From assembly GCF_016859125.1 (NCBI RefSeq), contig NZ_CP069338.1:1550001-1614000 (forward strand): DNA of 64,000 nucleotides, in the 5' to 3' direction. Position numbers and translations under genes: made by a program. Positions 1 through 64,000 of this stretch are shown here, one piece after another. The notes beneath the pieces were generated by a model. It saw only the letters and a list, made by a program, of their open reading frames with translations, had not been told where the DNA came from and did no database searches. The DNA comes from Archangium violaceum (GTDB lineage Bacteria; Myxococcota; Myxococcia; Myxococcales; Myxococcaceae). Within the stretch, counting starts at the first letter, position 1. Each line of letters starts with the position of its first letter.

Positions 1-284
1 ACGAACATCGGATCGTGGAGCATCAACCGGTGCGCCTCGAGGATGAGGGCGTGCTCGGGGCCCTCCGTCTTCGAAATCTGATCCTTGAGATCGGAGAGCT
101 GGCGGTCGGACAGGTCCAACGCCGTCTTCATCCGCATGCGCTCGGGATCGACCTCGGCCTCGGCCAGCCGCAGCTTGGGGGTCCGCACCCGCTTGCGATC
201 CAGGATGTAGGCGTGGCCCACCGCCACGCCGGGCGAGGCGCCGATGCCCTTGAGGTTCAACGTGGGGGTGGCCTGGCTGCTCAC
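1..284 (-). CDS. ptsI: PTS Enzyme I (phosphoenolpyruvate-protein phosphotransferase), N-terminal part
   Basis: Enzyme I takes phosphate from PEP and passes it to HPr in the cytoplasm. Only the first 94 or so residues are inside the window; the gene continues past the left edge, so the catalytic histidine (near residue 190 in the family) is not visible. The GTG at 282-284 is chosen as start because the family's N-terminal signature GIGASPGVAVGHA follows at about residue 13. The helical HPr-binding region then begins. It follows HPr by 41 bp and is the last visible gene of the minus-strand PTS run. Confidence 0.9.
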   Translation of the reverse strand, partial: MSSQATPTLNLKGIGASPGVAVGHAYILDRKRVRTPKLRLAEAEVDPERMRMKTALDLSDRQLSDLKDQISKTEGPEHALILEAHRLMLHDPMF

Positions 285-325
285 GGTTCCTTCTTCTTCC
301 GCGGCCTCTCGCCGCACGCTTGGCT

Positions 326-604
326 TCACTTCGACTCGCCAAACCGGTTGGCGATGAGCTTCTGGATCTCCTGGAGGCACGCCTCGGCGTCCTCGCCCTT
401 GCACGTCACCGTCACCTGCATGCCCTGCGCCGCCGCCAGCATCAGCACACCCATGATGGATTTGGCGTTGGCCTTCTGGCCCTCGCACATGAGCGACACC
501 TCGCTCTTGTAGCGATTGGCCACCTGGACCAGCTGTGCCGCGGCCCGGGCATGCAGCCCGAGCGCGTTGATGATCTCGAATGTCCCTTCGGCCATGCTCG
601 ACAT
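326..604 (-). CDS. ptsH: Phosphocarrier protein HPr
   Basis: HPr is the small cytoplasmic phosphocarrier between Enzyme I and EIIA proteins. The 92 residues match the usual size of about 88-90. The active-site histidine lies in GLHARAA (His18), and the regulatory serine in KSIMGV (Ser49, equivalent to Ser46 elsewhere) is present. That serine is the target of HPr kinase, whose gene is at 16722-17687, so the regulatory loop looks intact. The gene sits 24 bp after the IID gene and 41 bp before ptsI, on the same strand, consistent with one operon. Confidence 0.95.
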   Translation of the reverse strand: MSSMAEGTFEIINALGLHARAAAQLVQVANRYKSEVSLMCEGQKANAKSIMGVLMLAAAQGMQVTVTCKGEDAEACLQEIQKLIANRFGESK

Positions 605-628
605 TGCCAGTCCCTGTTCTCCCCTCTT

Positions 629-1396
629 CTACAAGAAGGCACCCGCCGCACAGGCCAGTCCCGCGGCGAGGTAGAGCACCACGTAGTTAGGAACCCGACG
701 GGCGACCAGGAGGTAGGACACCACCCCCAGGGCCAGACAGCCCAGGGACAGCAGGGGTGCATAACGGCCCCCCGCGTTGGCCCCGAAGGTGGCGGCCAAC
801 CAGGCCGCCAGTCCGCCCGCACACGCCGCCGCCACCGACCGCAACTTCGCTCCCCGGGAGGGGAGATTGGCCCTCGCCACCGCCTCCACCAGCCTGTCGC
901 CCAACGACAGGCCCAGCAAGTACAGCCGGGCCCGGAGCGTCAGGTGGACGAGGTTGTAGAGGACGAGGAAGAGCACCGCCGCCCACGCCGCCAGCACGGG
1001 CACCAGCGCCGCGCACACCGCGCCCGTGGCCGGCTTGAGCGACAGCCAGAAGAAGCCATCGCCCAGCGCCGCCAGCGGCCCCATGAGGGCCGCCTTGAAG
1101 GCCACCACCCTGTCCGGCGGCTCCTCGCCCCGGGCCACGCGCTGCTCGTGGTAGAGGACGCCGCCCACGATGGCCGCCGCCACGTAGGGGTGGGTGTTGA
1201 AGAAGACGAGGTGCCGGCGCACCGCTGCCTCCAGCGCCTGCTTCTCCGGGTAGAGCTGCTCCAGCGCCGGGTAGATGGCGTACGCCAGCCCCAGGTTCTG
1301 CATGCCCTGTGGATTCCACGAGGCCTGCAGGAAGAGCGAGCGCAGGAAGACGCGCAGCAGCACTCCGCGGGAGAGGGGCGGGCTGACGGCGCTCAC
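629..1396 (-). CDS. PTS mannose/sorbose-family IID component
   Basis: Membrane subunit of a mannose-family PTS permease, about 255 residues. The start is the GTG at 1394-1396, which overlaps the IIC stop codon in a GTGA arrangement; this implies translational coupling. The protein shows the IID pattern: an N-terminal segment with QASWNPQGMQNLG, a conserved region with ALMGPLAALGDGFFW, then hydrophobic segments to the C-terminus. Together with IIC it forms the membrane channel. The substrate cannot be read from sequence. In several proteobacteria such Man-type components act mainly in regulation, and a similar role is possible here. Confidence 0.88.
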   Translation of the reverse strand: MSAVSPPLSRGVLLRVFLRSLFLQASWNPQGMQNLGLAYAIYPALEQLYPEKQALEAAVRRHLVFFNTHPYVAAAIVGGVLYHEQRVARGEEPPDRVVAFKAALMGPLAALGDGFFWLSLKPATGAVCAALVPVLAAWAAVLFLVLYNLVHLTLRARLYLLGLSLGDRLVEAVARANLPSRGAKLRSVAAACAGGLAAWLAATFGANAGGRYAPLLSLGCLALGVVSYLLVARRVPNYVVLYLAAGLACAAGAFL

Positions 1397-2109
1397 AACC
1401 GCTCCTTCAAGGTGAAGAGGAGCACGGCCACGCTGACGGCCACGGCGCCCAGGCCCGCGAAGAAGGGGGCACGCCGGGCATGGCTGCCCCGCGCGGCGAT
1501 GGAGGCCGCCACCGAGGCCATGGCCGGGTAGGCCCAGGCCAGCCCCCGCAGCAGCGGCAGCGGCAGGCGCTCCAACAGCGGCCCGAGGAAGAAGCCCGCC
1601 AGCGCGCACGCGGAGGTGATCATCCCGAAGAGGACGAAGTGCGGCCACATGCCCCACAGGTTCTGCCGCATCGCCCGGGTGAGCTGACCCGACTCGGCCG
1701 AGGCCATGGCCTTGCGGGCCAGCCGCGCCGAGTAGCGCTCCAGCGCCCGGTCCACCAACTGCCCCACCCGGCCCAGCCCCACGAAGAGGAGCACGGCGAG
1801 CGACCAGAGGGCGGGAGTGGAGCCCGCGCCGGTGGCCGCCGCCATGGTGGCCGCCGCCGCGGAGGTACCGGTGGCCGACAGCGTGTCGTTGTCCGGCAGC
1901 GAGGCGCCCAGGTTGGCAGTCCCCAGGTGGAAGAGCTCCAGCAGCATGCCCACGAAGAGCCCCGAGGCCACGTCGTTGAGCAGCATCCCCATGGCCGTGG
2001 CGGCCACCAGCGGCCGGGAGAACATGGCCTGGAGGAAGGCCTTGCGCTCCACCGCGACGAGGCCACCCCAGATGCCAGCGAGCGCTACCTGGGTCCAGCC
2101 CACGCTCAC
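1393..2109 (-). CDS. PTS mannose/sorbose-family IIC component
   Basis: A 238-residue polytopic inner-membrane protein with several alternating hydrophobic segments and a glycine-rich region (LFHLGTANLGASLPDNDT) typical of the IIC subunit of the mannose/sorbose family. It would form the sugar-translocating channel with IID. It starts 4 bp downstream of the IIB stop, and its stop overlaps the IID start, so IIB-IIC-IID are tightly packed. The family assignment rests on both the hydrophobic pattern and the position between IIB and IID. Confidence 0.85.
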   Translation of the reverse strand: MSVGWTQVALAGIWGGLVAVERKAFLQAMFSRPLVAATAMGMLLNDVASGLFVGMLLELFHLGTANLGASLPDNDTLSATGTSAAAATMAAATGAGSTPALWSLAVLLFVGLGRVGQLVDRALERYSARLARKAMASAESGQLTRAMRQNLWGMWPHFVLFGMITSACALAGFFLGPLLERLPLPLLRGLAWAYPAMASVAASIAARGSHARRAPFFAGLGAVAVSVAVLLFTLKERL

Positions 2110-2113
2110 GGGC

Positions 2114-2599
2114 TCACCCCGCCTTTCCCCAGCGATCTTGCAGCTCCGCCAGCTCCACCGGCTTCTCCACCGGGACCGCTCGCGCTTCCACCCGCACGCC
2201 CTCGGTCGCCAGCCGCTGCAACACCTGCAGCTCCGACTCGGCCAGGAAGACGGACGGCGACACCTGCCGCCGGCCCGTCCCGAAATGCACGTTGCCCAGG
2301 TTGAGCTGCTCCACCTTCAGCCCGTGCGCCTGCGCGAAGGGCACCGCCGCCACGTCCCTCAGCAGCACCAGCGTCTTCACCGCGTCCTTGGAGACGGCCG
2401 CGAAGTCCACCTGCGCCAGGGGGAGGATCTGCACCTCGATGGCGCTCTGCACCGCCAGGGCCATGGCGGCGCGCACCAGGGGACTCGAGGCCGCTTCATC
2501 GTCGGCGACGACGACGCGCGAAACCTTCAGATGCGGCAGCCAGGCCTCGACGACCTGTCCATGAATGAGGCGGTTGTCGACGCGGACCAGGGAGATCAC
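2114..2599 (-). CDS. PTS mannose/sorbose-family IIB component
   Basis: Cytoplasmic IIB subunit of 161 residues that accepts phosphate from IIA and donates it to the incoming sugar. The phosphorylated histidine is His13, in the highly conserved motif DNRLIHGQVVEAW. The rest follows the IIB fold (VVVADDEAA, then LNLGNVHFG). It lies between IIA (33-bp gap) and IIC (4-bp gap). The intact catalytic motif argues that phosphotransfer is retained, whatever the final substrate. Confidence 0.92.
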   Translation of the reverse strand: MISLVRVDNRLIHGQVVEAWLPHLKVSRVVVADDEAASSPLVRAAMALAVQSAIEVQILPLAQVDFAAVSKDAVKTLVLLRDVAAVPFAQAHGLKVEQLNLGNVHFGTGRRQVSPSVFLAESELQVLQRLATEGVRVEARAVPVEKPVELAELQDRWGKAG

Positions 2600-2632
2600 G
2601 GCAGTCTCGAATCGCCCACCCTCGGGGGGCCG

Positions 2633-3085
2633 TCAAGTTCGCGGCACGGTCTGCTGACGCTGCTGGGCCTCTCGCAACAGGGCTGAAGCACAGGTGATGT
2701 TGCGCTGACCATAGGACGCCAGCTGGCTGGCCATCTCCGAAAGCGGCATCTCCTCGGAGCGCAAGGAGTTGGCCTTCAGGAGCATGGGAAGGTTCACGCC
2801 CGCGAGCACCTCCAACTTGCCCGACTCACAGCGCTCCGAACACATCATCAGCGACTCCTTGCACGGAGTCCCACCGAAGAGGTCGGCCATGACGATGACC
2901 CCCTCGCCCTGATCCACGCCGGTCACCGCCTGCCGCATCTTCGCCCGGAGATCCTCCACCGAGGTCCCAGGCTCGATGTTGCAGGTCGCCACCGCGGGCA
3001 GCTTGCCTACGATCTGCTCGGCGGTCGCCACCAGCTCGTCCGCCAGACGTCCGTGCGATGCCACTACGAGGCCGACCATGATCAC
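2633..3085 (-). CDS. PTS mannose-family IIA component
   Basis: A 150-residue cytoplasmic EIIA of the mannose family. The active histidine is His11 in VGLVVASHGRLADEL, and the conserved VIVMADLFGGTPCKES stretch follows. A GAGAGGTGATC stretch precedes the ATG; a start two codons later is equally possible. It is the first gene of the left half of the PTS cluster. In many proteobacteria this gene follows rapZ directly, but here the next co-oriented PTS-related gene (rapZ) is 12.8 kb upstream, beyond a toxin island. Confidence 0.92.
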   Translation of the reverse strand: MIMVGLVVASHGRLADELVATAEQIVGKLPAVATCNIEPGTSVEDLRAKMRQAVTGVDQGEGVIVMADLFGGTPCKESLMMCSERCESGKLEVLAGVNLPMLLKANSLRSEEMPLSEMASQLASYGQRNITCASALLREAQQRQQTVPRT

Positions 3086-3404
3086 CTCTCACCAGCCCCC
3101 CAGGGCTGCCTGACTACGCCTGAATGGTGCGATGCGCAACCCCCGCCGAAAGTTTCCGCTGGCACCCAAGCTCGCTCCCTACCCTCGCCCACCTTCCCTT
3201 CCAGGAGGAAGGTAAGTCAGGTCCGGTCTCTCCGCCCGGAATTTCACCTCCAAACGGACGATGGGCTGTCGGCTGCCAGACGAGGAGGCGACGGCCACCA
3301 TGCGGGCGAGGACATCTTGCCATTCCCCGGGGAAGGAGCGGATGGAATGAGGATGTGAGCACGCAGGCGCACAGCCCTCACTCGGACCCCGAGGAGAGCA
3401 GAGC
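3086..3404. other. Intergenic region upstream of the PTS IIA gene
   Basis: About 320 bp between the DUF5916 gene stop and the PTS IIA start. No convincing gene or RNA was seen. It presumably carries a promoter for the left half of the PTS genes, now cut off from hprK and rapZ, but I cannot assign -35/-10 or sigma-54 boxes with confidence. It is also the left junction of the inserted island. Confidence 0.35.
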
Positions 3405-6032
3405 TCAGCCCGCGGGGAACCACCAGTTCAACTTGAGGGCGAAGGTGTGCCCACCGGGAGAGGAGAGCGCGTCACCCAGGGAGCGCGGCGCGAGCGGGTT
3501 GCCCCGGGCCAGGCCCAGGTAGCGGTCCTGCTGCCACACGAGGAAGAGCGTGCTGCCCGGCCGCCACTCCCAGCGCAGCACCACGTTGCCGCGGAAGGAG
3601 CGGATGTTGAAGTCCGGGTCGTACAGCTGGAAGGAGGAGCCGCCATCCGCCACCTCCAGCCCACCGTCGGCCAGACGCGTGAAGGAGCCATACCGGCGCA
3701 GGGAACGGCCTCCCGCCCGCTCCAGCTCCCCGAAGCTTCCGAAGGTGCCGCTGGAGGCGAAGGGCTCGGCGTAGGCCTCGAGGCTCAGGTCCGGGGTGAG
3801 GAAGAGGTTGGCGCGCAGCCGCAACGCCAGCTCGTGACGCCGCACGGAGCCGAAGACGTAGCGCTGGCCGTACGTCTCCGCGCGCCCCCCCTCCAGCGTG
3901 TCCACGTACTGCATGCCATCGGTGTAGAGGGAGGCGTTGGGCTCGATGCCCAGGCGCAGGCGCCGGTGCGGCTGAAGGGTGAGCGAGGCCGTCACGAAAC
4001 CACCGCGGCTGCCCTGCTCGTACGTCCACGCCCCGCCGCCCAGGGTCCAGCGCGTGGTGTCGGAGTAGCTGTTGGTGAGGGAGAACTCCGTGTCCACGCC
4101 CCGCGCCGTCTGCATCAGCGGCCCGCCCCGGGTGAGCGAGTCCGAGAGGGAGCGCGGCATGTAGGTCGCCCGGAATTCGCCCGCCCAGAAGTTGGGGAAG
4201 GTGACGGAGCCATTCAGCGACAGGCTGCTGGACTGGCGCGTGAGCCCATAGTTCCAGTTGGTGAAGGCGGACAGGGTCAGCTCCCAGTTGCGCAGGAAGC
4301 GGCCCGGGTCCGTCTCCCGGTACGTCAGCCCCACGTCGACGTCGATGTCGTCCGCGGTGTTGAGCCGGCCCATGTCGTTGAGCTCGAAGCCAGGGGAGAC
4401 CGCGCCGGCGCTGATGCTCCACAGCCAGTGCTCGCCACTCACCCGCTCCATCTTCGCGCCCAGCGTGTAGCCGGACAGCGCGGTGGCCTCCGGATTCAAA
4501 CGCACGTACCGCTGGTCCGGCCGCTGGAAGTAGCGGGCGCTGGACTCCTGGAGGCGGAGGATGGCGGCGGGGTCTCCCCGCACCAGGCTGCCGCCCGCGA
4601 AACCGGAGAGGAAGTACTCGCCGCCGAGCAGGCGCAGCCGGAAGTCCGCGCCCCCCGAGTACGCCTCGCGCGCCAGCTCCCGCGTGAGGGTGAGGCTCCG
4701 TCCCTCGCCAATGCCCCGCTGCATGGTGGTGAGGGTGGCGCCCACCACCGAGCCCCCGTCGCCCAGCTCCTGCTGCGCGCGCAGCACACCGAAGCCGGTG
4801 CGCGAGTCCAGCTTCACCCGCTCCTGCTTCCCGGTGGCGAAGTCGTAGGTGTCCGCGAACGCGTCACCCGTGAAGGCGCCCAGGGCCCCCAGCGACAGCC
4901 CCGAGGACAGGCGCCCCGTGAGCTTCGCCGCGCCCCAGATGGTGCTGGCCCGGGGGGACTCGACGAAGTCCGCCTCCGCGGAGAGACGCGGCGGCCCTCC
5001 GATGCGGCGCGAGTAGAACCAGGCGGGCCCATACTCGTTGCTGAAGAGCTGGCTGCCCTCGGAGAAGAAGGGGCGGCGCTCCTCGAGGAAGGTCTCGAAG
5101 GCGGTGAGGTTCACCTGGGCCGGGTCCGCGTCGAGCTGCCCGAAGTCCGGATTCACCGTGGCGTCCAGGGTGAGGTTGGGCCCCAGGCCCACCTTGGCGT
5201 CCAGGCCCGCGCGGCCCGAGTACGGGCGGCGGCTCTCGAAGGGCGTGCCCGCGCGGGGGTTGGCGCCCGAGATCGCCTGGAGGTCCCCGGACACGTAGGG
5301 CACCAGCTCGACGCGGCGCGAGGGGGCCACGCCGCGGATGCCGGTGAGCTCGCCGAAGTGGGAGGACCAACCCGTGACATCGCGCGGCACCACCACCCAG
5401 AAGTCGTCCTCGTTGCGGCGGGGGATGTAGCGGTTGAAGTTGACGCCCCACACCTGCTCGGCGGCGCCGCTGAAGCGCAGCTGCGAGAAGGGGATGCGGA
5501 ACTCGGCCACCCAGCCCTCCGCCGTCTGCGTGGTGCGGGCCTGCCAGACGGGGCTGTACGAGGAGTCACGGGTGTACTCGTCGTCCTGCGGGTGGTACCA
5601 GTCCACGCGCACCCCCGCCGCCGTGACGGCGAAGGAATAGGCGGTGCGCCGATCCCGGTACGTGTCCAACGAGAGGATGAAACGCTCGGCGGAGCCGCTC
5701 TCGTCGCGCCGGGTCATCACCGTCTCGATGTCCTCGGGCTTGTCGCTGGCCATGCGCGCGCCCACATAGAGGGCCTCCGCGTCATAGACGATCGCCACCT
5801 CGGTGCGCAGCGAGGCGGGCCTGCCCTGGTCCGGCTCCTTCTGCGTGAAGTCGCTGGTGAAGGGGATGCGCCGCCAGACGGCGTCATCGAGCACACCGTC
5901 CACCCGGGGGCCCTTCTCCACGCGGACGGCCTCCATGCGCCGCTCGCCCATCTCGGCGGGAGCCTGGGCCCGGGCAGTAGGTCCCACGAGGAGCAGGGAG
6001 GCAAGCAGGGGGGCCGCAAGGAGGGATTGCAT
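3405..6032 (-). CDS. CBM9-like/DUF5916 outer-membrane protein
   Basis: A predicted secreted or outer-membrane protein of about 875 residues. A hydrophobic signal segment ending near ARAQA is followed by a carbohydrate-binding-family-9-like domain (residues about 35-240: VDGVLDDAVWRR, LYVGARM, WVAEFRIPFSQLRF). The long C-terminal part has alternating amphipathic beta strands typical of DUF5916 barrel proteins and ends in an aromatic strand (LNWWFPAG). The ATG at 6030-6032 is preferred over the GTG six codons earlier because it begins the signal peptide. Role unknown; ligand binding at the cell surface is an inference. It is divergent from vgrG and reads towards the PTS genes. Confidence 0.85.
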   Translation of the reverse strand: MQSLLAAPLLASLLLVGPTARAQAPAEMGERRMEAVRVEKGPRVDGVLDDAVWRRIPFTSDFTQKEPDQGRPASLRTEVAIVYDAEALYVGARMASDKPEDIETVMTRRDESGSAERFILSLDTYRDRRTAYSFAVTAAGVRVDWYHPQDDEYTRDSSYSPVWQARTTQTAEGWVAEFRIPFSQLRFSGAAEQVWGVNFNRYIPRRNEDDFWVVVPRDVTGWSSHFGELTGIRGVAPSRRVELVPYVSGDLQAISGANPRAGTPFESRRPYSGRAGLDAKVGLGPNLTLDATVNPDFGQLDADPAQVNLTAFETFLEERRPFFSEGSQLFSNEYGPAWFYSRRIGGPPRLSAEADFVESPRASTIWGAAKLTGRLSSGLSLGALGAFTGDAFADTYDFATGKQERVKLDSRTGFGVLRAQQELGDGGSVVGATLTTMQRGIGEGRSLTLTRELAREAYSGGADFRLRLLGGEYFLSGFAGGSLVRGDPAAILRLQESSARYFQRPDQRYVRLNPEATALSGYTLGAKMERVSGEHWLWSISAGAVSPGFELNDMGRLNTADDIDVDVGLTYRETDPGRFLRNWELTLSAFTNWNYGLTRQSSSLSLNGSVTFPNFWAGEFRATYMPRSLSDSLTRGGPLMQTARGVDTEFSLTNSYSDTTRWTLGGGAWTYEQGSRGGFVTASLTLQPHRRLRLGIEPNASLYTDGMQYVDTLEGGRAETYGQRYVFGSVRRHELALRLRANLFLTPDLSLEAYAEPFASSGTFGSFGELERAGGRSLRRYGSFTRLADGGLEVADGGSSFQLYDPDFNIRSFRGNVVLRWEWRPGSTLFLVWQQDRYLGLARGNPLAPRSLGDALSSPGGHTFALKLNWWFPAG

Positions 6033-6274
6033 TTCGGGGCCAAGGAACACGCGTGCGCCCTGGATGTGCTCCCATTCCAGGACGTCTGGACGAGGGCCCC
6101 TCGCTCATCAGGAGGGCGAGGGGTCCATGTATTTCTCCTTATGCCTCCAGGTTGATTGCCGCCTTGCACAGCGAAGCACCCCATGCCCGTGAGGTACGGA
6201 CTGCTTGCAGGGCTAGCAGCCCGAATTTAAAGCCGTGATAGTTTGACAGCTCTTCACAGCCTTCGGGGGAATCC

Positions 6275-8728
6275 ATGTCCTCATTCGACGAGCGCCTCCA
6301 ACAGGTGGCACAGGTGGCATCCACGGCTACGCAGCTCGCCAGGAGTCTCGAAGGGGGGAGCGTGAGCGGGGCGCTTTCCGGAGTGCTCTCGCTGCTCGGG
6401 GGCGGCAACCCGCTGCCCCATGTGCACTACACGTTCAGTTCCTCGGCAAAACCGGGAGCACCCTGGCACGTGCGACGCGTCCACGCGCGTGAGGGCCTGT
6501 CCGAGCTCTACACGGCCACCATCGACCTGGTGTTCGAAGGGCCTGTAGTGGATACCGATGCGCTGCTCGGCTCCTCGTGCACGCTGCGCATGGAGCGCGA
6601 GATGCTCTCCCGTCAAGTGCTCGGCATCGCGCGCCACGTGGAGGACCTGGGAACCCTAGCCGACAAACGCATGGTGCGCGTCGAGGTCGTCCCGGCCCTC
6701 TGGGAGCTCTCCCAGCGCATCGACTCGTACATCTTCCAGGAAATGACGGTGCCGGAGGTGCTGCAGGACGTACTGAGTGAAGGCCTCACCCCGTTCAAGC
6801 GAACGGTAAGCCTGTCGCTCCAGCGCGAGTACCCCAAGCGCGAGTACTGCGTGCAGTACGCCGAGTCGGACCTCGACTTCGTCCTGCGACTGATGAAGGA
6901 GGAAGGCATCGCCTTCTATTTCGAGCACGCCGGCGACGCCGAGGAGCTCGTCCTGGTGGATGCCAACGCGCCCTTCCAGCCCTGCCAGACGCAGGAGGGA
7001 GGCCCCGTGTGGATAGCGAACGATGCCGGCACGCTCGCACATGTGGAGACGCTCCGGGGGCTGGAGTGGTCCACCTCGCTTCGCCCGACGGGCGTGGTGG
7101 TGCGGGACTTCGACTGGACGCGGCCGCGGCTGGACCTGACGAAGGATATGCGGGCCGAGCACGAGAGCGGGCGCGAGGCGTACCTCTATCCGGCGGAGCT
7201 CACCCTTTCGGACTACGACTCGGGCAACCACCGGTACACGAAGGAGGACGCGGCCGCCCGGGCCCGCCTGCTGCGCGAAGGCCAGCAATCGGGCCAGAAG
7301 AAGGGGCGGGGCCGCGGCAATGTGATGGGCTTCTGCCCGGGCCATACCTTCGAGCTCCGGGGCCACGCACGCGCCGAGCTGGACCAAGCCTACCTCCTCA
7401 CCCGCGTCGAGCACCTAGGCGAGGCCCCCGAGGAGAAGCCCCTCTTCTCCCGGCAGGACTCCGACGGGCGAGCGACGAGAGAGAGGTACGAGAACCGCTT
7501 CGAATGCATCCCCCTGTCCGTGCCCTTCCGGCCGGAGTACGCGCTGACGCGCAGCCGCATCCCCGGCCTGCAGACGGCCACGGTGGTGGGGCCCTCGGGG
7601 GAGGAGATTCACACCGACCCGCACGGCCGCATCAAAGTGAAGTTCCACTGGGACCGGGTGGGCCAGGAGGACGAGAAGGCCTCGTGCTGGGTGCGCGTGG
7701 CGCAGACGTGGGCAGGAGCCGGCTTCGGCTCGCTCTTCATTCCCCGCGTGGGCATGGAGGTGGTGGTCGACTTCCTGGAAGGCAACCCCGACCGGCCCCT
7801 CGTCATCGGCTGCGTCTACAACGGAGCCAACCCACCGCCCTCGAAGCTGCCCGAGGAGCGAACCCGCAGCACGCTGCGCACCCAGAGCTCGCCGGGAGGT
7901 GAGGGTTACAACGAGCTGCGCTTCGAGGACGCCAAGGGCGAGGAGCAGGTGTTCCTCCACGCGCAGAAGGACCTGATGGAGGTGGTGGAGCACGACCACA
8001 CCACGCAGGTGAACAACGACCAGGCCAACACGGTGGAGAAGAACCAGACCAACACCGTGAAGGTCAACCAGACCGAGAGCGTGGGCGGAGACCAGTCCAT
8101 GACCGTCTCCGGCAACCGCACCAAGACGGTGAAGAAGGACGAGACCGTCACGGTCGAGAAGAACCGCACCGAGACGGTGAACGTGAACGAGACCGTCACC
8201 ATCCACGGCGAGCGAAGCCTCACGGTGGACGGCAAAGAGACGTACTCGGTTGGAGGCACGCGAGCCAAGATGGTGACAGGCAAGGAGACCGTCACGCTCC
8301 AGGCCGGACGGGAGACGACCGTCACCACCAACGACGAGCTCACCGTCAGCGCCGAACGCCTGGTCACCGCGGATGTGAAGCACCAGACCACCCAGGGCCC
8401 CACCACCTTCACCTTCGAGGGCGGGCATGTGGAGCTCAACGCGGGCAGCTACATCAAGCTCGTCCACGGATCGGGAGAGGTGCACATCGAGGACAGCGGG
8501 AAGATCTCCGTGAGCTCCGGCACGGAGATCGCGCTGACCTGCGGCGGCTGCTCCATCAAGCTCTCGCCTACGAAGATCGAAATCACCGGCGCAGTGGAGG
8601 TCGCCCTCGCGGGAGGAGCTGGCACGGTGAAGCTGGACCCCACGGGAGTGGCGGTGTCCGGCCCGAAGGTCAGCTCGGCGGGAGCGGCGCTGAACGAAAT
8701 CACCGGCGGCATGGTGAAGATCAACTGA
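6275..8728 (+). CDS. vgrG: Type VI secretion spike protein VgrG/TssI
   Basis: An 817-residue VgrG, the trimeric tip of the T6SS tube. The gp27-like base (about residues 50-420) carries the usual YCVQYAESDLDFVLRLMKEEGIAFYF stretch; the gp5 OB-fold region has DPHGRIKVKFHW and ASCWVRVAQTWAG. From about residue 575 a repetitive needle begins with units such as NNDQANTVEKNQTNTVKVN. There are about 50 extra N-terminal residues before the conserved fold, rich in Ala/Ser/Leu. It opens a co-oriented module with the TPR-type protein (10-bp gap) and the PAAR/Rhs effector. No other T6SS structural genes are in the window. Confidence 0.95.
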   Translation: MSSFDERLQQVAQVASTATQLARSLEGGSVSGALSGVLSLLGGGNPLPHVHYTFSSSAKPGAPWHVRRVHAREGLSELYTATIDLVFEGPVVDTDALLGSSCTLRMEREMLSRQVLGIARHVEDLGTLADKRMVRVEVVPALWELSQRIDSYIFQEMTVPEVLQDVLSEGLTPFKRTVSLSLQREYPKREYCVQYAESDLDFVLRLMKEEGIAFYFEHAGDAEELVLVDANAPFQPCQTQEGGPVWIANDAGTLAHVETLRGLEWSTSLRPTGVVVRDFDWTRPRLDLTKDMRAEHESGREAYLYPAELTLSDYDSGNHRYTKEDAAARARLLREGQQSGQKKGRGRGNVMGFCPGHTFELRGHARAELDQAYLLTRVEHLGEAPEEKPLFSRQDSDGRATRERYENRFECIPLSVPFRPEYALTRSRIPGLQTATVVGPSGEEIHTDPHGRIKVKFHWDRVGQEDEKASCWVRVAQTWAGAGFGSLFIPRVGMEVVVDFLEGNPDRPLVIGCVYNGANPPPSKLPEERTRSTLRTQSSPGGEGYNELRFEDAKGEEQVFLHAQKDLMEVVEHDHTTQVNNDQANTVEKNQTNTVKVNQTESVGGDQSMTVSGNRTKTVKKDETVTVEKNRTETVNVNETVTIHGERSLTVDGKETYSVGGTRAKMVTGKETVTLQAGRETTVTTNDELTVSAERLVTADVKHQTTQGPTTFTFEGGHVELNAGSYIKLVHGSGEVHIEDSGKISVSSGTEIALTCGGCSIKLSPTKIEITGAVEVALAGGAGTVKLDPTGVAVSGPKVSSAGAALNEITGGMVKIN

Positions 8729-8738
8729 CGCCTGGCAT

Positions 8739-10049
8739 ATGGCCGACAACAACATCCGAGCGCCAATCCAGAGACGCCTCGAGCGGCTGCGCGCCCAGTG
8801 GCGCGAGTTCGCGGAGGACCCCGAGGCGCGGCTGCTGCACTGGGTACTCGCCCACGACGAGTGGAACCTGCTGGAGACGTTTTTCCAGGTGGAGGACCAC
8901 GAGAGCGGCGCCACGCCCGACCTGTTCCTGCGCCTCACCACGCCCTTCGAGGAGCCCGAGCAGTACGGGCTGGACGTGGTGGAGTCCCTGGCCGAGCAAT
9001 ACACCTCCATCCGTGACGAGCTGACGGCCGCGGGCGCTGACGCCTCGTGGACGGCCCCCCGGCCCACGCGAGGTCAGGACGACGTGGACACGCTCCTCGA
9101 GGCGGCCGCCTCCTTCCACGCGCACCACCAGCCCCTGTTCCGACATCTGGTGCTCGTGCTCCTGCCCGAGGGCGGAATGCCCGCCCAGGCCTGGGCACAG
9201 TGGGTGGAGCGCGCGGTGCTGCGCGCCCGTGAGCCGAACGTGCGGCTCGTGTGCATCGACTCGCGCGAGGCCCCGACTCTCACGGACGTGGCTCGGAAGC
9301 AGGGGCGCCGCGTCCGGACGCACGTGGCGGACCTGGACATGGGAGCGGCGCTCGAGGAGGTCTCCACCGCCGCCGGGCGCCTGGATACCCCCTATGGCCG
9401 TTACCGGCACCTGTACGTGCAACTGAGCCGGGCCCTCAAGGCGAAGGACCTGGGGCGCGCCGAGCAACTCGCGAGCGAGGCGGCGATCCTCGCGCATCAA
9501 CAGAAGTGGGGACACCTGCTGGTCGCCTCCTGGTTCGCGCTCGGCGCGGGCTACCTCGCCATGGGCAGGCCGGTGGAGGCCATCCGGACCTACCGGCAGG
9601 CCGAGGAAGCGGCGCTGGAGGCGCATGCGCGCGGAGAGCCCACGGCGCTCGCGCTGAGGCTGAAGGTCCGGCTGGCGCTCGGTGCCGCGTTCGTCTCGGC
9701 CGGCTCGTACGAGCGGGGAGCCACGGTGTACGAGGAGACGGCCCCCCTGGCCGAGCAACTCCAGGACACGCGGATGCTGCTGGAGTGCTGGCGCATGGCG
9801 GCGTACTGCCACGAGATGGCGCGCGCGCCCGACGCGTCGTGGCGCTGTGGAGTCGAGGGCCTCAAGGTGGCACAGCGGATGGATGACGAGACGCGCCGCT
9901 CGTCCACGCTGGGATACCTGGGCGAGGGAATGGTGCGACTCACCCGGACGTGGAAGTACCGCGATCACGGGGAGGCCCTCACACGACAGTTGGAGAAACT
10001 CCTGGGGCCGCGCTGGCGGCCTTCTGACTCGCGGGGAACGCCGTCATGA
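8739..10049 (+). CDS. TPR-containing protein between VgrG and Rhs; candidate effector adaptor
   Basis: A 436-residue cytoplasmic protein with no signal peptide. The first 200 residues (ARLLHWVLAHDEWNLLETF, later RLVCIDSREAPTL) match no family I can name. Residues about 215-400 are helical, with spacing like tetratricopeptide repeats (AEQLASEAAILAHQQ, AIRTYRQAEEAALEAH, GATVYEETAPLAEQL). It starts 10 bp after vgrG, and its stop overlaps the rhs start (ATGA), so the two are translationally coupled. Known T6SS adaptors and chaperones occupy the same position between spike and effector genes. An adaptor that loads the Rhs protein onto VgrG is therefore a reasonable inference, not a demonstrated function. 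Confidence 0.75.
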   Translation: MADNNIRAPIQRRLERLRAQWREFAEDPEARLLHWVLAHDEWNLLETFFQVEDHESGATPDLFLRLTTPFEEPEQYGLDVVESLAEQYTSIRDELTAAGADASWTAPRPTRGQDDVDTLLEAAASFHAHHQPLFRHLVLVLLPEGGMPAQAWAQWVERAVLRAREPNVRLVCIDSREAPTLTDVARKQGRRVRTHVADLDMGAALEEVSTAAGRLDTPYGRYRHLYVQLSRALKAKDLGRAEQLASEAAILAHQQKWGHLLVASWFALGAGYLAMGRPVEAIRTYRQAEEAALEAHARGEPTALALRLKVRLALGAAFVSAGSYERGATVYEETAPLAEQLQDTRMLLECWRMAAYCHEMARAPDASWRCGVEGLKVAQRMDDETRRSSTLGYLGEGMVRLTRTWKYRDHGEALTRQLEKLLGPRWRPSDSRGTPS

Positions 10050-13000
10050 TGCCGGCCGCCAAGCACTTCGATCCGCTGCTGGGAATCGACATCCACATCA
10101 TCCAGCCACCCGGCCCGGTGCCGCCGGTGCCCATCCCCCACCCGCACATCGGGATGGTGTTCGACCCGATGGACTACGTGCCCATCCTGGGCGCGACGGT
10201 GCTGGTCGGAGGTCTGCCCCGGGCGCAGGCGGGCTCCTCGGGCGTCGCGCTCCCGCCCCACATCCCCATGGGCGGCGTGTTCATCAAGCCCCCGGCCAAT
10301 GAGTCCGAGGTCTTCATGGGCAGCTCCACCGTCTCGGTGGACGGCGATGCCTTCAGCCACCTCGCCCTGCCGGCGCTGAGCTGCCAGGACCTCGGGATGC
10401 CGCCCATTCCGCGGCCCAAGAAGAAGAAGGTGGTCAAGAGCCTGGTGCTCCCGACGACGATGGTGCTGTCCATCCCGCTGCCCGTCGTGGTGGGCGGACC
10501 GCCGACCATCTCGCTCATGGCGCTGGGAATGCGCGCCGGCATGGCAGTGCTGGGCGCGCTGCTGTCGAAGCTGAAGAAGATGCGCGCTGCACGCAAGGCG
10601 CAGAACGGCGTGCACTGCAACGGCGGCCATCCGGTGGACGTGATTACCGGCGCCAACTTCGACGAGTTCGTGGACGTGCGCTCCGCGCCCCCGGGCCTCT
10701 TCTGCTGGCGGCGCCGCTACACCACCGCGCACGCGGACCGCCAGGGAGTGATGGGCTGGGGCTTCCGGCACGAGTACCAGCACACGCTCCACCTGCTGCG
10801 CCAGGCCTGGCGCTACGAGGACGCCAGGGGCCGAGTCATCGACTTCACGCCCCTGAAAAAGGGTGAGAGCGAGACGAAGCAGCACGGAGTGGTGCTCCGC
10901 CGCCTGGACGGGGGATGCTACCAGATTTCCGAGGGCCGAGGGCCGCGCCTGGTGCTCCAGGCCGCCGCCGGGGAGAATGTCGCACGGCTGCGCTTCGTGC
11001 GCTCGGCGACGACCGAGTTGGAGCTGCGCCACGAGGGCGAGCGGTTGAGCGAGGTGACGGAGCGCTCGCCCCAGGGGCTCTACCGCTACCGCTTCGTCTA
11101 CGACATCGCGGGCCGGCTCACCGAGGTGCTCCGCGTGCAGACCAGCGGCACGCGACGCGTGGCCCGGTACGAGTACGACCGGCTCGGCCACCTCATCGTG
11201 TCACACGATGCCGAGGGTGGACTGCACGAGTACCAGTATGACGACGCGCACCGCTGGACGCGGATGCGCACGCCCACCGGCTACAGCTTCTGGTGGCGCT
11301 ACGACGCGCAGGGCCGCTGCACGGAGGCCTCGGGCGAGGATGGACTGTGGTGGGCGCGCTTCGAGTACGACTCCGAGAAGCGTGAGTCACGCGTCACCGA
11401 GCGCCAGGGCGGCGTCAGCGTCTTCCAATACGACGAGAACCTCACCCTGCGAAAGCTGACGGACCCCTATGGCGGAGTCATGGTGCGCGAGGTGGACGCG
11501 GAAGGCCGTGTCCTGAGGGAAGTGGACTCCGGCGGGCGAGTGACGCAGCTGGTGTACGACGAGCACGGCGCATTGATGGGGCGCCTGGACCCGTACCAGC
11601 GGATGCTGCCCCCACCGGAGGAACTGCCGCGCCCCACCCCACCTGACATGTTCGTCCATCCCCGGACGCCGCTGGGACACATGCTGGGCGGGGGAATGGA
11701 TGAACTGCCGGGTGCTGTACCGGGTGCATCTCGGACGCTGCTATTTCAGGTGCCAACCGAGCTCTCCGGATTGGTCGCGCTCCTTATACGGCTGCGTCCT
11801 GAAGCCTTGCAGGAAGAGCCCCAGCCGGTGCGTGCCTATGACAGTCAGGGACGCCTAGTGCGGGAAGTTGACGCCGCCGGGCGCAAACGCGAGTGGCGTT
11901 ACGACCTCGCGGGCAACGAGGTATGGCACCGGGACGCCGATGGCCGGGGGCGCGAGCGCCGAATTGGCCGCTGGAACCTGCTCACTGCGGAAGTGGACGG
12001 GATGGGTCACACCACCAGCTACGAATACTCATCCACGGAGCAAGTGACGCGCACCGTCGATCCAGGAGGAAGCGTCAGCGAGTATGAATACGACGAGAAA
12101 GACCGTCTCATCCGCATCTGGCGCCACGGAATCCTCAAGGAAGAGTACGTCTGGGACGCGGGTGACCGTCTGGTGGAGAAGCGGGACAGCCACGGCCAGC
12201 TGCTGATGCGCATCGAGCACGGGCAGGAGGGACGCACGTCAACGCGGCACCTGGCCTCAGGCGGTCGGCACCTCCTGGCCTGGGACGAGCGAGGTCGACC
12301 CACTCGCGCCGCCACGGCGGCTCATGAGGTACGGCTCCTGCGCAATGCCCAGGGACGGATGCTGTTCGACCTACGTGATGGCTGGGGCGTGGAGCACATT
12401 CAAACTCCAGCGGCACGCTACACGGTCGTGATGGGACGCTTCACCTGGAAGCTGCAAGGGGACGATACGGAAGGGGACCTGCTGTTGGTGGATCCAACAG
12501 GTGGCCAACACCGGCTGCGCAGAGATCCGACAGGGCTGGTTCTACGCGAACACGCCAATGGAACATGCGAACTACGCCAGTACGACGATGCGGGCAGGCT
12601 GCGCTCAAGCCTGACCTGGAAGCCGACACACGATGGGGCGCTCCATTCCCACTGGGTGCGCTACGACTATACGCTAGAGGGAGACCTCATCGGAGTCTGG
12701 GACAGCATCCGGGGGGAGACGCGGTACGCCACGGACCCGGCTCATCGCCTGGTGCAAGAGGAAGGACCGCGGGGCAGCGTCCACTATCGGTTGGATGCAG
12801 CCGGCAACCTGCTGGAAAAGCCAGGCCTGCGCAACGTGGTGCTCGCCGAGGGTAACCGCATGGCCTCAGCCAACGGCGAGGCCTTCACCTACGACCACCG
12901 CAACCATCTCCGGGAGCGCCGCTCCTACGAAGGTTTATCCACGCGCTATACGTACGATAGCGCGGACATGCTGGTGCACGTTGAGGACGAACGGGGCGAG

Positions 13001-14245
13001 GCCTGGACGGCAGAGTATGACGCCATTGGCCGCCGCATTCGGTGTGGGCGAGGAGCGAGGCAGACTCACTTCTACTGGGATGGGGAGCGACTGGCCGCAG
13101 AGGTTTCACCCGAGGGGCGAATGCGGCTGTATGTATATGCGGCGCACGACGCACTGGTTCCACTTCTATTCGTGGACTACGACAGCGTGGAGGCTACTCC
13201 CGAGAGCGGTCGTGTCTACACCTTGCACACCAACCAGGCCGGCATTCCCTCATGCGTAGAGGATGCAAGCAGACGGGTGGTGTGGTGGGCGGAACAAATC
13301 GACCCCTATGGACAAGTGGAGGTCGCACCGTCGTCCGAACTGGAACTGAACCTGCGCTGGCCCGGGCACTACCTGGACACGGAGACGGGCCTCTTCTACA
13401 ACCGCTTCCGCTACTACGATCCCAGGTTGGGACGTTACCTGCAGAGCGACCCACTCGGACTTGGCGGAGGCATCAACTTGTATGCCTACGCCCCCAACCC
13501 GCTCGTCCAGTTCGATGTCCTCGGGCTCACCCACAACCAGAAAAGTCCCGGTCATACCAAGACCGGGCAGGATCCGGTCGAGCAGGTGAGATCCAAGTAC
13601 GGCGATGAGGGGGTTGGCACGTACAACTCTTTGATCGGCGACAAGATGGCGCCGCACCTTGCAAAGCAGACCCTCGAACTCGCAGACGAAATGGGCATCC
13701 TCCGTGAGGTCCGTGAACTCGTCGACAGCGGAAAACTCGAAAACCTGCGTGGTCTGAACGGGTTCCTCAAAGAAGTCAGGCAGGAACTCAAGCAGGGCCA
13801 ACGTGGCAAGCTCTACCAATTCCATGAGGCGCACCAACGCGCCATGAAGGGCAATGAGGTGTCCATTGAGGGCCGCCGCAAGATACCGACCGATCCGAAG
13901 AGCGGCCAAGCGGACATCGTAGACCACACCCAGACCGAGGCTCTCCAGATGAAAGCGGTCACGGGAGCAAAAGAAGATGCTGTGATTCGCAATCTACAGT
14001 CGGCAGTGGATCAATTAGGTGGTTCTGGTGGCGAGTTTCCGCCTGACGGCTACAAGCGCATCGCCGATATCCGCATTGATTCTCCCAATAACTCCCTCAA
14101 CAATGCAACGGAGCAACAACTCCGCGATGCCTTACGTGGCAAGATAGAGAACCTCGACAACCTCAACCCCGGCGAGGTGCGCATCTCTAATTCGACCAAG
14201 GCCGAGCCCTACGTCTTCACACCCGAACAGCTGAAACCGAACTGA
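10046..14245 (+). CDS. PAAR-like/Rhs polymorphic toxin with C-terminal nuclease-like domain
   Basis: A 1399-residue T6SS effector. Residues 1-130 are a Pro/Gly/His-rich PAAR-like tip domain, and residues about 135-185 contain hydrophobic segments. The region up to about 1161 is the YD-repeat Rhs shell (repeated YDxxGR motifs), closing with GRYLQSDPLGLGGG and NPLVQFDVLGL. The last 238 residues (13529-14242) are a variable toxin of visibly lower GC. Within it GQADIVDHTQTEALQMKAV has the D-x(n)-Q-x-K spacing of PD-(D/E)XK-type nuclease toxins; this is a tentative reading. It is coupled to the upstream TPR gene and followed 3 bp later by a candidate immunity gene. It probably kills neighbouring bacteria on delivery. 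Confidence 0.92.
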   Translation: MMPAAKHFDPLLGIDIHIIQPPGPVPPVPIPHPHIGMVFDPMDYVPILGATVLVGGLPRAQAGSSGVALPPHIPMGGVFIKPPANESEVFMGSSTVSVDGDAFSHLALPALSCQDLGMPPIPRPKKKKVVKSLVLPTTMVLSIPLPVVVGGPPTISLMALGMRAGMAVLGALLSKLKKMRAARKAQNGVHCNGGHPVDVITGANFDEFVDVRSAPPGLFCWRRRYTTAHADRQGVMGWGFRHEYQHTLHLLRQAWRYEDARGRVIDFTPLKKGESETKQHGVVLRRLDGGCYQISEGRGPRLVLQAAAGENVARLRFVRSATTELELRHEGERLSEVTERSPQGLYRYRFVYDIAGRLTEVLRVQTSGTRRVARYEYDRLGHLIVSHDAEGGLHEYQYDDAHRWTRMRTPTGYSFWWRYDAQGRCTEASGEDGLWWARFEYDSEKRESRVTERQGGVSVFQYDENLTLRKLTDPYGGVMVREVDAEGRVLREVDSGGRVTQLVYDEHGALMGRLDPYQRMLPPPEELPRPTPPDMFVHPRTPLGHMLGGGMDELPGAVPGASRTLLFQVPTELSGLVALLIRLRPEALQEEPQPVRAYDSQGRLVREVDAAGRKREWRYDLAGNEVWHRDADGRGRERRIGRWNLLTAEVDGMGHTTSYEYSSTEQVTRTVDPGGSVSEYEYDEKDRLIRIWRHGILKEEYVWDAGDRLVEKRDSHGQLLMRIEHGQEGRTSTRHLASGGRHLLAWDERGRPTRAATAAHEVRLLRNAQGRMLFDLRDGWGVEHIQTPAARYTVVMGRFTWKLQGDDTEGDLLLVDPTGGQHRLRRDPTGLVLREHANGTCELRQYDDAGRLRSSLTWKPTHDGALHSHWVRYDYTLEGDLIGVWDSIRGETRYATDPAHRLVQEEGPRGSVHYRLDAAGNLLEKPGLRNVVLAEGNRMASANGEAFTYDHRNHLRERRSYEGLSTRYTYDSADMLVHVEDERGEAWTAEYDAIGRRIRCGRGARQTHFYWDGERLAAEVSPEGRMRLYVYAAHDALVPLLFVDYDSVEATPESGRVYTLHTNQAGIPSCVEDASRRVVWWAEQIDPYGQVEVAPSSELELNLRWPGHYLDTETGLFYNRFRYYDPRLGRYLQSDPLGLGGGINLYAYAPNPLVQFDVLGLTHNQKSPGHTKTGQDPVEQVRSKYGDEGVGTYNSLIGDKMAPHLAKQTLELADEMGILREVRELVDSGKLENLRGLNGFLKEVRQELKQGQRGKLYQFHEAHQRAMKGNEVSIEGRRKIPTDPKSGQADIVDHTQTEALQMKAVTGAKEDAVIRNLQSAVDQLGGSGGEFPPDGYKRIADIRIDSPNNSLNNATEQQLRDALRGKIENLDNLNPGEVRISNSTKAEPYVFTPEQLKPN

Positions 14246-14248
14246 CTC

Positions 14249-15058
14249 ATGCGTAATTTGTGGATCCAGACCGAAAGGGCTTTTGCTACCTGGGTTGCTG
14301 ATCTGAGTGCTCTGCGTACCCGGCCGGAGTCCTTGTTGGAGTTCGCGCAGCACCTGCTTTCCGCTGGCATCCAGCACCATGTGCTGGAATTCATCGAAGC
14401 ACCTCTCATCCACTATCAACGAGAACGCGATGGCGATCTCTACGCATTGCTGACTACACTGTACCATCAGCACCGTATCGTCGATCTCTTCGGCTTCACT
14501 GGCGCAGCCATGATGCCAGGCCAACCGCGCTCGTCCACGGCGAGTGCCATCCTGGCCTGGTACGATGCCAAGGATCGGCTGGTGGAGCGTCCCTGCACGG
14601 ATCTCGGCGCACTGATCGCAGGGCTCGAGCCATCACCGGACTCCATTCCCCCTGGGTTCATGAAGCACTATCCGCCACTCCGCGTGACAGGCAAGCGGCT
14701 TGAGTACGGTAGCGCTTCGCTCGAGCCCCAGAACCCCCCTAACGCGCAATCGCTCGAAGTGCGCCTCGCCATCCACTCGGACATCTGGTTTCCATGGATC
14801 TATGGCTCAGCCCATCCGGCATGTGACTACGAGCGGATGTTCGACAACCGGGAGCTGGCTGGCCGCCATACACCCCGGCTCAACGCATTCCTCCGCACCG
14901 TAGCAGCCAAGACAAAGGCAATCGGAGGCTCGTGGTCGGTCGATCCGGACGACACCGGAGCAGACGCCATTCGCTGGCTCAACGAAGACGGTATTTTCCT
15001 CGATGTCGAGCCTCTCATGAGAATGCCGCCAGAAGCGCTCGACATCGAGTGGATCTGA
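14249..15058 (+). CDS. Putative immunity protein for the Rhs toxin
   Basis: A 269-residue soluble protein with no signal peptide or membrane segment, starting 3 bp after the rhs stop. Position and lower GC, matching the toxin tip, suggest it was acquired with the toxin and neutralises it. Visible features are a mixed alpha/beta sequence with aromatic clusters (DIWFPWIYG) and an acidic C-terminal half (DPDDTGADAIRWLNEDG). I do not recognise a named immunity family. The immunity role is inferred from context only. Confidence 0.7.
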   Translation: MRNLWIQTERAFATWVADLSALRTRPESLLEFAQHLLSAGIQHHVLEFIEAPLIHYQRERDGDLYALLTTLYHQHRIVDLFGFTGAAMMPGQPRSSTASAILAWYDAKDRLVERPCTDLGALIAGLEPSPDSIPPGFMKHYPPLRVTGKRLEYGSASLEPQNPPNAQSLEVRLAIHSDIWFPWIYGSAHPACDYERMFDNRELAGRHTPRLNAFLRTVAAKTKAIGGSWSVDPDDTGADAIRWLNEDGIFLDVEPLMRMPPEALDIEWI

Positions 15059-15262
15059 CCAGCCGTAGGCAGAACATGAATCCGTCCAAGCTCCACGAGG
15101 GATTCCTCGCACGTATGAGCCACGATGATGGAGGTCTGGCAGTGGCCCTTGGACGGCGCCTCCGGTATCTCCAAGGTCATCAAGTACTACCAGGCCGCTC
15201 TTCGAGGAGAAGCCCGCCCCCTTTCTGGGCCTCGATGACAGCTCTCGAATGAAGCGCCCGGA

Positions 15263-15317
15263 AGCTCCCTACTCCTCGTCGATGTCGCGGCTCCACAGTT
15301 GCACGCGTGAATGGCAT
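15263..15317 (-). pseudogene. Diverged duplicate of the rapZ 3' end
   Basis: Read on the minus strand this segment ends in RVQLWSRDIDEE-stop, closely matching the last residues of the intact RapZ at 15859 ([12 protein letters not shown]-stop). At DNA level 15263-15317 and 15853-15907 align without gaps at roughly 80 percent identity. It has no upstream coding part and abuts an rhs fragment. It looks like a scar from recombination that brought in a rapZ tail from a related lineage. Confidence 0.8.
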
Positions 15318-15456
15318 CCGGACCCGATACACGTACGACAGCGCGGGCCTGCTGGTGTGCATCGAGGACGGGCGGGGTGAGCTCTGGACGGCCGAGTATG
15401 ACGCCATCGGCCGGCGCATCCGCTGCGGACGGGGAGCACGGCAGTCAGGTCATCAA
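15314..15456 (+). pseudogene. Orphan rhs fragment
   Basis: Encodes about 45 residues (TRYTYDSAGLLVCIEDGRGE, then AEYDAIGRRIRCGRGARQ) that match the intact Rhs protein near residues 970-1010 (DNA about 12940-13075). The match begins abruptly beside the rapZ-tail copy and ends at GARQS, after which the sequence changes to something unrelated. It has no start region or shell, so it cannot function alone. It is a remnant of a displaced rhs gene. Confidence 0.85.
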
Positions 15457-15532
15457 CTTCGGCCGCGACGAGGACGACAAGGCCGTTCCGGCCCATTCCC
15501 TTGCCGAGGTGCTGGAGTGGCTCGTCACCTAG
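15446..15532 (+). pseudogene. Remnant C-terminus of a possible SMI1/KNR4-like immunity gene
   Basis: The frame after the rhs fragment reads VINFGRDEDDKAVPAHSLAE and then VLEWLVT-stop. The acidic stretch followed by a Ser-Leu-hydrophobic helix resembles the C-terminal end of SMI1/KNR4-type immunity proteins. There is no N-terminal part. The assignment is tentative; the location after an rhs fragment supports it. Confidence 0.4.
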
Positions 15533-15642
15533 GAGCCTGTCGGAATATTCCCACGACCCACTACATATCGAGTAGTGCGAGTCGAACGCACCGCTACGGT
15601 TGGTATGTAGGATACGTTTTGGGGCGATACTCCGACAAGCTC
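15533..15642. mobile_element. 110-bp MITE-like element with CTAG target duplication
   Basis: Imperfect terminal inverted repeats of about 20 bp: the left end starts GAGCCTGTCGGAATAT and the right end, read inward on the other strand, starts GAGCTTGTCGGAGTAT (16 of the first 20 bases match). CTAG flanks both ends (15529-15532 and 15643-15646). The interior has no ORF and contains further inverted segments (CTACATA near the left, TATGTAG near the right). A 4-bp YTAR-type duplication suggests mobilisation by an IS5-like transposase; that family link is an inference. Confidence 0.75.
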
Positions 15643-15858
15643 CTAGGCCGAGGCGAACCGCGTTATCCTACGTGAATGACAAGGACCGTCACGGCGAGCA
15701 CCACACGTACCTGACCCATGCCGAGGGCTGCCTCCTCCCCGTTCTCTTGACGGAGGCACGCGCAAGCGGCTGACTCATGGCGAGTAGACCCTCCGCCCCG
15801 CCCTCCCTACCCATTCAGAGGAAACGTAAGCGGCTGGCCCCCGGTGCGTCGGCGCCCC

Positions 15859-16725
15859 CTACTCCTTTTCGACGTCGCGGTCCCAGAGCTGCACGCGCGG
15901 ATGGTCCCCGATGAGACGATTGCGCAGTTCCTCGGCGATGGCCACCGAGCGGTGCTTACCGCCCGTGCACCCCAGCGCCACCGTCAGGTACGCCTTCCCT
16001 TCCTTCTGGTAGCGCGGGAAGAGGAAGCGGCACAGGTCCACCACCTTCTCCACGAACTGCTGCGTCTCCTCGCGGTCCAGCACGTACGCCGCCACCTTCG
16101 GGTCCTTCCCCGTCAGCCCCTTGAGCTCCGGGACGAAGTACGGGTTGGGCAGGAAGCGCACGTCGAAGACCAGGTCCGCTTGCGGCGGCACCCCATGCCG
16201 GAAGCCGAAGGACATGACGGACAGCGACGGCCCGCTCGCCGGCTCCGGGCTGAAGCGCGCCTGCACCATGCGCTTCAGGTCGTGCACGTTGAGCACCGAC
16301 GAGTCGATGACCTGATCGGCCATCTCCCGCAGATCCTTGAGCGCCTCGCGCTCGGCGCGAAGCCCCTCGGCCACGCTGCCCGTGGGCGCCAGGGGATGGC
16401 GGCGGCGCGTCTCGCTGAAGCGGCGGATGAGGCTCTCGTCGCTCGCGTCCAGGAAGAGCACCTCCACCTGGTGCCCCGCCCGGCGCACCTCGTCCAGGAC
16501 CCGCGGCGCCTCCTGCAGGAAGACGCCCTCGCGCGCGTCCACCACCAGCGCCAGGTGCGAGAACTGCCCGCCTCCCGCCAGTTCCGTCAGCTTGGGCAGC
16601 AGCAACACCGGCAGGTTGTCGATGCAGAAGAAGCCGACATCCTCCAAGGCGCGGATGGCGGTGGACTTGCCCGAGCCGGACATGCCCGTGATGACGACGA
16701 TGTGCTTGGCCGGGGCGTTGCTCAC
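15859..16725 (-). CDS. rapZ: RapZ-family RNase adapter / nucleotide-binding protein
   Basis: A 288-residue cytoplasmic RapZ/YvcJ protein. The Walker A motif GMSGSGKST is at about residue 14, with a YvcJ-type central region and the C-terminal signature [18 protein letters not shown]. In enterobacteria RapZ controls glucosamine-6-phosphate synthase through small RNAs; elsewhere it is a nucleotide-binding regulator found beside hprK and PTS genes. It starts with GTG overlapping the hprK stop (GTGA), so the two are coupled. A diverged copy of its last codons sits 590 bp downstream at 15263. Confidence 0.95.
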
Positions 16726-17687
16726 TCGACTTCCTCACCCATGGAACGGCGCATCGCCCCCTCGGCGATGGCACGGTTGAGCCGCTCGGCGAACTCCCTC
16801 GCCGAGTGGTGGCCCTGTTGCTTGAGAAGCTGGTTGCGCGCGGCCACCTCGATGATGGTGGTCATGTTACGTCCCGGGCGCACCGGCACCACCGACAGCG
16901 GGATGTCCACGCCCACGATGTTCATGAACCGGTCCTCCACGCCCAGCCGATCGTACTCCTGCTGCGGATCCCACTCGTGCAGCTCGATGACCATTTCGAT
17001 CTTCTTGCGCTCACGCACCGAGGCCACGCCGAACAGATCCTTGATGTTGATGATGCCCAGGCCGCGAATCTCCATGTGGTGGCGGATGACGGGGTTGCCC
17101 GTGCCGTACACCACGCCGGGCCGCCGCCGCGTCACGTCCACGATGTCGTCCGCCACCAACCGGTGGCCGCGCATCACCATGTCCAGGGCGATCTCGCTCT
17201 TGCCGATGCCACTCTTGCCCAGCAGCAGCACGCCCACGCCGAACACGTCCATGAGCACGCCATGCAGGCTGCTGGACTCGGTCAGGGCATCCTCCATGAA
17301 GGCCTGCACCTGCTGGATGAAGGTGCTGGAGAGCAGTGGGGAGCGCATCAGGGCCAGCCCGGCCTTCTCGCACGCCTCCACCAGCGCGGGGGGCGGCGCC
17401 AGGCCCTTGGTCACCACCACGCAGGCCAGCTCCTCCTGGAAGAGCGAATCCAGCACCTCGCGCTGCCGCTCCAGCGGGAGCGTGAGCAGGTAGGAGACCT
17501 CCGTGTTGCCGAACACCTGGACCCGGTGCGGATGGAGGTGCTCGGTGAAGCCCGTGAGCGCCAATCCCGGCTTCTGGATACGCGAGGAGTTGATGCGGCG
17601 GTTCAACCCCCGCTCGCCCGCCACCAGGGTGAGCTGGAGGTCATACTCGCGGTCTTCGAGGAGCTGGGATACCCGGATAGAGTTCAT
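16722..17687 (-). CDS. hprK: HPr kinase/phosphorylase
   Basis: A bifunctional enzyme that phosphorylates or dephosphorylates the regulatory serine of HPr, 321 residues. The N-terminal domain begins [19 protein letters not shown]; the catalytic domain has Walker [10 protein letters not shown] and the HprK signature around [18 protein letters not shown], with a C-terminal helix after [12 protein letters not shown]. The ATG at 17685-17687 is chosen because earlier in-frame starts would extend over the divergent gene and add low-complexity sequence. HPr at 326-604 retains its target serine. Only 49 bp separate it from the divergent GT22-type gene. Confidence 0.95.
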
Positions 17688-17736
17688 CGGCAAGGGTGGA
17701 ATATCACCCGCCGGACTTTTTGCGTGGTGAACCCTC

Positions 17737-19203
17737 ATGTCCGCCTCCCCTCCCACCCCCGTCCCCCCCACCGATCGTCTCCTCGCCCGGACCATCCTCA
17801 TCCTGGCGCTGGGTGTGGGAGGCTCACTCCGGGTGTGGCTGGCGCTCACGGATGACGGCATCTACTGGCCGGACGAGGTCTTCCAGAGCCTGGAGCCCGC
17901 GCACCGGCTCGTCTTCGGCTACGGGATGCAGGCCTGGGAGTTCATCGAGGGGGCGCGCAACTGGGCCCTGCCGGCGCTGGTGGCGGCCCTCTTCAAGCTG
18001 TCCGCCGGGGTGGGCCTGGACGGGCCCCGGGGGTACCTGGGCCTGACGCGCGGCGTCTTCGGGCTGCTGGGGGCCGTCAGTGCCTGGGGGAGCTGGCGGC
18101 TGGCACGGGCCCACGGGGCCTCGGCGCTGGCGGCCGCCGCGGGGGCCTCGCTCTTCGCGCTCGCCGCCGTGCCCCTCTACTTCGCCCCCCGGGCCATGAG
18201 CGAGAACGCCTCCGCGCCGGCGGTGGTGCTGGGACTGGCGCTGGCGCTCGCGCCCGGGGCCTCGCGCCGCGCGGTGGTGGCCGGGGCCTCCCTGCTGGGG
18301 CTCGCCGTGCTGCTGCGCCTGCAGAATGGCATCTTCTGCGTGGGCCTGGTGGGGGTGCTGGCGGCGCGGCGCGACTGGCGGTCCGCTCGCGAGGCCCTGG
18401 CCGTGCTCGCCGCGTGGGCCTTCTTCTTCGGACTGCTGGACAGGCTCACCTGGGGCCGCTGGTTCCACTCGGCCCTCGTGTACCTGGACTTCAACCTCGT
18501 GCAGGGCAAGGCCGCCGCCTGGGGCACCGCCCCCTTCGCGTACTACGGCCGCGTCCTGATGCGCGCCATGGGCACCGTCACGCTGGTGACGCTGGGGCTG
18601 TCGCTGCTCGCGGCGAGGCGGGCCCCGGGCCTGCTCGGTGTGGCCGCCGCCTTCTTCGTGCTCCACGCGCTGCAGCCCCACAAGGAGCTGCGCTTCCTCG
18701 TGCCCGTGCTGCCCCTGTTCGCCGCGCTCGCCGGCGTGGGACTGGACGCGGTGCTGCGCCACCTGCCGCCCTCGCCCGCGCGGCTCGCCCTGCCGCTGGC
18801 GGTGGTGGGGGTGGCCGGCTTCTCCGGCCTGCGCACGGGACAGCTCACCTTCGGGGACCTGGGGCAATACGAGAACGTGAAGCCCCGCGCGAGCGCCTGG
18901 GACGACTTCGGGCCCGTCAACCGCCTGCTCATCGCCGCGGGCCGGCTCCCGGACGTGTGCGGCCTGAAGGTGGAGGCGGCACACCTGGCCTGGACGGGTG
19001 GCTACAGCTACTTCCACCGCGACGTGCCCCTCTACGCTCACAATGGGCCCCGGCGCGAATCCGGCCTCTTCAGCCACGTCCTCACCCTGTCCGGCGCGGT
19101 GGCCAACGGAGAGGTGGTGGCCTCCGAGGGGCCCTTCGTCCTCGTACGGCTGCCGCATGGGGGCTGCGCTCCGGATCCAGCCTGGTCCTCGCGTCTTCCG
19201 TGA
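17737..19203 (+). CDS. GT22/ALG9-PIG-B-like membrane mannosyltransferase
   Basis: A 488-residue polytopic inner-membrane protein with about ten hydrophobic segments. Near residue 45 PDEVFQSLEPAHRLVFGYG matches the acidic first-loop motif of the GT22 family, and HPHKELRFL (about residue 310) matches the HKExRF signature of ALG9, ALG12 and PIG-B mannosyltransferases. The C-terminal 100 residues form a likely periplasmic domain. It probably transfers a sugar from a polyprenyl-phosphate donor to a cell-envelope glycan; donor and acceptor are not visible. It is divergent from hprK. Confidence 0.85.
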   Translation: MSASPPTPVPPTDRLLARTILILALGVGGSLRVWLALTDDGIYWPDEVFQSLEPAHRLVFGYGMQAWEFIEGARNWALPALVAALFKLSAGVGLDGPRGYLGLTRGVFGLLGAVSAWGSWRLARAHGASALAAAAGASLFALAAVPLYFAPRAMSENASAPAVVLGLALALAPGASRRAVVAGASLLGLAVLLRLQNGIFCVGLVGVLAARRDWRSAREALAVLAAWAFFFGLLDRLTWGRWFHSALVYLDFNLVQGKAAAWGTAPFAYYGRVLMRAMGTVTLVTLGLSLLAARRAPGLLGVAAAFFVLHALQPHKELRFLVPVLPLFAALAGVGLDAVLRHLPPSPARLALPLAVVGVAGFSGLRTGQLTFGDLGQYENVKPRASAWDDFGPVNRLLIAAGRLPDVCGLKVEAAHLAWTGGYSYFHRDVPLYAHNGPRRESGLFSHVLTLSGAVANGEVVASEGPFVLVRLPHGGCAPDPAWSSRLP

Positions 19204-19264
19204 GCCGTCCCCTGGTTCACGGGGCTATTCCCCCCCGCTCCCCGCACTGCTAAGCCGGGGCGTC

Positions 19265-19609
19265 ATGTCCGACTGCATCTTCTGCAAGATTCGCGATGGC
19301 CACGTCCCCGCCCGGGTCGTCCACCGCGATGAGCTGTGTTTCGTCCTCGAGGACATCAATCCCCAGGCCCCCACGCACCTGCTCGTCATCCCCACCGAGC
19401 ACATCCCCACGGTGAACGACCTCACCGTGGACCACCGCGAGCAGGTGGGCCACCTGTACCTCACCGCCGCGAAGATGGCCCGCCAGCGAGGCATCGCCGA
19501 CAGCGGCTACCGGCTGGTGATGAACACCCACCGCGACGCCGGGCAGACGGTGTTCCACATCCACCTGCACGTGCTGGGCGGACGCCCCATGGAGTGGCCA
19601 CCGGGATAG
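19265..19609 (+). CDS. HIT-family (HINT-like) purine nucleotide hydrolase
   Basis: A 114-residue cytoplasmic histidine-triad protein. It shows CIFCKI at the N-terminus, the central DINPQAPTHLLVIP segment, and the catalytic triad motif QTVFHIHLHVLGG near the C-terminus. The length is exactly that of bacterial HINT proteins, which hydrolyse adenosine phosphoramidates. The ATG at 19265 begins the conserved domain. No operon partner is obvious. Confidence 0.95.
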   Translation: MSDCIFCKIRDGHVPARVVHRDELCFVLEDINPQAPTHLLVIPTEHIPTVNDLTVDHREQVGHLYLTAAKMARQRGIADSGYRLVMNTHRDAGQTVFHIHLHVLGGRPMEWPPG

Positions 19610-19730
19610 GCCGCTCGCGCCTGGCTGGAACCCGAGCGGGCGACCCGGGCCTCCGCGTCGCCGAGGGGAGCCAGCACTCGAGCAGGGGAAGTGGTACACC
19701 CTTCGCCGAGGCCTCCGCCGGGGAGGCCAT

Positions 19731-20504
19731 TTGCGAGCCATGCCTTTCAGCGCAGCGACGTCACGGCGTGGCCGCTTCGCCTACTCCACGCTGGCCCTGC
19801 TGCTGGCGGGGGCGGCCGGAGCGGTCAACGCCACCAGCTTCTTCGCCTTCGGCCAACACACCACCCACATGACGGGGCACGTCACCGCGGTGGGCGAGGC
19901 GGCCGCCCGAGGTCAGTGGGACGGCGTCCTCCTGGCGGGCAGGCTGGTGTTCGCCTTCGTCCTGGGCGCCATCACCGCCGCGGCGCTGCTGGACGCCTCG
20001 CGCCACCGGCAGCGGGGCCGCCACACCCCGGCGCTCTTCCTGGAGACGGTGACGCTCGGCGCGGTGGGGCTGTGGGCACACGAGCACCCCAACGCCAACG
20101 AGCCCACGCTCATGTGGGGCCTGTCCTTCGCCATGGGCCTGCAGAACGCGCTCGTCACCCGCGTCTCCGGTGCCGTGGTGCGCACCACCCACCTCACCGG
20201 CGTGCTCACCGACATCGGCATCCAACTGGTGCGCATGGTCGTCTGGGTGCGGGACGGCGCCCGCGAGCGGGGCCTGCTCGGCCTCTGGCGCAAGGTGATG
20301 GCTCTGCCCTCCGCGGATCAGTTCGAGCGCACCCGATTGCACCTGGGCCTCGCCCTCGCCTTCCTGTCCGGCAGCACGCTCGGCTCGCTCCTCTTCCTGC
20401 GCTACGGCGCGCCCTCCATGGCCATGCCATGCGTGGTGCTGCTGCTGGTGATGGCGCTCGACATCAGCCCCGCGGGCAGCCACGCGCCCGCCACGGGTGC
20501 CTAA
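19731..20504 (+). CDS. DUF1275 (YoaK-like) membrane protein
   Basis: A protein of about 257 residues with about six hydrophobic segments and the DUF1275 pattern: AGAAGAVNATSFFAFGQHTTHMTG at the N-terminus and SFAMGLQNALVTRVSGAVVRTTHLTGVLTD in the middle. Function is unknown; members look like small transporters. A TTG at 19731 has a GGAGG at good spacing, while an ATG at 19740 is the alternative start. The stop lies inside the first copy of a 45-bp direct repeat. The second copy contains the end of the convergent ClC gene, so the two genes were probably once directly convergent with overlapping stop codons. Confidence 0.85.
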   Translation: MRAMPFSAATSRRGRFAYSTLALLLAGAAGAVNATSFFAFGQHTTHMTGHVTAVGEAAARGQWDGVLLAGRLVFAFVLGAITAAALLDASRHRQRGRHTPALFLETVTLGAVGLWAHEHPNANEPTLMWGLSFAMGLQNALVTRVSGAVVRTTHLTGVLTDIGIQLVRMVVWVRDGARERGLLGLWRKVMALPSADQFERTRLHLGLALAFLSGSTLGSLLFLRYGAPSMAMPCVVLLLVMALDISPAGSHAPATGA

Positions 20505-20523
20505 CGGGGAATCTCCGTCGCGG
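20479..20523. repeat. 45-bp direct repeat, left copy
   Basis: Begins GCCACGCGCCCGCCACGGGT and ends CCGTCGCGG. Identical over all 45 bases to 21699-21743. It covers the last codons and stop of the DUF1275 gene. With the right copy it brackets a 1175-bp cassette holding two genes. Confidence 0.95.
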
Positions 20524-20538
20524 TGCATCACGAAAAGC

Positions 20539-21405
20539 TCAGAGGTCCGGCTCGCACCTCCAGGGTTGCTCATCCGAGTCGCGGTGGCATTTCTGGTGGG
20601 GTGCACATGCGCCAGGCACACTCGGGACACAGGGAGTCCGGCACATGGACTGATGACAGATGAGCCCCTCGGGACAAGAACTCCTGCCCTGGCCACAGAA
20701 CGCGACGCACTCCATCCAGGCTTCGCCCCGATGACCCGAGGGCTCATCCACCAGACATCGCAGTCCCTCGGGACAGGACTTCCGCTGGCAGTTCTGGCCA
20801 TGAACCACCGCACATATCGACACACGTTCGTCGACTCGAATGCATTGCTGGCCTTCTGGACAAGCCCTGTCCTCACACGTGGGCAAGCAGGAAGGACCAT
20901 CGAGACCGCCCTTGCAGAAGAAGCCCTCGGGGCAGCTCTTGGGCTCGTCCAACCGGCATGGGCGGCCACAGCGGCCCTGACAGACAAGCCCTGGCCCACA
21001 TGCGGACTCCCGAGAGTCGGACGATATCAGGCAAGGCTCGCCCTCGTTTCGAACCCCGACGAGCGCGCAGATGCGGACCCGAGAGACGCCATCCCTCGCG
21101 GGCATGACGCGGCATGAGAAGCCGTCCGAGCAGTCCTGGTCCGTCACGCACCTGCTATCGGTGCAGTAGCTCGCCATGAATCGCGTATCGAAGAGACAGC
21201 CAAGTGGAGGCTCACACTCATTGCTCCGCCGACAGTGGCGTCCATAGGTCATCAGCCCCTGACGTTCTCCGGGAGATAGCATCACAATCACCGCCGGGTC
21301 TGGAGCCTGCCTCATCCCTCCATTGAATGACGCGTACACCAACCCCGCCAACGGTGCCGCCAGGAGAAGACCGAGAAGGATGGCGAGCGGCATACGCCAT
21401 TTCAT
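20539..21405 (-). CDS. Cys-rich membrane-anchored or secreted protein
   Basis: A 288-residue protein starting at the ATG at 21403-21405, which overlaps the stop of the upstream small lipoprotein gene (ATGA). One N-terminal hydrophobic segment (about residues 5-27, MPLAILLGLLLAAPLAGLVY) is followed by an exported domain with more than 25 cysteines in repeated patterns such as CxxxxECxxxLxC, CSDGFSC, CPEGFFC, CPEGQQC and CPEGLRC. Myxobacterial genomes hold many such Cys-rich surface proteins of unknown role. It lies within the cassette bounded by 45-bp direct repeats. Confidence 0.75.
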   Translation of the reverse strand: MKWRMPLAILLGLLLAAPLAGLVYASFNGGMRQAPDPAVIVMLSPGERQGLMTYGRHCRRSNECEPPLGCLFDTRFMASYCTDSRCVTDQDCSDGFSCRVMPARDGVSRVRICALVGVRNEGEPCLISSDSRESACGPGLVCQGRCGRPCRLDEPKSCPEGFFCKGGLDGPSCLPTCEDRACPEGQQCIRVDERVSICAVVHGQNCQRKSCPEGLRCLVDEPSGHRGEAWMECVAFCGQGRSSCPEGLICHQSMCRTPCVPSVPGACAPHQKCHRDSDEQPWRCEPDL

Positions 21406-21635
21406 GGGTAGATGATCCGGCATTCCCGTGGGCACTGACTCGATTCCCAGTTCCCGGGCATCGAACAGAGCTTCTTCCAGGTCTTCACATCAAGTGGGCA
21501 GTCCTCTTCGTGCAGCATCTCGTCGATGTCCTGCGCCGCGGCCTGCTCGATGGTGCCTCTCTTCCCCCATGCGTGTGGGCATCCCGCACAGACAGCCAGC
21601 AACAACGTCGAGAGAACGGTGAGTCGCCAGCTCAT
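21402..21635 (-). CDS. Small lipoprotein-like protein in the repeat-bounded cassette
   Basis: A 77-residue protein with a Lys/Arg-poor signal (MSWRLTVLSTLLLAVCAGC) and a plausible lipobox cysteine at residue 19 (alternatively residue 16). The mature part is acidic with three more cysteines (EEDCPLDVKTWKKLC, QCPREC), suggesting disulfides. It is translationally coupled to the downstream Cys-rich gene, so the two products may act together at the envelope. No family recognised. Confidence 0.65.
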   Translation of the reverse strand: MSWRLTVLSTLLLAVCAGCPHAWGKRGTIEQAAAQDIDEMLHEEDCPLDVKTWKKLCSMPGNWESSQCPRECRIIYP

Positions 21636-21698
21636 GCACTCCCCCCAGACGAATGTGAAGAGCGCAGGGTAACAGGGAAATGCTCGAGGAGCCGCGAG

Positions 21699-21743
21699 GC
21701 CACGCGCCCGCCACGGGTGCCTAACGGGGAATCTCCGTCGCGG
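21699..21743. repeat. 45-bp direct repeat, right copy
   Basis: Exact copy of 20479-20523. It overlaps the final codons and stop (TAG, read as CTA at 21721-21723) of the minus-strand ClC gene. In the left copy the equivalent bases overlap the DUF1275 stop, so one copy is enough to close both genes. Confidence 0.95.
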
Positions 21744-23760
21744 CGAAGGCGGGCTCGGCCCGGGGCTTGCGCCGCTCCCCGCGAAGGAAGCGCTCGAGTC
21801 CCACGCGCGTCACCACCCCCACCTGCCCGTCTCCCTGCACCGGCAGCGCGTCCACGAGCTGGGTGTCCATGGCCTCGAGCGCGTCGCCCACCGGCGTGTC
21901 CACGGATACCGGGCGCGCCAGATCCGCCAGCGCCGCCACCGTGGACTCGTCCCCCGCCTCGCGCCAACGCTCTCCCAGCGTGCTCGCCGTCACCACGCCC
22001 CGCAGCTGGCCGTCCGCCCCCCGCACGGGCAGCGCCGCCACGGGCGCGGTGAGCAGCCGCTCACGCAGCGCCGGCGCCGGCAGCTCCGGCCCCACCGGCT
22101 CCACCCATGCCACCAGCGAGCGCACCGGCGTGCGCCGCAACGTGTGCGGATCCACTCCCGCCTTCCGCTCCACCAACGAGTGGCACAGCGCCGAGGCGAT
22201 GGTGCACGTCACCATCAGCGGCAGGATGATGGCGTAGTTGCCGCTCAGCTCGTACACCATCATCAGCCCCGTGAGCGGCCCGCGCGTGAGCGCCGCCACC
22301 GCGCCGCCCATGCCCACCATCGCGTAGGCGCCGCTCGGCGCGGTGAGGGCCGGCATCACCGCGTGCAGCACCTCCCCGAAGGCCCCTCCCGCCAGGGCCC
22401 CGATCACCGTCATGGGGAAGAACGTCCCTCCCGAACCTCCCGAGCCCAACGTCAGCGACGTGCCCACCAGCTTGAGCAGGCAACCCGAGGCCAGCAGCGT
22501 CAGCGACAGCGTCCGCGCCGACGCCTGGTTGATGTACTCGTGCCCCGTGCCCCACACCACCGGGTGCATCAGCGCCAGGCACCCCACCACCAATCCGCCC
22601 AGCGCCGCCCGCAGCGACATCGGCTGCCGTCCCAGGAAGGCACTCAGCCGTCCCGGCCTCTTGCCTTGGAAGAACTCCTCGGCGCCGTGCATCATCCGGA
22701 TGAAGGCGTACGCCAGGACTCCCGTCACCAGCCCCAGCATCGCGTAGAAGACGATCTCCCAGCCACTCACCATGCTGTAGGCCACCCGCCGGATCATCGC
22801 GGCGTTGCCCATGACGCCACGGCCCACCATGGTGGCGGTGACGCTGGCGAGGATGATGGGAGAGAAGACGCGCAGCTGGAACTCGCGCAGGATGATCTCC
22901 ATCGCGAAGATGGCGCCCGCGATGGGAGCGTTGAAGGAGGCGGCGATGCCCGCGCCCGCGCCACTGGCCAGGAGGATGGCCAGCTCGCGCCGGGTGAAGC
23001 CCAGCGTGCGCCCCACCTCCGAGCCGAACGCCGCGCCTCCGAACACGATGGGCCCCTCGCGCCCGGCCGAGCCCCCCGTGCCGATGGTGATGGCGCTCGC
23101 CACCAGCTTCATCACCCCGTCATGCCCGGACAGCCGGCCCTCGCGCTCCACCGCCTTCACCACCTCGGGAACACCGTGGCCGTGGGTCTCGGGACGGTTG
23201 CGCAGCACGCGGCCCACCACCAGGCCTCCCACCATGGGCAGCAGCGGCAACAACCAGGGCTGCAACTGTTGAATGCTCCGCCCCACGTCCTCCGTGTGCC
23301 CCAGCACCGAGTTCACCGCCGCCATCGCCACCAGCGGGTAGTAGAGCGACAGCGCGCCCAGCACCAGCAGCCCCAGCACCTTCAACCGGCGCTTCACCTC
23401 GTCTCGCGGGCCACCGGGCAGCATGATGCGCGCGAGCACCAGCGCGCTCAGGCCCAGGGGAACACCGACGATGAGGTACTCGAGGTGCCAGCGCGCCTCG
23501 GCGAAGGACTGGGCCAGCTCCTTCCGATCATCCATCAGGCTCGGGAAGCCCAGCACCAGGCCGCTGACGAGCGCGATGAGGTTGGCGAAGAGGCCCGCGG
23601 CCAGGCCGCTGTAGAGGCCCACCACCGCGCCCGCCACCGGCAGCACCGAAGGCCCCGGCAACCGGATGCGATTGGTGGCCGCCAACAGCGTCAGTACCCA
23701 CCGCTCCAGCCGCACCAACTGGCGGCCCAACCAACCACCCTCCTGCGAAGAGGTGTTCAT
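21721..23760 (-). CDS. ClC-family chloride channel/antiporter with C-terminal CBS-like domains
   Basis: A 679-residue inner-membrane protein. The ClC selectivity motifs are visible: GSAGREGPIVFGGAAFG (GREGP) in the middle, then AGIAASFNAPIAGAIFAMEI, and GSGGSGGTFFPMTVIGAL (GGxFxP). About 150 C-terminal residues after the last membrane helix look like a CBS pair (LPVRGADGQLRGVVTASTL, then ALPVQGDGQVGVVTRVGLERFL). The ATG at 23758-23760 is preferred over a TTG eleven codons earlier that has no spaced ribosome site. It exchanges or conducts chloride; ligand control through the CBS domains is inferred. Confidence 0.92.
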   Translation of the reverse strand: MNTSSQEGGWLGRQLVRLERWVLTLLAATNRIRLPGPSVLPVAGAVVGLYSGLAAGLFANLIALVSGLVLGFPSLMDDRKELAQSFAEARWHLEYLIVGVPLGLSALVLARIMLPGGPRDEVKRRLKVLGLLVLGALSLYYPLVAMAAVNSVLGHTEDVGRSIQQLQPWLLPLLPMVGGLVVGRVLRNRPETHGHGVPEVVKAVEREGRLSGHDGVMKLVASAITIGTGGSAGREGPIVFGGAAFGSEVGRTLGFTRRELAILLASGAGAGIAASFNAPIAGAIFAMEIILREFQLRVFSPIILASVTATMVGRGVMGNAAMIRRVAYSMVSGWEIVFYAMLGLVTGVLAYAFIRMMHGAEEFFQGKRPGRLSAFLGRQPMSLRAALGGLVVGCLALMHPVVWGTGHEYINQASARTLSLTLLASGCLLKLVGTSLTLGSGGSGGTFFPMTVIGALAGGAFGEVLHAVMPALTAPSGAYAMVGMGGAVAALTRGPLTGLMMVYELSGNYAIILPLMVTCTIASALCHSLVERKAGVDPHTLRRTPVRSLVAWVEPVGPELPAPALRERLLTAPVAALPVRGADGQLRGVVTASTLGERWREAGDESTVAALADLARPVSVDTPVGDALEAMDTQLVDALPVQGDGQVGVVTRVGLERFLRGERRKPRAEPAFAATEIPR

Positions 23761-23862
23761 CAGCCCACGGACACTCGAGGTTGAAAATGCCAACCTCTCA
23801 CGCCCGCACCCGACAGGAGGGCGCGATCTCGCCGGGCCTTCATCCAGCGGACACTGCGCGCG

Positions 23863-26049
23863 TCAGGGTCCGGAGGGAACGGCCACCGCGGGGGGCGCCA
23901 CTGCCGACTCCTCGACGATGTCGTGGTGGTCCACCCCGAAGGCCGCCACCAGCGGCAGCATGCTGTTGTGCTCGTCCGTCCACCGCACCCGCGGGGGTCC
24001 CTCGAGCGTCAATCGGTGGACCTGCCTGTCCTCGCGCCGGAAGGTCTCCCCCCAGGAGAACCTCGGCTCCCGGCTGAGCAGCAACCAGGAGGTGGCCCTC
24101 GCGTCCTCCGAGGAGCCCTTCTCCACCAGCGTGGCGTGCAGGCCCGAGGCCCTCGCATGCGCCAGGGCGACGGGCAGCAGATCCAGGTGCGCGTTGCTGA
24201 TGTGCATCGCCAGCACGCCCCTGGGGCCCAGGTGCTCGCGGTACACGTCCACCACCTCCTCGGTGAACAGGTGCACCGGAATGGAGTCCGAGCTGAAGAC
24301 ATCCACCGCGAGCACATCGAAGCCCTGGGCCGCACCGTGCGCCAGCTCCTGCTCGAGCAGGATGCGCGCGTCCCCCCGCGCCACCTCCACCCGGGCCGGC
24401 GTGTCGCGCAGGAAGGAGAAGTAGCCCCCTTCCCCCCGGGCCAGGGCGATGACCTGGGGATTGATTTCATAGAAGCGGAAGGTGTCCCCGGCGCGTCCCA
24501 GCGCGGCCATCGTCCCCACGCCCAGGCCCAGCACCCCCACGCGCAACGAGGGTGGCAGTCCCTGGGCCTGCTTGAGCCGCCGCTGCTCGGTGAGCGCCAG
24601 CCCCAGCCCGCTCTCGGGTGTGTAATAGGACGTGGGCCTCCGCCTGCGCTCGGGCCGGGCGTACTGGAAGCCGTGCAGGACGTTGCCGTGGAACAGCGTG
24701 AACATGTGGGCGTCCGGGTCCTCCCGTCCCGTCTCCACCACGCGCATGACGCCGAAGAAGCCGCGCAGCGACTCACGCGAGTCCTGGCCGTCCTTCACCG
24801 CGAGGCCGAGGCCGCCAGCCATGAGGAGGAGCAGGAGCGCCGAGGCCTGGCGGAGGATGAGCCGGGCGCGGGACTCCTCCGGAGCGCGGCGCAGCAGGAC
24901 GAGCGCCGCCAGCAGGCAGCAGGCCCCGAGCGTGAGCGGGTACTCCAGGTAGGAGCGGAAGAGGAAGGGCGCGGCCAGGTGGACGAAGGCGGCGCCGAGC
25001 ACGCCTCCCGCGGACACCCAGAGGTAGAAGGCGCCGAGGTGGCGTGGCGCGGGCCGCAACCGGTACAGCTCGCCGTGACAGAGCAGGGCTCCGGAGAAGA
25101 GGGCCCCCGAGTGCACGAGCACCTGCACCGGCAGGGACACGTGCGCCCTCGCGAAGGCCGTGCTCGTCACCCCGCCCACCGCCAGCAGCAACAGCAGGGC
25201 GGTGAGGGGGCGCGAGTAGAGCGCCTCCCGCTCGAAGGCGAGGATGAAGGTGAGCAGGTACAGGGCCAGCGGCAGCATCCAGATGAAGGGCCCGGCCGCC
25301 ACGTCCTGCGAGAGCTGGTTCGTCGTGGCCAGCAGCAGCACCGAGGCGCCCCCGCTCAACCCCAGCCACGCCAGGACGCGCCCCACGCCCGGCGAGGGCC
25401 CACCGTCCGTCACCGCCTCGTCCCCCGGCACCCGAGCCTCTCCCCGCCGCAGCACCTCCCAGGCGCACGCCGCGCAGCCCCCGGCGAAGAGGAGGAAGCC
25501 CGCCGCCCACGCCCACGCCTGCACCCCGCGTCCCAGCCAGGGCTCGACGAGAAAGGGGTAGGCCAGCAGCGCCAGCAACGAGCCCGCGTTGGAGAGGGCG
25601 TAGAGCCGGTAGGGCGAGGTGCCCGGCCGGACCCGGCTGAACCAGCTCTGCAGCAGCGGCGCGGTGGTGGACAGCGTGAAGAAGGGCAGCCCCAGGGACA
25701 CCGCGAGCATGGCCAGCAACCTCGCGGTGGAGATGCCGTCCGCCGCGGGGCGCCACTCGGGCCCGGGAGCCACGGGCGAGCCCGTCAGCAGCGCACGCCC
25801 TGCCAACACCGCCACCGTCAACCCCAGCAGCCCCAGGTGCACCCGCGCCTGCCGTCTCGGGCTCCACCGGCGGACGCTGACGTACGAATAGGCATAGCCG
25901 CCCAGCAGCATGAGCTGGAAGAAGAGCATGCACGTCGTCCACACCGACGGCGTGCCGCCGAACCACGGCAGCGCGTACTTGCCCGCGAGCGGCTGCACGC
26001 CGAAGAGCAGGAAGGCGCTGAGGAACAGGGTGAGGGCGTAGCGGAGCAT
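23863..26049 (-). CDS. Membrane-fused spermidine-synthase-like protein
   Basis: A 728-residue two-part protein. Residues 1-450 are polytopic with about 12 hydrophobic segments (start MLRYALTLFLSAFLLFGVQPLAGK). Residues about 480-728 are a Rossmann methyltransferase-like domain of the spermidine-synthase superfamily (VGVLGLGVGTMAAL, FRFYEINPQVIALA, FDVLAVDVFSSDSIPVHLF). Proteins with this fusion are common and are often called fused MFS/spermidine synthase, but few have been tested. The GxGxG loop and acidic residue are intact; real substrates cannot be read. Confidence 0.85.
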   Translation of the reverse strand: MLRYALTLFLSAFLLFGVQPLAGKYALPWFGGTPSVWTTCMLFFQLMLLGGYAYSYVSVRRWSPRRQARVHLGLLGLTVAVLAGRALLTGSPVAPGPEWRPAADGISTARLLAMLAVSLGLPFFTLSTTAPLLQSWFSRVRPGTSPYRLYALSNAGSLLALLAYPFLVEPWLGRGVQAWAWAAGFLLFAGGCAACAWEVLRRGEARVPGDEAVTDGGPSPGVGRVLAWLGLSGGASVLLLATTNQLSQDVAAGPFIWMLPLALYLLTFILAFEREALYSRPLTALLLLLAVGGVTSTAFARAHVSLPVQVLVHSGALFSGALLCHGELYRLRPAPRHLGAFYLWVSAGGVLGAAFVHLAAPFLFRSYLEYPLTLGACCLLAALVLLRRAPEESRARLILRQASALLLLLMAGGLGLAVKDGQDSRESLRGFFGVMRVVETGREDPDAHMFTLFHGNVLHGFQYARPERRRRPTSYYTPESGLGLALTEQRRLKQAQGLPPSLRVGVLGLGVGTMAALGRAGDTFRFYEINPQVIALARGEGGYFSFLRDTPARVEVARGDARILLEQELAHGAAQGFDVLAVDVFSSDSIPVHLFTEEVVDVYREHLGPRGVLAMHISNAHLDLLPVALAHARASGLHATLVEKGSSEDARATSWLLLSREPRFSWGETFRREDRQVHRLTLEGPPRVRWTDEHNSMLPLVAAFGVDHHDIVEESAVAPPAVAVPSGP

Positions 26050-26197
26050 GGCCGGGCCTCGGAAGACGGAGCGTAGTCCAGGAGGGGCGTCCCCGAGCGG
26101 GCAACCGAGCGGGCGCCGCCTCCTGGCGTGGTCGCCCTCCTCCGAGTTCCTACCTTCAGGGGACAGCAGGGAACGGATTTCCGCCAGGAGGGAGACG

Positions 26198-26593
26198 ATG
26201 AAGCGCTGGTTGGAATGGACGATGGTTCTGGGACTGGGGGGAGCGCTCGCCGTGGGTTGCGTCTCCCGTCAGACGGAGGACGCGAAGCAGACGGGCATGC
26301 CCTACACGCCCACCCAGCAGAAGTACAAGAGCCCGTCCGCCTCGGAGTCGCAGAGCGGCCAGGAGGCCGGCACGGGCGGGTCTGGCTCGGGGCTCGCCAT
26401 GCCCGACAACTGGCAGGAGCAGCACACCTACGGAGAGAGCCGGGAAGGTGAAGGCCAGGGAGGGCCCTACCTCATCAACCAGCCCCAGGTGGTTCCCCGG
26501 GAGCGGCGGGACGCGCCCTTGGGCGTGGGCGGGGGCCCGGACAACGCCAGGAAGATGGCCCAGGACCAGATCAAGAACCAGGGCTCGCGCTAA
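26198..26593 (+). CDS. Small lipoprotein
   Basis: A 131-residue exported lipoprotein. The ATG at 26198 follows a strong AGGAGGGA ribosome site. The signal MKRWLEWTMVLGLGGALAVGC has a lipobox (LAVGC) at Cys21. The mature protein is low complexity and hydrophilic (Ser/Gly/Gln/Pro-rich), with no recognised domain. The stop TAA overlaps the stop of the convergent ABC ATPase gene by 3 bp. Confidence 0.75.
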   Translation: MKRWLEWTMVLGLGGALAVGCVSRQTEDAKQTGMPYTPTQQKYKSPSASESQSGQEAGTGGSGSGLAMPDNWQEQHTYGESREGEGQGGPYLINQPQVVPRERRDAPLGVGGGPDNARKMAQDQIKNQGSR

Positions 26594-27381
26594 TCCCGCC
26601 CGGCCGTCCAACGCGCGCGAGGGGCGAACAGGCGCGCTCCCGAGGGGGCGCTCGCCATCTCCATGGGGACGCCGTAGAGGGCCTCGAGCCGCTCGCGTTG
26701 CAGCACGTCCGACGCGAGGCCCCGCGCCAGCACCTGCCCGTCGCGCATCAGCAGCACGTGGGTGGCGAAGGCCGCCGCGAGGTTGACGTCGTGGAGCACC
26801 GCCACCGCGCCCAGGCCCGCGTCCACCCGCGCGCGCACCCGCTCCAGCGCCCCCACCTGGTGGGCCACGTCGAGGAACGCGGTGGGCTCGTCCAGCAGCA
26901 ACAGCTTCGGTTGCTGCACCAGCCCGCGCGCCAGCAGCAGCATCCGGCGCTCGCCTCCGGACATGGCCTCGCAGGAGCGCTCCGCCAGGTACGCCACCCC
27001 GAGCTCCTCCAACACCTCCCGCGCCAGCGCCTCGTCGCTCGTCGAGGTGAGGCCCCACAGCCCGAGGTGCGGACTGCGCCCCATCAGCACCAGCTCCAGC
27101 CCGCTGAAGCCCTCGGCGGGCTCGAAGTTCTGCGGCACCCACGCCACGTTCCGGGCGAGCGCCCTCGCCTCCCACTCTCCGCGCTCGCGGCCCAGCAGCC
27201 GGATGACTCCGCGCGTCCACGGCATCTCCCCGAGCACCCCGCGCAGCAGCGTGCTCTTGCCCGTGCCGTTGGGTCCGAGCACCACCCACAGCTCCCGGGC
27301 ACGCACCACGCAGTCCACGTCCCGCAGCACGGGAGTGGGCCCGTAGCCCGCGCTGAGTCCCTGGATATCGAGGAGCGTCAG
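26590..27381 (-). CDS. ABC transporter ATP-binding protein, BtuD/FecE type, with a likely CTG start
   Basis: A 263-residue cytoplasmic ATPase. Walker A is GPNGTGKST, the signature is AMSGGERRM, Walker B is LLLLDEPTAFLD and the switch histidine is in VAVLHDVN. The sequence pattern fits iron-siderophore/cobalamin/metal importers. The domain begins LDIQGLSAGYG, and no ATG, GTG or TTG lies nearby in frame. A CTG at 27379-27381 overlaps the upstream kinase stop (CTGA) and has GGAAGG at suitable spacing, so a coupled non-canonical start is likely. No permease is adjacent; the nearest partner genes are the btuC/btuF-like pair at 34880-36813 on the same strand. Confidence 0.85.
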   Translation of the reverse strand: MTLLDIQGLSAGYGPTPVLRDVDCVVRARELWVVLGPNGTGKSTLLRGVLGEMPWTRGVIRLLGRERGEWEARALARNVAWVPQNFEPAEGFSGLELVLMGRSPHLGLWGLTSTSDEALAREVLEELGVAYLAERSCEAMSGGERRMLLLARGLVQQPKLLLLDEPTAFLDVAHQVGALERVRARVDAGLGAVAVLHDVNLAAAFATHVLLMRDGQVLARGLASDVLQRERLEALYGVPMEMASAPSGARLFAPRARWTAGRD

Positions 27382-30251
27382 GAGCCGCCCTTCCTCTTCT
27401 GGATCTCCCGGTACAGCGCCTTCACCTTGCCGAGCAGCTCGGGGCTCTCGACGTCGCCCATGCCCACCACCTCGGCCTCGAGGTCCTCGTAACGGCTGCA
27501 CAGGAAGTTGAGGCTCTCGCACGCGTAGACGCGGGTGAGCGCCTTGTAGGCGCTGCGCGTGCGGGCCCACTCCTTCTGCAGGGTCGACGCGTTGCGCGAG
27601 GAGCGCTTGCGCGGCGGTGGACGCTTGCTGGGAGCCGGCTGCGGGTCATTGAGCGGAGCGAGCAGCGACTCCTCGGGAGAGGGCTCGACCATGGAGGAGC
27701 CCGCGTCCGGGGCCGTTGCCATCTCGGGAGCGGCAGCCGCGGCGGGTGCCTCTTCCGGAGCAGGAGGGGCCGTCCGCGTACCACCCGGGACGGGGGCGCC
27801 CCCAGCGGTGGAAGGCGCCGCGGCTTCGGGAGCGGGGACAGACGAAGGGGCGACGGACGGAGCCCGGGCCGTCTTGCCTCCCGAGGGGAGCACGGGACGC
27901 GCGGGTGGAGGCTCCACCGTCTCGGAGTCCACGGGGTGCTGAAGGAAGAAGGCGGCGGCCCCCACGCCCAGGCCCGTCAGCAGCAGCGCGAGCCCCATGA
28001 TGATCATCCCCCATGGGAGCCCCGGCCGCTTCGGGACGGCCGTGCGACGGGTGATCTCCTTGTCCTGGGCGGGCTGGGCCTGGGCCACGGCCCTGTGAGA
28101 GGAGGAGGACGTCTGGCGCGGGGAGGACACGGGAACACCCGTCGACGTCACACGCCGGCGAGGCTTCTTCCTGTTCTCCTGGGTCACATCCTCCTCATCC
28201 GGCGAGTCGCGGAGGAGCGACTCATCGAGCACCACGCGCGGCTGCGTGTCCTGGCGATAGACATCCAGCAGGGACACGCGCGGCTGCGTGTCCTCGTGCA
28301 TCTCGCGCGGAAGATGGATGCGCGGTTGCGTGTCCTCCAGGCCCACGTCCACGGCCCCCTCGTCCGCGTTCCCGGTGCCCGCGAGGGGCGTCTCGCCCGT
28401 GGGCTCGAACCGGGCATCCGCCTCCTCCGATGAGGAGCCCCCCAGCCCGGGAACCTCCTCCGTCTCGGAACGGACCGGAGGAACCGCGGTGGCGTGCGAA
28501 CCCTCGCCCGCGCTCAGTGGCTCCGACCAGAGCGGAGTGTCCTCGATGGCGACCACTTCCGGGGGCGGCTGCACCACCAGGGGAACGACGGGAGGCGCGG
28601 CAGGTGGGAAAACAGGACCGGACGCCGGAGCCGAGCCAGAACCTGGCTCCGTCGACAGCACCGGAGGCGCGACGGAAGTGGTGGGAGTCGCGGCCCGGTG
28701 CGTCCCCGCGCCCCGCCTCGCGCCAGAATTCGGCTCCGCCGACAGCACCGGAGGCGCGGCGGGAGTGGCGGGAGTAGCGGCCCGGTGCGTCCCCGCGCTC
28801 CGCCTCGCGCCAGAATTCGGCTCCGCCGACAGCACCGGAGGCACGGAGGGAGTGGCGGCCCGGTGCGTCCCCGTGCCCCGTCCCACGCCGGAGCCCGGCT
28901 CCGCCGACAGAACAGGAGGCGCCACGGGCCTGGGCGCCGGAGGAGTCGTGAGCCCCGACACATCCACCGTGGGCGAGCCGCCCGGGGGAGAATGCCGCTC
29001 GCGCCTGGACTCCTCGATGGCCTCGACGGCGACGGCGGGCCTCGTGGGCTCCTCCACCACCGTCACCGCTGGCCGCGTCTCGCCCTCCTCGCGCACCGGT
29101 CCACCCTCCCGAGCGCGAGGCGTGGGCCTGAAGGAGAGCGGCTCGACGGGGCCATCCAGCCGGATGGTTTTCGGCGGCAGCGTCGGAGAGGGCCTCGGCG
29201 GCGTCCCCTCCGGCATGCCGATCACCACGGGCTCCGGCTCGGGCATGCGCCCCACCTCGCGCAGGCTCGCGAGCAGCCGCCGCTCGGCCTGGTACTCCGC
29301 GCCGAACAGCTCGTGCATGGACCGGCTGACGCTCTCGGGCCCCGAGGAGGGATCCATCTCCAGCAGGCACGCGTTCAGCTTCGCGCGCAGCTCCTCGGCC
29401 GTCTGGAAGCGCTGCGCCGGGTCCACCGCCAGCGCCTTCATCACCAGTTGCTCCACCGCGGGCGGCACGGACGGCACCACCTGGCTCATCGGCGGGATGT
29501 TCGGCTGGGCCACGGCGGACATCAGCTCGCCCGGAGGCAGCTGACCGAAGGGGTTCCTCCCGGAGATGAGCTCGTAGAGGCACAGACCCACCGCGTACAA
29601 ATCACTGCGGCGATCCACCGGCAGGTGCCGGGCCTGCTCCGGTGACATGTAGAGGAACTTGCCGAGGATGATGCTCGGGTTCGTCTTCGCCGCGCTCAGC
29701 CGGCTCTTGGCCAGGCCGAAGTCGATGACCTTCACCTCCCCCTCGTAGGAGATGAGGATGTTCTGCGGCGAGATGTCCCGGTGGACGAGGTTCAGCTCCC
29801 CCTCGTCATCGCCCTTCTTGCGGTGCGCGTAGGCGAGCGCGTCCAGCACCCGGCCCATCACGAACAGCACGAAGGTGAGCGGCAGCGGCCTCTGCCTGTC
29901 ACGCGCCCGCGCCGCCACCTTGCGCAGGTCCTTGCCGTCCACATACTCGAGGGCCATGTACGCCTCGCCCTCGTGCAGCCCCATGTCCAGCACCTGCGCG
30001 ATGGAGCCGTGCGACAGCTTCACCAGCGTGCGCGCCTCGCCCACGAAGCGCTCCACGAACTCCGGATCCTCCGCCAACTGCGGCAATATCTTCTTGATGA
30101 CGCACAGCTTCTCGAAGCCCTGCGCCCCCTCCAGCCGCGCGAGGAAGATCTCCCCCATGCCACCGGTGGCCAGCTGGGTCAGCAGCGTGTAGCGGCCGAA
30201 CGGCACCGGCCGGAACGGACGCAGTCGAGCGTTCGATGACGACGGGTTCAT
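27378..30251 (-). CDS. Ser/Thr protein kinase with long low-complexity linker and one transmembrane helix
   Basis: A 957-residue PKN-type kinase. Kinase domain about residues 18-290: glycine loop TGGMGEIF, catalytic lysine in CVIKKIL, HRDISPQNIL, DFGLAKS and YMSPEQ in place of APE. Residues about 330-750 are Pro/Glu-rich with tandem 29-residue units (ending HRAATP) and repeated EDTQPR motifs whose threonines may be phosphosites. One transmembrane segment (MIIMGLALLLTGLGVGAAAFFLQ) lies near residue 790, followed by a Pro/Ala linker and a conserved C-terminal 80 residues with two cysteines. The ATG at 30249-30251 is chosen as nearest to the kinase domain. Its stop overlaps the ABC ATPase start. 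Confidence 0.9.
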   Translation of the reverse strand: MNPSSSNARLRPFRPVPFGRYTLLTQLATGGMGEIFLARLEGAQGFEKLCVIKKILPQLAEDPEFVERFVGEARTLVKLSHGSIAQVLDMGLHEGEAYMALEYVDGKDLRKVAARARDRQRPLPLTFVLFVMGRVLDALAYAHRKKGDDEGELNLVHRDISPQNILISYEGEVKVIDFGLAKSRLSAAKTNPSIILGKFLYMSPEQARHLPVDRRSDLYAVGLCLYELISGRNPFGQLPPGELMSAVAQPNIPPMSQVVPSVPPAVEQLVMKALAVDPAQRFQTAEELRAKLNACLLEMDPSSGPESVSRSMHELFGAEYQAERRLLASLREVGRMPEPEPVVIGMPEGTPPRPSPTLPPKTIRLDGPVEPLSFRPTPRAREGGPVREEGETRPAVTVVEEPTRPAVAVEAIEESRRERHSPPGGSPTVDVSGLTTPPAPRPVAPPVLSAEPGSGVGRGTGTHRAATPSVPPVLSAEPNSGARRSAGTHRAATPATPAAPPVLSAEPNSGARRGAGTHRAATPTTSVAPPVLSTEPGSGSAPASGPVFPPAAPPVVPLVVQPPPEVVAIEDTPLWSEPLSAGEGSHATAVPPVRSETEEVPGLGGSSSEEADARFEPTGETPLAGTGNADEGAVDVGLEDTQPRIHLPREMHEDTQPRVSLLDVYRQDTQPRVVLDESLLRDSPDEEDVTQENRKKPRRRVTSTGVPVSSPRQTSSSSHRAVAQAQPAQDKEITRRTAVPKRPGLPWGMIIMGLALLLTGLGVGAAAFFLQHPVDSETVEPPPARPVLPSGGKTARAPSVAPSSVPAPEAAAPSTAGGAPVPGGTRTAPPAPEEAPAAAAAPEMATAPDAGSSMVEPSPEESLLAPLNDPQPAPSKRPPPRKRSSRNASTLQKEWARTRSAYKALTRVYACESLNFLCSRYEDLEAEVVGMGDVESPELLGKVKALYREIQKRKGGS
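28643..28925. repeat. Tandem in-frame repeats within the kinase gene
   Basis: Three to four copies of an 87-bp unit (the last one 78 bp) that begins GGCTCCGCCGACAGCACCGG on the plus strand. Each encodes about 29 residues of the form SAEPNSGARR-GTHRAATP-APPVL. Copy number probably varies between strains because adjacent copies are nearly identical. Confidence 0.85.
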
Positions 30252-30356
30252 GCCGGACGAGGGGCGCTCATGCTCGCAGGGGGGAGCGCCCATGCTCGCA
30301 TTGATCTGGGTCCCAGTGCGAGCCTCAATCCCAACTTTCCACCACACAATCCCACC

Positions 30357-32051
30357 TCAGCGCACACCGGGATTGGTGAGCTGGGGGATGTCCTCGTCCA
30401 CGACCTCGAAGGCGGCGACCTTGTCGCGAGGGGGGCGGATGAGGCGCTCGCCGAGGGGAACCACGTCGAAGCGGGCGCCGATGACGGCCAGCGTCTTGCC
30501 GGTGATGAGCACCTGGCCGGGCATGGCGGTGCCAGCCAGCAACGAGGCCACCTGCACGCCCTCGCCCACGGCGGTGTACGAGGGACGGGACTCGGGGCCC
30601 ACCAGCCCCACGAGGGCCCGGGTGGTGGTGATGCCGATGCGCAGCTCGCACCGCTCGTCCATGGGGCGGCGGGCCATGTAGCGCTCCCAATCGGCGCGCA
30701 GGGCGAGCGCGGCGCGCACCGCGCGCACGGGATCATCCAGCTTGGAGAAGGGAGAGCCGAAGAGGGCGCGGAGCGACTCGCCGACGAAGGTCTCCAGGGT
30801 GCCCTCGAAGCTGAAGACGAGGCCGCCCAGGCGCGAGTGGAAGTCGTTGAGCAGCACGGTGGCGCGCTCGGCGCCGATGCGGGAGCACAGCGCGCCGAAG
30901 CCGACGAGCTCGGCGTGGACGACGGTGAGGTTGCGCTCCTCCAGTCCGGGCAGCTTGCCGCCCGGGCGCTGCTGGAGCTCGGCGGCGCGGCGCTCGGCCA
31001 CCTCGGGCGAGAGGAAGCGCTCCAGATGGTGGCGCGAGGCCAGCCCGCCCGAGGAGCCGGAGAACTTCTGCACGCCCGTGGCCACCAGGTGCGCCACGGC
31101 GGTGCAGGCATCGAGCATGACCTCCAGCTCGGTGTCGTTCTTCGCGGAGGTGTTGACGTAGAGGACGCCGGAGAAGGGCGACTCGATGCCGATGGGGATG
31201 CAGAGCACCCGGTCCACGCCATAGAGGATGACGCTCTCGCGGCCGGCGAAGCGGCGGTCGTCGCGCACGTCGCCCACCAGGAGCGCGCGACCCTGGCGCA
31301 GGGCCTCCTCGATGATGCCATCGGAGACGGGCACCTCGCCCTTGGCGAGCTTGCCACGGTGGCGCACGGCGGCGGGGACCAGCACCCCGGTGGGATGGCG
31401 CAGCAGCACCACGGCGGTGGTGGCGCCGATGCGCTCGAGCACCCGGTCCATGGTGACTTCGAGGAAGGCCGTCAGGTTCGAGGCGGTGGCGAGCGCCTCC
31501 GCGACGTGGAAGAGGAGGACGAGCGTCTCGTAGGCGCCGCGAGGAGGCGAGGGAGGTGAGGGAGGCGCCGGGGCGAGGGGCGCGGCGGTGGCGGGGATGC
31601 TGTCGAAGGGGCTGGAGAAGTTGTCGAGCGCCCGCAGCAGGTCCACGTTCTTGATGTTCTTGGTGAGGATGACGGAGGGCCCCACGTCATCCCCATGGCC
31701 GAAGCGGCGCACGCCCCCGGCGCCCAGGTCCACCATCTCGGTGGCGGCGTTCTCCACCTGGTGGGGTTGGCGCACCGAGAGGGTGTTCTCACCCAGGGAG
31801 ATGGTGTCGCCGGGGTTCAGCTCGAGGCGGCCCTGAAGGGGCGTGCCGTTGACGCGGCTGCCGTTGCGGCTGCCGAGGTCCTCGATGCTCAGACTGTCCC
31901 CCTCCACGACGAGGCGGGCATGTCGCCGAGAGACGAGGTCTCCGCCCAGGACGATGTCGTTCTCATCCGCGCGGCCGAGGTGCGTGACGCCCTCTGGCAG
32001 CTCGTAGGCAGTGTCGAAGTAACCCGGGCCGTTGATGATGATCTGCCACAT
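30357..32051 (-). CDS. FHA-GAF-class III cyclase-like signalling protein
   Basis: A 564-residue soluble protein. FHA domain residues about 5-95 (THLGRADENDIVLGGDLVSRRHARL, then RNGSRVNG), GAF domain about 175-335, nucleotide-cyclase fold about 365-560. In the cyclase part the usual metal-binding aspartates appear as glutamates: HAELVGFGAL, TFVGESLRALFG, and YTAVGEGVQVA where GD is usual. It may be inactive or a nucleotide sensor. The FHA domain would read phosphothreonines; the adjacent kinase at 27378-30251, with its DTQPR repeats, is an obvious candidate partner. ATG at 32049-32051 begins the FHA fold. Confidence 0.85.
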   Translation of the reverse strand: MWQIIINGPGYFDTAYELPEGVTHLGRADENDIVLGGDLVSRRHARLVVEGDSLSIEDLGSRNGSRVNGTPLQGRLELNPGDTISLGENTLSVRQPHQVENAATEMVDLGAGGVRRFGHGDDVGPSVILTKNIKNVDLLRALDNFSSPFDSIPATAAPLAPAPPSPPSPPRGAYETLVLLFHVAEALATASNLTAFLEVTMDRVLERIGATTAVVLLRHPTGVLVPAAVRHRGKLAKGEVPVSDGIIEEALRQGRALLVGDVRDDRRFAGRESVILYGVDRVLCIPIGIESPFSGVLYVNTSAKNDTELEVMLDACTAVAHLVATGVQKFSGSSGGLASRHHLERFLSPEVAERRAAELQQRPGGKLPGLEERNLTVVHAELVGFGALCSRIGAERATVLLNDFHSRLGGLVFSFEGTLETFVGESLRALFGSPFSKLDDPVRAVRAALALRADWERYMARRPMDERCELRIGITTTRALVGLVGPESRPSYTAVGEGVQVASLLAGTAMPGQVLITGKTLAVIGARFDVVPLGERLIRPPRDKVAAFEVVDEDIPQLTNPGVR

Positions 32052-32149
32052 CGCGGCGGGGAGATTACACGACCCGGGCGCTTCGTTCGCATACGGGCAG
32101 CGGATTGAGACCCGGAGTCGAATCCTCCAGGGACTCCGGAGCGTCCCCG

Positions 32150-32169
32150 GCCGGTGGAGCCACACCGGC
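32150..32169 (-). terminator. Hairpin downstream of the lipoprotein gene
   Basis: Perfect 7-bp stem GCCGGTG/CACCGGC with a 6-base loop, 36 bp beyond the stop of the gene ending at 32205. No T-run follows, so intrinsic termination is only a possibility. Confidence 0.35.
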
Positions 32170-32204
32170 TCCCCGAGCGCCCGGCGCCTCCGGGGAGTCT
32201 CCCG

Positions 32205-32888
32205 TCACCGCCACTCGCAGACGGGAGAGCCGTTCACCACCACGATCGCGTCCAGGTCGAACCCGCCCGACGTGGACCCATAGGCGTTCTCCCCGCTGTC
32301 CTTGATGCGGACGAAGCGCGCCCGGGCCACGCCGAGGGTGGCCAGGTCGAAACCATCACCGCCCGCCACGGACGGGTCCGTGGGGCTGATGCCGTTGTCC
32401 GGCGAGGAGAACACGTGCTTCACGCCCGCGCAGCCAGGGGAGCCGTTGGCCCTGTCCGTGGGAGCACAGGGGAAGTCGTGCCACGTCTGGCCATCCTCGC
32501 TCACGGAGACGAAGCCCGTCTCCGCGAAGTTGCCGAAGGGGTTCTCGAAGACGAGCAGATCCACGCCGGGCCCATCCACCACGCCGATGTCGGTGAGCTC
32601 GAGGACGATCTCCCCCCGCTCGCCGAGCGAGAGCACGTCCAGCGAGCCCATGCCGGAGCCACCCCCGTGGGGCGGTCCGAGCACGATGTCCGGATAGCCA
32701 TCCTGGCCGAAGCCGGCGAACGGGCCGGGCGAGAAGGACACCACCTTGTCGGCGAACGGGTCGTTCTCGCTCGCGCAGACCACCGGAGTCTTCGGCTCCT
32801 CCTCGTCGGAGGGACCTCCGCAGCCGGTGACGAGCAAGGCGGTGACGAGACAGGCGCTCCAGCGCGCCGGGGTGCCGTGGGTCCTCAT
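32205..32888 (-). CDS. Secreted lipoprotein with a beta-rich discoidin-like domain
   Basis: A 227-residue lipoprotein. The signal peptide ends in LLVTGCGG (Cys at about residue 23). The mature domain has alternating strands typical of secreted binding modules: VVSFSPGPFAGFGQDGYP, LELTDIGVVDGPGVDLLVFE, FVSVSEDGQTWHDFPC, and a C-terminal FDLDAIVVVNG. No named family can be assigned with certainty. It starts 2 bp after the stop of the upstream lipoprotein gene, so both are probably co-transcribed and exported together. Confidence 0.75.
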   Translation of the reverse strand: MRTHGTPARWSACLVTALLVTGCGGPSDEEEPKTPVVCASENDPFADKVVSFSPGPFAGFGQDGYPDIVLGPPHGGGSGMGSLDVLSLGERGEIVLELTDIGVVDGPGVDLLVFENPFGNFAETGFVSVSEDGQTWHDFPCAPTDRANGSPGCAGVKHVFSSPDNGISPTDPSVAGGDGFDLATLGVARARFVRIKDSGENAYGSTSGGFDLDAIVVVNGSPVCEWR

Positions 32889-32890
32889 GG

Positions 32891-34180
32891 CTATTGCTTC
32901 TGGACGAGGACGAGCCGGCTGCCGTTCTTGTCCTTCACGCCCACGAGCAGATTCGTGCCCAGCGGGGCCATCAACACCACGTTGGTGCAGGTATTCTGGG
33001 TGGTGAGCACGGGCGCGAGCTCGCCCACGACGACCGCCTTCGGCTCGATGCCCGTCGTCAGCTCGATGCGCGAGACATCGTTCGTGAGCGCATTGAACGA
33101 CGCATCGTAATGGCCACGGTGGAGCGCCACACCCTGACCAAAGCCGGCCACCGCGAAGAGATCACTGCCCGCGTAGATCTCCGGAGCATTCTCCGCGGTG
33201 AGCGCCAGGGTCGTACCGCCCGAGAGCGCCGGCGTGTACGTCGCGGGGGCCACCGCGAGCAGGTGGTTGATGTAGGGGTCGAACGGGCCCGAGGGGTTGG
33301 GAACGCTGTATCCGAGCACGGCGATCTCCTGGCTCGTCGCCGCCGTGTAGCCGCTGGCGGGAGCATCCACCGGGAAGGTCGCCAGCTTCGACCCCTGGAA
33401 GGGAGGTGTCCCGGTCTTCAACGCGTAGACGCCACTGCCCCCCTCGGAGGAACCCTCGACGCCCTGGCCGTTGAACAGGAAGGCCCCGGAGACACCGACC
33501 GCGGAGAAGTTGCCGTTCGCGGACACGTGGGAGGACTTATCCGGGCTGGCCGTGTCGTACACCAGGACCGAGCCAGGGATGTTCTCGATGGGGCCCGACT
33601 TCGTGTAGCCGGCGAGCAGCCGGGTGCCATCGTTGGCCAGGAAGCCGCTCAAATACGTGCTGCTGCCACGATCCGCCTCGGGGATGACGGCTTGCAGGGG
33701 CGTCGTGCTGGCGACGATGTTGGGCCAGGTGCCGAGCTCGTAGAGGCTGTTGTCGGTTCCTCCGCTCAGGCCGTACAGCTTGAACTCGGCGCCGCTCGGG
33801 ATGGCCGTCACCGCGATGAGTCCCTCGGGGAGCGCGGCGGACTCGGCGGCGGCGTAGCCCGTCTGGAGCTGCAGCGTGCCGAGCTTCTCGTCATGTGGCA
33901 GGTCCGCGCACGCGACTCCCGCGTCGGTGCCCGCGTCGTCCGTCGGCTCGTTACCGCCATCCGTCGGCCCGGTGCCCGCATCCGTGACGTCCCGCTCCAC
34001 GCAGCGGTTGTCCTGGCACACGTACTCCTGCCCCTTGGGAAGCGTGCCCCTCTGGGCGATGCAGTCGAACTGGTCGATGCACTCCTGAGTACAGCCGGTG
34101 CCCAGCAGCCCCAGCGACAAGGCACCCAGGACCCATACGAAGCGACCCACCCCTCGCGAACCCATCATTGCTGTCTTCAT
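32891..34180 (-). CDS. Secreted lipoprotein, beta-rich, function unknown
   Basis: A 429-residue lipoprotein starting at the ATG at 34178-34180. Signal segment FVWVLGALSLGLLGTGC with a lipobox at Cys28. A short Cys-containing stretch (CIDQFDCIAQ, YVCQDNRCVERD) and an Asp/Gly/Thr-rich linker (TDAGTGPTDGGNEPTDDAGTDAG) lead to a beta-rich domain of about 330 residues with repeated hydrophobic strands, possibly a propeller. It is the first gene of a two-gene unit with 32205-32888 and lies immediately downstream of the tRNA cluster. Confidence 0.75.
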   Translation of the reverse strand: MKTAMMGSRGVGRFVWVLGALSLGLLGTGCTQECIDQFDCIAQRGTLPKGQEYVCQDNRCVERDVTDAGTGPTDGGNEPTDDAGTDAGVACADLPHDEKLGTLQLQTGYAAAESAALPEGLIAVTAIPSGAEFKLYGLSGGTDNSLYELGTWPNIVASTTPLQAVIPEADRGSSTYLSGFLANDGTRLLAGYTKSGPIENIPGSVLVYDTASPDKSSHVSANGNFSAVGVSGAFLFNGQGVEGSSEGGSGVYALKTGTPPFQGSKLATFPVDAPASGYTAATSQEIAVLGYSVPNPSGPFDPYINHLLAVAPATYTPALSGGTTLALTAENAPEIYAGSDLFAVAGFGQGVALHRGHYDASFNALTNDVSRIELTTGIEPKAVVVGELAPVLTTQNTCTNVVLMAPLGTNLLVGVKDKNGSRLVLVQKQ

Positions 34181-34313
34181 GCGCGTCCCGCTCCTCATGT
34201 GGAGTAACCGAAGAGGGGGGCGCGGATACGGCGGCGGGGCAGGTCTTGTCAAATGCTCCGTCCACCTCGCACCAGGAGTGGGCCTCGCGTGGAGGATGGA
34301 CGACAATGAGGAG

Positions 34314-34388
34314 TACCGCGGGCGGGATTCGAACCCGCAACCTCTGCGTTCTGAGCGCAGCACCTCTACCAGGTTGGGCTACCGCGGC
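34314..34388 (-). tRNA. Atypical tRNA, anticodon CAG, short variable loop
   Basis: A 75-nt cloverleaf on the minus strand: acceptor GCCGCGG/CCGCGGT, anticodon stem CTGCG/CGCAG with loop CTCAGAA (anticodon CAG), a 5-base variable region AGGTT, T-arm GCGGG-TTCGAAT-CCCGC, discriminator A, no encoded CCA. The anticodon is leucine-type, but bacterial tRNA-Leu normally has a long variable arm, which this lacks. The D-stem has one mismatch. Amino-acid identity is uncertain. Confidence 0.75.
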
Positions 34389-34406
34389 GTGTGTTTCGAC
34401 TGCGAG

Positions 34407-34481
34407 TGCCGAAGGCGGGATTCGAACCCGCAACCACCAGACTCTCGATCTGGGGCCTCTACCGAGTTGGGCTACTTCGGC
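34407..34481 (-). tRNA. Atypical tRNA, anticodon GAG, C33, short variable loop
   Basis: A 75-nt cloverleaf: acceptor GCCGAAG/CTTCGGC, anticodon stem CCAGA/TCTGG with loop TCGAGAG (anticodon GAG). C stands at position 33 where U is nearly universal. The variable region TGGTT is 5 bases and the T-arm is identical to the neighbouring tRNA at 34314. Discriminator A; no encoded CCA. It may be a diverged paralogue, a pseudogene or a specialised tRNA. Confidence 0.7.
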
Positions 34482-34522
34482 GGGACTGCGCTCCAATCGC
34501 ATCCAGGAGCGTGTGCTGCGAG

Positions 34523-34595
34523 TACCCCGTACGGGAGTCGAACCCGTCTTTCCGCATTGAGAGCGCGGTGTCCTTCGCCGATAGACGAACGGGGC
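34523..34595 (-). tRNA. tRNA-Glu (CTC)
   Basis: A 73-nt cloverleaf: acceptor GCCCCGT/ACGGGGT, D-arm region TTCGTCTA and AGGACACC as in bacterial tRNA-Glu, anticodon stem CCGCG/TGCGG with loop CTCTCAA (anticodon CTC), T-arm ACGGG-TTCGACT-CCCGT, discriminator A. Glutamate identity fits both anticodon and body. The bases after the 3' end (CTCGCAG) also follow the tRNA at 34407, hinting at a shared processing unit. Confidence 0.9.
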
Positions 34596-34596
34596 A

Positions 34597-34657
34597 AGAG
34601 GCCGGGTCCCTTTCTGGGAGCCCGGCCTCTGGGTCCGTGCCTCGTCTTGGAACGAGG
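34597..34657 (-). terminator. Two strong hairpins between the small gene and tRNA-Glu
   Basis: On the minus strand, 10 bp beyond the stop of the 50-codon gene, comes a CCTCGT/ACGAGG stem (34640-34657), then a perfect 10-bp stem AGAGGCCGGG/CCCGGCCTCT (34597-34630) that ends just before tRNA-Glu. They could end the small-gene transcript or form a processing leader for the tRNA precursor. There is no clear T-run. Confidence 0.5.
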
Positions 34658-34667
34658 ACGCGGGAGA

Positions 34668-34820
34668 TCAGAGTCCGGGCCATCGGCCAAGAAGCAGCTC
34701 CAGGCCGAGCAGGAGGTCCAGAGCGGTATCCAGACCGGTACGCGAGAGCGCGTCGATGCCAGTATCAGCGTCGTTCAGGTGCTTGGGATTCATCGGGCTC
34801 TGCGTCGTCACCGTCGTCAT
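34668..34820 (-). CDS. 50-residue small protein of unknown function
   Basis: An ATG at 34818-34820 has AAAGGAG at good spacing. The 50-residue product begins MTTVTTQSPMNPKHLNDADT and ends in a Leu-rich helix (DTALDLLLGLELLLGRWPGL). There is no cysteine and no signal peptide. It is flanked by the cobalamin permease gene upstream on the same strand and by hairpins and tRNAs downstream. Possible readings are a membrane-associating small protein or a peptide precursor with a hydrophobic C-terminal core. I recognise no family; the case for it rests on the ribosome site and amphipathic order. Confidence 0.55.
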   Translation of the reverse strand: MTTVTTQSPMNPKHLNDADTGIDALSRTGLDTALDLLLGLELLLGRWPGL

Positions 34821-34879
34821 GGTCACCGCTCCTTTCATCGAGAAAAGACGCGGCGGAAACGCATTCCTGACAACGACAT

Positions 34880-35938
34880 TCAGGCCGCCGTGAGCCGCCC
34901 GCGCCGGTACAGGAGCGCGAGGAACAGCGGCCCCCCCAGCAGCGCCGTCACCACGCCCACGGGGGGATCGCCGCCGAACAGCGGGAAGGTCAGCCGCGCC
35001 AGCAGGTCCGCGAGCATGAGGAACGCCGCGCCTCCGAGCGCGGAGAGCGGAACGAGCAGCCGCTGGTCCGGCCCGAAGGCGAGCCGCAGCAGGTGGGGCA
35101 CGATGAGCCCCACGAAGCCGATGAGCCCCGAGAGCGCCACGGCACCGGCCACGCTGGCGCTCGCGGCGAGGAGCAACAACCGCCGCGTGCTCGCCACGGA
35201 CACGCCGAGCGAGGCCGCGTCCTCGTCTCCCAGCGTGAGCAGGTTGAGTCGTCCTGAAAGCGCGAGCATCACACCGATGGCCGCGACCTGGAGGAGCACG
35301 GACAGGGCGAGCGTTCCAGCGCGCTCGTGGCCGAGGGTTCCCGCGAGCCAGTGGAGGATCGCCCCCAGCTGGTTCGGGTCGGAGAGCGTCTTGATAAGCG
35401 TGATGACCGCGGACGCGAAGGAATTGAAGACGACGCCGATGAGGAGCGCGACATCGGGCGTACGGCCCCCATGGCCGCGGCTCGCGGCGAGCACGAAGAG
35501 CATGGCCGCCACGGCCCCCACGAAGGCGAACAGCGTCGGTGCGGAGAGGCGCGCCAGCCCGCCCCCGAGGTCTGGAGCCACCTCACCCACGGAGGCGAGC
35601 CCCACGGCCAGGGCCAGGGTGGCCCCGAGCGCCGCGCCGCCAGAGACGCCGAGGATGAAGGGGTCCGCCAGCGGGTTGCGCAGCACGCCCTGCAGTGTGG
35701 TCCCGGAGGCGGCGAGCCCCGCGCCGACGAGGGCCGCCAGCACGGCGCGCGGCATCCGGACGGACCAGAAGATGAGGGCGTCCTTGGACGTGGGCTTCCC
35801 GAACAAGGCGGAGTGAAGGGAGATGGGCTGATCCCCGAAGCGGACGGACACGAGGAACGCCACGAGCATCAGGACGAGGAACACCCCGCAGAGCCCGAGC
35901 ACCCGCGCCAACGTGAAGCCCTTGCCCCGCTCTCGCAT
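34880..35938 (-). CDS. btuC: FecCD/BtuC-family ABC importer permease
   Basis: A 352-residue inner-membrane permease with 9-10 hydrophobic segments. Family motifs are RMPRAVLAALVGAGLAASGTTLQGVLRNPLADPFILGVSGGAA near the N-terminus and GLIGFVGLIVPHLLRL near the C-terminus. The ATG at 35936-35938 comes 2 bp after the binding-protein stop. It would form a homodimeric channel with two ATPase subunits. Operon position behind a cobalamin riboswitch supports vitamin B12 as substrate. No ATPase gene follows; the best candidate is at 26590-27381. Confidence 0.9.
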   Translation of the reverse strand: MRERGKGFTLARVLGLCGVFLVLMLVAFLVSVRFGDQPISLHSALFGKPTSKDALIFWSVRMPRAVLAALVGAGLAASGTTLQGVLRNPLADPFILGVSGGAALGATLALAVGLASVGEVAPDLGGGLARLSAPTLFAFVGAVAAMLFVLAASRGHGGRTPDVALLIGVVFNSFASAVITLIKTLSDPNQLGAILHWLAGTLGHERAGTLALSVLLQVAAIGVMLALSGRLNLLTLGDEDAASLGVSVASTRRLLLLAASASVAGAVALSGLIGFVGLIVPHLLRLAFGPDQRLLVPLSALGGAAFLMLADLLARLTFPLFGGDPPVGVVTALLGGPLFLALLYRRGRLTAA

Positions 35939-35940
35939 GG

Positions 35941-36813
35941 CTAGCGCGCGATCCCCGCGTCGGGCTTCACGGTGGGGTGCAGCAACTGGAACAGCTCCTC
36001 CAGCCCGCGACCCAGCGAGGGCCCCGGCTGGAGCAGCGCCATGGACGGCACCTCCACCCACCGGGACTCGGAGAGGAGCGCGCGCAGCGTGTCCTTGCCC
36101 ACGTCCACGTCCGAGGCATCCACCACCACGTCCGGCGAGACCCCCACCGCGCGCTCGACGGGATAGACGGGGTAGGCCCCACTCGCGTCCGCCGCCACGT
36201 TGCGGGCTCCCGCATCGCGCAGCAGCTCGTCCGCGAAGGAGCCGGGGCCGGCGACGACGAGCGGCGTGAAGCCATAGACGAACAGGACGCGCGGCGACTC
36301 GAGCTTCCTGGAGGCCTCGCGGATGCGGACGCGGGTGGACTCGATGCGCTGCACGAGGGCGGCGGCCTCCGTCTCCTTCCCAAGGGCCTTGCCCACGGCG
36401 CGGAGGGCGGCCAGGGTATCGGCCACGGTGTGCAGGGGCAGCAACAGCACGGGGATGCCGAGCTCGGCCAGCTTCTCCACGGACCGCTGGTTGCCCGGCC
36501 CCGGCTGGACGAGCACGAGGTCCGGCTCGAGGGCCACTACCGCCTCGATGGAAGGGTCGATGAAGCCGCCCACGCGAGGCAGTCCGGCCACCTCCTTGGC
36601 CTCATCGAAGCGGGAGACCCCCACGAGGGTGCTCCCCGCTCCGAGCGCCATCACCGTCTCCGTGAACGACGGGGCGAGCGTCACCACGCGCTTCACCTTC
36701 TCGGGAGGCTTGGGGCCGAGGAAGCGGGGACCTCCCTTGGGGGGAGCGGCGCGCGCGGCGGTGACGAGGCAGAGCGCGGCGAGCAGGACGAACGGAACGA
36801 GGCGGGTCTTCAT
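35941..36813 (-). CDS. btuF: BtuF-like periplasmic cobalamin-binding protein
   Basis: A 290-residue exported protein. The signal peptide is MKTRLVPFVLLAALCLVTAARA. The mature domain starts with the class III binding-protein pattern (RVVTLAPSFTETVMALGAG, VGVSRFDEAKEVAGLPRVGG, IEAVVALEPDLVLV) and ends in a second lobe (SPDVVVDASDVDVG). It delivers ligand to the coupled permease (2-bp gap). Cobalamin as ligand is inferred from the upstream riboswitch and TonB receptor; a siderophore-binding role is the main alternative. Confidence 0.88.
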   Translation of the reverse strand: MKTRLVPFVLLAALCLVTAARAAPPKGGPRFLGPKPPEKVKRVVTLAPSFTETVMALGAGSTLVGVSRFDEAKEVAGLPRVGGFIDPSIEAVVALEPDLVLVQPGPGNQRSVEKLAELGIPVLLLPLHTVADTLAALRAVGKALGKETEAAALVQRIESTRVRIREASRKLESPRVLFVYGFTPLVVAGPGSFADELLRDAGARNVAADASGAYPVYPVERAVGVSPDVVVDASDVDVGKDTLRALLSESRWVEVPSMALLQPGPSLGRGLEELFQLLHPTVKPDAGIAR

Positions 36814-36822
36814 GAGGGAGTC

Positions 36823-38415
36823 TCAGGGAATCGCGATGACGTCACCGACGAGGGAGGGCCCATTGTTCCGAGGGCAGACGAGGAGGGGGGGCGCGGCACC
36901 GGGCCCCAGCCCGCGCCGCTCCACGAGCGAGTCACCCACCACCTCGATGACGAAGACACGGCCCGCGTTGTTGTCACCCACGTAGGCGCGGTTGCCCACC
37001 ACGGAAAAACGGCCCGCGGAGGCGCGCTGGCACGAGGTCCCCTCCGGGCACCGCAGCGCGAGCGAGTCGAGCACGTGGTCATCCGCGTCGAGCAGCACCA
37101 GCCCGGTCCCCTTCACGTCGATGAGGTTGAAGTTGCGGTCATAGGTCGCGGCGCCGCTACAGCTCACGAGAAGCCGCTCGCCCACGGGGACGACCCAGAA
37201 CGGGTTGAGACACTCCTCGCCGAGCGCGATGAGACGCATCTCGCGGGTGGTGAGATCGATGCGGACCAGGAAACCGGGGCCTCCCACGGAGAAGTTCCCG
37301 GGCTCCAGGTTGCCGAGCGCGACGTACATCCAGCCCCGGCGCATGGCGATCCCCGCGGGCGCGGGAACGGTGGTGCGACCCTGAAAGGGCATCAGGGCCT
37401 CGCCCGTGGGCAACTTGAAGACGTCCGTGATGACGGGCCGGGTGGGGTCCGCCACCGAGACCCGGACCACCCGTCCACCCGCGGAGGAATCCGTCTGCAG
37501 GTTGCCCAGCAGCGTGACGTAGGCATCCGAGCCCTGCAATGCGAACGCATAGGGGTTGGTGTTCGCACCGAAATTCACGCTGCCCACGTCGGTGAGCGTG
37601 ACGCCCTTGGGGAACTGCGGGCTGTGGTTGAAGGAGGGCGCATCCTTCCGCTGGAGGATCTGGAGGGTGTTGCTCGTGGAGTTGAGGATGTAGACGTAGG
37701 GCTCCTCGACGAGCAGGTGATTGGGGACCAGGCCCGTGGTGTTGCGTGCCTCCAGCTCGCCGTAGTCGATGAGCCGGGCCTGGAGCAGCCTCGAGGAGGC
37801 ATCCAGCACCAGCAGCACATCCTGCATGCGCGCGACGGTCAGGGGACTGGTCCCCACGGCCATCGCGGGTCCCTTCACGTCCGACTCCGCCTGGATGCCC
37901 ACCACCTGCCCGGTGTTGAAGCACGCGGCGACGACGTCATAGGTGCAGATGCCGCCCCTGCAACTCCGGGAGTCCGCGCACACGTTCCCGCAGGCACCAC
38001 AGTTGAAGGCATCCGTGTCCGGGTCCACGCACGAGCGCCCACAGAGCTTGGAGTCCGCCAGGGTGCAGGAGTCCTTGCACTGCCCCTGCTCGCACACCTG
38101 CTCCGGCGAGCACGCCGCGCCCCCCGCTCCCGCGCATCCACCGCAGTGGGACGGGTCCGACGCGGTGACGACGCACTGCCCATCGCACAGCGTGGCCCCC
38201 GCGCGGCAGCGGCAGGCGCTCTCGATACAGACCTCGGTGGCGGAGCAGGCCACGTCACAGGCGCCACAGTCGGAGGAAGCGCTGGAAAGGTCCACGCACC
38301 TATTGCCGCCGCAGAGCGTGAGCCCCTCGGAGCACAGGAACTCATCCGTCGGGCACCCGGCCAGCAGCGCGGACCCCATCACCAGCAACAGAACCCCGAG
38401 GGCTCCTCCTCTCAT
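36823..38415 (-). CDS. Surface lipoprotein with Cys-rich N-terminus and beta-propeller, BtuG-like context
   Basis: A 530-residue lipoprotein: signal with lipobox LLAGC (Cys21). About 130 Cys-rich residues follow, in repeated modules (CGGNRCVDLSSASSDCGAC, CRAGATLCDGQC, CGRSCVDPDTDAFNCGAC). The remaining 370 residues form a YncE-like beta-propeller (LLVLDASSRLLQARL, YVYILNSTSNTLQILQ, RAYVGDNNAGRVFVIEV). The ATG overlaps the TonB receptor stop (ATGA). In Bacteroides, BtuG is a propeller lipoprotein that caps BtuB and binds B12. Shared fold and operon position suggest an analogous role here, but this is an inference. Confidence 0.82.
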   Translation of the reverse strand: MRGGALGVLLLVMGSALLAGCPTDEFLCSEGLTLCGGNRCVDLSSASSDCGACDVACSATEVCIESACRCRAGATLCDGQCVVTASDPSHCGGCAGAGGAACSPEQVCEQGQCKDSCTLADSKLCGRSCVDPDTDAFNCGACGNVCADSRSCRGGICTYDVVAACFNTGQVVGIQAESDVKGPAMAVGTSPLTVARMQDVLLVLDASSRLLQARLIDYGELEARNTTGLVPNHLLVEEPYVYILNSTSNTLQILQRKDAPSFNHSPQFPKGVTLTDVGSVNFGANTNPYAFALQGSDAYVTLLGNLQTDSSAGGRVVRVSVADPTRPVITDVFKLPTGEALMPFQGRTTVPAPAGIAMRRGWMYVALGNLEPGNFSVGGPGFLVRIDLTTREMRLIALGEECLNPFWVVPVGERLLVSCSGAATYDRNFNLIDVKGTGLVLLDADDHVLDSLALRCPEGTSCQRASAGRFSVVGNRAYVGDNNAGRVFVIEVVGDSLVERRGLGPGAAPPLLVCPRNNGPSLVGDVIAIP

Positions 38416-40403
38416 CGTGCCTCCCTCTCGAAAGCACCCGCCACCGACACGTACACGGCGCGGCCGGGGAGCGGGTAACCGACGAAGTCCTCGGCGCGCG
38501 CATCGAGGACATTCTTCACCTCGCAGGAGACCGTGAGCTCCGTGCGCGAGCCGAAGGTGCTGGACACGCCCGCGTGGACGAAGGCACGCCCGGGCAGCGA
38601 CATCGCGCCATCCCGGGTGAGGAAGTGCGCCGACTGGGCCACCAGCTCCACGCGCCCCGTGAGCCACCGGGGTCCACCCAGGACCCGCGCGGACAGCTTG
38701 TGGCGCGGCCGGTAGGGCAGCTCGCGCAGGTAGAAGCGCCCGTCCCGCTGCAGATCGCTCGACACGGTGAGCGTGTAGCTGAAGGCGCCGGAGAGGAACC
38801 GGTGGGGCCGCCACTCGCCCTCGGCCTCCAGCCCCATTACGCGCGCGTTGGCGAAGTTGTACGGCCTGGCCGCGCCGGGCGGGTAGGCCTCGTAGGAGAT
38901 GAGGTCCTCGTAGAGACTGGCGAAGCCCCCCACCGAGGCGAAGGACACCTCCGAGCGATGCACCACCGCCGCGTCCGCGTACAGCGCTCGCTCGGGGCGC
39001 AGGTCCGGGTTGGGCAGCAGCGTGCCCTGACGCACGTACAGCTCCAGGAACGAGGGCGCGCGATGGGAGCGGCCCGCGTTGGCGCGCAGCTCGAAGCCCG
39101 AGGGCAGCAACACGGTGGCGCCCACCTTCGGGGACAGCAGCGTGTACGGGCCCGCCCGCTCCACGCGCAGCGAGGGCGCGACGGTGAGCAGCCCGTCCCA
39201 CAGCAGAACCTCGTCCATCGCCATCACACTGGCGCGCAGCCACGTCGGCTCGCCCTCCGAGGCCTCGGTCGTCTCAGCGGCGGTCACCGACTCACCGCCC
39301 ACGCCCAGCAGCGCGGAGACAGAATGCCACCCGCCCAGCAGCACCTGTCCCTCCACCTCCACCCCGCCCAACCGCTGCACCTGCGGGTCCTCCCCGCTCC
39401 AGGGCCCACCGGACAGCGCCACCCGGTCCCGGCGGAAGTACGCGCGCGCGTTCGTCTGGACTCCCCCCGGCAGCGTGCCCGACAGGCGCAGGTTCGCCGA
39501 GCCCCGCCCTCCGGACTGGCGCGCATCCTCGCTCGGGTTCTGCGCGGTGCCGGCGAGGCCCCGCTCGTCGAAGGAGAGCTCACCCAGCAGATCCGCGGAG
39601 ACGCCTCCCCCCAGCTCGCGCCGCAGCCTCAGCAGTCCCCCCGCCCCCCGCGCGTCGTTGTTGGTGCGATGGCGCTCGAGGAGCGCGTCCCCGGGCAGCG
39701 TGGGGCTCGGATCGAAGAGGTACGGGAAGCGTCCGCTGGAGGTGCCCCCATGGAGGAGCAGCAGCGCCTCGCCTCCCGCGAGCGGCCCCGAGGCCGACAG
39801 CCACCCGAGCCCCGAGTCCCAACTGCCGTAGGACAGCTCTCCCGCCACGCGCGCGTTCGCGCCGGGACGGCGGGTGATGATGTTGATGGCGCCCCCCAAC
39901 CCGCCCGAGCCATAGCGCGCTCCCGCGCCGCCACGCAGCACCTCGAAGCGCTCGGCCAGGGCCGCGGGCACGCGCGACAGGTCCGCGATGCCTCCCGCGC
40001 CATTGAGGGGAATGCCGTCGAGCAGCACCAACGTCCCGTTCGAGGACGCGCCCCGCACCACGACGCTCTTGCTCTGCCCGTAACCCCCCAGGTCCTGCAG
40101 CGTGACGCCGGGCGCGGTGGACAGCATCGCCGCGGTGTCTCGGGCCGCGCCGCCGAACTCGTCCACGCGGATGACGGTGAGGGCGCCGCTCGGGTCACGC
40201 CTCGAGGCCGAGTCCGGGGGCTCGGCGGCGACGGGCGCCTCCTCCACCTCCACGGTGGGAACGAGCAGGGGCTCGCCACCGGAGGAGTCCGAGACGGGAG
40301 GCGTGTCCTGGACAGGAGGCTCCACCGCCTGCTGGGCAAACGCGGAACCGCTCGTGCTGAGCGCCAGGCACAACCACCGCCCGGCGAGGTGCGACCACCG
40401 CAT
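38412..40403 (-). CDS. btuB: TonB-dependent outer-membrane cobalamin receptor
   Basis: A 663-residue receptor with a signal peptide ending SGSAFAQ. A plug domain (about residues 50-180) contains LTVIRVDEFGG, APGVTLQDLGGYGQSKSVVVRG, VLLDGIPLN and RYGSGGLGGAINIITRRPG; the 22-strand barrel region runs to the C-terminus. The ATG at 40401-40403 lies just after a hairpin that could mask its ribosome site. A cobalamin riboswitch lies 63 bp upstream of the start, which makes B12 the probable ligand. First gene of the btuB-propeller lipoprotein-btuF-btuC operon. Confidence 0.92.
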   Translation of the reverse strand: MRWSHLAGRWLCLALSTSGSAFAQQAVEPPVQDTPPVSDSSGGEPLLVPTVEVEEAPVAAEPPDSASRRDPSGALTVIRVDEFGGAARDTAAMLSTAPGVTLQDLGGYGQSKSVVVRGASSNGTLVLLDGIPLNGAGGIADLSRVPAALAERFEVLRGGAGARYGSGGLGGAINIITRRPGANARVAGELSYGSWDSGLGWLSASGPLAGGEALLLLHGGTSSGRFPYLFDPSPTLPGDALLERHRTNNDARGAGGLLRLRRELGGGVSADLLGELSFDERGLAGTAQNPSEDARQSGGRGSANLRLSGTLPGGVQTNARAYFRRDRVALSGGPWSGEDPQVQRLGGVEVEGQVLLGGWHSVSALLGVGGESVTAAETTEASEGEPTWLRASVMAMDEVLLWDGLLTVAPSLRVERAGPYTLLSPKVGATVLLPSGFELRANAGRSHRAPSFLELYVRQGTLLPNPDLRPERALYADAAVVHRSEVSFASVGGFASLYEDLISYEAYPPGAARPYNFANARVMGLEAEGEWRPHRFLSGAFSYTLTVSSDLQRDGRFYLRELPYRPRHKLSARVLGGPRWLTGRVELVAQSAHFLTRDGAMSLPGRAFVHAGVSSTFGSRTELTVSCEVKNVLDARAEDFVGYPLPGRAVYVSVAGAFEREAR

Positions 40404-40410
40404 GGATCCG

Positions 40411-40441
40411 CCTTCCGCTCTCTCCGTCGAAGAGAGAAGGC
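40411..40441 (-). promoter_or_regulatory. Hairpin that may sequester the btuB ribosome-binding site
   Basis: On the minus strand GCCTTCTCTCT pairs with AGAGAGCGGAAGGC (3-base bulge). The GGAAGG that would serve as the btuB ribosome site is inside the 3' arm. This fits a translational expression platform for the riboswitch just upstream. Confidence 0.6.
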
Positions 40442-40465
40442 CAGCGCGGGCGCTCCACGCCCACA

Positions 40466-40599
40466 CCCCTGGGCAGGTCTCCTGGCTGCCGGGCTCCAGC
40501 CGAGGCGCACATCGCGCCGGGCTGCCCGATCACAGTGGCGGGACCGCGCCGGACTCGCACCGGCTTCCCTCTTGAAGGCCCGACATGGGCACCCAAGGG
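40466..40599 (-). ncRNA. Cobalamin (AdoCbl) riboswitch
   Basis: The minus strand has the class I cobalamin aptamer in order: P1 arm CCCTTGG, then AAGAGGGAAGCCGGTGCGAG, then GGTCCCGCCACTGTGA (B12 core), then AGCCAGGAGACCTGCCC (B12 box), closing with CCAGGGG, which pairs with the first arm. It lies directly upstream of the TonB receptor gene. Only 18 bp separate it from the stop of the FHA gene upstream, so its promoter must lie inside that gene or transcription reads through. High B12 would be expected to switch the operon off. Confidence 0.95.
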
Positions 40600-40617
40600 C
40601 AGGCCCTTCCTAGGGGC

Positions 40618-41196
40618 TCAACCCCCGCGCGTCAAGCCACCCTCGCTGACGTACGACCGGGCGCCTCGGGAGTGGCGGGCCAGCCAGTCGAGGATGAACT
40701 GATTGAAGGCGGAGAAGTGGAGGAAGGTGGCCAGCATGTCCCCGAAGCGCAGCGAGGCGCGATCGAAGAGCGGCGCGGGCCGGCCGGGGATGAGCAGGGT
40801 GCCGTCGTGCCAGGTCCCGTTGTGGCTGCCGCCATCGGCCACGTACCAGACCCCGGTCCGCGTCTCCTCACGGAAGGTGGCGTGCACCCGGGACACCGTG
40901 GGGTCCTCCACGACGATGTCGTTGTCCGGCGTACGTCCCAGCGTGATGCTCGAGGCCTGGGGGACGACGCCCTGAGGACGCTTGCGCACCTCGAGCACCA
41001 GCGGCTCGGCGACGGTGGGCCGGTTCAGCGAGAGCCCCGTCAGCGTGCTGCGGGTGAACAGGGGACGCACTCCCACGGGAGGCGCCTCCCACACCAGCAC
41101 CGGCCAGCACACCGAGCGTCGCACGGACTGGGGATCGTCGAGGAATTGTGAGGCGAGCACGGAGAACTTCAGGTGCACGGAAACGCCCTCCAGCAC
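40618..41196 (-). CDS. FHA-domain protein
   Basis: A 192-residue cytoplasmic protein. The N-terminal 70 residues are unassigned. An FHA domain spans about residues 75-160: ITLGRTPDNDIVVEDPTVSRVHATF and then GSHNGTWHDGTLL, with the Arg-Ser/His-Asn residues that bind phosphothreonine. GTG start at 41194-41196. No kinase gene is adjacent, although two lie within the window. Its 3' end abuts the cobalamin riboswitch. Confidence 0.85.
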   Translation of the reverse strand: MLEGVSVHLKFSVLASQFLDDPQSVRRSVCWPVLVWEAPPVGVRPLFTRSTLTGLSLNRPTVAEPLVLEVRKRPQGVVPQASSITLGRTPDNDIVVEDPTVSRVHATFREETRTGVWYVADGGSHNGTWHDGTLLIPGRPAPLFDRASLRFGDMLATFLHFSAFNQFILDWLARHSRGARSYVSEGGLTRGG

Positions 41197-41253
41197 ACGA
41201 ACGGGTGACGCGCAGGGTGTGCACGGAGGGCGAGAGCGACCAGTCCCCCTCGA

Positions 41254-41907
41254 TCAGCGGGAGGAGCCGTGTACCCGGAAGGGGATGCGCAGCGTGCCGA
41301 ACCGCTCGCCGGTGCTCGCGTCCACCAACTGGGCCTGGAGCGTGACCTGGCGCTCGGAGGCGCCGGGGTTCTCGAAATAGAGGAAGCCCGTCCAGGAGGC
41401 TCCATCCTTGAGGATGCCCTCGGGGAAGGCCTGCCGCAGCATGTCCTCCGTCGGCAGCCGGGTGGCGCCCGGGGGCGGGCAGGTGTAGCAGGTGGTGCGG
41501 GGCTCCTCGTTGAAACGTCCGTACGGGCTGTACGTGGGAGGAGGCGACGGCATCCGGGGCCCGGAGCCCGCGTGGGGCGCGAGCCCGCCCAGCGTATGGG
41601 GCGCGAACGCGGCGTAGTGCGCCTCGCCCACCAGCTCGAAGTCCCCGTACTGGATGCGCAGGGTCCGGCCGCTGTTGTTCTCCAGGACGACCTCCACCGG
41701 CGCGAGGTAGCGCACGAGATCGAAGGGATTGTTCTTCCAGGAGTCCCCGCTCGCCACGAGCCGCACGCCCCCGTCCTCGGCGGCGGCGACGCGGCCGTCA
41801 TTCGAGATGAGCACCTGGGGCGCCGCGATGGGACGGAGCCGTCCCTTGTCCGCGGAACAACCCACCAGGGAACACAGCACCACGACAGCTAGAAACACGA
41901 AGCGCAT
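41254..41907 (-). CDS. Lipoprotein, function unknown
   Basis: A 217-residue lipoprotein with signal MRFVFLAVVVLCSLVGC (lipobox LVGC). The mature protein begins with a strand-rich domain (VEVVLENNSGRTLRIQYGDFEL), has a Pro-rich middle with CYTCPPPG, and ends in another beta domain (ASWTGFLYFENP, VTLQAQLVDASTG, LRIPFRVHG). This resembles small envelope proteins with Ig-like or transglutaminase-associated folds, but no family is certain. ATG at 41905-41907. Confidence 0.75.
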   Translation of the reverse strand: MRFVFLAVVVLCSLVGCSADKGRLRPIAAPQVLISNDGRVAAAEDGGVRLVASGDSWKNNPFDLVRYLAPVEVVLENNSGRTLRIQYGDFELVGEAHYAAFAPHTLGGLAPHAGSGPRMPSPPPTYSPYGRFNEEPRTTCYTCPPPGATRLPTEDMLRQAFPEGILKDGASWTGFLYFENPGASERQVTLQAQLVDASTGERFGTLRIPFRVHGSSR

Positions 41908-42164
41908 GAGCGTGCGCCTCCTCGTCGATGAGTCTCCGGCCCCAACCGCATCCTCGACGACACGGAAGGAACCCGCCAGCACCTCGCACTCCGGGATGTC
42001 GTCTCCTGGAGCAACCCCACGCCGTCCCATGCCCGGGACGATCCGAGCGCGACTGTACGCGCCCCGGGTGCGGACTCCGAGGGAAGAGCCCCTGGCATGA
42101 CGCCTGCTCTGGAACCCGGCGAGCGCGCCAATGGAGGCGCGAAGATGAAGCGAAGAGGTGGTCG

Positions 42165-42419
42165 ATGCTGACGGCGGGGAAGCGGTTGGCGGTGTTCTCC
42201 ATCCGCGAGGGCAAGGGCGGGAGCGTCTGGGTCCGAGCGGGGAGTGCTTTCGTGAACAAGGATGGCTCGCTCAACGTGCTGCTGGATGTGCTGCCGCTGG
42301 ACGGGAAGCTGCACGTGCGCGAGGCGGGGGACAAGAAGGACACGGTGCAGGCGGGCGGCGGCGGGCGCTACGGGGTCGACGGTGGGCTGGACTCGCTGCC
42401 GGTGGGAGGCCACTCGTGA
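42165..42419 (+). CDS. Conserved small hypothetical protein
   Basis: An 84-residue cytoplasmic protein (start MLTAGKRLAVFSIREGKGG) with a GAAGAGG ribosome site. The core (WVRAGSAFVNKDGSLNVLLD) is a compact beta-rich sequence of a type seen as stand-alone small proteins in proteobacteria; function unknown. Its stop overlaps the comEA start (GTGA), so the two are co-translated. Confidence 0.75.
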   Translation: MLTAGKRLAVFSIREGKGGSVWVRAGSAFVNKDGSLNVLLDVLPLDGKLHVREAGDKKDTVQAGGGGRYGVDGGLDSLPVGGHS

Positions 42420-42796
42420 GCGGGCGCGTGATGGGGATGTGGGTGGCCGCGGTGCTGGGACTGGTGCTGCTGGGGCCCGGAAGCGCGGGCGCGGCGAACA
42501 CGAAGACCCGGACGCGGTACACGGGCGTGGTGAACCTGAACGAGGCAACGGTGGCCCAGTTGGATCTGCTTCCGGGTGTGGGCGAGAAGGCCGCGCAGCG
42601 CATCGTCACCTGGAGGGAGAAGCGGCCCTTCAAGCGCATCGAGGAGTTGGTGCGGGTGAAGGGCTTCGGCAGGAAGCAGTTCTTGAAGCTCAAGCCGTAC
42701 CTGACGCTGCAGGGCCCGACGACGCTGAAGGCGGAGAAGGCGCTGGTTCAGATGGGCGAGGTTCGCGTCACCGTCCCCGCGGCGGCGAAGCCCTGA
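42416..42796 (+). CDS. ComEA-like helix-hairpin-helix DNA-binding protein
   Basis: A 126-residue exported protein: N-terminal hydrophobic segment (GMWVAAVLGLVLLGPGSAGA), then a double helix-hairpin-helix (VNLNEATVAQLDLLPGVGEKAA, then IEELVRVKGFGRKQFLKLKPYL). This is the domain order of ComEA, which binds incoming DNA in the periplasm during transformation. The GTG at 42416 overlaps the upstream stop; an ATG five codons later is possible. No other competence genes are nearby. Confidence 0.88.
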   Translation: MSGRVMGMWVAAVLGLVLLGPGSAGAANTKTRTRYTGVVNLNEATVAQLDLLPGVGEKAAQRIVTWREKRPFKRIEELVRVKGFGRKQFLKLKPYLTLQGPTTLKAEKALVQMGEVRVTVPAAAKP

Positions 42797-42856
42797 GCGC
42801 CCGGGAGAGGGGCTCCCAGGCTCCGGGCCTCCCCTCTCCCGCGTCGACGCGGTTCC

Positions 42857-44491
42857 TCAGCGGCGGGCGCTCCGGGGCCGGGGGGGAGAGTCGGCCTTCT
42901 CGGTGAGCGCCATGTCGGGCGTGAGCTGGAGGGGCTGGACGGGCACGGAGGGCTGGGTCATGACCAGCCGCATGGCATCGACCAGCTGCCTCCGTCCGTG
43001 GGGATGGGGCGCCTCGGCGCCGGTGAGCGACAGGAACTGCTGCTGCAGCACCTCGCCCGAGGGGGTGCGCCGCTCCCGGTCGTGCACGAGCAACCCCATG
43101 ATGATGGCGTCGAGCGCGGGCGAGATGCCGGGCACGAAGTGGGAGGGAGGCAGCAGCTCCTGTCTGGTGGCGGCGACCATCAACGCCGCCTCGCTGTCTC
43201 CCTGAAGGACGCGCTCGCCGGTGAGGGCCTCGTGCAGGGTGAGGCCCAGCGCGAAGAGATCCGTGCGACCATCCAGGGCCTGGCCGTAGGCCTGCTCCGG
43301 CGCCATGTAGCCCGCCTTGCCGCGCACCGTCTGCGCCTGGGTGAGCGAGAGCTGATTGGCCGCGCGAGCGATGCCGAAGTCCGACAGCTTCACCTCGCCA
43401 ATGCGCGACAACAGGATGTTGGGCGGGTTGAGGTCGCGATGCACCAGGCCCAGCGGCTCACCCCGGGGGCCCGTGCGTCCGTGCATGTACGCCAGCGCGG
43501 AGGCGACCTCCGCGCCGAGGAAGGCCACCGCCGATGGAGGCAACCGCCTCGCGGGGAGGCGCCGCAGCAGCGAGCTCAGCGGCATGCCATCCACGAACTC
43601 CATGGCCAGGAAGACGGTGCCCTGGTGCCGTCCCAGGTCGAGCACCTGCACGATGTTGGGGTGGATGAGGAGCGAGCCCAATTCGGCCTCGCGCCGGAAC
43701 ATGGCGAGGAACTCCTCGTTGTCCGCGTAGGCCGGGAGGATGCGCTTGACGGCCACCTGCTTCTCGAAGCCACCCTCCGGGCTGTAGGTGGCGCGGAACA
43801 CCTCGGCCATGCCGCCCGCGCCCAGCCGCTCGTGGAGGAAGTACTTCCCCATGACGTCCTTCTCGCGGATGGCGCGCAGCGCGTCCTCGGCCTTGCTCAC
43901 GATGAGGCCGGCCAGCGTCGCCGCCAGGGGGCCATAGGCGAAGAGGAACACGCAGCGCAGCAGCACCATCGGGAACGTCAGGGTACTCAGGGGCTCGGGT
44001 GGGAGCCGCGGCTGTATCACGAGCAGGAACAGCGCCATGTATTCCACCGCCGCGAGCGCCGCCGCCGCGTACGCCAGCGCCTTGCCCGCCCGCAGCGCGC
44101 ACACCACGATGAGCGCGCCCCAGGCGAGCGCCGGTGGCGTGGTGAGTGCGTACTCGGCCCCGTGGAAGTACACGTCGGTGGCACACGCCACCGCCGGAAT
44201 GGACACGGTGATGGCGCTGTCCACCCATTGGATCGCCGGGTGGAAGCCGCCCTGCTGCAGTGTCCGCAGCATGAGGGCGTAATAGATACACAGCCCGCCC
44301 GTCAGTCCCGCGAGGCTCAGTGACAGGCCCTGGCCAATCACTCCCATGAGCAGCAGCGAGGCCGTACAGCCAAGCACCATCATCCCGCGCATGAAGCGCG
44401 CGATGGCCATCTCGCGCGGGACGACGTCCTGGTCCAGGTACTCCTGCAACAGCCGGGCGGGGTGCGGCACTCGGGGAGCAGCGGCTTCCAT
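42857..44491 (-). CDS. Membrane Ser/Thr protein kinase with N-terminal transmembrane domain
   Basis: A 544-residue kinase with inverted layout. About six hydrophobic segments fill residues 35-220 (MMVLGCTASLLLMGVIG, ALAWGALIVVCALRAG, LRCVFLFAYGPLAATLAGL), and the kinase domain follows at about 240-510. Motifs: GAGGMAEVF, VAVKRIL, HRDLNPPNIL, DFGIARAA, GYMAPEQA. Myxobacterial kinases usually place the membrane helix after the kinase domain. The N-terminal membrane unit may sense an envelope signal. ATG at 44489-44491 is chosen because upstream residues are low complexity. Confidence 0.9.
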   Translation of the reverse strand: MEAAAPRVPHPARLLQEYLDQDVVPREMAIARFMRGMMVLGCTASLLLMGVIGQGLSLSLAGLTGGLCIYYALMLRTLQQGGFHPAIQWVDSAITVSIPAVACATDVYFHGAEYALTTPPALAWGALIVVCALRAGKALAYAAAALAAVEYMALFLLVIQPRLPPEPLSTLTFPMVLLRCVFLFAYGPLAATLAGLIVSKAEDALRAIREKDVMGKYFLHERLGAGGMAEVFRATYSPEGGFEKQVAVKRILPAYADNEEFLAMFRREAELGSLLIHPNIVQVLDLGRHQGTVFLAMEFVDGMPLSSLLRRLPARRLPPSAVAFLGAEVASALAYMHGRTGPRGEPLGLVHRDLNPPNILLSRIGEVKLSDFGIARAANQLSLTQAQTVRGKAGYMAPEQAYGQALDGRTDLFALGLTLHEALTGERVLQGDSEAALMVAATRQELLPPSHFVPGISPALDAIIMGLLVHDRERRTPSGEVLQQQFLSLTGAEAPHPHGRRQLVDAMRLVMTQPSVPVQPLQLTPDMALTEKADSPPRPRSARR

Positions 44492-44622
44492 GGAGGGCCA
44501 GCCTACCCCGCCCTTCCCCCCTCGAGCGACCAGCTCTTCATCGGGGGGGACGATGGCCGGCGGCCGCCTACGACTTCCGGACCCACCCACCTCGCCCGTC
44601 TCCAGCAGCCCGACGCCAGCTC

Positions 44623-45249
44623 CTAGCCGAACGTCACGTTCATCATCTTCACGATGGGCTCGTCACCGTAGAAGTCGATGATGTTCACCGCCGCGTAGCC
44701 CTGCTCCAGCCGGAACAGGTTGTCGTCCGGCATGCCCAGCGCCTCGGCCAGCAGCGTCCGGTTCACGCCACCGTGCGACACCAACACGAACGTCTCTCCC
44801 GCGTGCCGGGTCCGCAGCTCCCGGCCCGCGGACCGCACCCGCTCGCGCATCTCCGAGTAGCTCTCGCCCTCCGGGAACCGAACCCGGGCCGGATGCGCCA
44901 TCCACTGCGCGTACACCTCCGGGTAGCGCTTCTCCGCCTCCTCATACGTGAGGCCCTCGAAGAGACCGAAGTCGATCTCCCGGAACGCATCCTCCGTATC
45001 CACCGCCATCCCCTTCAGCTCCGCCAGGGGCGCCGCGCTCTCCCGCGCCCGCTGGCGAGGGCTCGTGTAGATGCGCAGCAGGGGGGCCTCGGCCAGGAAA
45101 CGGGCGGCGCGCTCGGCCTGCATCACCCCCGTGGAGGACAGTCCCACGTCCAACCGCCCGTAGCAGCGGCCCCGCGTCTCCTCCACTGGCTGTCCGTGCC
45201 GCACCAGCACCATGCGCGTCACGCCCTTCGGAAGTCGCCAGTCCATCAT
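44623..45249 (-). CDS. Histidine phosphatase family protein, CobC-like
   Basis: A 208-residue cytoplasmic phosphatase of the phosphoglycerate-mutase branch. The catalytic motif is LVRHGQPVEETRGRCYGRLDVGLSSTG, with the second arginine in YTSPRQRARESA, the acid in FREIDFGLFEGL, and the second histidine in VLVSHGGVNRTLL. The RCYGRLDVGLS stretch is close to alpha-ribazole phosphatases (CobC), which act in the last steps of B12 assembly, but related phosphatases share it. The btu operon nearby makes a B12 link attractive though unproven. Confidence 0.85.
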   Translation of the reverse strand: MMDWRLPKGVTRMVLVRHGQPVEETRGRCYGRLDVGLSSTGVMQAERAARFLAEAPLLRIYTSPRQRARESAAPLAELKGMAVDTEDAFREIDFGLFEGLTYEEAEKRYPEVYAQWMAHPARVRFPEGESYSEMRERVRSAGRELRTRHAGETFVLVSHGGVNRTLLAEALGMPDDNLFRLEQGYAAVNIIDFYGDEPIVKMMNVTFG

Positions 45250-45642
45250 CGCCCCCTCCTCCAGCCCGACCGCCGTTCACTGACTCCCGTGTTCGCCCAC
45301 ATCGTGCCTCCCGTAATTCCCCCCCCTCCATGTCATGTCCGCGCCACGGGCCCTGGATCACGGGCACCGCCGACATGCTCCCGAATACCATGCCCCCCCG
45401 CCCCCCGAGCAGCCCCCCTGGATTTCTTTCGTTAAACCCTACATGGACCGAGAGCCCCCCACCCCGGGCGATGTGACGGGTTTTTGTCATCCGCCATAAC
45501 GGAAGAACCTCTTGATAAGCGGATGACTCCCGGGCACCTCGGGGCCCGTTCATGTTCATCCCCCACTTCATGAAGCCGTATACGTCCACCATCGTCTTCG
45601 TGGTGCGCGAGGGCGGCGCAAGGCCCCTGCGCGTTACCTCAC
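45250..45642. other. Intergenic region with an inverted repeat
   Basis: About 390 bp with lower GC in the middle. A 9-bp perfect inverted repeat GTCATCCGC/GCGGATGAC sits at 45486-45494 and 45519-45527, with an AT-rich loop containing CTTGATAAG. It could be an operator or the end of a transcript. A 60-codon plus-strand ORF (45552-45734) lacks coding support. No RNA gene was recognised. Confidence 0.4.
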
Positions 45643-45960
45643 TCAGCTCGAGGCCGGCTCCACTGCGGTCTGCTCCTCACGGCGCAGCCGCGCGTCGAGC
45701 ACGAAGGTCCCGAAGGGCAGCAGCGACGCGATGAACGCGCCCACCACGCGCGGCAGCGACCAGCGGTGCGTGGCGGCGGCCTCCGCGAGGGCGAGGATGA
45801 AGAGCACGAACAGCAGCCCGTGCGCCCAGCCCACCAGCTTCACCGCCAGCGGCATGCCGGCCAGGTACTTCAACGGCATGGCGATGAAGAGGAGCACGAC
45901 AAAGGAGACGCCCTCGAGCAGGGCAACGGCACGCAAACGTCCAACGGCGGTCTTCAGCAT
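45643..45960 (-). CDS. DUF3817 integral membrane protein
   Basis: A 105-residue inner-membrane protein with three hydrophobic segments. It shows the DUF3817 pattern: LRAVALLEGVSFVVLLFIAMPLKYL, WAHGLLFVLFILALAEA, VVGAFIASLLPFGTFVLDARLR. ATG at 45958-45960 starts the domain. Members are widespread and uncharacterised. It is divergent from the MarR-type gene at 46236, so that regulator might control it. Confidence 0.85.
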   Translation of the reverse strand: MLKTAVGRLRAVALLEGVSFVVLLFIAMPLKYLAGMPLAVKLVGWAHGLLFVLFILALAEAAATHRWSLPRVVGAFIASLLPFGTFVLDARLRREEQTAVEPASS

Positions 45961-46235
45961 GGAGGAGAACCTACCCCAGGGATGGCGAGCCTGTGGACGA
46001 ACGCCTCCACCCCCACCAGCTCGACGACGCAATGCGTTATGCTTCTTCGGTGCTGAAAAGGGAAAGTAGGGAACCAAACAATGACATGGTCCGTTCCCAG
46101 CCAGGCGCTGGTGCACCCTGGCTCGCGGGGATGCACCCGTTGATTGATTTTGCAAGCAGGTAGCGCCCGGACGCACTACCTGTCCAAGGACAGGGACGGG
46201 CGACAGCAAGGTAGAATTCAGGGGACATTGTAGAA

Positions 46236-46826
46236 ATGAAGCCAAACGAAGAGCTCGGCGAGCAGCTCACCGCGGACAAGAACAAGATGCCCCCTCTGGG
46301 GGAAGTGTTGGAGTTCATGCGATTGCTGTGGGCCGTGGATCATGGCCTGCAGTCCACCTCCAAGCGCATGGAGTCCACGCTCGGGCTGACCGGCCCACAG
46401 CGGCTGGTGCTACGGCTCGTGGGCCGCATCCCAGACATCACCGCGGGCCGGCTCGCGAACATCATGCACGTGCACCCCAGCACGCTGACGGGTGTCCTCA
46501 AGCGGATGGAGAAGCGCGGGCTGATCGAGCGCAAGTCGGATCCGCTCGACGGGCGCAAGGCCCTCTTCGCCCTCACCGATGCGGGCCGCGCGATGGACGT
46601 GCCCACCACGGGCACGGTGGAGGCCGCGGTGGAGCGGGCCATCACCCGCCTGCCCCGTGCTCGTCTCCTGGCCGCCCAGGAGGTGTTGACCGCGCTCGCC
46701 GCGGAGCTGGGCGCCGGTGAGCCCCAGGCCGACAATCCCAACGGCACCGCCCCCCACAAGGACGACGAGCAGGTGCTGGTGCCGGAGGGGGGCGAGACCG
46801 ACTCGCGCAAGAGCGCCAGCAGCTGA
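46236..46826 (+). CDS. MarR-family transcriptional regulator
   Basis: A 196-residue DNA-binding protein. The winged helix-turn-helix core lies at about residues 40-125: LGLTGPQRLVLRLVGRIPDIT, then LANIMHVHPSTLTGVLKRMEKRGLIERK, with the wing DPLDGRKALFALTDAG. A C-terminal dimerisation helix and an unusual 40-residue acidic tail follow. The ligand is unknown. It lies 275 bp from the divergent DUF3817 gene. Confidence 0.9.
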   Translation: MKPNEELGEQLTADKNKMPPLGEVLEFMRLLWAVDHGLQSTSKRMESTLGLTGPQRLVLRLVGRIPDITAGRLANIMHVHPSTLTGVLKRMEKRGLIERKSDPLDGRKALFALTDAGRAMDVPTTGTVEAAVERAITRLPRARLLAAQEVLTALAAELGAGEPQADNPNGTAPHKDDEQVLVPEGGETDSRKSASS

Positions 46827-46994
46827 ACCCCCGCCGCCCGAGCCCACCTGGCAAGCTTCCACCCGCGGACACCGGGGCGGGGAAGCCACCCGCCCGGAGT
46901 CCTGGGGGACGCGCCGCGCGCCCAGGCCTGCTACAGATTTGGGAAATAGGTGGCCCGGCAATGGGTTGCCACACGACCGAGCGGACGTGACAGC

Positions 46995-49900
46995 GTGAAT
47001 CTCGAATCCCCGCAGACCCCAGGCCCGGAGCTCCCGCCTCCGCCCCCCCCGCAGCCTCCCGCTCCCCCGTCGGAGCCTCTCGCCGAGCCCCGCTCGCATG
47101 GCGTGGAGCGTCTGCTCGCCGCGGTGCGTACCCGCCAACGCCGCCAGCTCTGGCTCCAGGGCGCGATGCTGGGCCTCGCCACCCTGCTCGTGCTGGGAGT
47201 GGCCGGTGGCTTCCTGGCGCTCGCCGCCCCGGCCGCTGGCCGCTGGTTGATGCTGCTCTCCCCCGTGGCGGGCGCGCTCGTGGCCTGCGTCTTCGGCGTC
47301 TGGCTCTCCCTGCGCACCGTGGGGGATGACCTCCGCACCGCGCGCCTCATCGGCGAGCGCCAGCCCCAGCTGTCCCTGGACGTGCTCGCCGCGGTGGAGC
47401 TGGCGCGCGAGCAGGGCGCCCAGCCCCAGCACTCGGCGGAGCTCGCCGAGGCCTTCCTGCGGCAGATGGACCTGCGCGCGGACCAGGTGGACGTGGGCAC
47501 GGTGGTGGACGACACGCGCCTCAAGCACGCGGCCCTGGTGCTGGGCGGCGTGGCGCTCGTGATGACGGTGGTGCTGGGCCTCGCGGGCGCCTCCTGGCGC
47601 GCGGGCCTGGCCAAGGCGCTCGAGTCGGCGCGCCTCGCCCCCACGGCCGAGCAGCGCGAGCCCATCACCGGCGACATCGAGCTGACGTACCGCTACCCGG
47701 CCTATACGGGGCTCGCCCCGCGCACCGTGCCGGGCACCAATGGCGAGGTGAGCGCGCCGGCCGGCACCGAGGTGCAGCTCGAGACGCGCTCGGACCGCGA
47801 GGTGGAGCGCGCGGAGCTGGTCGTCAATGGCGAGACGCTCCCGCTCACCGTCACCGGCAAGCGCGAGCTCACCGGCACCTTCATCGCGAAGAAGGCGGGC
47901 ACCTACCACTTCGTCTTCTACGGCACGGGCCGCAAGGCCATCGCCACCGGGCCGGACATCCCGCTCAACGTGGAGGCGGACGCCCCGCCCCAGGTCCAGC
48001 TCCTCACGCCCGCGGCGGAGATCGAAATCGACCCGGGCCAGCAGGTGACGCTCAAGTACGAGGCCAGCGACGACTACGGACTCAATGGCCTGGCGCTCGT
48101 CTTCCGCACGCCGGGCGCCAAGGAGGAGACGCGCATCGCCCTGCCCCGCGAGGATGGCCGGCGCGACAAGGGGACCTACACCTGGAACCTGGGCACGCTG
48201 CAGGTGCAGCCGGGAGACCGCATCTCCTACTACGTCGAGGCGAAGGACAACGACGCGGTGGAGGGCCCCAAGCGGGGCGTGAGCCGCACCCAGGTGCTGC
48301 GCGTCTACAGCGCCGCCGAGCACCGCCGCGCCGCCCTGGAGAAGGCCGAGGCCCTCTGGGGCCGCATGGTGGACCACCTCGCCGACAGGCTGGAGGGAGC
48401 GGACCGCGACCGGGTGAAGGAGCCGCGGAAGGTGGCCTCGGGGCAGGCGGTGGACACCAGTGGCCTGACGCTGGTGGCGGACATGCGCGCGCTCTCCCAG
48501 GAGCTGCGCCGCGAGCGGGATACCCCCGCCGAGCTCGTCACCGCGCTCGCCAACATCTCCGAGACGCTGGGCCAGCGGGTGCGCGCCACCTCGGACCTGC
48601 GCCGCATCTACCTGCGCACCCAGCAGCGCCGCGCGGGTGATGACTTCGGCACCGGGACCCGCCTGGGCGCGCTGGTGGAGGATGAGATCGCCGAGCTGGA
48701 GAAGGACATCCTCTACCTGGAGTCCCTGCTGGACCGGCAGAAGCTGGAGGCCCTGCAGGAGCTGGCCAGGCAGCTGGCCGCCGAGCGGCGTGAGCTGGCC
48801 AACCTCATCGAGCAGTACAAGCAGAACCCGGACGAGCAGGTACGCGAACAGGTGATGCAGCAGATCCAGGAGGTGCGAAGCCGCATCGATGAGCTGATGC
48901 AGCGCATGGCCGAGATGCGCCAGGGCATCCGCGACGAGCACCTCAATGCCGAGGCCCTTCAGGAGATGATGAAGGACCAGGACATGCAGAGCGCGCTCGA
49001 CGACGTGGAGCGGCTCATGCGCGAGGGCAAGACGGACGAGGCGCTCGCCAAGCTGCAGGAGCTGTCCATGCAGATGGACGAGATGCTCAACGGTCTGAAC
49101 GAGGCCCAGGACGAGTTCGGCAACGAGCAGTACCCGGAGCTGGCGAAGAAGTTCGGCGACTTCATGAACGAGCTGGAGCAGACGGCGCAGGAGCAGCAGC
49201 GTGTGGCCGACGCCACCAAGGCGCTGCGCGACCAGGCCCGGCAGCAGAACAAGGACCGGCTCGCCGAGCGCGGCAAGGCCATGAAGGACGAGCTGCAGCG
49301 CCAGCTCGAGCAGGTACAGAAGGACTACGAGAAGCTGCGACCCGAGGATCTCAACAGCCGGGCCTCGCGTCCGCTGGAGGAGGCCCAGGCCGAGCTGGAG
49401 AACGCGAGAAACGCGCTCAAGGTGGACGACTACGATCTGGCGGCCGAGGCGGCGCAGCGGGCCTCCGAGGCGGCCCAGCTGCTCGCCAGCTACGGCGAGC
49501 AGCAGCGCTCGCTGGACGAGCTGTACGGCAACCCCGACGACGTGCGGCAGCAGTCCGCCGAGCTGGCCGAGCGGCTGGAGAAGGACGCGAAGTCGGTGGA
49601 GGACGTGAATCGCAAGCTCCAGTCGCTCTTCCCGCCGCCGGGCTCGCAGATGAGCCAGCAGGACAAGCAGCAGTTGCAGCAGCTCGCCCAGCAGCAGCAG
49701 TCGCTGGAGCAGAAGGCACGGGAGCTGCGCCAGCAGATGCAGGAGATGGAGCAGATGGCGCCCATCTTCGGGCAGGAGGCCGGGGACCAGATGGAGGAGA
49801 TCGGCCGGCGCATGGGCGAGGCCTCGCAGCGGATGCAGGGCAAGGACCCGAACCGGGGCTACGGCGAGCAGCAGGCGGCGCTGGAGGGGCTCAAGCAGTT

Positions 49901-50144
49901 CCAGCAGCAGATGAAGGAGAGCCAGAAGGGCCGGGGCAAGGGCCGTGGGCTGCCGCTGCCGATGGGCATGGGGAAGAGCGAGGGCAACGGGAGGGATCCT
50001 CGCGACAAGGTGGAGATTCCGGACGAGGAGGCCTACCAGGCGCCGAAGGAGTTCCGGAAGGATCTGCTGGACGCGATGAAGGAGGGGACGCCGGAGAAGT
50101 ACCGGGACCAGGTGAAGCGCTACTACGAGGAGCTGGTGAAGTGA
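46995..50144 (+). CDS. DUF4175-type large membrane-anchored coiled-coil protein
   Basis: About 1050 residues. A Pro-rich N-terminus is followed by hydrophobic segments at about 55-110 and near 190. Ig-like strands come next (ITGDIELTYRYPAYTGLAPRTV, VTLKYEASDDYGLNGLALVF), and then about 550 residues of charged coiled coil rich in Gln/Glu/Met (EVRSRIDELMQRMAEMRQG, QDKQQLQQLAQQQQSLEQKA). This is the DUF4175 architecture; function unknown. The GTG at 46995 is preferred; a GTG at 46950 lacks a ribosome site. The last codons overlap the peptidase-MA gene, so the pair probably works together at the envelope. Confidence 0.82.
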   Translation: MNLESPQTPGPELPPPPPPQPPAPPSEPLAEPRSHGVERLLAAVRTRQRRQLWLQGAMLGLATLLVLGVAGGFLALAAPAAGRWLMLLSPVAGALVACVFGVWLSLRTVGDDLRTARLIGERQPQLSLDVLAAVELAREQGAQPQHSAELAEAFLRQMDLRADQVDVGTVVDDTRLKHAALVLGGVALVMTVVLGLAGASWRAGLAKALESARLAPTAEQREPITGDIELTYRYPAYTGLAPRTVPGTNGEVSAPAGTEVQLETRSDREVERAELVVNGETLPLTVTGKRELTGTFIAKKAGTYHFVFYGTGRKAIATGPDIPLNVEADAPPQVQLLTPAAEIEIDPGQQVTLKYEASDDYGLNGLALVFRTPGAKEETRIALPREDGRRDKGTYTWNLGTLQVQPGDRISYYVEAKDNDAVEGPKRGVSRTQVLRVYSAAEHRRAALEKAEALWGRMVDHLADRLEGADRDRVKEPRKVASGQAVDTSGLTLVADMRALSQELRRERDTPAELVTALANISETLGQRVRATSDLRRIYLRTQQRRAGDDFGTGTRLGALVEDEIAELEKDILYLESLLDRQKLEALQELARQLAAERRELANLIEQYKQNPDEQVREQVMQQIQEVRSRIDELMQRMAEMRQGIRDEHLNAEALQEMMKDQDMQSALDDVERLMREGKTDEALAKLQELSMQMDEMLNGLNEAQDEFGNEQYPELAKKFGDFMNELEQTAQEQQRVADATKALRDQARQQNKDRLAERGKAMKDELQRQLEQVQKDYEKLRPEDLNSRASRPLEEAQAELENARNALKVDDYDLAAEAAQRASEAAQLLASYGEQQRSLDELYGNPDDVRQQSAELAERLEKDAKSVEDVNRKLQSLFPPPGSQMSQQDKQQLQQLAQQQQSLEQKARELRQQMQEMEQMAPIFGQEAGDQMEEIGRRMGEASQRMQGKDPNRGYGEQQAALEGLKQFQQQMKESQKGRGKGRGLPLPMGMGKSEGNGRDPRDKVEIPDEEAYQAPKEFRKDLLDAMKEGTPEKYRDQVKRYYEELVK

Positions 50145-51880
50145 TGACCCGGGTTGCGAGCAGCATGAGGGCTCTCGCCCTCGCCCTCTCCTTGTCCCTG
50201 GCCACGGGCGCCGGGGCCCAGGAGTCGCTGAAGAACGAGGCCAAGGAGCGGCTGGGGAAGGTGGAGGCGGCGCTGGATGGGTGGGACGTGCCGGGCGCGC
50301 GGCGCGAGCTGCAGGCGCTGGAGGGCATCGTCCCGGAGGACATCGAGCCACTCAAGTACTTCCAGGGCCGGGTGGCCTTCGAGGAGGGCCGCTACGACGA
50401 CGCCATCGAGCTGCTGCGGGCGGCGAACATCGAGGACAAGCCGGGCAGCTACCTGCGGCTGGCGAAGGAGACGCGCGACATCGTCAAGGACCACGCGTAC
50501 GCGGAGAGCGAGCACTTCATCTTCTACTACCCGAAGGGGAAGGACGAGGTGCTGGTGCCCTACGCGCTGGAGACGCTGGAGTCCATCCACCGCGCGCTCG
50601 CCGAGGACCTGGGGCACCGGCCGCCGGGGAAGATTCGCGTGGAGGTGGTGAACAACGCGCGCGAGCTGTCCAAGGTCAGCACCCTCACCTACCAGCAGAT
50701 TCAAACCACGGGCACCATCGCCATCTGCAAGTTCAACAAGCTGATGGTGACGAGCCCCAAGGCGGTGGCGCGAGGCTACGACTGGCAGGACACGCTGGCG
50801 CACGAATACATCCACCTGGTGGTGAGCCAGATGAGCCACAACACGGTGCCCATCTGGCTGCACGAGGGTCTGGCCAAGTTCCTGGAGTCGCGCTGGCGCG
50901 GCAAGCCGGGGCTGGCGATGACACCCTCGACATTGGCGCTGCTGGGCCGGCGGGTGAAGGAAGACAAGCTCATCCCCTTCGAGAAGATGCACCCGTCCAT
51001 CGCCATGCTGCCCACGGCCGAGGACGCGGCCACCGCCTTCGCCGAGGTCTACTACGCCATCGACTACGTGTACTCGACGCAGGGCAACAAGGGCCTGCGG
51101 GAGATCATCCTCGGCCTGCGCGACGGCAAGCAGGACAGGAAGGCGGTGGAGGCGGCCACGGGGATGCCCTTCGCCCTCTTCGAGAAGAACTGGCTCGCGC
51201 ACATCAAGAAGCAGCCCTTCCCCCAGGAGCTGCTGCCGCGCGAGGAAGTGGTGCTCAAGGAGAACGCCAAGGACCAGGACGAGAAGAAGAAGGGGCGTGA
51301 AATCTCCTTCGGCGACTTCGCGGAGGTGACGGAGGTGCCGGCGCGCAAGTTCGCGCACCTGGGCGAGCTGATGCGCGAGCGCAACCGCATCAAGGCCGCC
51401 GCCGAGGAGTACGCGAAGGCGCACAAGCTGGTGGGCGACAAGTACGAGTCCGTGTCCAACAAGTACGCGCTGGCGCTGCTGGAGCTGCGGCGGCTGGACG
51501 AGGCCGAGCAGGTGCTGCGCGGCTCGCTGCGCGTGCACCCGGGCTCGCCGAGCACCAACGTGCACCTGGGCCGCATCCTCCTGTTCCGCAAGGACTACCC
51601 GAAGGCGCGACAGGCCTACCTGGAGGCGCTGGCCGCGGACCCGTTCGACCCGGAGATCCACATCGCGCTCATGCGCATCCACGGGGCGCTCGGCGAGACG
51701 GCGCTCGTCACCCGGACGCGGGCGGCCAGCGTGGTGCTCACCGGGCTCGGGCCCCAGGACGTGGATCAGGTGGCCAGGGACTTCCTGCGCGACGACCAGG
51801 AGCTGGTCGAAGGAGGAGACGTCGGCGGTGAGGACGGTGCGCCGCCACCGAAGACCCCCGCGAAGGACGGGGGCCACTAG
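50144..51880 (+). CDS. Secreted peptidase-MA-like metalloprotease with TPR repeats
   Basis: A 578-residue exported protein: signal MTRVASSMRALALALSLSLATGAGAQ, an N-terminal TPR-like part (about 30-110), then a gluzincin-type domain with HEYIH and the downstream glutamate in PIWLHEGLAKFLESRW. C-terminal tetratricopeptide repeats follow (YEKAHK-like units from about residue 400, with SNKYALALLELRRLDEAEQVL and KDYPKARQAYLEAL). The metal ligands (two His and a distal Glu) appear intact. Its ATG overlaps the stop of the DUF4175 gene by one base. Substrate unknown. Confidence 0.85.
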   Translation: MTRVASSMRALALALSLSLATGAGAQESLKNEAKERLGKVEAALDGWDVPGARRELQALEGIVPEDIEPLKYFQGRVAFEEGRYDDAIELLRAANIEDKPGSYLRLAKETRDIVKDHAYAESEHFIFYYPKGKDEVLVPYALETLESIHRALAEDLGHRPPGKIRVEVVNNARELSKVSTLTYQQIQTTGTIAICKFNKLMVTSPKAVARGYDWQDTLAHEYIHLVVSQMSHNTVPIWLHEGLAKFLESRWRGKPGLAMTPSTLALLGRRVKEDKLIPFEKMHPSIAMLPTAEDAATAFAEVYYAIDYVYSTQGNKGLREIILGLRDGKQDRKAVEAATGMPFALFEKNWLAHIKKQPFPQELLPREEVVLKENAKDQDEKKKGREISFGDFAEVTEVPARKFAHLGELMRERNRIKAAAEEYAKAHKLVGDKYESVSNKYALALLELRRLDEAEQVLRGSLRVHPGSPSTNVHLGRILLFRKDYPKARQAYLEALAADPFDPEIHIALMRIHGALGETALVTRTRAASVVLTGLGPQDVDQVARDFLRDDQELVEGGDVGGEDGAPPPKTPAKDGGH

Positions 51881-51887
51881 CGGATGT

Positions 51888-51922
51888 CCCCTCTCCCTCT
51901 GGGAGAGGGCCAGGGTGAGGGT
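51888..51922. repeat. REP-like palindromic repeat
   Basis: CCCTCTCCC followed by TCTGGGAGAGGG, then CCAGGGTGAGGG. The inner CCCTCTCCC and GGGAGAGGG form a hairpin directly after the stop at 51880. Sequences of this type are scattered between genes in many high-GC proteobacteria. It could end transcription or stabilise the mRNA. Only one copy was noticed here. Confidence 0.6.
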
Positions 51923-51975
51923 CTTCCCCCAGGAGCGTGATATGAGCACGCGCCTTTCCTGGAGGACACACCCTC

Positions 51976-52785
51976 ATGAAGAACCTGAGCATCGCCCTGG
52001 TCGTGCTGACCGCCACCGGCTGCGCGACGACAGGCAAGACCGCCGCGCAGCGCGTCGCCGAAATCGAGCGCTATCGCCAGCAGAAGTCGGCCGAGGCGGC
52101 CGAGGCAGCCAAGGAGGAAGCCCGGAAGCAGGCAATCGCGAGGGGCGAAGTCCTGCCGGAAGAAGCCAAGACCGCCACGGACGAGGCGAAGCCCACGAAC
52201 GAGGCAGGTGAGACCCCCTCGGCGACTCCCGCCACGCCCGCGACCGCGGAGACCACGAATCCCGCCGAGGTGACTCCGGCGGCTCCAGCCACGCCCGCGC
52301 TCCCGGTGGGGCCACGCACGGGCCTGTTCGGCATCCGCGCCAACCTGCTCGGCAGCACCCTGGCCCTGGGAGACTCGGCGGGCACCAGCTCGAGCCTGGG
52401 CCTCCGCTACTTCCTCAGTGACGCGGTGGGCGTCAACCTGAACGTCGGCTTCGCTTTCGCCTCGGTACAGGAAGCGTCCGTCACCGGCCTGTCGCTGGGC
52501 TTCGGTCTGAACGTCTATGGAGGCACTCCCGGCAAGGCCCTTCGCCCCTTCTTCGCGCTGGAGGGCGCGATCAACCAGGTGGGCACCGAGAACACGGGGA
52601 ACACGGGGGACGCGAGCGCCAGCGCGCTGTCGCTCGCGGCCGGTGGCGGCCTTGAGTACTGGCTCGCCCCACAGCTCTCCGTGAACACGACCCTCCTGGT
52701 CGGCCTGGCGTTCGTGCCCGACGTGGATGGTACCGTCATCGGCACCTTCCAGCCTGGGCTCGGCGTGACGCTCTACACCGAGTGA
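51976..52785 (+). CDS. Outer-membrane lipoprotein with beta-barrel-like domain
   Basis: A 269-residue protein with signal MKNLSIALVVLTATGC and lipobox Cys16. A helical charged stretch (about 20-60) and a Pro/Ala/Thr-rich linker (60-110) follow. The C-terminal 160 residues form alternating strands (FGIRANLLGSTLALG, LGLRYFLSDAVGVNLNVGFAF, LAAGGGLEYWLAPQLSVN, ending GLGVTLYTE). It looks like an 8-strand OM barrel tethered by a lipid anchor. Function unknown. Confidence 0.75.
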   Translation: MKNLSIALVVLTATGCATTGKTAAQRVAEIERYRQQKSAEAAEAAKEEARKQAIARGEVLPEEAKTATDEAKPTNEAGETPSATPATPATAETTNPAEVTPAAPATPALPVGPRTGLFGIRANLLGSTLALGDSAGTSSSLGLRYFLSDAVGVNLNVGFAFASVQEASVTGLSLGFGLNVYGGTPGKALRPFFALEGAINQVGTENTGNTGDASASALSLAAGGGLEYWLAPQLSVNTTLLVGLAFVPDVDGTVIGTFQPGLGVTLYTE

Positions 52786-52794
52786 GCGCGGCGC

Positions 52795-54096
52795 CTACTG
52801 GCCGCGGCCGATGCCGAAGTACGTGAAGCCCTCGTCGCGCGCGCGCTTCGGGTCGAACACGTTGCGGCCATCGAAGATGACCGGGCTCTTCATCAGCGCC
52901 TTGAGGCGCTTCATGTCCGGGTGGCGGAACTCGTTCCACTCCGTCACCAGGAAGAGCCCGTCCACGCCCTCCGCCGCGTCGTAGCAGGTCGGCGCGTAGA
53001 GCACGCGGTCGCCGAAGTAGCGCCGCGCCACCTCCGTCGCCACGGGATCATGGCACTGCACGCGCGCGCCCTTGCCCAGCAGCCCCTCGATGAGCTCCAC
53101 CGAGGGCGCCTCGCGCATGTCGTCCGTCTTCGGCTTGAACGCCAGGCCCCACACCGCGAAGGTGCGGTTGGACACGTCACCGTAGTGCTTGAGCGCCTTG
53201 GTGAGCAGGCAGCGCTTCTGTCGCGCGTTCGTGTTCTCCACCGCGCGCAGCAGGTCGAACTCCAGCCCCACGTCACGGGCCGTGGCCATCAGCGCCTTCA
53301 CGTCCTTCGGGAAGCAGCTCCCGCCGTAGCCGATGCCCGGGTACAGGAACGAGTAGCCGATGCGCTTGTCCGAGCCCATGCCCTTGCGGACCATCTCCGC
53401 GTCCGCGCCCACGCGCTCGCACAGGGACGCGATGTCGTTCATGAAGGAGATGCGCGTGGCGAGCATCGCGTTGGCCGCGTACTTCGTCAGCTCGGCCGAG
53501 CGCGGATCCATGAAGAGGATGGGGTTCTCCGTGCGCACGAAGGGCGCGTACAGCTCGCCCATGATCTTCCGCGCCCGCTCCGAGTTGGTGCCAATCACCA
53601 CCCGGTCCGGCTTGAGGAAGTCCTCGAGCGCGGCGCCCTCCTTGAGGAACTCGGGGTTGGACACCACGTCGAACTCGTACTGGGTGTTGCGCGCCACCGC
53701 GGCGGATACCCTGTCCGCGGTGCCCACCGGCACGGTGCTCTTGTCCACGATGACGGTGTAGTGGCGCAGCGCCCTGCCCACCTGCTCGGCGGCGTCGAGC
53801 ACGTACTGGAGATCCGCGCGCCCCGTCTCGCCCTCCGGCGTGCCCACGGCGATGAAGACCACCTGGGAGGGACCCACCGCGGCCTTCAGGTCATCGGTGA
53901 AGTGCAACCGCCGCGCGGCGATGTTGCGGTGGACCAGCTCCTCGAGCCCGGGCTCGTAGATGGGGAGCTGCCCACGCTTCAGCGCCTCGATCTTCTTCAG
54001 GTCCACGTCGATGCACGTGACGTCATGACCCGACTCGGCGAAGCAGGTGCCCGCCACCAACCCCACGTACCCCGTTCCAATGACCGCGATCTTCAT
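52795..54096 (-). CDS. ugd: UDP-glucose 6-dehydrogenase
   Basis: A 433-residue NAD-dependent enzyme that oxidises UDP-glucose to UDP-glucuronate, a precursor for acidic polysaccharides. The N-terminal Rossmann motif is GTGYVGLVAGTCFAESGH; the catalytic cysteine is in GIGYGGSCFPKD (about residue 268), with the conserved lysine/asparagine helix in ELTKYAANAMLATRISFMNDIA. Normal length, no missing motif. It is the downstream-most gene of the minus-strand polysaccharide cluster, 74 bp from the first glycosyltransferase. Confidence 0.95.
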   Translation of the reverse strand: MKIAVIGTGYVGLVAGTCFAESGHDVTCIDVDLKKIEALKRGQLPIYEPGLEELVHRNIAARRLHFTDDLKAAVGPSQVVFIAVGTPEGETGRADLQYVLDAAEQVGRALRHYTVIVDKSTVPVGTADRVSAAVARNTQYEFDVVSNPEFLKEGAALEDFLKPDRVVIGTNSERARKIMGELYAPFVRTENPILFMDPRSAELTKYAANAMLATRISFMNDIASLCERVGADAEMVRKGMGSDKRIGYSFLYPGIGYGGSCFPKDVKALMATARDVGLEFDLLRAVENTNARQKRCLLTKALKHYGDVSNRTFAVWGLAFKPKTDDMREAPSVELIEGLLGKGARVQCHDPVATEVARRYFGDRVLYAPTCYDAAEGVDGLFLVTEWNEFRHPDMKRLKALMKSPVIFDGRNVFDPKRARDEGFTYFGIGRGQ

Positions 54097-54170
54097 GAGT
54101 CCCGCCTCTCGTCCTCAACGCCCGGGCGCCGCCGGCTCGCGGCGCGCGCCTCTGATGTGGAACCGAAGCC

Positions 54171-55265
54171 CTACGGCTTCCGACCCGAGCTCACCGCCCG
54201 GGCGTACTGCTCCAGGGCCTCGGCCCGGTGCGCCGCGGTGTGCTCGGCCAGCACCCGCTCGCGCGCCTTCATGCCCATGGCCTGACGCTCCGGCTCCGAA
54301 ACCTCCCGGAGGAAGCGCAGCGTCTCCTCGCCGGAGTGGGAGATGAAGATCTCCTTCCCCGGGACGAAGAGCGTGTCGAGCCCCGCCCATTCATCGCTGA
54401 TGATGGGCACGCCGCACGCCGCTGCCTCGAAGAGCCTCACGCTCGGCGAGTAGCCTGCTCTCACCATGTCCGCGCGCGTGACGTTCAGGGTGAAGCGCTG
54501 GGAGTTGTAGAAGGCCGGGTGCTCGGGCGGAGCCAGGTGCTCCACGCGCGACACGTTGGAGGGCCACTGGATGCCCGCCGGGTACTGGGGCCCGGCGACC
54601 ACGAAGCGGCCAGCGCTCCACTCCCGCGCGGCGTCGAGCATCAGCCGCTCCAGCACCGGCTGCCGGTCGTCACTGTACGTGCCCAGGTACCCGAGGTCCC
54701 AGAGGGGCTCGCGGTGCTGCGGCGCGTACAGCTCGGGGTCGGCGCTGCAGTAGAGCGGCCGGGCCGCGGGAGAGCCGAGCTCGCGCTCGATGCGCTCGAG
54801 CGTGGGTCCGCCCGTGAAGGACAGGTAGAGCTGGTAGCCGGGAATGAGCTCGGGCGAGAGGTACTCGAAGTCCTTGCGCGCCAGCTTCGCCAGCGTCACC
54901 GGCGTGTCGATGTCATAGAAGGCCGAGACACCGCGAGCGGTGTGCTGCACCCAGTTGCCCACCTCCACGCCCTGGGGCACGTACGAGCCCACCACGACCA
55001 GGTCCGCGCGGCGCACCTCGCCCGCGAAACGCTCCTTCAGGTCATCGAGGCCGCTGTACAGCTCGGTGCGCCCGTAGGGAGGCCGCGGCAGGTCGCGGTT
55101 GGAGGCGTACCAGGGCACGTCCCGCTCGAGGAACAGGACGTCATGCCCGCGCCGCACCAGCTCGCGCACCAGTCCCCGGTAGGTGGTGGCGTGTCCGTTG
55201 CCCCAGCTCGACGTGATGGACAGCCCGAGAATGACGATCCGCATCCGCTCCGTCTCCGTCTTCAT
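54171..55265 (-). CDS. CgeB-family glycosyltransferase
   Basis: A 364-residue cytoplasmic GT-B-fold protein. The N-terminal domain begins MRIVILGLSITSSWGNGHATTYRGL; the C-terminal nucleotide-sugar domain has RADMVRAGYSPSVRLFEAAACGVPIISD followed by an acidic LDTLFVPGKEI. This matches CgeB/spore-maturation-type glycosyltransferases. The gene is 3 bp after a related one (55269-56375) and resembles it throughout, suggesting tandem duplication and divergence. Donor and acceptor unknown. Confidence 0.85.
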   Translation of the reverse strand: MKTETERMRIVILGLSITSSWGNGHATTYRGLVRELVRRGHDVLFLERDVPWYASNRDLPRPPYGRTELYSGLDDLKERFAGEVRRADLVVVGSYVPQGVEVGNWVQHTARGVSAFYDIDTPVTLAKLARKDFEYLSPELIPGYQLYLSFTGGPTLERIERELGSPAARPLYCSADPELYAPQHREPLWDLGYLGTYSDDRQPVLERLMLDAAREWSAGRFVVAGPQYPAGIQWPSNVSRVEHLAPPEHPAFYNSQRFTLNVTRADMVRAGYSPSVRLFEAAACGVPIISDEWAGLDTLFVPGKEIFISHSGEETLRFLREVSEPERQAMGMKARERVLAEHTAAHRAEALEQYARAVSSGRKP

Positions 55266-55268
55266 GAC

Positions 55269-56375
55269 TCAAGCCACCCGCTCGCGAGTACCGCTCTTCT
55301 GGAAGCCGAGCACCTCCTCCACCTTGGAGGCGCGGTGCGCGTACGTGTGCTCGGACAGCACGCGCTTCATCGCCGCCTGGCCGATGCGCCGCGACTCGGT
55401 CTCGTTCAGCTCGCGCACGTGCTCGGCGACCTCCTCGCCCGAGTGCGCCACGAGGATTTCACGGCCCGGCTCCAGGAACAGCTCCACGCCCTTGAAGGCG
55501 TCGGTGATGATGCAGGCCCCCGCCCCCGCGGCCTCGAAGACGCGCGTGGCCGGCGAGAAGCCGAAGCGGGCCATGCTGTCGCGGTTGATGTTGAGCACCG
55601 CCCGGGCCGAGCAGTTCAGCGCGTTGTGGTCCTGCGTGTAGACGTGGCCGAGGTACTTCACGTTCTCCGGCAGCGAGCGGTCTCCCCAGCCACTGCCTCC
55701 GAGCAGGAAGCGCGACTGCGGCAGGAGCTCGGCGGCCTCGAGGAAGAAGGCCTCCACACGGGCCTCGCGGTCCGGCAGACGGTTGCCCAGGAAGGCCAGG
55801 TCACCCGCGAAGCGCGGATCCGCCGCCACCGGATGGTGGGTGCTCGGATCGAGCGCGTTGTAGATGGGCACGCACTCCTTCGCGCCGAGCGCCTTGTAGG
55901 CGGACACCACCGGCTCGCCGCCGCCATACGTGAGGATGTGGTCGTAGCGGGGAATCAGCGCCCGGAACGGATCGTTCCGGTCCTTCTCCACCCGCTCGAG
56001 CGTGGCCGGCGCGTCCACGTCCCAGAACACCACCTGGGTACCGGGGCGCTGCAGCTCCAGCACGCGCTCCTCGAGCAGCGCGTCGAACACACCGACGCCG
56101 CTCGCCTTCACCACCACGTCCGAGTCAGCCGCCTCCTTCAGGCAGCGATCGAGCTCCGCCGTGCCCTGCGCGGAGTAGACGACCGAGCGCGCCCAGTCCG
56201 GGTCCGGCATGTCGCGGTGCTGCTGGCGCTCGTAGGCGTCCGGCTCGTAGAAGGTGACGCGGTGCCCGCGGTCATACAGCGCGCGGATGATGCCCCGGTA
56301 GTACGTGGCCGCCCCGTTCCAGTAGGCCGAGACGAGGCTCGAGCCGAAGAAGGCGATGCGAAGACCCTTGCTCAT
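55269..56375 (-). CDS. CgeB-family glycosyltransferase
   Basis: A 368-residue paralogue of the previous gene. N-terminus LRIAFFGSSLVSAYWNGAATYYRG; C-terminal RDSMARFGFSPATRVFEAAGAGACIITD. The ATG overlaps the stop of the 56372-57511 gene by 4 bp. The three consecutive CgeB-like enzymes probably add successive sugars to one repeat unit or modify a surface glycan. Confidence 0.85.
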   Translation of the reverse strand: MSKGLRIAFFGSSLVSAYWNGAATYYRGIIRALYDRGHRVTFYEPDAYERQQHRDMPDPDWARSVVYSAQGTAELDRCLKEAADSDVVVKASGVGVFDALLEERVLELQRPGTQVVFWDVDAPATLERVEKDRNDPFRALIPRYDHILTYGGGEPVVSAYKALGAKECVPIYNALDPSTHHPVAADPRFAGDLAFLGNRLPDREARVEAFFLEAAELLPQSRFLLGGSGWGDRSLPENVKYLGHVYTQDHNALNCSARAVLNINRDSMARFGFSPATRVFEAAGAGACIITDAFKGVELFLEPGREILVAHSGEEVAEHVRELNETESRRIGQAAMKRVLSEHTYAHRASKVEEVLGFQKSGTRERVA

Positions 56376-57511
56376 GCGATGACCCTTTCCCGAGTGATCG
56401 GGTTCAGTTCGGAAGCCTCGATGCCCAGCTGCTGGCAGATGCGCAGGAGCTCATCCACCCGGTGCCCACACGTGTGCCGCGCGAGCACCGTGCGCCGGCC
56501 GTGCTCGGCGAGCTCGCGCCGCAGCCCCTCGTCGGCGAGCAGCGCCCGCAGGTGCCGCTGCATCTCCTGGCCGTTGTTGGCGATGAGGAAGTCCTGGCCC
56601 GGGGTGAAGAGCCCCTCCGCGTCCGACCAGGGCGCCGTCACCAGGGGAATGCCGCAGGCGAGCGCCTCGAAGGGGCGGATGGTGGGGATGCCGGGCAGCG
56701 CCCGGGTATAGGGCCGGCGCGGCACGTGGACCGTGACACGCGCCTGGGCGAAAGCCACGGGCGCGCGGTGGTTCGGCAACCAGCCGGCGTACTCGATGCC
56801 CGACTCGGCCAGCGCCGCGCGCGCGGTGTCCGGGTAGCGCACGCCATGGACGCGGGCCTTCAGGCCGAGCGCCTTCACCGGATCCAACAGGAACTCGTGC
56901 AGCTCCGCGGTGCGCTCGTCGTCACCCCAGTTGCCAATCCAGACGAGATCCCTCTCCGGCCTCACGTGCGGCTGCGGGAGGAACACGCGCGCGTCGGCGG
57001 CCTCGTGCCACGTCCAGGCCTGACGGGTCCACCCCGCGTCCAGGTAGATGCGCCGGATGACCTCACCGAAGGCGAGCACGCCGTCGTAGTGGGTGAGCTC
57101 GTAACGGGCCATCTCCTCCCGGGCGCTCACGCTGCGGTGGTGCGTGTCATGGAAGAGCAGCCGGAAGGTGCCGCCCGCCTTGCGCCGCTCACCGAGCCGC
57201 ATCACCAACTCCGGCGCGCTCCACTCGTGGACGATCACCAGGTGGGCGCCCTCGAGCGCGCGATCCAGGTCCAGCGTGTCGAGCGCATAGCGCTCGGGAA
57301 CCACGTGCGGGTAGACGGCGCGAACCTCGCCCAGCGCCTCCGCCCCGAGGGGCTCGGCCAGGAGGTTCTGCATGCTCCACGCATCCGCGGGCTCGAACAC
57401 ACGCACATCGTGACCACGCAGTGCGAGATCCGTCACCACCCCACGCAGGAAGTGGGCGTTGCCGTGATTCCAATCAGACAGGAGGGAGTGACAGAAGAAG
57501 ACGATACGCAT
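56372..57511 (-). CDS. CgeB-family glycosyltransferase
   Basis: A 379-residue third member of the tandem set. N-terminus MRIVFFCHSLLSDWNHGNAHFLRGV; C-terminal ALPGIPTIRPFEALACGIPLVTAPW followed by DAEGLFTPGQDFLIA. The start is 18 bp after the GT4 gene stop. The terminal HTCGHRVDELL helix is also seen in the two neighbours (EHTAAHRAEAL, EHTYAHRASKV), which supports common ancestry. Confidence 0.85.
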   Translation of the reverse strand: MRIVFFCHSLLSDWNHGNAHFLRGVVTDLALRGHDVRVFEPADAWSMQNLLAEPLGAEALGEVRAVYPHVVPERYALDTLDLDRALEGAHLVIVHEWSAPELVMRLGERRKAGGTFRLLFHDTHHRSVSAREEMARYELTHYDGVLAFGEVIRRIYLDAGWTRQAWTWHEAADARVFLPQPHVRPERDLVWIGNWGDDERTAELHEFLLDPVKALGLKARVHGVRYPDTARAALAESGIEYAGWLPNHRAPVAFAQARVTVHVPRRPYTRALPGIPTIRPFEALACGIPLVTAPWSDAEGLFTPGQDFLIANNGQEMQRHLRALLADEGLRRELAEHGRRTVLARHTCGHRVDELLRICQQLGIEASELNPITRERVIA

Positions 57512-57529
57512 CGGTGATTGGCTCTCCGG

Positions 57530-58687
57530 TCATGAAGCGTGGAGCGCGGGAAGGACCCGCCTCTCCGAGGGCCGCGCTCGGAGCGCGGCATAGAGCTCCA
57601 GGTAGGCCTCCGCCATGCGGCGGGGCGTGAAGGTCCGTGCACGGGCATGGGCCCTGGCGGCGAGGCGCTCTCGCTCGGCGGGGTTCGCCATCAGCCGCGT
57701 CAGTGCCTCGGCGAGCCCATCTCCATCCTCCGGGTGGACGAAGAGCGCGGCGTCGCCCCACACCTCGCGCAAGCTCGGGATGTCTCCGAGCACCAGCGCG
57801 CATCCGGCGAGGGCGGCCTCCAGCACGGACAGACCGAAGGGCTCATAACGAGCGGGCAGCGCATAGACGGCGGCGCGCGCCATCCACCCGGCGAGCTCCG
57901 AGGGCGTGAGCCGTCCGAGCGGCTGGACATGGTGGGCCCGGGCCGAGTCGCCTCCGCTCGGGTGCTGCGTCTCCCCCGCCACCCGTACCGGGAACGGGAG
58001 TCGCGGCGCGACGGCCTCCAGCGCCACCAGGTTCTTGGCCTCGTCCCACAGCCGGCCCGCGGCGAGCACGAAGGGCTCCTTCGCACCTGGAGGGAAGGAC
58101 TCCGCCCGCCTCGCGTTGGCGATGACCTGCGTCGCGCGGAAGGGGCCGTAGAGCCGCTCGGCGGCGGCGAGCATCGCCTCGCTGGGCGCCACCACGCGCT
58201 CCGCCGCGCGCAATCCCCGCGCCACCTCTTCCCTGTAACGCGCGTAGCGCCCGGGGGCGGACTCTCCCTTGACGGCCTCCCACCATGAGAGGACGCACGA
58301 GTGCGCCACCACCAGCACCGGCGTCTTCCAGGGAAGCGCGCCGTGGCAATACCCATTGAGATGGATGATGTCGGGGGAGAGCCGCGCTTCCAGCTCGAGG
58401 AGCCACTCCCCCGAGGCGCGAACATCCTCCCACGGGTCGTCCATCCACTCGAGCTGGTAGCTGCTCTCGTGGATGGACAGGCCCGGAACCTCGCGCGCTT
58501 CCGCCCTTTGCGCGAGGGACAGCGGTGCTCCCAGGGTCGCGAGCTCCACCTGCACGCCGTCCTCGGCGAGTGCCCGGCAGAGCTCGAGAGCGTACGTCCA
58601 CACGCCACCCACCGTATCGGCGGTCATCAACACCCGCCGGATGGGCGGCGGCAGACTCACGCTCGGGCTACCCCGCGAACGCTTCAA
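57530..58687 (-). CDS. GT4-family glycosyltransferase
   Basis: A 385-residue GT-B enzyme. N-terminal RRVLMTADTVGGVWTYALELCRAL binds the acceptor side; C-terminal YEPFGLSVLEAALAGCALVLGD holds the E-x7-E motif of GT4 retaining transferases. The ATG lies 20 bp inside the 3' end of the epimerase gene; a later ATG at residue 21 is possible. Part of the polysaccharide operon. Confidence 0.88.
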   Translation of the reverse strand: MKRSRGSPSVSLPPPIRRVLMTADTVGGVWTYALELCRALAEDGVQVELATLGAPLSLAQRAEAREVPGLSIHESSYQLEWMDDPWEDVRASGEWLLELEARLSPDIIHLNGYCHGALPWKTPVLVVAHSCVLSWWEAVKGESAPGRYARYREEVARGLRAAERVVAPSEAMLAAAERLYGPFRATQVIANARRAESFPPGAKEPFVLAAGRLWDEAKNLVALEAVAPRLPFPVRVAGETQHPSGGDSARAHHVQPLGRLTPSELAGWMARAAVYALPARYEPFGLSVLEAALAGCALVLGDIPSLREVWGDAALFVHPEDGDGLAEALTRLMANPAERERLAARAHARARTFTPRRMAEAYLELYAALRARPSERRVLPALHAS

Positions 58688-59780
58688 GCGAAGCTCCTCC
58701 CGCGGGTGGTTGGCTCGCCCGCTCCTCCGCCATCTCTTCCAGCCACGTGTGCAGCCGGGCCACGCCCTGCTCGACGCCCACCTGCGGCGCCCAGCCCGTG
58801 GCTTGCTGGAACTTGCGGGTATCGGAGACGTAGTAGCGCTGGTCGCCGGTGCGCCAACCCTCGAAACGGATCTCGGGGCTGCGCCCCGTGCGCTGGGCGA
58901 TCAGATCGAGCAACTCCAGCAGACTCACGGTGCGCTCCGGGCCACCACCGATGTTGAAGGCCTGCCCCCGGAGCTGGTCGATGTTCGCCTGCGCCAGGCG
59001 GAAGGCACGCACCAGGTCCTCGATGAAGAGGATGTCGCGCACCTGCATGCCGTCACCGTAGAGGGTGATGGGCTTGCCCTCGAGCGCCCGGATGAGGAAG
59101 TGCGCCACCCAGCCTTGATCCTCGGTGCCGAACTGCCGCGGCCCGTAGATGCAGCTCATGCGGAACACCGCGGTCTTCAGCCCGAAGGAGCGCCCGTAGT
59201 CGAGCACGTACTGATCCGCCGCGCCCTTGGAGCAGCCGTAGGGGCTCTCGAAGTCGAGCGGGCAGCGCTCGCTGATGCCGTGGGAGCGCGTCGCCTCGTC
59301 CCGGGGCTCGTAGCGGCGGCCGTTCCGGGCGAACTCCATCCCCAGCAGCCCGCCGTAGACCTTGTTCGTCGAGGTGAAGATGAGCGGGGCCGGCTCCTCC
59401 GTGTGCCGCAGGGCCTCCAGGACGTTGAGCGTCCCCCGCGCGTTCACCTCGAAGTCGTGCACCGGGCCCTCCAGGCTGGTGGTCACCGCCACCTGGGCCG
59501 CGAAGTGGAAGACCTCCTCGGCGCCGCGCACCGCCCGCTTCACCGCCTTCTCGTCGCGGATGTCGGCCACCTCCACGCTGAGCAGCTCGCCGTGGCGGGA
59601 CTTGAGCCAGCGCAGGTTGCGCTCCACGCCGGCGCGCGAGACGTTGTCGAACACCAGCACCCGGCGGCCCTCGCTCAGGTAGTGGTCCGCCACGTTGGAG
59701 CCGATGAACCCGGCCCCGCCGAAGATGACCACCCGCTTGTCGTGGCCGTTCTTCTGATGACCCGCTCGCGTCTTGCTCAT
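58668..59780 (-). CDS. NAD-dependent sugar epimerase, CDP-paratose 2-epimerase-like
   Basis: A 370-residue extended short-chain dehydrogenase. NAD site VVIFGGAGFIGSNVADHYL; catalytic region FTSTNKVYGG and YGCSKGAADQYVLDYG (YxxxK). The STNKVYG stretch and overall order are typical of CDP-paratose/tyvelose 2-epimerases, suggesting a dideoxyhexose in the polymer, though the exact substrate is uncertain. ATG at 59778-59780 overlaps the stop of the next epimerase gene. Confidence 0.88.
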   Translation of the reverse strand: MSKTRAGHQKNGHDKRVVIFGGAGFIGSNVADHYLSEGRRVLVFDNVSRAGVERNLRWLKSRHGELLSVEVADIRDEKAVKRAVRGAEEVFHFAAQVAVTTSLEGPVHDFEVNARGTLNVLEALRHTEEPAPLIFTSTNKVYGGLLGMEFARNGRRYEPRDEATRSHGISERCPLDFESPYGCSKGAADQYVLDYGRSFGLKTAVFRMSCIYGPRQFGTEDQGWVAHFLIRALEGKPITLYGDGMQVRDILFIEDLVRAFRLAQANIDQLRGQAFNIGGGPERTVSLLELLDLIAQRTGRSPEIRFEGWRTGDQRYYVSDTRKFQQATGWAPQVGVEQGVARLHTWLEEMAEERASQPPAGGASLEAFAG

Positions 59781-60898
59781 ACGGTCAACCCTCGAGCCTC
59801 GAGCTCCGCCCTCGCCTCGGCCACACGGTCCGTGGCCACCTGCCCCTCGAGCCACTGCGCCAGCTCGGCCAGACCCTGCTGGAAGCCAATCTGGGGCTCG
59901 TACCCCAGTACCTTGCGGGCCTGAGTAATGTCAGCGAAGCAGTGGCGGATGTCGCCCATCCGGTATTTGCCCGTCACGGCCGGCCGGATGTGTGGCTTGC
60001 CCATCACTTCGCCGATGGCCTTCGCCACATCCCGAACAGTGACCGCCTGGCCGCTGCCGATGTTGAGCACGTGACCGGCCGCGTCCCGAACCTCGAGCGC
60101 CAGGCGGCAGGCGAGCGCCACGTCGTGCACGTTCACGAAGTCGCGCTGCTGCATGCCATCCTCGAAGATGAGCGGCGAGTTCCCGTTGAGGAGCCGCGAG
60201 GCGAAGATGGCAAGCACCCCGGTGTAGGGGTTGGAGAGCGCCTGGCGCGGGCCATAGACGTTGAAGAAGCGCAGCGCCACCGTCGGGATGTTGTAGGCGC
60301 GGCCGGTGATGAGGCACAGCCGCTCCTGGTCGTACTTGGAGAGCGCGTACACGGACGAGAGCGCCGGAATCTTGGTCTCGGGCGTGGGCAGTGGCGAGAG
60401 CAGCTCTCCGTTGGCGCCGCGCAACTCCCAGTCACCGGACTGGAGCTGCTCCAGGGTGCGGTCGGTGCCGGGCACGAGGCGGCCGTCTGGCGTCCGGAAG
60501 AGCCCCTCGCCGTAGACGCTCATGCTGGAGGCCACCACCAGCCGCTCCACCGGACGCTCGATGAGTGCTTCCATCAACACCGCGGTGCCGATGTTGTTCA
60601 CCGACGTATAGTGCTCCACCTCGTACATGCTCTGGCCCACGCCCACGGCCGCGGCGAAGTGGTAGACGGCGTCCACCCCCTCGAGCGCGCGCCGGACGGC
60701 CTGACGGTCACGCACGTCACCGACGATGAGCTCCACGTCCGGGTTGAGGTAGGACGGGCGCGCCCGGCTCTCCCCATGCACCTGCGGGAGCAGCGCGTCC
60801 AAGGCCCTGACGCGATAACCGTGTGCGATGAGCTCATCCGCCAGATGCGAACCGATGAAGCCCGCGCCTCCGGTGATGAGTACCTGCTTGCGCCTCAT
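59777..60898 (-). CDS. NAD-dependent epimerase/dehydratase
   Basis: A 373-residue SDR enzyme. VLITGGAGFIGSHLADEL binds NAD; SSMSVYGEG and YALSKYDQERL supply the catalytic Ser and YxxxK; FFNVYGPRQ is the usual substrate-side motif. It acts on a nucleotide-sugar, probably as a UDP-hexose 4-epimerase or a dTDP-sugar enzyme. ATG at 60896-60898 follows GGGAGGGAAC, a strong ribosome site; it is the first gene of the polysaccharide run. Confidence 0.88.
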   Translation of the reverse strand: MRRKQVLITGGAGFIGSHLADELIAHGYRVRALDALLPQVHGESRARPSYLNPDVELIVGDVRDRQAVRRALEGVDAVYHFAAAVGVGQSMYEVEHYTSVNNIGTAVLMEALIERPVERLVVASSMSVYGEGLFRTPDGRLVPGTDRTLEQLQSGDWELRGANGELLSPLPTPETKIPALSSVYALSKYDQERLCLITGRAYNIPTVALRFFNVYGPRQALSNPYTGVLAIFASRLLNGNSPLIFEDGMQQRDFVNVHDVALACRLALEVRDAAGHVLNIGSGQAVTVRDVAKAIGEVMGKPHIRPAVTGKYRMGDIRHCFADITQARKVLGYEPQIGFQQGLAELAQWLEGQVATDRVAEARAELEARGLTV

Positions 60899-61239
60899 GT
60901 TCCCTCCCGACAGCCGCCGCGCCCTGTCCGCGCGCGCCCTGGTGGTTGCGTGGTCAGGAGCCAGCCCGATGTGCGACGGCTCCTTCGTTCCGCAGGAAGA
61001 GTAAGCACCGTGCTGCCTGGCGGTACCCCTGGTCCGGCGGGTCCATCGCACTGTCGTTTACGCTTCTCCCCGAGCGCACGTGCAATTGGACCGGAGGCCC
61101 AGGACCCGGGGGCGGGTTGGACCAGCAGCGAACACATTCCCACCCGAAACGTTGGCTTCCGGAACCTACCTGAAATGTCGTGTGAAGCGCACACACGCGC
61201 CCCGAAGGGGCCTCGTGAAGAGCAGGTGGGCTCGGCGCT
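60899..61239. other. Intergenic region upstream of the polysaccharide genes
   Basis: About 340 bp between the ABC exporter stop and the first epimerase gene. It should contain the promoter for the seven-gene polysaccharide run at 52795-60898. A compact hairpin (61199-61211) lies near its right end. No gene, RNA or clear promoter boxes were recognised. Confidence 0.35.
61199..61211 (-). terminator. Hairpin after the ABC exporter gene
   Basis: GCCCC-TTC-GGGGC on the minus strand, about 28 bp past the exporter stop. The short stem with a tight loop could end transcription, but no T-run follows. Confidence 0.35.
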
Positions 61240-63051
61240 CTAGGCGACCGCGGAGGTAGTCCGCTGCGGCTCGGGGAGGGAGGGCAACTCGGGCAGCAGT
61301 CCACGGGTCTGCCGGCGCACCAGCGAGGCATAGTAGCCATCCAGGCGCATCAACTGCGCGTGGTTGCCTTCCTCGATGATCCGCCCGCCCTTGAGCACGA
61401 GGATGCGGTCCGCGTCCACCACCGTCGAGAGCCGGTGGGCGATGGCGAAGGTGGTACGGCCCTTCATCAGCTTGCCCAGTGCCTCCTGCACGAGCGCCTC
61501 GCTCTCCGCGTCGAGCGCGCTGGTGGGCTCGTCCAGGATGAGGATCGGCGGATTCTTCAGGAGCGAGCGCGCGATGGAGACGCGCTGGCGCTCACCCGCG
61601 GACAGGCGATTGCCACGCTCGCCCACCACGGTGTCATAGCCCTGCGGCAGGCGCGTGATGAACTCGTGCGCGTGCGCGGCGCGAGCCACGGCCTCGATCT
61701 CCTCCATCGAGGCGTTCGGCCGCCCGTAGGCGATGTTGTTGCGCACGCTCTCGTTGAAGAGCAGCGAGTCCTGTAGCACCACGCCGATGTGGCGCCGCAG
61801 CGACATCTGCTTGAGCGAGCGGATGTCCTTGCCGTCGATGCGCACCACGCCCTCCACCGGATCATAGAAGCGGCACAGCAGGCTCATCAGCGTCGTCTTG
61901 CCCGCGCCGCTCGGGCCTACCAGTGCGATCGTCTCGCCCGGCTTGACCTCGAGGTCGATGCCGTTGATGAGCGGCTTGTTGGGACCCGACGAGGACGGGT
62001 AGGCGAAGTGCACGTTCTCGAACGCCACCTCGCCCCGCACGCCCGTGACCTCCTCGGCATCCGGAGCGTCACCGAGACGATCCTGGGCGTCGAGGATGGA
62101 GAAGACCTGGTTGATCGCCACCGAGGCGGTCCGCAGGGTCTTGTACACGCCGCTCAGGCCCTGGACCGGACCGAAGAGGCCGCCGATGTAACCGAGGAAC
62201 GCCACCAGGGTACCGGAGGTGATCTCCCCGCGAAGCACGAGCATGCCGCCAAAGCCAATCGACGCCACGCGCGCGACGAGCACGGTGATGCTCTGGCTGG
62301 CGCCCACGGTCGCGTCGAAGGCGACGCCGCGGGTGACCACGGAATTGGCCTCGCGCACGTCGTGCAGGAAGCGCTGCTTCTCGCGCTCCTCCATGGCGAA
62401 GCTCTTCACCGTCACGATGCCCGAGAGGACCTCGTTGAAGCGGGCGTAGATCTTCGTCCAGCGGTCCATGAGCGTCTGCTCCCGCTGGGTCTGCACGGGT
62501 GCCGCCCTGCGGGCGATCAACACCGGGATGGGCGCGAATGACAGCGCGAGCAGCGCCAGACGCCAATCCAGCCGGAACATGATGATCACGGAGACGATGA
62601 GGTAGGTCGCCGCCGGGATGACGTTGAAGGCCAGCTCGGTGATGGCGCCCACGAAGCCCTGCATGCCACGGTCGAGCTTCGTCATGATGGCGCCCACGCC
62701 CTCCTCGCGGTGGAAGCTCAGCGGGAGCCGGTGGAGACGCGTGACCGTGGCCTCGTTGAGCGAGAAGTGCACGGCGATGCGCGTGCGCCAGGTGAGCCAG
62801 TTGGAGGTGGCGCCGAGGACCTCACGCACCAGGCCGATGCCCACCAGGCCCGCCACGGCGATGAGCACCGCCTTCAAGGAGCCGTGCGAGCCGAGCTGAT
62901 CGAAGACGTGCTTGAGCACCAGTGGTTCGATCGCACTCAAGCCCGCGGAGGTCAGGACGAGCAGGAGGATGATGGCGACCGTGCGCCGGTGCGGGCGGAG
63001 GAAACCCATCGCGCGCCACAGCGATCCACGAGAGACGAAAAGGGTCTGCAT
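61240..63051 (-). CDS. MsbA-type ABC exporter (membrane and ATPase domains fused)
   Basis: A 603-residue half-transporter. Six hydrophobic segments in residues 20-310 (TVAIILLLVLTSAGLSAIEPL, YLIVSVIIMFRLDWRLALLAL), then the ATPase: Walker A GPSGAGKTT, signature RLSAGERQRVSIARSLL, Walker B ILILDEPTSALD, switch histidine in FAIAHRLST. It exports lipids, glycolipids or peptides as a dimer. Its position before the polysaccharide genes suggests a lipid-linked glycan, but this is inferred. The ATG at 63049-63051 is nearest the membrane domain. Confidence 0.9.
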   Translation of the reverse strand: MQTLFVSRGSLWRAMGFLRPHRRTVAIILLLVLTSAGLSAIEPLVLKHVFDQLGSHGSLKAVLIAVAGLVGIGLVREVLGATSNWLTWRTRIAVHFSLNEATVTRLHRLPLSFHREEGVGAIMTKLDRGMQGFVGAITELAFNVIPAATYLIVSVIIMFRLDWRLALLALSFAPIPVLIARRAAPVQTQREQTLMDRWTKIYARFNEVLSGIVTVKSFAMEEREKQRFLHDVREANSVVTRGVAFDATVGASQSITVLVARVASIGFGGMLVLRGEITSGTLVAFLGYIGGLFGPVQGLSGVYKTLRTASVAINQVFSILDAQDRLGDAPDAEEVTGVRGEVAFENVHFAYPSSSGPNKPLINGIDLEVKPGETIALVGPSGAGKTTLMSLLCRFYDPVEGVVRIDGKDIRSLKQMSLRRHIGVVLQDSLLFNESVRNNIAYGRPNASMEEIEAVARAAHAHEFITRLPQGYDTVVGERGNRLSAGERQRVSIARSLLKNPPILILDEPTSALDAESEALVQEALGKLMKGRTTFAIAHRLSTVVDADRILVLKGGRIIEEGNHAQLMRLDGYYASLVRRQTRGLLPELPSLPEPQRTTSAVA

Positions 63052-63201
63052 GGTCGCGACCTGAACGCCCGCGACGTTTCTTCCCTTCCGTTCACGCGGG
63101 GTAGGAGCGGCACCGCATACGATCGTCAGGAGGGCATGCGCGCTAACGAGAGGCAGCCCGCCAGTACGTGAGCAAGCAGGCAAACGTGGGGGAAATACAC
63201 A

Positions 63202-64000
63202 ATGGCCACTCGTCTCGCTGGGGTGCACCCCTTCACCGCGTCGCCTCGTACGCCGAGCCATCAACTCGTGGCACTCGTCCTGACCCTAGCGGTAGCCATG
63301 ATCCTCGAAGGGTGCGCCACGGGCCCTCCGCGAGGGAGCCTGACGAGCGGCTACGGACTCCACTCACGAAGCGCTTCGTTGCGCCACGGCACCAACCCCT
63401 CGCAGCCAGTCGCCCCCCCTCGGACCTGGAGGTAGCTGGAGGTAGGAGGCGCGGGCGGTTTCCCCGAGCCAACGGCAGACGCCTTCCAGGTGGCACAGGA
63501 AGCGAGCGGTCTTGGGGAAGAGGCATGGCACCCGGTGGGCGCGGCGCTCGACCTGGAGCAGGCGCGCCAGCTTCTGGGCCGGTTGGCGAAGACGCCCCTG
63601 ACACAGGGGCGCTTCGCCCCGCGCCGGGTGCTGTCCTGGCTGCTGCGCGAGGTGCTCGAGGGCGGCGAGCGAGTGGAGTACGCCGATTTGAAGTGGCGTG
63701 CCGAGCGCTTCTGGCTCCTGGTGCTGGTACGACCGGACGGCTACCTGGTGGCGGCCCTCACCGGAACTCCCCTCGAGCGTATGGGCCCACCCGAGCTCGT
63801 GGAGGGCGAATGGAAGGTGGGCCGCCTCATGGTGGGCGACTTCTACTTCTCACGCGGTGGCGTCTTCTATCCGGTCAGCGAGGCCCTGCGACGCGCGGAC
63901 AGCCCACCCTTGGCCGAGTTGGGATTGGGGAGAGACCCACTCAACGCCGCACTCGACGGGGCCCAGGACGCCATCGGGGAGATGGCGGTGGCCCTGGCCC
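63202..64000 (+). pseudogene. SitA-like polymorphic toxin lipoprotein, interrupted by an in-frame stop
   Basis: Codons 1-77 encode a lipoprotein start (TLAVAMILEGC, lipobox Cys38) and end at TAG 63433-63435. The same frame then runs open to the window end, encoding VGAALDLEQARQLLGRLAKT, FAPRRVLSWLLREVLEGGER, RPDGYLVAALTGTPLERMG and FYFSRGGVFYPVSEALRR. This body resembles the conserved region of myxobacterial SitA-type and related polymorphic toxins, which carry variable C-terminal toxins and move between kin cells by outer-membrane exchange. The stop falls in a 10-bp tandem duplication of CTGGAGGTAG. The toxin tip and immunity gene lie outside the window. Confidence 0.65.

Follow-up and report, generated by a model that had tools for sequence, protein, structure and literature searches.

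The question raised by this locus is whether a lipoprotein that works like BtuG, the corrinoid-capturing partner of the outer-membrane receptor BtuB, occurs outside Bacteroidota. In Bacteroides thetaiotaomicron, BtuG caps BtuB, and corrinoids are bound in the mouth of the propeller that faces the barrel (PMC10404256). Published statements limit BtuG to Bacteroidota, and BtuG itself is employed as a reagent (PMC11287211, PMC13374852); for another B12-binding domain, DUF4465, Myxococcota are named as a minor group of carriers (PMC13398666). A BtuG-like protein in Myxococcota was not among the matches listed in the open-licence literature, from which subscription journals are mostly absent. The window analysed here is a stretch of 64,000 nucleotides from Archangium violaceum, whose genome is a single contig of 12.68 Mb.

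The operon lies on the minus strand in the order riboswitch, btuB-like gene, propeller lipoprotein gene, btuF-like gene and btuC-like gene. The cobalamin riboswitch aptamer (RF00174, 40455..40611), located 5' of the receptor gene, covered the full model (1-189) with a cmscan score of 71.4 bits (gathering score 31.5). The receptor gene (38412..40403, 663 aa) and the lipoprotein gene (36823..38415, 530 aa and stop) share the tetranucleotide ATGA as stop and start, and GAGAGGGAGG stands immediately 5' of the lipoprotein start; according to the list of open reading frames (ORFs), the lipoprotein frame is also readable from an earlier start codon. These are followed by a gene for a btuF-like periplasmic binding protein of 290 aa (35941..36813; Pfam Peripla_BP_2 3.2e-27, NCBIfam BtuF 7.7e-23, under the cut-off) and one for a btuC-like permease (34880..35938, start codon set by inspection; Pfam FecCD 8.2e-82, NCBIfam BtuC 6.3e-69, under the cut-off). 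The first-pass annotation had described a lipid-anchored propeller gene coupled to a riboswitch-controlled TonB receptor, and the lipobox, the ATGA overlap and RF00174 were all found. Among the 333 ORFs of at least 100 aa in the window, the propeller-family profiles matched this lipoprotein alone (1e-3). Directly 3' of btuC lie three tRNA genes (34314-34595, minus strand); on inspection, an ABC ATPase gene (btuD) was not noticed here. Past the tRNA genes, a further lipoprotein, which begins with a short Cys-rich stretch, is encoded on the same strand (32894-34183); Pfam recognised nothing in it up to 0.01, and the propeller profiles did not match it significantly.

The identity of the receptor was examined with Pfam, which recognised the Plug and barrel domains, and with NCBIfam, PDB profile and Foldseek searches. 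The top NCBIfam match was the BtuB model TonB-B12 (TIGR01779, 1.6e-33), which reached 116.1 bits and so fell under its cut-off of 599.7 bits, yet it led the 32 families that matched at E up to 1. The profile of the receptor family had "Vitamin B12 transporter BtuB" as its best PDB match (4.9e-34), with BtuB chains in the first six places. In the Foldseek search with the receptor model (pLDDT 80.7), E. coli BtuB (1nqg) ranked first and B. thetaiotaomicron BtuB3 from the BtuBG complex (8p98_A) second, and FepA-type receptors were mixed in from the third place on. Thus, by profile and by Foldseek, the solved structures nearest to the receptor are B12 transporters.

The lipoprotein comprises a signal peptide with the lipobox LLAGC (38353..38415, minus strand), in which the lipidated Cys is residue 21, a Cys-rich STIG1-like module (residues 22-157, 37945..38352) and a seven-bladed beta-propeller (residues 158-530, 36826..37944). 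A lipobox was detected by a simple script in 71 of 80 loci and in 32 of 37 named loci. The mature N-terminus of the window protein reads CPTDEF, and the residue after the lipidated Cys was Pro, often followed by Asp or Glu, in 53 of the 71 relatives scored by the script; this Pro, scored on these lipoproteins alone, is possibly a sorting signal. The Cys-rich module, put at about 130 residues in the first-pass annotation, is indeed present and measures approximately 136 residues, with matches to Pfam STIG1 (PF04885, three stretches, 1.1e-12) and to NCBIfam NF041328 (residues 12-158; 132.1 bits against a cut-off of 100). STIG1-like modules recur in several genomes of myxobacteria (e.g., G022:C172 and G039:C53), where the open frames that carry them reach 1801 aa. 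In the plasmid collection, the window lipoprotein was matched via Cys-module stretches only, in two Sandaracinus records, and the protein of locus L178 was not matched.

The 373-residue propeller part remained unnamed in single-sequence searches of Pfam, NCBIfam and PDB; the nearest NCBIfam result was a sub-threshold YVTN repeat (0.046), and the whole lipoprotein as a single-sequence query gave no PDB match. The AlphaFold2 model, computed from 33 sequences (window and named loci), had a pLDDT of 93.3 and a pTM of 0.92. Seven blades were counted from the DSSP strand list of this predicted model, in which the C-terminal strand closes the first blade. A strong signature of the family is a long loop joining strands 2 and 3 of blade 5 (YVALGNL...GPGFLVRI, residues 364-387, 37255..37326, minus strand; located by conservation, with strands from the model), in which N212 and G222 are invariant and G224 almost invariant (A1/A2 numbering). 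Conservation was weakly biased toward one propeller face (p 0.03 and 0.005), and the net charge was negative in each propeller listed, a value to which no weight is given.

Comparison of the model with solved structures placed BtuG first or further down, depending on the method. Foldseek ranked BtuG3 with cyanocobalamin first (8okv_B, 9.4e-12; TM-score 0.65 by target length and 0.44 by query length), followed by the archaeal YVTN propeller 1l0q and then BtuG2 chains, several of them within the first 20; the zinc chaperone AztD was tenth, and BAM-complex propellers came further down. In the VIA-align superposition, BtuG was not at the top: 1l0q reached Z 34.1, lactonases 31-34 and BtuG2 29.6. 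This order differs from that of Foldseek; the propeller fold is secure, yet BtuG is not singled out by superposition. The first-pass term "YncE-like" applies to a seven-bladed propeller and not in any closer sense.

Among the profiles of the family, those of three subfamilies (A2, A5 and A7) reached BtuG chains in PDB. Profile A2 matched 1l0q (1.2e-18) and BtuG1 chains (7.7e-9) and nothing else in PDB at 1e-5, while its sister profile A1 matched other propellers from 8e-6 onward. Profile A5, made from relatives shifted by one blade, matched 1l0q (1.1e-7) and then BtuG1 (5e-6). Profile A7 matched 1l0q, a designed propeller (4.5e-4), BtuG3 (0.0079) and BtuG2 chains (near 0.05), together with weak unrelated entries such as RXR-alpha, and profile A6, from four of the most divergent relatives, had no PDB match up to 0.1. 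In every family profile with matches, 1l0q ranked above BtuG, as did the designed propeller in A7. For scale, a fragment of BtuG1 used by itself reaches BtuG2/3 with E-values between about 9e-6 and 2e-4. A single small control, built on a propeller of the same genome that has no relation to B12 (one profile of four sequences, 83-86% identical, from a family present in 4 of 59 relatives), matched 1l0q, hydrazine synthase and NirF, and no BtuG up to 0.1.

Family models and export signals were less favourable to the likeness. The Pfam model PF16819 (DUF5074) has been tied to B12-locus propellers (PMC13398666); it gave no match in the window lipoprotein up to E=10 and stayed below its cut-off everywhere in the genome. 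The best DUF5074 scores among relatives were 0.12 (one of 33) and 8.7e-4 (one of five), and ten divergent propeller ORFs had no Pfam match up to 0.01. Since both the DUF5074 model and the Bacteroidetes lipoprotein export signal were tested and neither was found, the protein is not filed in the BtuG family. The core of the first-pass proposal, a BtuG-like BtuB partner outside Bacteroidota, is well supported, and the first-pass interpretation as a whole holds in part: operon pairing, fold, co-divergence and the BtuG matches speak for that partner, and the results for DUF5074 and for the export signal do not.

The distribution of the pair was examined across Myxococcota. The window protein was matched by 114 of 116 relatives, many via the Cys module only; a propeller-only profile matched 143 of 147 genomes of the class (1e-8) and 153 of 195 of the phylum (1e-10). 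Two of the four class genomes missed by the profile carry the propeller after all (L230 and L231, both among the 15 propeller-blind loci described below), and the other two, 85% and 69% complete, had neither a riboswitch nor a BtuB match. Of 120 Myxococcota loci, chosen by propeller match as a subset of the matches listed, 118 have btuB immediately upstream in the same orientation, namely 117 by script (btuB stop no more than 1500 bases from the propeller domain, lipoprotein found in 119 of 120) and L206 by hand with filters off. The two exceptions are L095, which lies where a contig begins, and L094. The latter (L094:4997-6742, genome G014) is a second copy of the propeller lipoprotein gene, followed by btuC and with no credible btuB match upstream. 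A scan of genome contigs with two patterns from closer relatives gave 37 named loci, 36 of them myxobacterial records, which overlap the 120; all 37 have btuB upstream, including the Myxococcus xanthus record L138. The remaining record, L146 (BNCN01000012.1, titled Comamonas sp.), has a Myxococcus-like btuB-propeller locus and is probably mislabelled. In the small 2.1 Mb genome of L098 (80-4673), one btuB is flanked by two propeller genes.

Of the 41 loci searched for the riboswitch, 39 have it upstream of btuB (14/14, 13/14 and 12/13), the two misses being L188, where the contig ends at the btuB 5' end, and L114. Some Myxococcus genomes carry a second btuB-propeller pair (L036, L056, L114, also L115 and L118), which is nearer in sequence to the window pair than is the other pair of those genomes; three of these (L114, L036, L056) had no cobalamin riboswitch even at E=1, and L036 has a CobB/CbiA-like gene and a BtuF-like gene nearby. 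The co-occurrence of the pair behind cobalamin riboswitches in Myxococcota, which the first-pass annotation had proposed to check, is borne out by these counts.

As these loci were selected by the propeller, a propeller-blind set was also analysed, in which 20 of the 42 profile-negative phylum genomes and six positives were searched for riboswitch and BtuB. The 20 negative genomes contained 25 riboswitch places in 16 genomes; 18 loci, which cover 19 of these places, were taken irrespective of propellers, and six places were omitted as no BtuB match was present on the contig. BtuB was present in 15 of the 18 loci (L244, L246 and L247 had none), and all 15 carry a divergent propeller-family ORF directly behind BtuB. 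No other ORF of the 546 of at least 100 aa matched the propeller profiles at 1e-3; the E-values come from a small set and from models built on BtuB-linked relatives, so that the positional exclusiveness is what counts. Four negative genomes had no riboswitch (G045, G084, G163 and G165), and G165 has a partial BtuB match. In L232 and L242, two or three lipoprotein-like ORFs stand in tandem behind btuB, and the first alone matches the propeller profiles. Homologues lying mainly outside B12 operons, named at first pass as one outcome that would speak against the idea, were not observed. This near-universal pairing with btuB in the Myxococcota loci examined suggests that a B12-grabbing lid of the BtuG type occurs in a second phylum, beyond gut Bacteroides.

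The architecture of the lipoprotein varies around this constant position. According to the rule of the script, the propeller is circularly permuted in 20 of 120 loci, with breaks near profile position 43 (3 loci), 156-171 (15) and 225 (2); L180 also shows a break of the first kind. In the permuted proteins displayed, and in L107, the lipobox is followed directly by the propeller, and the Cys module is absent or shortened in BtuB-linked relatives of several lineages. The NL...GPG loop of blade 5 is kept across divergent and permuted forms. Because BtuB-linked relatives without the stalk exist, the Cys module is regarded as an addition made in particular lineages, and the constant core is the propeller next to BtuB; judged from these sequences, the module is dispensable. 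A Cys-rich adhesin or prey-binding protein hitchhiking in the operon would fit the many relatives with Cys-module matches in long open frames elsewhere, but the BtuB-linked relatives that lack the module keep the propeller in its usual place, which makes this explanation highly improbable.

Based on this evidence, we lean slightly toward a broader view, in which the lipoprotein-lidded BtuB is no invention of Bacteroidota. Each riboswitch-linked B12 receptor of Myxococcota would have its own propeller lid. Circular permutation would have moved the ends of this lid on three or more occasions, and the Cys-rich stalk that carries it would have been lengthened, shortened or lost, with the coupling to BtuB kept throughout. 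The natural circular permutants and stalk-less forms may reveal the parts needed for the partnership with BtuB.

Co-divergence was evaluated from patristic distances in 46 loci with an adjacent btuF. The correlations, which were made without species-tree control and partly reflect shared descent, were 0.933 for lipoprotein-BtuB, 0.873 for BtuB-BtuF and 0.757 for lipoprotein-BtuF; the partial correlations were 0.854, 0.710 and -0.33, respectively. The bootstrap interval of the difference between the first two pairs was 0.018 to 0.111. In the 31 four-gene loci, the tightest pairs were lipoprotein-BtuB (0.977) and BtuF-BtuC (0.955), the latter being a physical pair, and without the adjacency filter the order was the same with lower BtuF values. 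The propeller tree tracks BtuB better than BtuF, with shared descent contributing in part.

These data bear on where the lipoprotein acts. It could face the periplasm from the outer membrane, bind corrinoids there and hand B12 over from BtuB to BtuF instead of capturing it outside; the place of its gene between btuB and btuF would suit this role (in 119 loci scored, the next matched gene was BtuF in 82 and BtuC in 2). However, divergence together with BtuB and not with BtuF (partial r -0.33) argues against such a relay, as does the extracellular location of BtuG, the best Foldseek match. In Corallococcus, moreover, the btuB-lipoprotein pair is intact where no btuF or btuC match follows within the stretch examined. 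We consider the relay unlikely. That the lipoprotein caps BtuB structurally or helps it to fold, with no corrinoid binding of its own, appears more doubtful still: near-absolute pairing with BtuB would suit such a role, and propellers can be scaffolds, BAM-complex propeller chains being among the Foldseek matches, but the top matches are ligand-bound BtuG chains and one loop signature is retained in divergent and permuted forms, although the former is likeness of fold and the latter conservation, and neither is binding.

The preferred reading, to which we assign a probability of roughly 70%, is that the lipoprotein is a putative functional counterpart of BtuG, capturing corrinoids and partnering BtuB. 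The lipid-anchored seven-bladed propeller would pair with the co-translated BtuB at the outer membrane, capture corrinoids and pass them to BtuB, which would then deliver them to BtuF and BtuC. The propeller may be oriented to the cell surface and act as a lid; surface lipoproteins of myxobacteria exist, e.g., CglB (PMC12288465). In BtuG, the linker from lipid to propeller follows two loops of BtuB and may serve as a hinge (PMC10404256). Because the Cys module sits exactly at the position of this linker, we infer a stalked lid, in which the module, between lipid anchor and propeller, may be a variable stalk or hinge stiffened by disulphides.

The first-pass annotation had also argued that such capture would suit a predator scavenging B12 from prey, and this was not supported. 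The genome contains a cluster of cbiM, CfbA-like chelatase, cbiD, cbiC, cbiL, cbiG, cbiH and cobA-like genes, in which the chelatase and cbiG score under the cut-offs of their models, and the host probably makes corrin. With corrin-synthesis genes present, uptake would spare synthesis, and the argument from predation is weakened. If a BtuB-propeller pair is a feature of Myxococcota as a whole, lid-assisted B12 uptake would be either a more widespread strategy of outer membranes or a remarkable case of convergence, and the presence of the pair in the M. xanthus record would provide a laboratory model outside the gut.

Several known systems resemble the one described here. Closest are BtuG1/2/3 of B. 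thetaiotaomicron, likewise lipid-anchored seven-bladed propellers beside btuB in riboswitch-controlled loci (PMC6143338, PMC10404256). The myxobacterial protein differs in its phylum, in lacking a DUF5074 match and in its long Cys-rich stalk. From the profile alignment, BtuG appears to begin one blade later, as in the L178-type relatives, and BtuG2 has the export signal MKWD after the lipid Cys, whereas the window protein has CPTDEF without the signal. BtuG binds corrinoids at femtomolar to picomolar levels and forms a stable lid complex with BtuB; the likeness of the myxobacterial protein is known from genes and models. XusB with XusA is likewise a propeller lipoprotein with a TonB-dependent transporter (PMC13142918), but it serves iron siderophores in Bacteroidota, and the complex surfaced here only via the XusA chain 9gbc_A as a receptor match. 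NCBIfam NF041328, named for an MXAN_6577-like cysteine-rich protein, spans residues 12-158 and hence the Cys-rich part only, with a description that contains neither propeller nor B12; MXAN_6577 had no mention in the open-licence literature searched. Lastly, YVTN/lactonase-type propellers (1l0q, 6-phosphogluconolactonases and YncE) share the fold and supplied the top superposition and profile matches, but the pairing with btuB was seen here for the myxobacterial lipoprotein and not for these.
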